This document shows, in pieces, positions 1-33,715 of a stretch of DNA of 33,715 nt; within the stretch, counting starts at the first letter, position 1; each line of letters opens with the position of its first letter. This DNA comes from Candidatus Moraniibacteriota bacterium. GTDB lineage: Bacteria; Patescibacteriota; Minisyncoccia; Moranbacterales; GCA-2747515. The stretch lies in contig JAGLWU010000023.1 in assembly GCA_023133275.1 (NCBI GenBank), positions 1-33,715 on the forward strand, written 5' to 3'. A model generated the notes under the pieces. It was not told where the DNA came from and searched no databases. It saw nothing but the letters and a program-made list of their open reading frames with translations. Both the position numbers and the translations under genes were made by a program.

Positions 1-102
1 TGATGTTTTTTTCATGGTTTTTAGAAATAAATTATGACTTATTTATCTGAACAATAGAGCATACTCAATTGTTCAAAATACAAGTAAAATTCAAAATGTT
101 AA

Positions 103-1653
103 TTAATTATTTTCTTCATCCTCATCACCCTCACTCTTCGGCTTCATCAACGGAAACAAAGTCGCCTCTCGCAAAGTCTGATTTTCAAAAAAAGCAAACA
201 AACGCTCCCCCACACCAAAACCGCAAGTCGGTGGCATCCCATACTCCAACATCTCCACAAATTCCCAATCTGGCATCATCGCCTCATCATCACCCGCATC
301 CAAAAGTTTTTTCTGTTCCTCAAAACGCTTTTGTTGATCAACAGGATCATTCAACTCACTGTAACCATTCCCAACTTCCGCCCCACCCAAAAGAGGCTGA
401 AATCTTTCAGTTTGTTGCGGATTATCTTTTTTAATTTTTGCCAACGGAGAAACCGCCACCGGAAGATTAATCAAAAATGCTGGACCTGAAATATTCGCTC
501 GACAATATTTCCAAAGCGAATCCATTAATCGTTCTTTATTTTCACCATCATATTTAACATCCAACTCCGCCAATTTATTCTCCAACTCTTCTTTAGTCGC
601 AGTCAAAACATTCATTCCCGTCTGCTTTTCAATTTCCTCAACATAATCAATTTTCACCCATTCATCCGCCAAATCAAATTTATGCCCACGTGTCTCAAAA
701 TCAGTTCGCCCATAAACTTCCTGTGAAATAAATCGATACAATTCCTGAACCAATTTCATTCCGTCATTATAATCCGCATACGCCCAATAAAATTCCATAT
801 TCGTAAATTCCTGTGCATGGTCTGGGCTAGAACCTTCATTTCGATAAGCCTTTCCAATTTCAAAAGTCTTTTCAAAACCTGCCGCCATCAAACGCTTTTG
901 CCACAGCTCACCAACACAAATCCGCAAATAAACTGGCAAATTAAAATCATTATGATAAGTTTCAAATGGTCGTGCTTCTGCCCCACCCGTCGTCGTTTCT
1001 AAAGTCGGAGTCTCTACTTCAAAAAAATCTTTTTCCGTCATAAATTTTCGAATTGCCTGCCAAAATTTTGCTCGTCGCACAAACATTTCTCGTTTTTCAG
1101 GATTCAACAATAAATCTAAATAACGTTTTCGATAACGTTCATCTTCATCTTTCAATCCAAAATGTTCTACTGGTACACCTCGCAAAGCCTTGGTTAAAAT
1201 TTTCCATTCAGAAGTCATTAAAGTTTGCTGTCCTGCTTTTGTCGTAAAAACTGTTCCTGTAAATTGTGCAAAATCTCCACTGTCAATTAATTTTGCAAAT
1301 GGTTTATAATTTTCACCAATCTCTTTTTTCGAAATCGCCACTTGAATTCGTCCGCTCACATCTTCCAAATCTACGAAAGATAAATTTCCATGAACTCTTT
1401 TTGATCGCAAACGACCACATAAAGTTATTTCACTTTTTTCTTTTTCAAAATTAGAAAAATCATCCAAAATCTCTTTCACCAAATGCGACCGCTCCGCTTT
1501 TGTTGGATACGGATTAATATTCAAATCTTCAAGTTTTTTCAACTTTTCCTTTCGCTCTTCATATTCACTCAATTTAATTTTAGCTCCTGCTGAAACTGTT
1601 TTTGATTTTTTCTGATTTTCTTGATTATTATTTTTTTCTTCTTTATTTTCCAT
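103..1653 (-). CDS. lysS: Lysine--tRNA ligase (class II)
   Basis: 516-aa ORF with class II aaRS motifs (FLEVETP-like 'FFEVETPTLETTTGGAEARPF', 'FEIGKAYRNEGSSPDHAQEFTNMEFYWAY', C-terminal 'GFGVGERLFAFFENQTLREATLFPLMKP'). Confidence 0.95.
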   Translation of the reverse strand: MENKEEKNNNQENQKKSKTVSAGAKIKLSEYEERKEKLKKLEDLNINPYPTKAERSHLVKEILDDFSNFEKEKSEITLCGRLRSKRVHGNLSFVDLEDVSGRIQVAISKKEIGENYKPFAKLIDSGDFAQFTGTVFTTKAGQQTLMTSEWKILTKALRGVPVEHFGLKDEDERYRKRYLDLLLNPEKREMFVRRAKFWQAIRKFMTEKDFFEVETPTLETTTGGAEARPFETYHNDFNLPVYLRICVGELWQKRLMAAGFEKTFEIGKAYRNEGSSPDHAQEFTNMEFYWAYADYNDGMKLVQELYRFISQEVYGRTDFETRGHKFDLADEWVKIDYVEEIEKQTGMNVLTATKEELENKLAELDVKYDGENKERLMDSLWKYCRANISGPAFLINLPVAVSPLAKIKKDNPQQTERFQPLLGGAEVGNGYSELNDPVDQQKRFEEQKKLLDAGDDEAMMPDWEFVEMLEYGMPPTCGFGVGERLFAFFENQTLREATLFPLMKPKSEGDEDEENN

Positions 1654-1714
1654 AATTCTGAAATTAAATATTACCTCTTAACTTTACAAGAAAACTAAAA
1701 AAAAGTCGAGTTTT

Positions 1715-1852
1715 CTGTGCTCGCCGCACGGGCTTTTTTGGGTTTGCCAGTGGCAAACCCCTACAATTTTTGTTATTCAAGTTTACTGTCATTCTGAACG
1801 TAGTAAATTTTTTTACAAAAAATTCATGAAGTGAAGAATCCTCCACAGAAAA
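1715..1852 (+). repeat. Composite intergenic repeat: GTGCTCGCCGCACGGGCTTTTTT core + palindrome (1740-1760) + GTCATTC module
   Basis: Core shared with 4318, 11240, 29272, 32381; palindrome GGGTTTGCCA-G-TGGCAAACCC. Confidence 0.85.
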
Positions 1853-2003
1853 ACATTGAACTTTCAATTCATATTATTCTGAATAACATTAGCTTTTAAA
1901 ATCACAAAAAATTATCAACACAATCTTAACAGTTTGTAAACTTCCCTCCCATCAAAAACTCCGCTATAATAAATAGATTAAAATAGTTAACAAAAACCAT
2001 AAA

Positions 2004-3350
2004 ATGACTGCAAAAAAGCAAAAAACTAAAGATGTCCGCATGCCACCCCACTCCATCGAAGCCGAGCAATCAATGTTGGGAGCGTTAATGCTAGACAAAG
2101 ATGCAATCGTTAAAATAGCCGATTTAGTCTCGCCTAAAGATTTCTACAAAAGCTCTCATGAAAAAATTTATGAAGCAGCTCTTTCGCTTTATGAAAAATC
2201 CGACCCTATTGATGTACTCAGTCTCTCTAACACATTGGAAGAAAAAGGGCAAATCGAAGAAATTGGCGGATCAAGTTACCTTGCATCTCTCGTCGGAATG
2301 GTTCCAAGTGCCTCAAACATAACTTATTACGCTAAAATTGTACAAAAAAAAGCTGTTCTCCGCCGTCTTATCCATGCTGCTGCCGATATTAGCGAAATGG
2401 GATATAATGAAGCTGAAGATGTCGAAAAAATACTTGATGAGGCAGAACAAACACTTTTCAATATTTCCCAAAAATCTTTAAAACAAGAATTTACCCCAAT
2501 AAGTTCAGTTTTAGGCGACGCTTTTGATCGTCTGGATGAATTACACAAAAATAAAGGTCAAATGCGTGGCGTACCGACTGGATTTACAGATTTAGACAAC
2601 TTACTTTCTGGTTTACAGAAATCTGATTTGGTCATTTTAGCGGCTCGTCCATCTGTTGGAAAAACATCTTTGGCATTAGATATTGCTCGACACGTTGGTT
2701 CTCACAGCAAAATTCCTGTTGGCATTTTTTCTTTGGAGATGTCATCTGATCAATTGGTTGATCGTATGATTGCGGCTGAATCCAATATTGATTTGTGGCG
2801 ACTGCGAACTGGAAATTTGAAAGATAGCGATTTTGAAAAAATTAATGACACTATGGGAAAACTTTCTGAAGCTCCAATTTTTATCGATGATGCATCTAGT
2901 GCCAATATTATGGAAATGCGAACAATGGCTCGCCGTCTGCAAGCTGAACATGATTTAGGACTAATTGTTATTGATTATTTGCAGTTAATGGAAGGTCGTA
3001 GTAATGAAAACCGAACGCAAGAAATTTCTGAAATTTCTCGTGGTTTGAAAAATTTAGCGAAAGAATTGAATATTCCAATTTTGGCACTTTCCCAGCTTTC
3101 TCGTGCCATTGAATCTCGACCTGACCAACGACCGAAACTTTCTGATTTGCGTGAATCTGGTTCAATCGAGCAGGATGCGGATGTTGTTATGTTTATTTAT
3201 CGTGAAGATCGAGTTAATCCTGATACGGAAAATAAAGGAATTGCTGAAATTGTTGTGGCAAAACATAGAAATGGCCCTGTTGGAAGCAAGCAACTTTTCT
3301 GGCAAGAGGAATCTGCATCTTACAAAAATTTGGAGATGGTGCATGAGTAA
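2004..3350 (+). CDS. dnaB: Replicative DNA helicase DnaB
   Basis: 448 aa; 'PPHSIEAEQSMLGALMLD', Walker A 'AARPSVGKTSLALDIA', 'VIDYLQLM', 'LSQLSRAIESR..KRPKLSDLRESGSIEQDADVV'. Confidence 0.97.
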   Translation: MTAKKQKTKDVRMPPHSIEAEQSMLGALMLDKDAIVKIADLVSPKDFYKSSHEKIYEAALSLYEKSDPIDVLSLSNTLEEKGQIEEIGGSSYLASLVGMVPSASNITYYAKIVQKKAVLRRLIHAAADISEMGYNEAEDVEKILDEAEQTLFNISQKSLKQEFTPISSVLGDAFDRLDELHKNKGQMRGVPTGFTDLDNLLSGLQKSDLVILAARPSVGKTSLALDIARHVGSHSKIPVGIFSLEMSSDQLVDRMIAAESNIDLWRLRTGNLKDSDFEKINDTMGKLSEAPIFIDDASSANIMEMRTMARRLQAEHDLGLIVIDYLQLMEGRSNENRTQEISEISRGLKNLAKELNIPILALSQLSRAIESRPDQRPKLSDLRESGSIEQDADVVMFIYREDRVNPDTENKGIAEIVVAKHRNGPVGSKQLFWQEESASYKNLEMVHE

Positions 3351-3400
3351 ATTTTTTTGAAAATTAAGAAAATAGAATTTAAAGAAAATACTTAAAATTT

Positions 3401-3467
3401 CCTGTCATTCTGAACGAAGTAAATTTTTATAAAAAATTATGTAGTGAAGAATCCCCTACAAAAAATC
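3401..3467 (+). repeat. GTCATTC...GAAGAATCC module
   Basis: CTGTCATTCTGAACGAAGTAAATTTTTATAAAAAATTATGTAGTGAAGAATCCCC, near copy of 1786-1842. Confidence 0.8.
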
Positions 3468-3482
3468 ATGTAACTCCCCATC

Positions 3483-3547
3483 TTGTCATCCTGAAAAATT
3501 GTTTTGTTTTTCGTAGAAAAATGAAATAATTTTTCAGGATCTTGGAA
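3483..3547 (+). repeat. GTCATCC hairpin module
   Basis: TCCTGAAAAATT...AATTTTTCAGGA perfect 12-bp inverted repeat; related to 11297 and 29357. Confidence 0.75.
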
Positions 3548-3692
3548 GTACACAATGCTTTAAATTTTTTTAAACTCAAAGTGTAAACTCTGTAGAAATT
3601 ATTTTATGCAAAAAAACAGGCATTCCTGCTTTCCTACAATTGAAAAGAAAATATATTTTACAGAATAACAATCCAAGAAAACTCTAAAAGTA

Positions 3693-3728
3693 TCTAAAAT
3701 ACTAATCATCTAAAAATCTAACAGTCTA
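3693..3728. repeat. 8-bp-phased TCTA array
   Basis: TCTA at 3693, 3709, 3717, 3725 with ACTA at 3701; all steps 8 bp. Confidence 0.7.
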
Positions 3729-3733
3729 ATTAA

Positions 3734-4312
3734 ATGTATCCAAAAGCATTTCAACAACTTATTGATCACTTCTCTTCTCTACCAAGTATCGGTCCGAAAA
3801 TGGCGGAGCGTTTAGTTTTGTATCTTTTTAAACAAAGTCCAGAAAAATTAGATGAATTTGCAAAATCTTTAAATGCAATTCATGAGATTAAAACTTGTCA
3901 ACAATGCTTCAATATTTCGCAAAATAATTTATGTCATATTTGTTTGGATAAAAATCGTGATCAGACGAAAATTTGTATTATTGAAGAGCCTCTTGATTTA
4001 ATTCCGATCGAGCGTTCACAGGCTTATGATGGCTTGTACCATGTTTTAGGTGGCACAGTAGAAAAAAATAATGATAGCCTCACCATAAATGAACTTTTGA
4101 ATTATGTTGAAAATAGTGAAATTAAGGAAGTGATTATTGCGACTAATTTTACGACTGAGGGTGATTTGACTGCGATGCATTTGAAAAGGATTTTGAATGA
4201 ATTTGATGTTAACGTTTCACGCCTAGCTCGTGGGTTGGCAACTGGTTCGGATATCGAATATGCGGATGATATGACTTTGCAATCTTCTTTGAAAAATCGT
4301 GAGAGGATGTAG
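3734..4312 (+). CDS. recR: Recombination protein RecR
   Basis: 192 aa; N-terminal HhH 'LPSIGPKMAERLVLYL', zinc motif 'CQQCFNISQNNLCHICLD', Toprim 'ICIIEEPLDLIPIERSQAYDGLYHVLGG'. Confidence 0.96.
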   Translation: MYPKAFQQLIDHFSSLPSIGPKMAERLVLYLFKQSPEKLDEFAKSLNAIHEIKTCQQCFNISQNNLCHICLDKNRDQTKICIIEEPLDLIPIERSQAYDGLYHVLGGTVEKNNDSLTINELLNYVENSEIKEVIIATNFTTEGDLTAMHLKRILNEFDVNVSRLARGLATGSDIEYADDMTLQSSLKNRERM

Positions 4313-4317
4313 TTTTT

Positions 4318-4343
4318 TGTGCTCGCCGCACGGGCTTTTTGGG
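4318..4343 (+). repeat. GTGCTCGCCGCACGGGCTTTTT core, solitary copy directly after recR
   Basis: Same 21-nt core; possible stem GCTCG/CGGGC plus T-tract 6 nt after the recR stop. Confidence 0.75.
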
Positions 4344-4362
4344 TTAAAGTTTGTCTCATGAA

Positions 4363-5352
4363 TCAATTTAAACTACTGCTAACTAATTGCTTAACATTTA
4401 CAAAATAATGAATTATATTATTATTCTCAAAATTATCCATGTTCTTTTTTGTAGCATTAAAAACTAACCTTACACCTCTTTGTATATTTTTTCTTTTCAT
4501 ATAATCTAATAATTGATTTGTTCCAAAATAGTCTAAATCCTTTTCTTTTTTTATAATCTTAATTTCAACTGCAAATTCCTGAAATAAAGTTTTAAATTCA
4601 AAAATAAAATCTACTCTTCCACCTTTCCAAATTTCAACTTCTCTGTGAAAACGAAAAAATATCTTTTTTTCTTGATTGAAAAATTCTTCTAAATAACTGA
4701 AATAAGAAGCTAACTCATCTTGTGCAATGCTTTCTGGCAATTTATTTAAACAATTATCTTCTTTATTCCACATTTTTTTATATCCCTGATTTTCAAATAC
4801 TTTTTTGAATTTATCTAGCAAAAAATACGGGCATTGTTTAAAAGAGATGTTCAATTCTACTTCGTCATCCTCTTTTATTTTTTCAAAAAACTTTTCACCC
4901 TCAACATCAAAATCAGCAATATTTTTTTCATAATTTTCTGCAACTAATTTATCCTCATCATTTTCAAAGTCTCCAATTTTAAAATTAAACTTTTGATTAT
5001 AAAAAGAAAAATAGTCAAAATTTAAACTATTACTTAATTTAACAAAGCTCTCTAAATGGTTATTAATAATTTTAGAATAATCAGGTAAGCTATCTGAAAT
5101 ATCAACTAATTGATTAGAAATTTTAGCAAAGTCTATTTTTTGAAAATTATTCAAAGCTATCTCGTAGTTTTTGAAATAACTACCAAAATTTATTTTATTT
5201 ATACTTGCTAAATTTTGATTAATCAAATTTAAATCAGGCAAGCTTGAAGAAATTTTGGGAATATTAGATATCACTTCATTCAAATGATCACTCTTTTTTT
5301 GAATAATATCTATCATATCTTGCATTTCTTTTGATATCGATACATTTTGCAT
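4363..5352 (-). CDS. Hypothetical protein, C-terminal PD-(D/E)xK-like nuclease domain
   Basis: 329 aa; C-terminal 'GGRVDFIFEFKTLFQEFAVEIKIIKKEKDLDYFGTNQLLDYMKRKNIQRGVRLVFNAT' fits a D...ExK core; helical N-terminus. Confidence 0.55.
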   Translation of the reverse strand: MQNVSISKEMQDMIDIIQKKSDHLNEVISNIPKISSSLPDLNLINQNLASINKINFGSYFKNYEIALNNFQKIDFAKISNQLVDISDSLPDYSKIINNHLESFVKLSNSLNFDYFSFYNQKFNFKIGDFENDEDKLVAENYEKNIADFDVEGEKFFEKIKEDDEVELNISFKQCPYFLLDKFKKVFENQGYKKMWNKEDNCLNKLPESIAQDELASYFSYLEEFFNQEKKIFFRFHREVEIWKGGRVDFIFEFKTLFQEFAVEIKIIKKEKDLDYFGTNQLLDYMKRKNIQRGVRLVFNATKKNMDNFENNNIIHYFVNVKQLVSSSLN

Positions 5353-5404
5353 AATTAATTTTTTAAGATTTGATTTATTAAGTATAACAAATTTCTTCCC
5401 ATAA

Positions 5405-5430
5405 AAAAACCAGCCTTTCAGCTGGTTTTT
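5405..5430. terminator. Bidirectional intrinsic terminator downstream of rplU
   Basis: AAAAACCAGC-CTTTCA-GCTGGTTTTT. Confidence 0.85.
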
Positions 5431-5436
5431 AAAAAT

Positions 5437-5745
5437 CTATCCAATTTTATCAATCTCTACTTCAGTGTAATATTGCTTATGACCAAACTTCAACTTATAC
5501 CGTTTCTTAGACTTATGCTTAATCCCCCAAACCTTCTTATGTCTCGCTTGAGTAAGCACTTTACCAGTAACCTTTTTTCCTGAAATAAAAGGAGTTCCAA
5601 CTTCAACATCCTTTTCATCCCCCACGAAAAGAACCTCGTCAAAAACAACCTTTCCACCTTCCTCAATATCCAATTTTTCTATCTTAATTTTATCTCCAGA
5701 AGCAACTTTATACTGTTTGCCTCCCGTTTTAATTATTGCAATCAT
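5437..5745 (-). CDS. rplU: 50S ribosomal protein L21
   Basis: 102 aa; 'MIAIIKTGGKQYKV..GDKIKIEKL', 'KKRYKLKFGHKQYYTEVEI'. Confidence 0.96.
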   Translation of the reverse strand: MIAIIKTGGKQYKVASGDKIKIEKLDIEEGGKVVFDEVLFVGDEKDVEVGTPFISGKKVTGKVLTQARHKKVWGIKHKSKKRYKLKFGHKQYYTEVEIDKIG

Positions 5746-5814
5746 CTTGTTTAGCTTTAAATAATTTTAAAAGTTTCAATAAATAACAAAAAACAGCCAA
5801 AACTGACTAACTTA

Positions 5815-5842
5815 ATTATACTACACATCCATAACTTGTCAA
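5815..5842 (-). promoter_or_regulatory. Consensus promoter for rplU
   Basis: Minus strand TTGACA (5842-5837), 16-nt spacer, TATAAT (5820-5815). Confidence 0.75.
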
Positions 5843-5866
5843 TACTAGAAAAAATAATGTTATAAT
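5836..5866 (+). promoter_or_regulatory. Divergent extended -10 promoter for the 49-aa ORF
   Basis: TTGTCA (5836-5841), TGTTATAAT (TATAAT 5861-5866); -35 overlaps the rplU -35. Confidence 0.55.
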
Positions 5867-5897
5867 TAAATCAATAAAGCATTTTAAATTAGATTTT

Positions 5898-6047
5898 ATG
5901 CGACGAAAAATTTACAATAAAGAAGATCACGAGAACTTTGATTCACCAGTACACAAACCTAAGTATAAAGGCTCTGAAAATAATTTTATTCCTTTAATTT
6001 TAATATTTTTTGCAATGATTATTTTTATTTTGAGTAAAATTTTATAA
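5898..6047 (+). CDS. Small single-TM membrane protein, 49 aa (not in ORF track)
   Basis: ATG at 5898, TAA ending 6047: MRRKIYNKEDHENFDSPVHKPKYKGSENNFIPLILIFFAMIIFILSKIL; extended -10 promoter (TGTTATAAT, TATAAT 5861-5866) just upstream. Confidence 0.6.
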   Translation: MRRKIYNKEDHENFDSPVHKPKYKGSENNFIPLILIFFAMIIFILSKIL

Positions 6048-6084
6048 AAAAATAAGTAAAATATACTTTTTAAAATTTCAAAAT

Positions 6085-6116
6085 AAAAAACCTGCTATTT
6101 TCATAACAGGTTTTTT
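6085..6116. terminator. Intrinsic terminator downstream of the surface protein and 49-aa ORF
   Basis: AAAAAACCTGCTATTTTCATAACAGGTTTTTT. Confidence 0.75.
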
Positions 6117-6172
6117 ATTTTTGTAAGAAATTTTTACCACTGAGCAAAAACTCCTACTTTCTGAAAGACTTA

Positions 6173-9100
6173 TTATTTAGTGAACTTAATCAAAGTCTCA
6201 CCAGCCTTTAAAGCTGTTCTCTTCTGAGCTAACCAAGCTGCTCCTGAAGCAAATATTGTAGCTGCTCCACCTGCTGCAGCTCCAGCTCCAGTTATTGGAG
6301 AACTAGTTCCAGGAGTTACTACAGGAACGACTGACGGACAATAATAACCAAAGTCTGCTCTTTCAAAATCTTCTCCTGAAGAAAGATTGACAGTTGTGGA
6401 ATGATCTAAATTACCATCATAATCGTAAGTTTGATAACAACCTTCTGGCAAAGTCTCAATCGCTACAACAACATCGTATTCACCTTTACAAAGATTATTG
6501 AATTCGTAAAATCCTTGACTATTTGTGTTGTCTTTTTCCACATCATTACCATTGTAAAGTTTCAAACGAACACCACTGATTCCCTCTTCATTAGCATCTT
6601 GCACACCGTCTTTGTCTCGATCATTCCATACAAAATCACCAATTGAACCGTTACATACATCATCCCTTTCTACATCAATCTCAGTAGAATCAAAATCTTG
6701 ATCAGTACTTTCATCACTTTCTCCAGTAACTATCGCTACGTTAGTATATGATTCATCAACATTTTCATCAATACATTCATAACTAAAACTTTCATTTGGA
6801 TCAAGATAAGTATGACCGTATTTATTATCAATTAAATTAGCTGCTTCACTTGTAGTCAAATTACAATCTGAAGCTTTTGCATCATTAACTGAAATCTCGT
6901 TCAATCTAGATGTTCCAGTATTTTCAACTGTTATTCTAAAGTGAGCATCATCTCCCTCATCAATAGTTTGATGATCACTACCATCACGAGCCTCCTTGAT
7001 AATATTTACATCAGTCTCTGTACAATTACAATCAACAATAACATCAGAAGTATCTGTATTGTTTACAGTTTCACCGCCCTCACTCGTTCCTTCAGTAGTT
7101 GCAGTATTGGTATAACCTTGAGTTACATTAGTATCAGTACATGAATAATGAAAACTCTCATTTGGTTCAAGATAAGTATGACCGTATTTACTGTTAATCA
7201 AACTAGCTGCTTCAGTCGTAGTCAAACTACAATCAGCCACAGTATTATCCGTTACAGAAACATTTGTCAATCTCACATTTCCTGTATTTTTAACATAAAT
7301 ATTAAATGTTGCAGTTTCGCCATAATTTACAATTTGCGTATCATCATGATTATCAACATCGTCATCATCTTTGATAATTGTAATAGCTGGATCTGAAGCG
7401 TCTATAACAACAACATCAGACTGATCCTCATCATCAACATCAGTACCATCACCATCTTCACCGTCAACAACTGCAATGTTTGTAAAAGAATTTGTTACAT
7501 TGTCAATCGTACAAGTGTAAGTTTGTGTTTCTCCGATTGCTAAATTTCCAATGTTTTTATCACAGTTTGGAGCTAAAGCATCAGTTACAACTACATTTAC
7601 TAAATCTACATCTCCGTTGTTTGTTACTTTAATTGTGAATGTTGCTGTTTCGCCTTCTTCTACTGTTTGGGTGTCATCGCTGTTGTCGTTATCGTCTTTG
7701 ATGATTTGGATTGAAGGATTGTTCGATATTACTGGTACAATAACCTCACTGTCATCGTCGTCAGTAACATCTCCTGAAGTTCCTACTCCTGTTACAACTG
7801 CGATATTAGTATAACTAGCATCTACATTTTCATCCGTACAAGTGTAATCAAAAGATTCCCAAGGATTCAAATAATCATGACCTGCTCCATATTTAGCTTC
7901 AATTAAAGCTCGAACTTCTTCTGCGTTTCTGTTACAATTTGGAGCTAAAACATCAGTTACAACAATGTCGGTTAATCCCTCGGTCCCTCTATTTGAAACT
8001 GTAATTGTAAATTCTGCTGTTCCATTTTCTTCTACTGTTTGCGTGTCATCGTTATTGTCGTTGTCGTCTTTCACTATCCTAATTTCTGGCTCACACGGAA
8101 CACCTACAATAACTTCACTATCATCATCATCAGTAACATCTCCTGAAGTACTTGTTCCTGTAGTTACTGCAATATTAGTATAATCATCTTCAATATTTTC
8201 ATCTGTACAAGTATAATCAAAAGATTCATCAGGATTTAAATAATTATGTCCTGTTCCGTACTTAGTTTCAATTAAAGTTACCACTTCTCCTGCATTTTTA
8301 GCACAATTTGGAGCTAAAGCATCAGTTACAACAATGTTAGTTAATTGTTCATCTCCATCATTTGTAACCGTAATTACAAATGTAGCTGCCTGACCTTCTT
8401 CAACTACTTGAATATCATCTTTATTACCATCATCATTTTTATCAATGTTGATTGAAGCTCCAGATACTGGCTCTTCCACCACAACATCACTATCATCCTC
8501 ATCATCAACTCCAGTACCATCATTATCTTCACCGTCAACAACTGCTATATTTGTAAAAGAATTTGTTACATTGTCAATCGCACAAGTGTAAGTTTGTGTT
8601 TTTCCGATTGCTAAATCTCCGATTGTTTTGTTACAATTTGGAGCTAGAGCATCAGTTACAACTACATTTACCAAATCTACATCTCCGTTATTTGTTACGG
8701 TAATTGTGAAAGTTGCTGTTTCACCTTCTTCTACTGTTTGAGTGTCATCGTTATTGTCGTTGTCGTCTTTGATTATTTGGATTGAAGGAACACTTGCTAT
8801 AGTTTTTTCTTCAGCACTACAATTACTTGAACTCCCACCGTCTGATCCATCACATGCCCATGTCCAAGGATTCGTGCTTGTTCCTGTTCCAGTAATAGCT
8901 GATTCAATTCCTTGTGTACATAAACTTCCTACTGGCGGAATTTCATCTAAAATTTGTCCACTGTATGTACTATTACATTGTCCGTTCACTGGAGTTTTCG
9001 CTTGAGTTGCTGAACAACTAGCTGTACTTCCTCCGCTTGAACCACCGCATGTCCATGTCCAAGGACTTGCAGTTGTTCCTAATCCTGAAACACCTGAAGC

Positions 9101-9742
9101 AGTTCCTACGCTACATAAATTTGTAGTTGGTTTTGAAGTTAATACTTGTCCGTTGTATGTACTATTACATTGTCCGTTAACTGGAGTTAGTGGAGGAGGA
9201 GTTATATCTTCTAAAAGCATACAGACTGGTATATGACTATTTGAATGGGCTCCCTTATAAGGAATTACATGACGTAACGAAATCATATCTACATTTTCTC
9301 CAACATCTATATTTCCAACATTTCCAGTCCAAAAAGCTTGTTCTTTATAATCTGGAACATCACCAGATTCATTAGTAGCAGCGACAGATTTAGTTCCATT
9401 ATTAGATGCTAAGAACACCCAAAATTTTTCATTTGGTTGTGCTACAGAACTTCTGCCGTCATATCCATCAAAAGACTGTAAAGTTACTGAATATTTACCT
9501 TTTGGAATATTTACGTATTGGTATAATACATCAGACCAAGTACTTGTTTGTTTAGTTGAGATTAATCCGTAACCTTTTGCTGCATTGTCAAATACTATTA
9601 ATCTATCATTTGCTTTTTTCTTTGTCAATGTACAACTTACTGGATAATGAACTGTTTCTGCTTGTGCATCGTAATTGAATGCAAAAAATACTATTACTAC
9701 ACTAACTACTGATAGTATTGTTGTAGTTATTAATTTTTTCAT
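6173..9742 (-). CDS. Large secreted surface protein: two CNGxC/WTC-type Cys repeats, six DUF11-like Ig-type repeats, SdrD B-like domain, C-terminal TGAG + hydrophobic + basic anchor
   Basis: 1189 aa; N-terminal signal peptide; repeats starting '[50 protein letters not shown]'; '[34 protein letters not shown]' (SdrD B-like); C-term '[28 protein letters not shown]'. Confidence 0.85.
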   Translation of the reverse strand: [1189 protein letters not shown]

Positions 9743-9856
9743 ACTAAATTATTATTAATATTTAATTGATAAAATTATGTCAACATATGACCATAATCAC
9801 TTAATTTAGCACCTTTTGAAAATTTTGTCAAGCACAATTTCAATATCACCGAATTC

Positions 9857-9887
9857 AAAAAACCACTATTTAAAATAGCAGTTTTTC
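9857..9887. terminator. Intrinsic terminator downstream of U32 peptidase
   Basis: AAAAAACCACTATTTAAAATAGCAGTTTTT. Confidence 0.6.
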
Positions 9888-9911
9888 AAAAAAATATTTA
9901 AAAATAAAAAG

Positions 9912-9923
9912 TCTAACTATCTA
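9912..9923. repeat. 8-bp-phased TCTA pair
   Basis: TCTA at 9912 and 9920. Confidence 0.4.
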
Positions 9924-9954
9924 AATAATTTATCTCTTCAAAAATTTATTCTAA

Positions 9955-11217
9955 TCACTCATTCTGAAACTTCTCCCGATCTTTCACTAAATACAATTTA
10001 TCATTCTTCCGAACTCTTTCAGAAACTTTAAAAGTAATCACATCACCTTTTTTTGTTTTCTTTTTAACTTCCTCATCAACCCGCAACTCTCCAATTTCCC
10101 CCTCCAGTGCACCAGTCGTCGCCCCGATAAATAAATATTCATCCCCAACTTGAATCGAGCCAGACTCAACTTTTGCCTCCATCACGCCAGCTTTTGGAAA
10201 ATAATGTGTAACTTTACCAATATATTCCTTTTCCTTCGTTGCTTTAGAACCATAAACCTCACAATATTCCCCAATTTCTTTACCTAAATAATAATTCCCT
10301 TTCGACAATTTACGATTGAAAACTTTTTCCAAATCTTTAAAATAACTTTCAATTTTTTCTTGCGTATAATTATTTTCCGCAATATCTCGCAAAGCCTTTT
10401 TATACGTCCGCACAACTGTCGAAACATATTCAGGCGAACGACCACGACCTTCTATTTTCATAACTAAAACACCCGCCTCCAAAAGCTTGTCCAAAAAATC
10501 AATCGTGCAAATATCTGCAGCACTCATCACATAATGATTATCAATCACCAATTCCTTACCAGTATCAACATCCGTAACTTTATATTTCATCCGACAAGTT
10601 TGCCGACACGCCCCTCGATTTGCTGAAGCACCCGTCGTATACAAACTCATCCAACAACGCCCCGACTGTGCCACACACAACGCCCCGTGAACAAAAGCCT
10701 CAATTTCCATCAACCGCCCTTCATTCCCCATTAAATTTTCTTCTTGAATTTTATCGTAAATATTTTTTATTTGTTCTAAATTTAATTCACGAGCCAAAAC
10801 TATTCGATTGGTCATTTTGGCGAAAAATTTTACTGTCTCGTAATTTGAAATTGAAAACTGAACTGACATGTGAACTGGAATTTTAATTTCATTACAATAA
10901 TTCACACAAGCAAAATCAAAAGCAATAATCGCATCAATTTTATTTTCCTTCGCCGCATTGATAATTTTTTTCATCACCGTAACATCGTGATCGTAAAGTA
11001 ATGTGTTTACAACTAGATAAGATTTCACATTATTTTTATGACAAATTTTTGCAACTTTTCCCAAGTCTTCAATCGTCATGTTACTCGCCGCCTGAGCTCG
11101 CATATTTAATTGTGTTACGCCAAAATAAATTGAATCCGCTCCAACTTTTATCGCTGCGGACAACGATTCAAAACTTCCGACTGGAGCCATTATTTCTGCG
11201 TCTTGTGGTTTTATCAT
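9955..11217 (-). CDS. U32 family peptidase / tRNA hydroxylation-type protein
   Basis: 420 aa; 'ADSIYFGVTQLNMRAQAASNMT', 'FVHGALCVAQSGRCWMSLYTTGASANRGACRQTCR', 'VMKIEGRGRSPEYVSTVVRTYKKAL'. Confidence 0.9.
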   Translation of the reverse strand: MIKPQDAEIMAPVGSFESLSAAIKVGADSIYFGVTQLNMRAQAASNMTIEDLGKVAKICHKNNVKSYLVVNTLLYDHDVTVMKKIINAAKENKIDAIIAFDFACVNYCNEIKIPVHMSVQFSISNYETVKFFAKMTNRIVLARELNLEQIKNIYDKIQEENLMGNEGRLMEIEAFVHGALCVAQSGRCWMSLYTTGASANRGACRQTCRMKYKVTDVDTGKELVIDNHYVMSAADICTIDFLDKLLEAGVLVMKIEGRGRSPEYVSTVVRTYKKALRDIAENNYTQEKIESYFKDLEKVFNRKLSKGNYYLGKEIGEYCEVYGSKATKEKEYIGKVTHYFPKAGVMEAKVESGSIQVGDEYLFIGATTGALEGEIGELRVDEEVKKKTKKGDVITFKVSERVRKNDKLYLVKDREKFQNE

Positions 11218-11239
11218 AATTTTATAATTTTAATAATTT

Positions 11240-11357
11240 TTGTGCTAGCCGCACGGGCTTTTTTGGGTTTGCTATTGGCAAACCCCTACAATCTCACTGT
11301 CATTCCGAAAAATAATTTTGTAATGAAACGGAAAAATTATTTATCCAGAATCTTAAA
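11240..11357 (+). repeat. Composite intergenic repeat, third core copy
   Basis: TGTGCTAGCCGCACGGGCTTTTTT + GGGTTTGCTATTGGCAAACCC (11265-11285) + GTCATTCCG...CCAGAATCTT. Confidence 0.85.
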
Positions 11358-11393
11358 CTTTTAAATTTTAATAAATAATTACTGAAATTGTGC

Positions 11394-11423
11394 TTGACAT
11401 AATAATAATAATAATAATATAGA
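11394..11423 (+). promoter_or_regulatory. Promoter with ATA-microsatellite spacer
   Basis: TTGACA (11394-11399), 18-nt spacer, TATAGA (11418-11423); (ATA)7 from 11399 to 11419. Confidence 0.6.
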
Positions 11424-11508
11424 ATGACTTATTCAGTTAAAATGTTTTGACTGATAGATGGATGCAATAATTTTGTATTTAAAAACCTTTTCAAGGAGGA
11501 AAATAATC

Positions 11509-11679
11509 ATGAAACTTACAAAAAGGTTTCTCGCAATAAACATTCTTTTAGGATTGCTTCTCACAGGATGTTTTGGAGAAAGTAATTCAGGTAGAGTTTG
11601 GGGCAATAGAATTGAAAGCAGTCTATCCTTAGAAGCAAACAAGGACATGCACGCCGAAGATGTTGGTCCTAAACAGTAA
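11509..11679 (+). CDS. Small lipoprotein, 56 aa
   Basis: MKLTKRFLAINILLGLLLTGCFGESNSGRVWGNRIESSLSLEANKDMHAEDVGPKQ; lipobox LTGC; strong SD (AAGGAGGAAA) before ATG 11509, so the 11458 start in the ORF track is probably too early; promoter and terminator flank it. Confidence 0.8.
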   Translation: MKLTKRFLAINILLGLLLTGCFGESNSGRVWGNRIESSLSLEANKDMHAEDVGPKQ

Positions 11680-11688
11680 AATCTCATT

Positions 11689-11746
11689 CACCCGCTATCA
11701 AAAATTCGTAACAACGAAAAGTCTATCTTAGCGGGTGGACTTTTTT
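11689..11746 (+). terminator. Terminator after the 56-aa lipoprotein
   Basis: CACCCGCTA...TAGCGGGTG stem (9 bp), nested TTCGT-AACA-ACGAA hairpin in the loop, then GACTTTTTT. Confidence 0.7.
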
Positions 11747-11931
11747 CATTTTACCTTCCTAGAAATACTCCCTCAAAGTTTTTCTCACCCTAATATCTCC
11801 TTCAAATCTAAAATTAAAACTTTTTTTCGTATACATAAATAAAAATACTCATTAAACATTTATTTAATTATAACACAAAGCAAATCTGTTTTTTAAAAAT
11901 AATAAATGCAAAAATACAACTAACTTACATA

Positions 11932-11959
11932 TCCATAAATCTAATTGTCTAAAAATCTA
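11932..11959. repeat. 8-bp-phased TCTA array
   Basis: TCTA at 11940, 11948, 11956; TCCA at 11932. Confidence 0.6.
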
Positions 11960-11982
11960 TATTTTACTTATCTATTTTTCAT

Positions 11983-12010
11983 TTGACTATTTAAATAAAT
12001 TTGCTAATAT
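11983..12010 (+). promoter_or_regulatory. Extended -10 promoter for the ncRNA candidate
   Basis: TTGACT (11983-11988), 16-nt spacer ending TGC, TAATAT (12005-12010). Confidence 0.65.
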
Positions 12011-12016
12011 TGAGAT

Positions 12017-12161
12017 GTAAAAGTCTTCAGAATGAAGAGTTGAATAAACTGCTTTGGCAGTCCATGAAACCAACTTAGAAAATAGGGAAAAAGTTTACTT
12101 TTTCCGTTACTTTTTTCAAAGGATTCATACGCTTTTCTGCATTGAGGACTTTTGCGTTTTT
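12017..12161 (+). ncRNA. Structured small RNA candidate, 6S RNA-like layout
   Basis: 5' GTAAAAGTCTTCAGAATG pairs with 3' CATTGAGGACTTTTGC; inner helix ATGAAACC (12064-12071)/GGATTCAT (12121-12128); side hairpin ACTGC-TTTG-GCAGT (12048-12061); apical hairpin GGAAAAAG-TTTA-CTTTTTCC (12086-12105); U-tract; extended -10 promoter upstream; no ORF. Confidence 0.6.
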
Positions 12162-12220
12162 AGAATAATATTATAAAAATATATCTGAACACATTTTTTT
12201 AAAACATATTTAAAAATAAA

Positions 12221-12244
12221 AAAACTAATCATGCAATTAGTTTT
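12221..12244. terminator. Terminator downstream of the histidine kinase operon
   Basis: AAAACTAAT-CATGCA-ATTAGTTTT. Confidence 0.7.
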
Positions 12245-12270
12245 TTAAAAAGTATTAAATTTTATATATA

Positions 12271-13914
12271 TTAGATTTCATCCTCATCTTCAATTTCCCT
12301 TTTTATTGGTAACTTCATTATAAATTTTGAGCCTTTATCCAAGCCTTCTGAATAAGCTGTTATTGTTCCACCATGTTTTTCCACTAAACTTTTTACAACA
12401 AAGAGACCCAAACCTGTTCCCTCCACTTCAGAAGATGACTCTTGCCCTCTGGTAAATTTTTCAAAAAGATTACTTTTAGTTCTTTCAGTCATGCCTCTAC
12501 CCGTGTCCTCCACAGAAATTTTAATAAATCCTTCTTCTTTTTCTGCCAAAATTTTTACACTTCCCTTAGGAGTATATTTAACTGCATTGTCAATTATATT
12601 TGAAATCACTTCTCGAATCTTATTTTTATCTGCTACTATTTTGGGAAGTGCTTTTTTGGGACACTTGACTGAAAATTTAAGTTTATTTTCTTTAGTTCTA
12701 ATTGCAAAAGTGCTTTCAAGTTCTTCTAAAATTTCTTGGATGTTTACTTTTGTGAATTCGTATTTTAAATGACCTGATTCTATCCTCGATGTAGTTAATA
12801 AATCTTCTATTAAATTGGTCATTCTTTCGTTGGCTTTATAGACTTTTTCTAGGGCTTCTATTGCTCGTTTATCACATTTGCCAAAGTTTCCATCTAGGAT
12901 CATTGCGGTATATCCTTTTACGGCTGTTGCGGGTGTTCGTAATTGATGTGTTGCTACAGAAAGAAATTCGTTTTTTGCTTTGTCTAATTCTTTTAGTTTT
13001 TTTGCTGTTTTCTCTAATTTTTTATTAGCTTTTTTTAAACGTTTTTGTATTTTTCTTAAACGTTCACTTTGCCTCTTCTCCTCCCTTGAAATCTTAATTA
13101 AAAGAATTGAGAAAAATAAGAAAATTAAAAAATTAAAAATATGAAAAATGGATTCATTCAATGATTCAGTAAAAAAAATTTCAACAAAAGAAATAGTTAA
13201 AAGCAATCCCACAACTAATTGAATACGTAATGATTGCATATTCATTAAATTATGCTTAGAAATAGAATAGCTAATCAAAAAAATAAAGGCAAAAATCAAA
13301 AGAAAATTCCCGTAAGGCAAAAAATTTATCCCAAACCACAAAGGAAAATTAGTTGTACCCGCCCCTAAACTTATAAAAAAAGCAACAAAAATAACTTTAT
13401 ATTTATTTTTTTGTACTTTATTTTTTTCTTTAAAAATTGAGTGTAGTATGTCTAAAGCTCCCATTAAATAAAAACCACCATAAATAAAAATTATATAATA
13501 TATATACAAAAATCCAGCTTTTGGCCAAAATTCAAATCCCGCAATAGATCTTAATTCTGTAAAATAAAGATTAGAAAAAGCAAATAATGAAAATGAAAAA
13601 GTTAAAATATAACCAAAAATAAACAAATATTTTCTTTTTTTATTTATTAATATAGTAATCCAATGATAATATAATATAGGTATAAATGTAGAGCCTATAT
13701 TTAACATTCCAACCCAAAAAAAAGCTACCTTATATGAATTTGAACTTAACCAAAAATAATAACTAACAGCCCACATACCAGAAAAAAGCATTAGTGTGCT
13801 AAAAACTATTTTATTAAAGTTCTTATTTTTACTTAATAATGATATAATTCCTAATACTACCAATGCTAATCCAAATATGAGTAGTATGAAAGAATATAAT
13901 ACATTCAGACTCAT
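12271..13914 (-). CDS. Sensor histidine kinase with N-terminal 7TM-type membrane region
   Basis: 547 aa; multiple TM segments then 'EFLSVATHQLRTPATAVKGY' (HisKA), 'REVISNIIDNAVKYTPKG' and 'ISVEDTGRGM..GTGLGLFVVKSLVEKHGG' (HATPase). Confidence 0.92.
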   Translation of the reverse strand: MSLNVLYSFILLIFGLALVVLGIISLLSKNKNFNKIVFSTLMLFSGMWAVSYYFWLSSNSYKVAFFWVGMLNIGSTFIPILYYHWITILINKKRKYLFIFGYILTFSFSLFAFSNLYFTELRSIAGFEFWPKAGFLYIYYIIFIYGGFYLMGALDILHSIFKEKNKVQKNKYKVIFVAFFISLGAGTTNFPLWFGINFLPYGNFLLIFAFIFLISYSISKHNLMNMQSLRIQLVVGLLLTISFVEIFFTESLNESIFHIFNFLIFLFFSILLIKISREEKRQSERLRKIQKRLKKANKKLEKTAKKLKELDKAKNEFLSVATHQLRTPATAVKGYTAMILDGNFGKCDKRAIEALEKVYKANERMTNLIEDLLTTSRIESGHLKYEFTKVNIQEILEELESTFAIRTKENKLKFSVKCPKKALPKIVADKNKIREVISNIIDNAVKYTPKGSVKILAEKEEGFIKISVEDTGRGMTERTKSNLFEKFTRGQESSSEVEGTGLGLFVVKSLVEKHGGTITAYSEGLDKGSKFIMKLPIKREIEDEDEI

Positions 13915-13926
13915 AACATTATAATT

Positions 13927-14886
13927 TTATTTTTTAGAAAAAGAAACTCCGTGAATTTTAAATGGTTCATAAAAAATGCTAACATTTTCACTAGAAAAAC
14001 CAGCCCCTAAAATAATTTCTTCAAAAACTTTTTCATCTTTATAGATCATAGGCCACAAAAGACCCCAATCTAAAAATATTTTTTCTCTATTTTTTTTAAC
14101 ATTTCCCGTAAGAAAATACCCACCCTCAACCAAAGAATTATAAATTTTACCACAAACTTCTATAGACTTCTCTGTATTAAAATAATCCATCAAACCAACC
14201 ATTTCAACGATATGCGGTCGAAAATTCTTAGATACCTCGACAATTGATCCTGCTGTATCACAAATAAATTCAAATTTATCAGCAATTCCTTCTTTAACTG
14301 CATTTATTTTTGCATTACTCAACGCTTCTTCATCTTTATCAATTAAAATAACTTTAATATTACAATCCTTATTTTCTTTTATAACTGAAATAACCGCTCT
14401 AGCAGATCCTGCGGCTATTGATATAAGTCTAATTTCAGACTCATTTTTAAACTCTTTTATCGTCTTATTAAGAAGTGAGGTTACTAAAATTCTTCTATTA
14501 TTTAAAGCCTTCTGATTATCAATATTATTGAACCAAAAATTAGTGAACTTAGACGCCAAATTATTTCCTGTATTTCCTTTACGAATTCTGTCTTCCCAAT
14601 CATAAACAACATCAAGAGCCATAGAACTAGCTGCTTTAACTTTAATATAATGATTTGTTTTACTAAATCTATCAATAAACAAACTGGAATAATGTTTTTC
14701 ATCACGACCCATTTCCCACCAAATTCGTTTAAAATTTTTACCTCTATATTGTTTAACAAAAAATTTTCTAAACAATATTTTTATAGAATTTGTTATCATA
14801 GCAAAAAAAGAAACAAGCCAGATAATAAAAAAGTATTTACTTTTACTTTCATTAAATCTATTATCGTTTAATGCTTGTATTTTCAT
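13927..14886 (-). CDS. SAM-dependent methyltransferase-like protein
   Basis: 319 aa; 'IRLISIAAGSARAVISVI', 'IKVILIDKDEEALSNAKINA', 'FEFICDTAGSIVEV', 'VEGGYFLTGNV'. Confidence 0.7.
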   Translation of the reverse strand: MKIQALNDNRFNESKSKYFFIIWLVSFFAMITNSIKILFRKFFVKQYRGKNFKRIWWEMGRDEKHYSSLFIDRFSKTNHYIKVKAASSMALDVVYDWEDRIRKGNTGNNLASKFTNFWFNNIDNQKALNNRRILVTSLLNKTIKEFKNESEIRLISIAAGSARAVISVIKENKDCNIKVILIDKDEEALSNAKINAVKEGIADKFEFICDTAGSIVEVSKNFRPHIVEMVGLMDYFNTEKSIEVCGKIYNSLVEGGYFLTGNVKKNREKIFLDWGLLWPMIYKDEKVFEEIILGAGFSSENVSIFYEPFKIHGVSFSKK

Positions 14887-14898
14887 ATTATTATGTTT

Positions 14899-15621
14899 TT
14901 AAATCAATTTAGATATCTCACTTATAACTTTATCAACACCCTCTTTCAAACTTTTTTTAGAATCGCCCTCTTCCCACAAATCATAAATCGGCTCGCCAAA
15001 AGTAACCACCACTTTTTTCTCATTTCTCGATTTCAAAAAATTTTTCAACGTAAATAATTTATACGAACCACTAATTCCAACTGGAACTATCGGAACACCA
15101 GTTTCCCTATGTAAACAAGCCACACCACGCTTCCCCTTGCGTAATTTATTATCACCACCTGTTTTACCTTCTGGAAAAACAAACAATTTTTCTCCATTTT
15201 CCAAAGCCTCAACAGCACTTTGTAAAAGATTTTTCAAACGAAGATTTTTATATTCTTCCCTTCTCCTACTTTTTATAGGAATACAATTATTAAATCTTAA
15301 CCATATAGCAGAAAAAATAGAAACTGGAAACGGCAAAGGAGTTTCAAACCTAAACCATTTAAAATAACTTTTGAAAACTAAATATCTTACTGGTGATAAC
15401 TCGCCAAAATAGAAATCCTCGCTTGGCAAAGCTATTGCCGTTCCTGTAATAAAACCGTCAAACTTTCTACTATTATGATTGCCAGCAAAAATAACGGGTT
15501 TATTTTTAAATTTTTTTAATTTCTCTTTTCCCCTAACTTCAAAATCAAAAAATATTTTTAACGTAGTATATGTTAAAAAAGAAAATATCAACTGAGTAGT
15601 TTTCGCAACAATCTTTCCCAT
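14899..15621 (-). CDS. 1-acyl-glycerol-3-phosphate acyltransferase (PlsC-like)
   Basis: 240 aa; 'VIFAGNHNSRKFDGF', 'FVFPEGKTGGDNKLRKGKRGVACLHRETGVPIVPVGISG'. Confidence 0.88.
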   Translation of the reverse strand: MGKIVAKTTQLIFSFLTYTTLKIFFDFEVRGKEKLKKFKNKPVIFAGNHNSRKFDGFITGTAIALPSEDFYFGELSPVRYLVFKSYFKWFRFETPLPFPVSIFSAIWLRFNNCIPIKSRRREEYKNLRLKNLLQSAVEALENGEKLFVFPEGKTGGDNKLRKGKRGVACLHRETGVPIVPVGISGSYKLFTLKNFLKSRNEKKVVVTFGEPIYDLWEEGDSKKSLKEGVDKVISEISKLI

Positions 15622-15639
15622 TTAATTAAAATTATGCCC

Positions 15640-16092
15640 CTAAATTTGCTTAATTTTATTTTTTCTCAACTTTTTTTTATTTTCCCTAAAACCATCCTCA
15701 TCTGAATATTCAAAAAAATTGTCATAATGATCATGTGTATTTTCCCTTTTATTTTCATGTTTTATCGGACACCAAAACTTTTCAGTTCTAGCCGCAACCT
15801 CTACAGAATAAGCTAAACAACCATTCGCATAATCACAATATAAACAATTAGCTTTTTCAATCCAGTTCAAATGACAAATTTTTACCCTTTCCGTATTAAA
15901 AAAATCTTTAAATTTAACAATATCAATACCATAAATCGGAAAACTTACTTTTTGATACACTTCAACAAAAATATGCAATAGAACTACAGGAAAAATCAAA
16001 CTGTAAATAAAAGGCACTGTAATGATAAAACTCAATTTTTTAATATTTATAACATCACCTAAAAAATTTGTTTTATGCTTTTTATCACTCAT
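15640..16092 (-). CDS. Cys-rich membrane-associated hypothetical protein
   Basis: 150 aa; TM segment then 'CHLNWIEKANCLYCDYANGCLAYSVEVAARTEKFWCPIKHENK'; packed in the plsC/MMPL operon. Confidence 0.7.
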   Translation of the reverse strand: MSDKKHKTNFLGDVINIKKLSFIITVPFIYSLIFPVVLLHIFVEVYQKVSFPIYGIDIVKFKDFFNTERVKICHLNWIEKANCLYCDYANGCLAYSVEVAARTEKFWCPIKHENKRENTHDHYDNFFEYSDEDGFRENKKKLRKNKIKQI

Positions 16093-16193
16093 CTTTTAAA
16101 AAATTAACAATAAATCTTGAAATATAATCTTAACACAGACTTAAATGTTTGTCAATAATGTTTTAAACTAATTTCCTATTTATTTCAATAATC

Positions 16194-18599
16194 CTAATTT
16201 AACTTTTTAAACGACCAAACTAACATCGGTGGCATAATAATCAACGAACCGATAGCCGCGAAAAATAACATAATTACCAACATCCAGCCCAATCTTTGCA
16301 CAGGAATAAAAGAAGAAAATATCAACGGCAGAAAAAATAATTGATTCAAAAACATATCCATCAAAATAATTTTTCCCTGTTTATCAATAGCTACTTTTAA
16401 AGAATTTTTCTCTTTATTAATCAAAGCCTTTTTATATTCTGCTACAAAATAAATCGAAAAGTCTATTGAAGCCGCAATTGCCGTAACGCCAATCATAGCA
16501 GTTGAAATATCTAAAGGAACTTTCAAAAACATCATTACCAACAAAATACATTCTGTCGCGAATAGTAATGGTAATGACATTATTATACCAGATTTTATCG
16601 AAATTGTAAATTGCCTAAATTTATTTTTAACTTTTCGCAAAGAAATAAAAATCCAAAAAACGCAAATCGCAATCACGACTGCCTGACTTGTAACCACATT
16701 CCACGTTTTTCCCTGAATAACATAATCATCCACTCGGTGATAAAGTGCCGCGTCTCCAAAAAATAAAATTTCGTCAATTTCGTCAAACTGTTCACTTGTT
16801 TTTAAAATATCTTCAAAAATTTTTCCCCACTCCTTGCTGTTCCCCTCCGCCGTTGTAACTGTAAAACGATAATTTTCATTATTGTAAAATTGATCAATTA
16901 TTTTTTTATCTAAATTATTTTCTAAGTTGTTAAAAATATATTTCAATTCTCTATCATTATTTACAAAATTATCTCCTGTTAAATTTGCTGTTTGCTCGAC
17001 TGTATTTAAAATACTATTCACACTTCGTACACCTTCAATTTTTTCAATTTTTTTGGAGAACTTCCAAGTCTCTTTTGTGAAATCTGAATTTTCGAAAACT
17101 TTAATATTTTTATTTTTCGCAGTAACAATAAATTCAAAATTAGTAAAACCTAAATTTTCTTCTTCACTCAAATAATCATTTGACCGATCAATAATTGTTC
17201 CTTGTAAATATTCTAAAGCATTACTTCCCACAATTAATTTATCTTGCTTAAATCCTAAATAAACAAATCCGCCCAAAATAATTAAAATTGAAACAATAAA
17301 AATTTTTCCCACCCAATGAAAAACCAACCAATAATTTATTTTATTTAAAAATGAAAGTAGGAAAGATTTTTTTGGTTTTCCGATTTCTTGCACTTCCTTT
17401 TTCAAATTATTTTTCGGACGATAAAAAATAGAATGCAAAGCTGGCACTAAAATAGTCGAAAGTAAAACTAAATTCACTACACCTAATGCCGAAAGAATTC
17501 CCAACTCTTGAATAGCTTTTACATTAAAATTTAACAAAGTAATAAATCCGGTGAACGCAATAAAAGCTGTAATCATAATTGACTCCAAAACTTCCCGCCG
17601 TACCAATCGCCACTTTTTATCCACACCGATCACTGGACAATTTTCATCCACTTCATTAAAGGATTCAAACATGTGAAGTGCAAAACTCACGCCCTGAACA
17701 ACGCAATTCGTATACGCCATTAGAACAAAAACCCGCTCTTTAATATCAAAAATCTCAAAATCAAAAGGCAATAAACTCAACAAGCCAATCTCGCCCCGCA
17801 CCCAAAAAACGGAAAGACCAATCACAAAAGTACTCGCAATAAATGATTGCAAAAAAGATCGTGTAAACCAAAGGAAAATCAAAAACGAAAAAAACACGCC
17901 AATTGAAATTCCTAAAATAACATCAGCATTCAAAGCACCATCCATCAACCCACGCCCCTGAATCCAACCCGCCACAAGAATATTTTCATTTTTAGGTTCA
18001 ATGTCTTTTTTGATAAACCACTCCCATTCCGCCACATCTCGCTCTTCTAAAGTTTCAACAGTATTGCGAAAAACTTCAATTTCGTCATAGCCCTGATTTG
18101 GATAAACGATAAAATTAACGTGCTGAAAATCTTCATCGACAAAAAATTTAGCTAAACTTTTTTGCTTGGCAATTTCACTTTTCCATTTTTCTATGTCAAA
18201 ATAATAATCTTGATCTTGCAATAAAATATTTTCCGTGTCCGTAAAATTAATTGGGTAAATATTATTTTGATAATTTGTAAAACTATTTAAATTATTTAAT
18301 CCAACAACTGTAGCATCTTTTAATTTTTGAGTTAAATATTTTTGATAATTTTTTATTTTTAGAATATCTGTTTTGGATTGAATTCCGTCTGGAAAACGTA
18401 GAATAATTATAAAAGCCTCAGTTCCCTGAAATTTTTTCTGTGCTTTTTTATTCATTAAATAATAGGGATCTTGTTTGTTCTGAATGGCGTCTTCCATCAC
18501 TCCGCCTCTTTTGGTTTTCAGATTGCCAAAAAGCATCACAACTGTTATTGCGATAAATAAAAATGCAACAGAGATATTTTTGAATGTCTGTTTTTTCAT
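16194..18599 (-). CDS. MMPL/RND superfamily transporter
   Basis: 801 aa; two TM blocks with large loops, 'IGVTAIAASIDFSIYFVAEYKKAL', 'VLMAYTNCVVQGVSFALHMFESFNE', 'LGILSALGVVNLVLLSTILVPAL'. Confidence 0.88.
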   Translation of the reverse strand: MKKQTFKNISVAFLFIAITVVMLFGNLKTKRGGVMEDAIQNKQDPYYLMNKKAQKKFQGTEAFIIILRFPDGIQSKTDILKIKNYQKYLTQKLKDATVVGLNNLNSFTNYQNNIYPINFTDTENILLQDQDYYFDIEKWKSEIAKQKSLAKFFVDEDFQHVNFIVYPNQGYDEIEVFRNTVETLEERDVAEWEWFIKKDIEPKNENILVAGWIQGRGLMDGALNADVILGISIGVFFSFLIFLWFTRSFLQSFIASTFVIGLSVFWVRGEIGLLSLLPFDFEIFDIKERVFVLMAYTNCVVQGVSFALHMFESFNEVDENCPVIGVDKKWRLVRREVLESIMITAFIAFTGFITLLNFNVKAIQELGILSALGVVNLVLLSTILVPALHSIFYRPKNNLKKEVQEIGKPKKSFLLSFLNKINYWLVFHWVGKIFIVSILIILGGFVYLGFKQDKLIVGSNALEYLQGTIIDRSNDYLSEEENLGFTNFEFIVTAKNKNIKVFENSDFTKETWKFSKKIEKIEGVRSVNSILNTVEQTANLTGDNFVNNDRELKYIFNNLENNLDKKIIDQFYNNENYRFTVTTAEGNSKEWGKIFEDILKTSEQFDEIDEILFFGDAALYHRVDDYVIQGKTWNVVTSQAVVIAICVFWIFISLRKVKNKFRQFTISIKSGIIMSLPLLFATECILLVMMFLKVPLDISTAMIGVTAIAASIDFSIYFVAEYKKALINKEKNSLKVAIDKQGKIILMDMFLNQLFFLPLIFSSFIPVQRLGWMLVIMLFFAAIGSLIIMPPMLVWSFKKLN

Positions 18600-18700
18600 T
18601 TTGTCTTTTTAATTTCTGAAAATATGAAAATTTTTAGAAATATTTAATTTTTAATATAGTTTGATACTACCTGATTTTTTGTAAAATTAAAAGTTTTTTA

Positions 18701-19246
18701 TTATTTAGACAAATTATCCAAAAACCATTGCTTAAATAAATTATTTTTCTTAAAATAAAAAACGTCATTATTACCAACTCTATCCGCATAAACTGGCATT
18801 GACCCTATTTTACTATTAGATATTCTATATCCATTTTCAACTAAAAAACTACTTAGATTTTTAAAAAGTTGTTGTTTTATTTTTGGTTGCATTCTCAATC
18901 TTTTACTCGGAATAAGACCTTTGATTTCTGGCAAGCTTATTGAAAAATCTTTATCAAAAAAACTATCAATCAACGCTGATATTTTCTCTGATAAACTACC
19001 TATTTGTGCTCTTACTTTTTCTAATTCATCTTGATCTTCTCCTCCTTTAACTTCAGACTCTTCATTCTCTCCCCTAAATTCTGGATCTGTCCACTCTCTT
19101 GAGCCACCACTACTTTTAGTACCCTCAAATTCTGGATCTGTCCAAGATCTACTAGCTTCTGCTTTTTCAGGTTTTAATCCAATACGAGCACCCACAGCCA
19201 TTGCTCCAAATTTTCTAAGCTCTCTCAAAAAACTTCTTCTATCCAT
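18701..19246 (-). CDS. Hypothetical secreted protein with twin-arginine-like N-terminus (start moved from 19297)
   Basis: 'MDRRSFLRELRKFGAMAVGARIGL' preceded by AAGGTGAT SD; internal duplicate 'S(R)xWTDPEF'; C-terminal conserved-looking 'YADRVGNNDVFYFKKNNLFKQWFLDNL'. Confidence 0.55.
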   Translation of the reverse strand: MDRRSFLRELRKFGAMAVGARIGLKPEKAEASRSWTDPEFEGTKSSGGSREWTDPEFRGENEESEVKGGEDQDELEKVRAQIGSLSEKISALIDSFFDKDFSISLPEIKGLIPSKRLRMQPKIKQQLFKNLSSFLVENGYRISNSKIGSMPVYADRVGNNDVFYFKKNNLFKQWFLDNLSK

Positions 19247-19338
19247 TTTATCACCTTTATCATTAGGATGATGCTTTTCTATTTTTGGTTTTTCCATATT
19301 ATTTGTACTTTAAATATACTTACTTTAAATATATTAAA

Positions 19339-21654
19339 TTACTTAATTCTCCCCTCATCCCCAATCTGATCCAACTTCACCGAAAGAACCTGCGAAATAC
19401 CATCATTCCCCATCGTAACACCATACAACACATCAGAATGTCTCATCGTCTCCCGATTATGCGTAATAATAATAAATTGTGTCTTCGCACTCAACTCCGC
19501 AAAAATCTTCGCCAAACGCCGAGAATTTGCCTCATCCAAAGCCGCCTCAACCTCATCAAGAATAATAAAAGGCGGAGGATTAAAAGAAATAATCGCAAAC
19601 AACATTGCAATTGAAGTCAATGACCGCTCACCACCAGAAAGCAAAGAAAGATGCTTAATTTTTTTATTCGGCGGAGTGGCAGAAATCTCAATTCCCAATT
19701 CAGTTTTAACAGATTTTTTCTGAACATTTTCTTCATTAGAATTTTCAGATAATTCTTCATCGTCCATCTCATCATCAAATTTCTGAACATTTTTCTCAAC
19801 ATTAATTTTAGACAATTTTGCATTTCCACCATTGAAAAGAATACGAAAATATTTAGTGAACTCAATATTAATCTCTTTATACGCACCGATAAAAGCACTG
19901 TGAATTTTTTTATCCATTTCCTTAACCACTTCTTTCAACTGATCGATCGCCTTCGCCAAATCTTTCGACTCATCCGTCAAAGTATCAAAACGTTCTTGCA
20001 TTTCCTTGTACTCATCAATCACCATCGGATCAATTCCACCAACATGCTCATACTCCGTTTTCAACTTATTGATTTTCAGTTCCATCTCCTCACGATTAAA
20101 TTCCTGTTCTTCTGCCTGTTCTAAATCCTCCAATTCAATACCTAATTCTTGTCGAATTTCAGAAATCAAATCTTCCTCACGCACATCAATTCTCGCTAAT
20201 TCAATTTTAATTTCATTAAACTTATTTCGCACAACATCTAATTCTTGCTGTTTTGCTCGCACTTCTTTTTCCAATTCAAAAAATTTCATTCGAGCTTCCT
20301 TGTCCGCCGCCATCGCTTTAGCAATCTCAGAATTAATTTCGTTAATTTTTTCTCTAATTTCACCACAAGACTTTTCTTGTTCTAAAACTTCCTTTTCCAA
20401 TTTTAAAATAGACTCTTCATGTTGTTTCACTTTTTCCGCACCTTCAGCATTTTCAACTTCAACTCGTTTCTTCCGTGCGTCTCCCTGCAAAATTTCAATC
20501 GACTGACTGATATCTTTCATTTTTTTCGAAATCGCCTGAATTTCAGAAACTTCCTCCACTAAATCTAAATCGTTAATGACAGAATTTTGATCATCTCGAA
20601 TAATTTTCAATTTATTCTGAACATAAGTCAAATCCACTGGAATAATTTTCACTTTTCGTTCCTGTGCAATTCTCTCTTTGTAAATTTCAATATGCCCTTC
20701 CGCCACCGCTGTCTTTTTTTCCAATTCACGCAAATTTTGATAAAATTCTTTTTTTTGCATTTCGTGATTTTCCGCCTGACTAGCATTTTCCACTTTTTTC
20801 GATTCCGCCACAATCTGCTCATTTAAACCGTCAATAATTCGCTCATGATTTTTCATATTAATTCCGACCTGTTGCTTCTGTTCCTCCAATTTAACTTGCT
20901 CTTGATTAAAAGATTGCCAAAGAAATGAAAAAAAACTTCTCTGCGTATTTTTCAATTCTTCATAAACGCCTTTGCTTTTTTCCGCCTTCTTCGCCTGACG
21001 ACGCAAAGAATTTAAGTGAGGTTTTACTTCTTCAATTAATTCATTCACTCGTTTTAAATTTTCCCGAGTTCGATCTAATTTTTTAAGCGACCGATTTTTT
21101 TTAATCTGAAAATGTTTCACTCCCGCTGCATCCTCAATCATTCCTCTCCGCTCAATCGGAGTTGCATTTAAAATTGCATCCGTCATTCCCTGCCCAACCA
21201 CACAATAACTTTCCTTACCAATTCCCGCTTGTGCCAAAATATCAATAATATCCAAAAGACGTACACGAGAATCATTAATTAAATATTCACTCTCGCCACT
21301 TCGATAAAGTTTTCGAGTAATGATAACTTCATTATATTCCACGGGAATTTTTTTGTCTGCATTATCGAAAAATAGAGAAACTTTTGCCATCGACATTTTT
21401 CCTTTTTTTTCTGAACCAGAAAAAATTACATCTTCGCTTTTTTTTCCTCGCAAATTTTTCATCGACTGTTCTCCCATCACCCAACGCACCGCATCGGAGA
21501 CGTTTGATTTTCCCGATCCGTTTGGTCCGACGATTCCTGTAATTCCGCAACTTGATTTATCTAAAGTTTCACCCACGCAATTTGGTAAAAATTCTAATGT
21601 GATTGGATTTGCGAATGATTTAAACCCGCTGATTTCGATTCTTTTTAAAAACAT
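19339..21654 (-). CDS. smc: Chromosome segregation protein SMC, shortened (771 aa)
   Basis: 'MFLKRIEISGFKSFANPITLEF', Walker A 'GIVGPNGSGKSNVSDAVRWVMGEQS', signature 'LSLLSGGERSLTSIAMLFAI', Walker B 'FIILDEVEAALDEAN'. Confidence 0.92.
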   Translation of the reverse strand: MFLKRIEISGFKSFANPITLEFLPNCVGETLDKSSCGITGIVGPNGSGKSNVSDAVRWVMGEQSMKNLRGKKSEDVIFSGSEKKGKMSMAKVSLFFDNADKKIPVEYNEVIITRKLYRSGESEYLINDSRVRLLDIIDILAQAGIGKESYCVVGQGMTDAILNATPIERRGMIEDAAGVKHFQIKKNRSLKKLDRTRENLKRVNELIEEVKPHLNSLRRQAKKAEKSKGVYEELKNTQRSFFSFLWQSFNQEQVKLEEQKQQVGINMKNHERIIDGLNEQIVAESKKVENASQAENHEMQKKEFYQNLRELEKKTAVAEGHIEIYKERIAQERKVKIIPVDLTYVQNKLKIIRDDQNSVINDLDLVEEVSEIQAISKKMKDISQSIEILQGDARKKRVEVENAEGAEKVKQHEESILKLEKEVLEQEKSCGEIREKINEINSEIAKAMAADKEARMKFFELEKEVRAKQQELDVVRNKFNEIKIELARIDVREEDLISEIRQELGIELEDLEQAEEQEFNREEMELKINKLKTEYEHVGGIDPMVIDEYKEMQERFDTLTDESKDLAKAIDQLKEVVKEMDKKIHSAFIGAYKEINIEFTKYFRILFNGGNAKLSKINVEKNVQKFDDEMDDEELSENSNEENVQKKSVKTELGIEISATPPNKKIKHLSLLSGGERSLTSIAMLFAIISFNPPPFIILDEVEAALDEANSRRLAKIFAELSAKTQFIIITHNRETMRHSDVLYGVTMGNDGISQVLSVKLDQIGDEGRIK

Positions 21655-21813
21655 AGTAAAAAAATAAATAAAAATAATCTGAGTTTTCAGATTTTTAAAA
21701 ATAAAGTGTTCATCTTACTTATTGTACAGTATTTTTGGGTTTTGGTAAAAAAATGAAAAAAACTTTTAGTTATGAAGTTATCCAAACATTTAGAGTCAAT
21801 ATTTTTAAGATTT

Positions 21814-22890
21814 TTAAAATGGAGCTTTTTCATCCATCTCAGACTCATCAACTGATTTTATTATTTCATCTAATTCTTTATTGATTTCATTCTTTTCTAG
21901 AAGTATATAAGACTCTAAATGACTTCTCTCTTGATCATCAAAAATATCAAGTTTATCTGTGAAAACTTTTTTATAAAAAGACTTTACATCAGAATCATCT
22001 GAAATCCAACCAACTTGAGAATTTCCAATTATTGCATTTGCTATTTTTTTAGCTTGATCCTTATCAAAAAAATCGAATTCTGACAATCTACTAATAATAT
22101 AATGAGTTGATGAAAAATTTTTACTATTATTTAAATTTTCTATTAATTCATTTTTAATCGCTACCTCTTCCAATTGAATACCAAGATCATGTTGATGAAA
22201 AAATTCAGATAATGAATTATATAAATATATTTTTGATTTCTTGCATTTTTTCCACTCTAAATTCAAAAAAGGGTGTGGCTTTATTTTAGACATCTCACTT
22301 AAAAAATCACCATCTCTAACAACTAAAATAATATCTTCTTCTAAAGGAATTTTTTCCAATAACAATTCCCAATTTATAGCATCTCCATAACTATTATTTT
22401 TTCCTGGCGGATTTCCTAACTGCATTCTTTTTATAGCCTTTTCTAAATAAATATCTGAATTTATAATCCCAATTTCATCAAAAATTTCTTTAATAATCAA
22501 ATCAGCCACCAATTTATTATCATTAATATCTTTTTTTACTTTTTGTATTAAATCTGATTTTAATTTTTCTAAAGCTGTTTTTATCTTTGAAACTTTATTA
22601 TATTCTGAATAATTTTTAAAAATTGCATTTGCACTAAAAATATCTTTGAAAGAATCGTCTTCCTTTACTTTCTTTAAATTATCAAAAGTCTCTTTAAATA
22701 CCTTTTCTCGATTTCGAATAAATTCATTGTAAACTTGTTTAGTTAAATATATTTTTATTTCACCATTTTTAATACTTTCAACTAATTTCTTAAGTTCATC
22801 TAAATCTTTCTGACTTAATCTATAAAAATCGAGAAAGATGTTAGTATCTATAAAAACATGTTTTTGCTTATTTTTTTTCATAAAATTCAA
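21814..22890 (-). CDS. PIN-like domain protein (DUF4935/PIN_8-type)
   Basis: 'KHVFIDTNIFLDFYRLSQKDLDELKKL', 'VYNEFIRNREK', 'GDAINWELLLEKIPLEEDIILVVRDGDF'. Track start is TTG; ATG at 22881 (MKKNKQKHVFIDTN) is an alternative. Confidence 0.75.
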   Translation of the reverse strand: MNFMKKNKQKHVFIDTNIFLDFYRLSQKDLDELKKLVESIKNGEIKIYLTKQVYNEFIRNREKVFKETFDNLKKVKEDDSFKDIFSANAIFKNYSEYNKVSKIKTALEKLKSDLIQKVKKDINDNKLVADLIIKEIFDEIGIINSDIYLEKAIKRMQLGNPPGKNNSYGDAINWELLLEKIPLEEDIILVVRDGDFLSEMSKIKPHPFLNLEWKKCKKSKIYLYNSLSEFFHQHDLGIQLEEVAIKNELIENLNNSKNFSSTHYIISRLSEFDFFDKDQAKKIANAIIGNSQVGWISDDSDVKSFYKKVFTDKLDIFDDQERSHLESYILLEKNEINKELDEIIKSVDESEMDEKAPF

Positions 22891-24206
22891 GGCATCTTAT
22901 AACTTTTCTCCTTCCAATTAAAATCCTGTCGACAAAGCAACTTTTCAACATTCCCATTGTCTTGAATAATCCTTTCAACAACTTTCTCCATCCTCATCCC
23001 CTGCGAACCCTTAACCAAAATCAAATCACCAGATTTAACAATTTTCCGCAATTCATTCCCCGCTTCCAAAGGACTATCAAAAAACTTAACAATCGTATTA
23101 TTTTCACTTTTTTCAAAAAAATTGCCAGCCTCCATCATTCGCCTGCCCACCAAAAATATAATCTCAATATTATTCTCACTCAATAATTTGACCACCCGCT
23201 TATGATCTCTAGCCTCATCTTTGCCCAACTCCAACATATCACCCAGAACCGCAATTTTCCGCTGATTAGGAATATTCGAAAGAGAATTAATCGCCGCCTC
23301 AGTTGCCTTAGGAGAAGAATTGTACGTATCATCAATCACCATACTAGAATTAATTCCTTCCAATGAATTCATCCTCCCCACTGGCGGGTGAAAAGAATTA
23401 ACCTGTTCTGCCAAATCAACCATATTTATTTTCAAAACATTTCCCACAGCAATCGCTACTAAAACAGCATAAATATGATAATCTGCCAAAACATGTTTAA
23501 GTCTAATTGGAATACTTTTGCCCTCATAATTAAGTTTAAAAGAAAGACCCTGAAATTTATTATTTTCAAAAATTTGAGAAATATCTGAAGCGTACAAATC
23601 CGCCTCATCAGAATATCCGTAAGTCATCACCCCTCCATTAGTTCGACTAGCCATTTTTTTAACTCGTGGATCATCTTCATTTAAAATTGCAAAACCGCCG
23701 TTAGAACTTTTTTTTAATTTTTCCACAATTTTTCCTTTTTCTTTGGCAATCTGATCAATGTTTTTAAAAAATTCTTGATGAACATTAGTAATATGATTCA
23801 CCACAGCAATATCAATTTTAACAATAGAAAGTAAGTAATTCATATCATCTGGACGATCAATACCTAATTCCAAAACTAACATTTTTGGATATTTAATTAC
23901 ACCCAATAAAGTTTTTAACCACATTTTAGAAATTTGAAAAAAATCAGAAAGTGAACTTGCTCCACATTCAGCACCGATAATAGTCAAAGGCACACCAATT
24001 TCATTATTAAAATTTTTCTTTGCCGTCCATGTTCGATATTCAGTTTTAACCAAATGATAAATTGCTTCTTTCGTTGTTGTTTTTCCGATTGACCCTGTAA
24101 CTGCAATCACAAAAGGCTCATGACGCCACAAAATAGTTTTTGCCATAAATTTAAGAAAGCATTCTAAAAACATCATTTTAATCGTTTTGCCTGATTTAAT
24201 TTTCAT
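22887..24206 (-). CDS. murF: UDP-N-acetylmuramoyl-tripeptide--D-alanyl-D-alanine ligase
   Basis: 'AVTGSIGKTTTKEAIYHLV', 'LVLELGIDRPDDMNYLLSIVKIDIAVVNHI', 'VIDDTYNSSPKATEAAINSL', 'LVKGSQGMRMEKVVERI'. Confidence 0.93.
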   Translation of the reverse strand: MKIKSGKTIKMMFLECFLKFMAKTILWRHEPFVIAVTGSIGKTTTKEAIYHLVKTEYRTWTAKKNFNNEIGVPLTIIGAECGASSLSDFFQISKMWLKTLLGVIKYPKMLVLELGIDRPDDMNYLLSIVKIDIAVVNHITNVHQEFFKNIDQIAKEKGKIVEKLKKSSNGGFAILNEDDPRVKKMASRTNGGVMTYGYSDEADLYASDISQIFENNKFQGLSFKLNYEGKSIPIRLKHVLADYHIYAVLVAIAVGNVLKINMVDLAEQVNSFHPPVGRMNSLEGINSSMVIDDTYNSSPKATEAAINSLSNIPNQRKIAVLGDMLELGKDEARDHKRVVKLLSENNIEIIFLVGRRMMEAGNFFEKSENNTIVKFFDSPLEAGNELRKIVKSGDLILVKGSQGMRMEKVVERIIQDNGNVEKLLCRQDFNWKEKSYKMP

Positions 24207-24243
24207 AATTTTTAATTTTAATTAACTTTTCTATAAAATTATA

Positions 24244-26130
24244 TCATAAATCAATATTTTTTTCTTTCTTCTCTTCTTCCTCAATTATAATTTCCTCAGT
24301 CGGCTCAACATCATAAAAATCTAACAAATACTTCATCACTTTACCAAACGTCGGTGCTGCACTGGTTGTTGCCCAAATATTTTTCGGATTATCAATCTTC
24401 ACCACCACTGTAAATTTAGGATCATTAATTGGTGCATATCCAGCAAAAGTAACAATCGTACGATCCTCAAGATAACCCTTTTCATTTTTACTAGCCACCT
24501 CAGCTGTACCTGTTTTACCGCCCACTAAATAACCCGGAACATCTGCACTTTTTCCGTGACCATTTGCTACCACACTCCTCAACATTTGACTAATTTCTCG
24601 AGAAGACTTCTCACTAATCACTCTGTGAACAATTTCTGCCTCAACAATCTCCTCAGCTTTGTCGGAAAAAATTTTCTTTTCCACAATTTGAGGTTTCATA
24701 ATATTACCACCATTAGCCAATGCACTGTAAGCAACTAAAAGCTGTAATTGAGTCATTGTAATTCCCTGACCATACGCAGCCGTGTAAAATTCAATCTCTG
24801 ATTTTAAATTTTTCAAATTAGAAACATTACCTCTTGCCTCAACTGGCAATTCAATTCCTGTTCTATTATTAAAATCAAAACGTTGCAAATAATCTCTAAA
24901 CTTTTTATTTCCCACTAATTTTTCAACATGAATCACGCCTGTGTTAATAGATTTTTCTAAAACTTGCGTCATAGTTTGCAAGCCATAAATCTTTTTTTTA
25001 GCATTGAAAATCTCATAATCTAATATCTTGATTGAATCTTCATATCTATATGTTTTAACTGAACCATGATCTTCATACGTTGATTCTGGCGTAATTTTTC
25101 CATCATCTAAACCAATCGCCATAGTAATTGACTTAAACACCGAGCCAGACTCGTAAGCTTCTGTAACTACCGGATTAGCAAATACTTTAATATTTTCAAC
25201 TTGCGAATAATTATTTGGATCAAAAGTTGGATAATTTGCCAAAGCTAAAATTTTTCCTGTTTTAGGATCTATCACAGAAATTGATCCACTCTCCGCTTCA
25301 TATTCTTCAATTGCTTTTTTTAAAATTCGCTCTATTTCATATTGAACTGTATATTCTATAGTGAGAACAAAATCAGTTCCATCATATTTTGAAATAACTT
25401 CACGATCTTGCGATGACATCCAACCCCCTCGAGCATTTTGTCTTTGCTTCACTTCTCCAGCTTCGCCACTCAACTCATCTTCAAAATATGCCTCAATTCC
25501 ATATCTGCCTTTGTACTCATTTCCATCCGATCCAATAAATCCCACCACTTGAGAAGCTAATTCACCCCCCGGATAAAATCTATAATTTTTAAATTTCTCA
25601 ACTTCAAAATGTAAACCTGTAATATTTTTTTCTTCAATACTTTTCTTCTCTTCATCAGAAATTTTATGTTTTAAAATTTCATAACCTCTATCCCTTTTCT
25701 GTATTTTTTTCTCAACTTTTTTCCTGTCAATTTTTAAATTTTCTACTAATTGATCAGTTACATTTTTAATTTCATCATCAGGAATATCCTTTGGCGAAAT
25801 ATAAGCTGTAAAATATTCTCGATTTATTGCTAGTGAATATAATCCCTCTCCATTTTTCAAAAAAATTTCACCTCGCTTCGGCAGTAAATTTCTAGTATTA
25901 TTATGTTGTTTATTTGCTATTTCATTAAACTCCTCAAATTTAACAATCTGCAAATAATACATTCTAACAACAACGACCAAAATTAAAAAAAGAAAGATTA
26001 AAAATAAAATTGAATCTCGAGACTTTAACAATTCTCCAAAACTTCCACTATTTTTTGTTCGCGTTCTTTGATTTTTCATTTCAGCTGAAATATTTTTAAC
26101 GAAATTAAATAATTTGAAGTAAAAAAACAC
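24244..26130 (-). CDS. ftsI: Penicillin-binding protein 2 / FtsI-type peptidoglycan transpeptidase
   Basis: 628 aa; 'FYPGGELASQVVGFIG', 'AYESGSVFKSITMAIGLDDG' (SxxK), 'VGGKTGTAEVASKNEKGYLEDRTIVTFAGYAP' (KTG). Confidence 0.92.
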   Translation of the reverse strand: MFFYFKLFNFVKNISAEMKNQRTRTKNSGSFGELLKSRDSILFLIFLFLILVVVVRMYYLQIVKFEEFNEIANKQHNNTRNLLPKRGEIFLKNGEGLYSLAINREYFTAYISPKDIPDDEIKNVTDQLVENLKIDRKKVEKKIQKRDRGYEILKHKISDEEKKSIEEKNITGLHFEVEKFKNYRFYPGGELASQVVGFIGSDGNEYKGRYGIEAYFEDELSGEAGEVKQRQNARGGWMSSQDREVISKYDGTDFVLTIEYTVQYEIERILKKAIEEYEAESGSISVIDPKTGKILALANYPTFDPNNYSQVENIKVFANPVVTEAYESGSVFKSITMAIGLDDGKITPESTYEDHGSVKTYRYEDSIKILDYEIFNAKKKIYGLQTMTQVLEKSINTGVIHVEKLVGNKKFRDYLQRFDFNNRTGIELPVEARGNVSNLKNLKSEIEFYTAAYGQGITMTQLQLLVAYSALANGGNIMKPQIVEKKIFSDKAEEIVEAEIVHRVISEKSSREISQMLRSVVANGHGKSADVPGYLVGGKTGTAEVASKNEKGYLEDRTIVTFAGYAPINDPKFTVVVKIDNPKNIWATTSAAPTFGKVMKYLLDFYDVEPTEEIIIEEEEKKEKNIDL

Positions 26131-26165
26131 AAGATTTTTTTAAAAGTTTATTTGACGAAAAAAAA

Positions 26166-26534
26166 TCACTCCATGGTCACTAATGTTTCTTCATCAATAT
26201 AAACTGGATCCGTAATAACTTTCATATCATGTTCAACTACTTCCCCAATTTTATCTAATGAAATTAATTTCACCTCTTGAAGCATTAATTTTTCATTTTC
26301 CTCAGCTAACTCATCTATTCTCTGTTCAAGTTCATAAATAGTATTTCCTTGAGTTGTTACCGAATTAACCGTAAATAAATAAAGTACACCCATCATGCAA
26401 AAACACAAAACAACAAAAACACTCCCTGACCCAAAACCTTGAGCCACAGAAAGTTGATTATATTTTTGTTTTTTAGCTACACGTTTGAATACGCAATATG
26501 ATTGACGTCGATGTGTAGTAATTTTTTTTGACAT
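26166..26534 (-). CDS. FtsL-like cell division protein
   Basis: 122 aa, single TM followed by coiled coil 'NTIYELEQRIDELAEENEKLMLQEVKL'; sits between rsmH and ftsI. Confidence 0.65.
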   Translation of the reverse strand: MSKKITTHRRQSYCVFKRVAKKQKYNQLSVAQGFGSGSVFVVLCFCMMGVLYLFTVNSVTTQGNTIYELEQRIDELAEENEKLMLQEVKLISLDKIGEVVEHDMKVITDPVYIDEETLVTME

Positions 26535-26795
26535 GCACGACTTAACAAAAACGTACCCCTACTTACGCCTTGCATTTTATTTTTGTTTTAAAAAAAATAA
26601 TTTTATATTACTTTGAATTTTAAAATATTAATTTATTCCTATCTTAAAAAATATTTCAAATTCTAAAATAATAAAATCAAAAAGAACTGTATCAAACTTA
26701 TTTTAAAAAAATTTACTCAAAAAATATTTATTATTCCTGTAAAACAAGAATCTTAAACTTTAATTTAAAAATTTCAAATAAATTTATTAAAAACT

Positions 26796-27722
26796 CTAAA
26801 TTCTTTCTGCCACACGAAGACATGCACTCCTCGATCGCGGATTATTTTTTATTTCTTTCTCTGACGGCTTCAGTGGTTTTTTTGTAATTATTTTCACCAA
26901 AGCCTCATGGTCACACACGCAAACTGGAATAACATCTGGACAAACACATCCCCTTGCGTTTGTCCTAAAGCTATTTTTGACAATTCTGTCCTCTCCTGAA
27001 TGAAAAGACACAATCGCAATCCGCCCTCCTTCGCGTAACAATTCAATTCCATCTGTAAGAAAAATTCTCAAATGCTCGTATTCTTTATTAACAAAAATAC
27101 GAATCGCCTGAAAAGTTTTTGTCGCCGGATTGATTTTACTTTTCCAATTTAACGGCAAAACTTTTTTTACAATCTCAGCTAATTGAACTGTACTTTCAAT
27201 CGGTCTATTCTTCACAATCGCTCTGGCTATTTTTCTCGAATGTCGCTCATCTCCATACGAATAAATGATGTCTGCCAAGGAATCTACCTCCGCTTTATTA
27301 ACCACATCCATTGCATTATGTTTTTCCTCTAAATCCATACGCATATCCAACGGACTGTCTTTTTGGAAAGTAAAACCTCGTTTTGAATCATTTAATTGAT
27401 CTGAAGAAAGCCCTAAATCAGCTACAATTGCGTCAACCGAATCGATACTATTTTCTTTAAGTACCTTTCTTACATCAGCATGATTTGAATGAACATAAAT
27501 AATATTTTCCGCTATTTCTGGATAATTATTTTTAAATCTTTCAATTGCCTGTTTGTCTCGATCAAAAACTATTAATTTACCATCAGGCATAATTTTCTGA
27601 TAAATTTCTCTGGCATAACCGCCACCGCCCAATGTTGCATCCACCACCGTCATTCCTGATTTTAAATTCAGCATTTCAATCGCTTCTTTCATCATCACTG
27701 GAATATGAATACTTTCTTTCAT
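26796..27722 (-). CDS. rsmH: 16S rRNA (cytosine(1402)-N(4))-methyltransferase RsmH
   Basis: 'HIPVMMKEAIEMLNLKSGMTVVDATLGGGGYAREI', 'ADLGLSSDQLNDSKRGFTFQKDSPLDMRMD', 'IAIVSFHSGEDRIVKNSF'. Confidence 0.96.
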   Translation of the reverse strand: MKESIHIPVMMKEAIEMLNLKSGMTVVDATLGGGGYAREIYQKIMPDGKLIVFDRDKQAIERFKNNYPEIAENIIYVHSNHADVRKVLKENSIDSVDAIVADLGLSSDQLNDSKRGFTFQKDSPLDMRMDLEEKHNAMDVVNKAEVDSLADIIYSYGDERHSRKIARAIVKNRPIESTVQLAEIVKKVLPLNWKSKINPATKTFQAIRIFVNKEYEHLRIFLTDGIELLREGGRIAIVSFHSGEDRIVKNSFRTNARGCVCPDVIPVCVCDHEALVKIITKKPLKPSEKEIKNNPRSRSACLRVAERI

Positions 27723-27730
27723 AATAATAT

Positions 27731-27773
27731 TCTAAAAATCTACTTGTCTAAAAATCTACCGCTCTAAACTCTA
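27731..27773. repeat. 8-bp-phased TCTA array
   Basis: TCTA at 27731, 27739, 27747, 27755, 27763 (8-bp steps) and 27770 (7-bp step). Confidence 0.7.
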
Positions 27774-28205
27774 ATAAACTCCCAATTTCCCTAAATTCTC
27801 CGCAATTTCTTCAGTATTCTTTTCAGCTTTTTGTTTATAATTATTCCACTCCTTCTCATCCCAAATTTCTAATCGGTTGAACAATCCCGCCACTACAACA
27901 TTTTTACCTAAATTTGCATACTCTTTTAAATAATCTGGAATTAAAACTCTTCCCTGCGAATCACTTTTTACATCAACTGCCCCAGCTAACATCAAGCGAA
28001 CAAATGATCGTGTTGATGCTTCACCGATCGGCATCGTTCCCAACTTTTCTGCCAATTCTTTCCAAGTCTTCATCGGATACACAAACAAACAATTGTCCAG
28101 CCCTCGCGTAATCACAATCGATCTACCTAAACTAGTCCGAAATTTTGACGGCAATGCCAAACGTTTTTTCAAATCAATATTGTGTTTGTATTCTCCGATA
28201 AACAT
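27771..28205 (-). CDS. mraZ: Transcriptional regulator MraZ
   Basis: 144 aa; 'MFIGEYKHNIDLKKRLALPSKFRTSLG', 'DSQGRVLIPDYLKEYANLGKNVVVAGLFNRLEIWDEKEW'. Confidence 0.95.
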   Translation of the reverse strand: MFIGEYKHNIDLKKRLALPSKFRTSLGRSIVITRGLDNCLFVYPMKTWKELAEKLGTMPIGEASTRSFVRLMLAGAVDVKSDSQGRVLIPDYLKEYANLGKNVVVAGLFNRLEIWDEKEWNNYKQKAEKNTEEIAENLGKLGVY

Positions 28206-28327
28206 ATTTGAAAATACTTGAAAAAATTATCTGTAAATCTATTTCACTTTTATTAAACTAAACTAATCACTTTATTTCCGATAAATTTAAAAGCTAACAC
28301 AAAGCTTTTTTAAAATATCTTAAATTC

Positions 28328-28400
28328 ACCACTTTTCACCACTTTTCATTCATTACTAGTAATTCTACACCACTTTATAATTCCCCGCAACCACACTTTT
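28328..28400 (-). promoter_or_regulatory. MraZ-binding box cluster upstream of mraZ
   Basis: AAAAGTGGTG at 28338-28347 and 28328-28337, TAAAGTGGTG at 28368-28377, AAAAGTGTGG at 28391-28400 (minus strand); first three lie on a 10-bp grid. Confidence 0.75.
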
Positions 28401-28460
28401 CCACAAGCACATCATGATCACCAAATAATTAAAAATTTAATAAAATAATTTTACAAACAA

Positions 28461-28486
28461 AAAAGACATCCTTGTTAATGAATGTC
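28461..28486 (-). terminator. Terminator downstream of the pilin-like gene
   Basis: Minus strand GACAT-TCATTAACAAGG-ATGTC followed by TTTT. Confidence 0.65.
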
Positions 28487-28510
28487 TCCTAAAATATTTT
28501 CAAAAAATTA

Positions 28511-29176
28511 TTATAAATTTTCCTTTTCCCATTTTTCAATTTCAGCTTCTATTTCTTCTTTTGTCATTCCACCTTGCTCTCTATCTGGATCTACTTCAGG
28601 TTTAGTGAAAATATCAGGTTGATTTTTCCTTTCTTCATCTAATCTTTTTGCCTCATCAATATCATCATGTATTTTATCCCAGTCAGTATTATCTAATCTT
28701 TCAGATGCCTCCAATCCCTCATCAAATTTTTTTTGATCTTTTTCAGTCCATGAATCATTATCAACCCTCACAGCACTCGTATCCAACTTTCCGCTTAATA
28801 TATCTGGATTAATAGTATACAAAATAACATAACTAATAAACGCAACCGCCAGACCAAGTAGAGCATCAGTAATAATTTTTTTAGCCGTATTAGCTGTAGA
28901 CTGATTCCCCGCTGAAGATAAATAGAAAAAACCTCCAATAGTCAACATCAGCAAAGACGCAATTCCAATCGCTGACAAAGCAACTATGTAAAGTTTCGAT
29001 ATATATTCAGGAAATTTAACTACTTTTCCCGCCGTAAGCACTGGAGGAACTGATTCTAAAAGTTTATAACACGATTCTTTTTCTTTATCACATTCTTTTT
29101 CAGCAGCTAAGCACTGATTATTAAAAGATAAAATTAAAGCAAAAACGAATATTATTTTAATAAATTTATTTTTCAT
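28511..29176 (-). CDS. TrbC/VirB2-like pilin-type membrane protein
   Basis: 221 aa; signal peptide, two TM segments 'LYIVALSAIGIASLLMLTIGGFFYLSSAGNQSTANTAKKIITDALLGLAVAFISYVILYTINPDIL', acidic C-terminal tail. Confidence 0.7.
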   Translation of the reverse strand: MKNKFIKIIFVFALILSFNNQCLAAEKECDKEKESCYKLLESVPPVLTAGKVVKFPEYISKLYIVALSAIGIASLLMLTIGGFFYLSSAGNQSTANTAKKIITDALLGLAVAFISYVILYTINPDILSGKLDTSAVRVDNDSWTEKDQKKFDEGLEASERLDNTDWDKIHDDIDEAKRLDEERKNQPDIFTKPEVDPDREQGGMTKEEIEAEIEKWEKENL

Positions 29177-29271
29177 TTATTTTATTTAATTATTGTAAAA
29201 GTATTATAACACGATAGTCAGGTTGAAAAAAGTGCAAAAACTTTAAACTTCCAAAAAACTTAAAAGAATTT

Positions 29272-29427
29272 TTGTGCTCGCCGCACGGGCTTTTCTGAAC
29301 AAAGGGTCATGACCCTTTGTTCAGTCCCCACAAAACTGTACAAACCCCCAGACCTGTCATTCCGGAAAATATATTTTCTTTCAGAACGTAGCGATGAAAT
29401 AGAAAATAATTTATCCGGAATCTATAC
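29272..29427 (+). repeat. Composite intergenic repeat, fourth core copy with a different palindrome
   Basis: GTGCTCGCCGCACGGGCTTTT + 30-bp palindrome (29295-29324) + GTCATTCCGGA...TCCGGAATCT. Confidence 0.85.
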
Positions 29428-29520
29428 CTTAAGTTTAAAGAAAATTTAAAATACAATACTTTTCTAAGAACTTGAAAAATTTATTTAAAACGTTACAATG
29501 TAATATTTTTACTAACTAAT

Positions 29521-29599
29521 AGACCTCTTGCAAAACCTAAGTTTAACCCTTATTTTTAGCTATTGAATTTTATAAAATAAAGGGTTTTGCAAGAAGTCT
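29521..29599. mobile_element. 79-bp MITE-like element with TIRs and 3-bp AAT target duplication
   Basis: TIRs AGACCTCTTGCAAAACC / AGACTTCTTGCAAAACC (16/17); AAT at 29518-29520 and 29600-29602; no coding capacity. Confidence 0.7.
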
Positions 29600-29601
29600 A
29601 A

Positions 29602-29865
29602 TCATTCCAACGCAAAATTAAAAGTTTGTACAATTGTTCGAGCAATTCTTTCTGTGGTGTAACCTTTCGGCACATCTGTTTCTAATGTGAAATCTTTTAA
29701 GTCGATCACCTTTAAATTATTTTCATCTAAAATTTCATCTAAAGCAGGAAAGAATTTTTCTAATAAATTATTTTCATCCACCCATTTTTTTTCACTTAAA
29801 ATATTTTCTTCTTTTTCAAGCGACAAAGTTACATTTTTTTCTTGAATTGTTATTTTAATTTTCAT
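29602..29865 (-). CDS. Small hypothetical protein, 87 aa
   Basis: MKIKITIQEKNVTLSLEKEENILSEKK...; 7-nt spacing to the upstream 63-aa ORF. Confidence 0.6.
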   Translation of the reverse strand: MKIKITIQEKNVTLSLEKEENILSEKKWVDENNLLEKFFPALDEILDENNLKVIDLKDFTLETDVPKGYTTERIARTIVQTFNFALE

Positions 29866-29872
29866 ATTTTTA

Positions 29873-30064
29873 TTATTTATTCATTTGCATTTTTTCATAT
29901 CTCTCAATATATTTCTTTTGATCTTTATTTGCTTTACGAATAACTCGTTTAAAAACTTTCTTTTTTTCTTTGGAACTTGCACGCAGAAAAAAATCAGCGA
30001 AGTCATCCTGTTCTTCTGATTTACTTATAATAATATCCTTAAAAAATTCTAATATTTTTATCAT
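29873..30064 (-). CDS. Small basic hypothetical protein, 63 aa
   Basis: MIKILEFFKDIIISKSEEQDDFADFFLRASSKEKKKVFKRVIRKANKDQKK...; ATGA overlap with the zeta-like gene stop. Confidence 0.6.
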   Translation of the reverse strand: MIKILEFFKDIIISKSEEQDDFADFFLRASSKEKKKVFKRVIRKANKDQKKYIERYEKMQMNK

Positions 30065-30810
30065 AAAATTATCTTTCTTAATTCGCTTTCATTGTATATT
30101 TTTTCAACATAATAGTCAATATTGTAAATATTCAAAACTTGTTTTTCTAAATTACTCTCAGCATTTTTAAAAAGAATATTCAACTTAATATTTTCCGTAA
30201 AATTGTTTTTTGCTTTATTAACATTTTCCATTGATTTAAAATAAGAATCAATAAAAGCTTCTTTTGGTATACTTCTACCCTCTAAATTCTCTCTTCCTTT
30301 TACAATCTTCCATGCAATGATAGGATTTTGATAAATATAATAAATAAAAACTTTTCTATCTCTCCCTAAAGAACGTTCTATATTTTTCATAGAATTATCA
30401 GAAGCAAAAGTGCCATCAATAATCGAATGTAATTTTTTACTCTGCACATAATCAAATAATTTATCAACTCCATGAGAACATGCTTTTTGAAAAATATATG
30501 AATTTTTACCATTATATCCAATTTTTCGAAATAATTCACGAATTTCATCTGCGTCAATGTGGACTGGATTTATTTTAGTCTCTTCAATAAGTCTTTTTGC
30601 TACTTCTGTTTTTCCAGCTCCAGGAATACCTGCCATAAAAATACTAATTGGCTCTTTTCTAGTAGAATATTTTTCTGAATCTGCAAATTTGGCAATAAGC
30701 ATTTTTTTATTCTCTTTTACAAAAATTACCGCATCATCACACATTTTTTGTTCTTTTTCAGTTAATTTCATATCATCAAAATTACCCAAAACTTTCAATC
30801 CCTCTCCCAA
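30061..30810 (-). CDS. Zeta toxin-like P-loop kinase
   Basis: 'IFMAGIPGAGKTEVAKRLIEETKINPVHIDADEIRELF', 'SIIDGTFASDNSMKNI', 'REN'. Start may be 30771 (MKLTEKEQKM), avoiding 29-nt overlap with gltX. Confidence 0.85.
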   Translation of the reverse strand: MGEGLKVLGNFDDMKLTEKEQKMCDDAVIFVKENKKMLIAKFADSEKYSTRKEPISIFMAGIPGAGKTEVAKRLIEETKINPVHIDADEIRELFRKIGYNGKNSYIFQKACSHGVDKLFDYVQSKKLHSIIDGTFASDNSMKNIERSLGRDRKVFIYYIYQNPIIAWKIVKGRENLEGRSIPKEAFIDSYFKSMENVNKAKNNFTENIKLNILFKNAESNLEKQVLNIYNIDYYVEKIYNESELRKIIL

Positions 30811-32317
30811 TCCTCCTCAAACTCTCAATTTTCCCCAAAACCCAAGCACATTCAAAAGGGCTCGGAGATTTTTTAGCACCAGTCAAAACGCCGCGCAAAG
30901 GAAACAACAAATCCCCTCGCTTCTCTCCCGCCGCTTCCAAAAGCAACTTTTCCAAATTCTCCTTTGTCCAATCTTCCTCAGAAATTTCACCCAAAACTTT
31001 TTGAGCTTTTTCCAACGCCTTTTTAGTTTCCTCATCACTATTTTCTTTCCAACGCAACAAATCCTTATCCACATTTCCAATTTCAGAAAAAAAGAATAAA
31101 TTATTTTCACCAGCCTCCGTAAATTTCTCCATTCGTTCTTTTTCAACTGTCAAAACTTTTTTTACATAATCCTTTTTCTGCTCATCTGAAAAATTTGATA
31201 ATAAACTAGAATTTTGATAAAAATCTTTTTCTTCTAAAAATGGTATCACTTGTTCATAAAGATCTTTAACATCCATTTGTTTAATATGTTCACGACTAAT
31301 CCACGCCAATCGATCCAAATCAAAAACACCACCAGCTTTATTCATTTTTCTAAAACCTCTATTTTTTTCAACATCATCAGCACTTTCAAATTCCCTAATC
31401 AATTCATCCATTGAAAAAATTTCCTGTTTCGTTTTCGGATTCCAACCTAAAAGTGCAATAAAATTTAAAATAGCTTCTTTCGGATAACCTTGATTTTTAA
31501 AATCAGAAACACTCACACTCCCCTCACGTTTGGAAAGTTTCTTTTTACTTTTATTTAAAATATTTGCCATATGACAAAACTTTGGCGGTTCCCAACCAAA
31601 AGCTTCATAAAGTAAAATATGTTTCGGCGTACTCGGTAACCACTCCGCCCCACGAAAAACATGTGAAATTTCCATCAAATGATCATCCACCGCCATTGCC
31701 AAATGATAGGTCGGGAAACCATCAGATTTCATGAGAATCAAATCATCCAACGTATCATTTTCCACTTCAATTTTTCCATAAACTAAATCTGTATACGAAA
31801 CTTTACCCTCTGGAATTTTAAAACGCACTACATACTTCTCACCACTTTCAATTTTTTTCTGAACTTCTTCTGAAGATAAATTTAAACAATGTCGATCATA
31901 TTTTGGAGCTAGCTTTTCTAATTGTTGCTTTTTTCGTAAATCATCCAGTCTTTCAGAAGAACAAAAACAATAATATGCTTTTCCCTCATCAATCAATTGT
32001 TGAATATATTTTTTATAAAAATCTAAACGCTTTGACTGAACATAAGAACCTTTTTCTCCAATCTCAACAATTTCCCTTTTTTCTATTTTCACGCCCTCAT
32101 CAATTTCAATCCCTGCCCACATCAAAGATTCTATAACTCTCTCAGTCGCACCCTCAACTAACCGACTTTGGTCAGTATCTTCAATTCGCAAAATAAATTT
32201 CCCATCATTTTTTTTCGCAAATAAATAATTTGTCAAAGCTGTTTTCAATCCACCAATATGTAATTCTCCTGTCGGCGACGGTGCAAATCGTACTCGCACT
32301 TGTTTTTTATTATTCAT
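30782..32317 (-). CDS. gltX: Glutamate--tRNA ligase
   Basis: 'VRVRFAPSPTGELHIGGLKTALTNYLFAKKNDGKFILRIEDTDQSR', 'KLSKREGSVSVSDF'. Confidence 0.96.
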   Translation of the reverse strand: MNNKKQVRVRFAPSPTGELHIGGLKTALTNYLFAKKNDGKFILRIEDTDQSRLVEGATERVIESLMWAGIEIDEGVKIEKREIVEIGEKGSYVQSKRLDFYKKYIQQLIDEGKAYYCFCSSERLDDLRKKQQLEKLAPKYDRHCLNLSSEEVQKKIESGEKYVVRFKIPEGKVSYTDLVYGKIEVENDTLDDLILMKSDGFPTYHLAMAVDDHLMEISHVFRGAEWLPSTPKHILLYEAFGWEPPKFCHMANILNKSKKKLSKREGSVSVSDFKNQGYPKEAILNFIALLGWNPKTKQEIFSMDELIREFESADDVEKNRGFRKMNKAGGVFDLDRLAWISREHIKQMDVKDLYEQVIPFLEEKDFYQNSSLLSNFSDEQKKDYVKKVLTVEKERMEKFTEAGENNLFFFSEIGNVDKDLLRWKENSDEETKKALEKAQKVLGEISEEDWTKENLEKLLLEAAGEKRGDLLFPLRGVLTGAKKSPSPFECAWVLGKIESLRRIGRGIESFG

Positions 32318-32379
32318 GATTTTAAAAAAATTATATTATTACTTCATATTAACACAAAACTTGTCATTTAAAAGAATCT

Positions 32380-32404
32380 CTGTGCTCGCCGCACGGACTT
32401 TTAA
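32380..32404 (+). repeat. Core-only copy GTGCTCGCCGCACGGACTTTT
   Basis: One mismatch to the core; 63 nt upstream of the gltX start. Confidence 0.75.
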
Positions 32405-32432
32405 AATAAAAAGTTGACTATTAAGCCAATCT

Positions 32433-32546
32433 TTATTTTTCTTTAAAACTTTCATATTGATTTTTAAGACCATTTAAAACGTGATCACTACCACAGATCC
32501 TAGCTACTTCAATAGCGATTTTAAAAAAATTATCTTTATTCATCAT
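32433..32546 (-). CDS. Very small ORF, 37 aa
   Basis: MMNKDNFFKIAIEVARICGSDHVLNGLKNQYESFKEK; ATG overlaps the end of the upstream small gene (TATGATGAATAA). The longer 67-aa track ORF would overlap the 72-aa ORF almost throughout. Confidence 0.35.
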   Translation of the reverse strand: MMNKDNFFKIAIEVARICGSDHVLNGLKNQYESFKEK

Positions 32547-32849
32547 AGACAAGTTCCGCAAAAGTTTTTCCAGACAATATTTGATTAGCTCGTTTAGCCA
32601 GCTCATCCAACTTTCCAATCTTTTGAGCCTCATCATTAGTCACCGTATTTAAATCAAGTATCTTATGATGTTTAGTATGATATTCATCACTAAAAGATAC
32701 TACTTCAAACTTTTCATCATCTTTCACAAAGCGAGGCTCAGCAAAAGACATCACAATGCTAGAATATTTACCTGCATAATCACAAAAAAAATTTTTCTTT
32801 CATTTTTTGCTTCTCCTCCAACAGGACAACTTTCAAATCTACTTACCAT
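32536..32849 (-). pseudogene. Small gene split by an apparent frameshift at a T8 tract
   Basis: Frame 1 MVSRFESCPVGGEAKNERKIFF joins at T8 (plus-strand A8, 32784-32791) to CDYAGKYSSIVMSFAEPRFVKDDEKFEVVSF...ELVYDE in the second frame (the 72-aa track ORF extends upstream as coding-like sequence). Confidence 0.55.
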
Positions 32850-32872
32850 AATCAAATAAAAATTTTAATAAG

Positions 32873-33562
32873 CTATACCCAACTTTTAACTTCCAGCCCA
32901 ATTCGAGCAGCTTCTCTCTGAGCATCCTGTTTACTAATTCCCTCGCCCTCAGCAATCTTTTCTTTCTTCAAGAAAACGCCCACAATATATTTTTTATCAT
33001 GATCAGGTCCAGACTCGCCAACCACTTCATAATGTGGAGTGATATCTTCATGTTGTTGAGCTTTCTCCTGAAAATAACTCTTTGGATCCAAATAAAGTTT
33101 TTTCTCCAAAATTTCATCCAAATGAATAATAATGAAAGATTCTATAAATTTTTTAGACTCTTCGTAACCTTTGTCATTATAAATCGCTCCAATAATTGAC
33201 TCAATTGAATTTGCTAAAAGATAATTACGTGCCCGCCCTGTATCTTTTGCCTCACCTTTACTCATCATTAAAAATGGTTCAACACCAATTTCACGTGCAA
33301 CCTGTGCCAACATTTCACCATTCACCAAAGACGCCCGCCAAGCTGTCATCTCTCCCTCTGGATTGTTAAAATTATTGAAAAGATGTTCTGTTACAACTAA
33401 TTCTAAAACTGCATCTCCTAAAAATTCTAATCTTTCATTGTGTGGATGTGGATGATTTTTATTTTCATTAAGATAGGAACGATGTGTCATCGCCTCAATG
33501 TATAAATCAACGTTGTCAATTTTAATTTGACATATTTTTTCAAACTTTTCTTTTTCAAACAT
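32873..33562 (-). CDS. rnc: Ribonuclease III
   Basis: 229 aa; 'YIEAMTHRSYLNENK', 'HNERLEFLGDAVLELVVTEHLF', 'LANSIESIIGAIYNDKGYEES', C-terminal dsRBD. Confidence 0.96.
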   Translation of the reverse strand: MFEKEKFEKICQIKIDNVDLYIEAMTHRSYLNENKNHPHPHNERLEFLGDAVLELVVTEHLFNNFNNPEGEMTAWRASLVNGEMLAQVAREIGVEPFLMMSKGEAKDTGRARNYLLANSIESIIGAIYNDKGYEESKKFIESFIIIHLDEILEKKLYLDPKSYFQEKAQQHEDITPHYEVVGESGPDHDKKYIVGVFLKKEKIAEGEGISKQDAQREAARIGLEVKSWV

Positions 33563-33715
33563 ATTTTAAATTGTAGAATCGCTAATATTAAGTTTTCCAA
33601 AAAAGAAAGCTAAATATTAAAAATTCTTCTTAAATTAATTACTGAATTATATTTATTTAGGAAATTCTGGAAAATACTTTTCTCTAAAATATTTGGTATT
33701 GCTAATTAAGTATAG

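Follow-up and report, generated by a model that had tools for sequence, protein, structure and literature searches.

A gap between two genes in the genome of a Candidatus Moraniibacteriota bacterium raises the question of whether it holds a gene for a structured RNA and, if so, whether that RNA is a 6S RNA. The gap lies in contig JAGLWU010000023.1, whose whole stretch of 33,715 nt was analysed and is referred to below as the window. A preliminary description, made from the letters of the window, had placed there an unannotated structured non-coding RNA (ncRNA) of about 145 nt, with a promoter of its own and a 6S-like layout. Patescibacteria, the group to which this genome belongs, represent a very large and mostly uncultured share of bacterial diversity.

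Predicted gene boundaries and distribution

The preliminary description saw no ORF here, and the open-reading-frame listing has none of at least 80 aa in the gap holding the ncRNA gene. The candidate gene and its signals, numbered according to the window, are the following:

12017 to 12161, plus strand: ncRNA gene, with a predicted transcript of about 140-145 nt, supported by the stability of its fold (z = -5.1) and by a covariance-model match
11983 to 11988, plus strand: putative -35 element TTGACT, separated by a 16-nt spacer from the -10 element
12002 to 12010, plus strand: putative extended -10 element TGC-TAATAT, with similar hexamers in nearly all 48 aligned homologs
12150 to 12161, plus strand: U-rich tail TTTTGCGTTTTT past the closing stem P1, a probable terminator

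The start is predicted to lie near 12017 because of the -35 element TTGACT, the 16-nt spacer and the extended -10 element found upstream; these coordinates agree with the extended -10 and the start at about G12017 proposed earlier, to which the -35 element is now added. Among the 48 aligned homologs, nearly all carry TATAAT, TATACT or a close variant as the -10 element upstream of the RNA, and these hexamers mostly end 3-8 nt ahead of the model start. At the other end of the gene, the 3' strand of P1 is followed in the window by GTTTTT, and a T run occurs at the end of P1 in most of the 48 homologs.

On its upstream side, the gene is preceded by a small ORF ending near 11679 and then by a terminator-like hairpin (11716-11745), while the gene downstream (12271-13914, minus strand) is convergent and, by eye, histidine-kinase-like. 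The small ORF (11510-11679) opens with MKLTKRFLAINILLGLLLTGCFGE, which resembles a lipoprotein signal, and an ATA/TAA trinucleotide repeat run (11400-11425) is located upstream of it. Elsewhere in the window, the minus strand at 6173-9742 encodes a secreted protein of 1189 aa, showing repeated domains of the type 'NPSIQIIKDDNDN...TVEEGETATFTI', which look DUF11/SdrD-like by eye; close to its C-terminus it has a hydrophobic stretch.

A plain DNA search detected homologs of the RNA in 19 of 57 genomes, the window's own included. The aligned copies are about 121-183 nt long and share the islands CUUCAGAAU ... GAAACCCACCUGG ... CAGGGAAAAA ... UUUUUUCCGAUAC-UUUUUUCAAGGGAUUCA ... UGCAUUGAGG. With E-values that are to be taken as rough, since they derive from home-made covariance models, a model built from 24 copies identified a single copy each in 75 of the order's 131 genomes (E <= 0.01), of which 68 reached E <= 2e-15, and the covariance-model match in the window spans 12018-12156 (107 bits, E 1.5e-23). 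The remaining 56 genomes of the order, some of them highly complete, gave no match, and the strict filters may have missed diverged copies. Outside the order, matches were obtained in 5 genomes belonging to two further families of the same class, all Patescibacteria. A second model, built from 48 copies and run with strict filters on 380 genomes across the phylum, matched only the window's own order; such filters were applied in all searches over more than 40 genomes, and absence from some families is thus unproven. When 84,980 named genomes were scanned for an exact pattern, confirmed copies appeared in Ca. Moranbacteria / Moraniibacteriota and in other Patescibacteria MAGs, the named relatives carrying the RNA being mostly Ca. 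Moranbacteria. Pattern matches in other phyla, as well as a single one in a viral contig, were rejected for having no covariance-model match, and no copy of the RNA was found in the phage and plasmid records searched. We likewise discarded (i) an RNA of a mobile element or phage, given the one copy per genome and the lack of a phage or plasmid match, and (ii) apparent second genes on the opposite strand, as these model matches of 24-33 bits are reflections of self-complementary loci.

At the gathering score, no family of Rfam 15 matches the window, and up to E = 10 only scattered chance matches appeared in the window stretch and 20 homologous loci, none of them recurring at the RNA. ARAGORN reported neither tRNA nor tmRNA in the window, and the literature on 6S, ncRNA and SRP RNA in Patescibacteria/CPR yielded no description of this RNA. 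Judged by sequence comparison, the predicted RNA is a new family, absent from Rfam and common to Moranbacteria-type Patescibacteria.

The genes that flank it vary. In the neighbour survey, 84 mechanically called ORFs gave 65 clusters, none with more than 5 members. Strands counted by hand at 42 loci showed a convergent downstream ORF in 29 cases and a divergent upstream ORF in 32. Varied neighbours, mostly of opposite orientation, together with a -10 element of its own, argue for an independent RNA that would act in trans, and not for a leader or riboswitch. Hence, it is strongly supported that positions 12017-12161 on the plus strand of the window encode a predicted stand-alone structured RNA gene with its own promoter. 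This part of the preliminary description is borne out by the conservation of the RNA and of its promoter, by the lack of a conserved neighbour, and by the covariation presented below.

Secondary structure and covariation

From the 5' to the 3' end, the predicted structure consists of the following elements:

12017 to 12030, plus strand: closing stem P1, 5' strand GTAAAAGTCTTCAG, pairing with 12142-12155 over 14 bp
12031 to 12033, plus strand: asymmetric internal loop, 5' side AAU, conserved
12034 to 12040, plus strand: P2, 5' strand, pairing with 12131-12137
12048 to 12061, plus strand: side hairpin P3, ACTGC-TTTG-GCAGT, 5 bp in the window
12065 to 12071, plus strand: P4, 5' strand UGAAACC, pairing with 12121-12127
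12074 to 12086, plus strand: hairpin P5, CTTA-...-TAGG (window copy read by eye), with CCUG/CAGG in relatives
12086 to 12105, plus strand: hairpin P6, GGAAAAAG-TTTA-CTTTTTCC, sharing G12086 with P5
12106 to 12120, plus strand: J6/4, open U-rich strand GTTACTTTTTTCAAA past P6
12121 to 12127, plus strand: P4, 3' strand (GGATTCA), pairing with 12065-12071
12131 to 12137, plus strand: P2, 3' strand, pairing with 12034-12040
12138 to 12141, plus strand: internal loop, 3' side UGCA, conserved
12142 to 12155, plus strand: closing stem P1, 3' strand TTGAGGACTTTTGC, pairing with 12017-12030

The window's copy folds at -48.7 kcal/mol, as compared with -29.6 +/- 3.8 kcal/mol in 200 shuffles (z = -5.1), none of which was equally stable. 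In the alignment of 48 copies, which was fitted to a model containing the tested structure and is biased towards it, 19 pairs change on both sides (12.1 +/- 1.6 in shuffled alignments), 128 cells carry both-side changes (38 +/- 6 shuffled), and the covariation score reaches 0.257 (0.146 shuffled). None of 500 shuffles attained the observed value of the pair, cell or score measure, and the covariation score fell to 0.03-0.11 when the pairing partners were shifted by one to three columns. The same covariation picture was seen in an earlier, unfitted MAFFT alignment. Covariation across related genomes, which the preliminary description had named as a check, is thus present beyond all 500 shuffles, and by this comparative evidence it proves the predicted helices P1, P2 and P4.

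P1 shows changes on both sides at 7 of its 11 model pairs and is 98% paired among the 48 homologs; its 14 pairs in the window, followed by the T run, are close to the roughly 15 claimed at the outset. The internal loop next to it reads GAAU/UGCA in 33 of 48 copies and GAAA or GAAC opposite CGCA in 10, the two sides co-varying, and it looks like a putative non-Watson-Crick motif. P2 is a helix added by the comparative data: its sequence is hardly conserved, yet it is paired in nearly every member, and cognate arms pair at -9.2 kcal/mol as against -5.95 kcal/mol when arms are swapped between members (permutation z = -10.8).

The side hairpin ACTGC/GCAGT of the preliminary description exists as P3. 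Its length varies from 5 bp in the window to far longer in L004 and L005, and it is absent from most members (e.g. L009). What had been taken for the central bubble is a lineage-specific side-hairpin junction missing in most members, and the true open strand is situated deeper in the fold, on the 3' side between P4 and P6. Members of the window's family may carry a long optional hairpin on the 5' side (P3), and those of other families have theirs at a different point, the 3' side of P2, a comparison that drew on L004, L005, L006 and L008 versus L009, and on L040 and L018. The P2 junction behaves as though insertions might be tolerated there.

The second helix described earlier, TGAAACC/GGATTCA, corresponds to P4, and covariation agrees with it: A-U, G-C and C-G alternatives are found at one position, as compensatory changes, and the helix is 98% paired. 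P4 is absent from the single-sequence minimum-energy fold, but is proven by covariation. The long apical hairpin claimed beyond it did not survive the comparative data, being replaced by the small hairpins P5 and P6 and then the open strand at 12106-12120. Of the 48 homologs, 47 form P5 as a local hairpin, with a mean of -3.6 kcal/mol versus -0.4 kcal/mol for shuffled sequences. In P6 (GGAAAAA/UUUUUCC), four A-U columns retain A in the 5' strand in 45 to 48 of the 48 copies, with hardly any covariation; this near invariance suggests that the P6 sequence itself is constrained, beyond pairing. The J6/4 strand extends over 14-16 nt past the C of P6 in all 48 copies, and at five of its columns U is present in 39 to 46 of them. 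Overall, comparison shows the predicted fold to run from P1 through the internal loop, P2, the optional P3 and P4 to a three-way junction of P5, P6 and the open U-rich strand.

6S RNA and other identities weighed

The 6S model RF00013, a search with which had been proposed as a check on the 6S identification, found nothing at E <= 10 in the window or the 20 homologous loci, nor at E <= 1 in any of 37 relatives' genomes, as compared with matches in 5 of 14 control genomes. Canonical 6S RNA, as known from lactic acid bacteria and B. subtilis (PMC8414754, PMC8876501), leaves a large 5' central bulge open as the template for product RNA and has a hairpin facing it on the 3' strand (PMC8414754). 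Here the sides are reversed: P5 forms on the 5' strand in 47 of 48 members, and it is the 3' strand that stays open. As in 6S, the 5' and 3' ends are paired in a closing stem (P1, 14 bp in the window); a long apical arm with a -35-like region is absent, P6 measuring ~8-9 bp. The closing stem, bubble and apical stem of the suggested 6S architecture thus stand, while the missing RF00013 match and the reversal of open strand and hairpin mean that membership of this predicted RNA in the 6S family is not supported.

A kinship of function is a separate matter, and the best single functional guess, offered tentatively, is that the RNA acts as a 6S-type mimic for RNA polymerase, a functional analogy to 6S or Ms1. 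P4 and the closing stem would then represent the downstream duplex, the P4-P6 bubble the melted promoter and P6 the upstream duplex; the RNA polymerase holoenzyme would bind, be blocked, and might copy a short product RNA off the ACCUGG strand. The presence of a closing stem, a bubble and an apical stem speaks for this proposal, as do the GAUACU- or GUUACU-like hexamers (G(A/U)UA(C/A)U) right after P6, which put TATAAT-like letters on the 3' strand of the central bubble, where known 6S carries a -10-like element. On average, these hexamers agree with TATAAT at 3.5 of 6 letters, the figure over all positions being 1.8, but just 10% of members have 5 or 6 matches. Truncating B. subtilis 6S-1 down to its bubble plus two short arms abolishes neither RNA polymerase binding nor product RNA synthesis in vitro (PMC8876501), and as no canonical 6S was detected in the 37 relatives, the role would be vacant. 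Apart from the failure of RF00013 to match, even at E = 10, and the reversed sides (PMC8414754), the proposal has to contend with an apical stem that is very short and whose nearly invariant A-U sequence is not predicted by 6S.

Other identities fare less well. The tmRNA (RF00023) and RNase P RNA (RF00010) models do not match at the RNA and find their targets at other loci of this genome (G000:C47 and G000:C51), so that the RNA is neither of the two. That it could be a cis-acting leader (riboswitch or attenuator) or a 3'-UTR structure of a neighbouring gene, as its intergenic position and terminator-like end would allow, is most improbable in view of the -10 element of its own in nearly all members, the lack of a downstream gene family in common and the orientations counted above. 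A base-pairing regulatory sRNA, in which an open segment (the U-rich J6/4 or CCACCU) would pair with mRNAs, has on its side a conserved single-stranded U-rich strand, a C-rich segment and the layout of a free-standing sRNA gene; we consider it unlikely, as P4 and P5 sequester CCC and CCU in almost every member, both ends are closed in P1, and the helices and the structured loop, rather than an open seed, are the most conserved parts. A diverged SRP RNA (4.5S) would account for a housekeeping RNA that seems missing, the SRP RNA models RF00169 and RF01854 having found none in the relatives (0/37 and 0/19), and size and closed ends would fit; nevertheless, we hold it to be very improbable, because the helix-8 motif is absent from the RNA, the M domain of its partner Ffh (PF02978) was detected in none of 19 relatives but in all 14 controls, and the main contig of G025, a near-complete relative that carries the RNA, revealed no SRP-type GTPase P-loop (three contigs, the main one of 826 kb; L103-L146).

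Independently of the ncRNA question, the signal recognition particle is seemingly missing from the group (relatives G000-G036 and the phylum sample). A small-SRP model gave no match in 192 genomes spread over the phylum, and the helix-8 pattern (GGAA-type loop, asymmetric loop) was found in none of 19 relatives. We found no literature on an apparent SRP loss in the group, though it is possibly known.

Proposed role and comparison with known systems

Taking these data together, we consider it fairly probable that the locus is the gene of a new stand-alone, trans-acting, protein-bound family of structured RNA of Moranbacteria-type Patescibacteria. RNA polymerase would, more tentatively, be its single likeliest partner. 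Its transcription, to go by the sequence signals, would be constitutive, starting from its own sigma-70-type promoter and ending at the P1 closing stem, and the product would act in trans, bound to protein. Contacts may be made through the invariant internal loop of P1 and the sequence-constrained P4-P6 core, with P2 and P3 serving as spacers.

A more detailed picture, which we put forward as possible although rather doubtful, is that of a new housekeeping-type RNA of this branch of Patescibacteria in which J6/4 would be docked in the major groove of P6 (C+.G-C / U.A-U triple helix), controlling a general machine, e.g. RNA polymerase in place of 6S, in cells seemingly without SRP. A C followed by at least 4 U occurs in J6/4 in 26 of 48 members, as compared with 3.8 expected by shuffling, and the strand polarity is predicted to be compatible with a parallel U.A-U triplex. 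The intact P6 accompanied by a broken U-run in several members counts against it, and the J6/4-P6 triplex is speculative.

A single copy, a strong structure and a consensus promoter, kept in genomes of ~0.6-1.4 Mb, suggest that the RNA likely matters to the cell. The covariance model and the conserved promoter provide a ready probe for metatranscriptomes, and the RNA itself is a concrete target for pull-down. If it binds RNA polymerase, 6S-type control would have been kept, or re-invented, in reduced cells.

Among known systems, the RNA is like bacterial SRP RNA (RF00169, RF01854) in being a small, housekeeping-type RNA with closed ends, and unlike it in having neither a helix-8 motif nor a model match, and in occurring in genomes where no Ffh was detected. 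Its P1 closing stem may resemble that of the Ro-binding Y RNA. With 6S RNA (SsrS, RF00013) it shares a stand-alone gene, a closing stem, an internal bubble and an apical stem; the 3' bubble strand may also have -10-like letters in common with it. It differs from 6S in that (i) it has no covariance-model match, (ii) it is shorter (about 121-183 nt), (iii) it bears its hairpin on the 5' bubble strand with the open strand 3', the reverse of the canonical arrangement, (iv) its apical stem is very short and nearly fixed in sequence, and (v) its core sequence is strongly conserved, whereas little sequence is conserved in 6S RNA. Ms1 RNA has a length of about 300 nt. According to PMC9130861, Ms1 is a lineage-specific structured RNA of Actinobacteria, occurring where 6S is not found, and binds core RNA polymerase. 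Set beside Ms1 by description and by the Rfam scan only, the present RNA is likewise a lineage-specific structured RNA in a group where 37 relatives showed no 6S.
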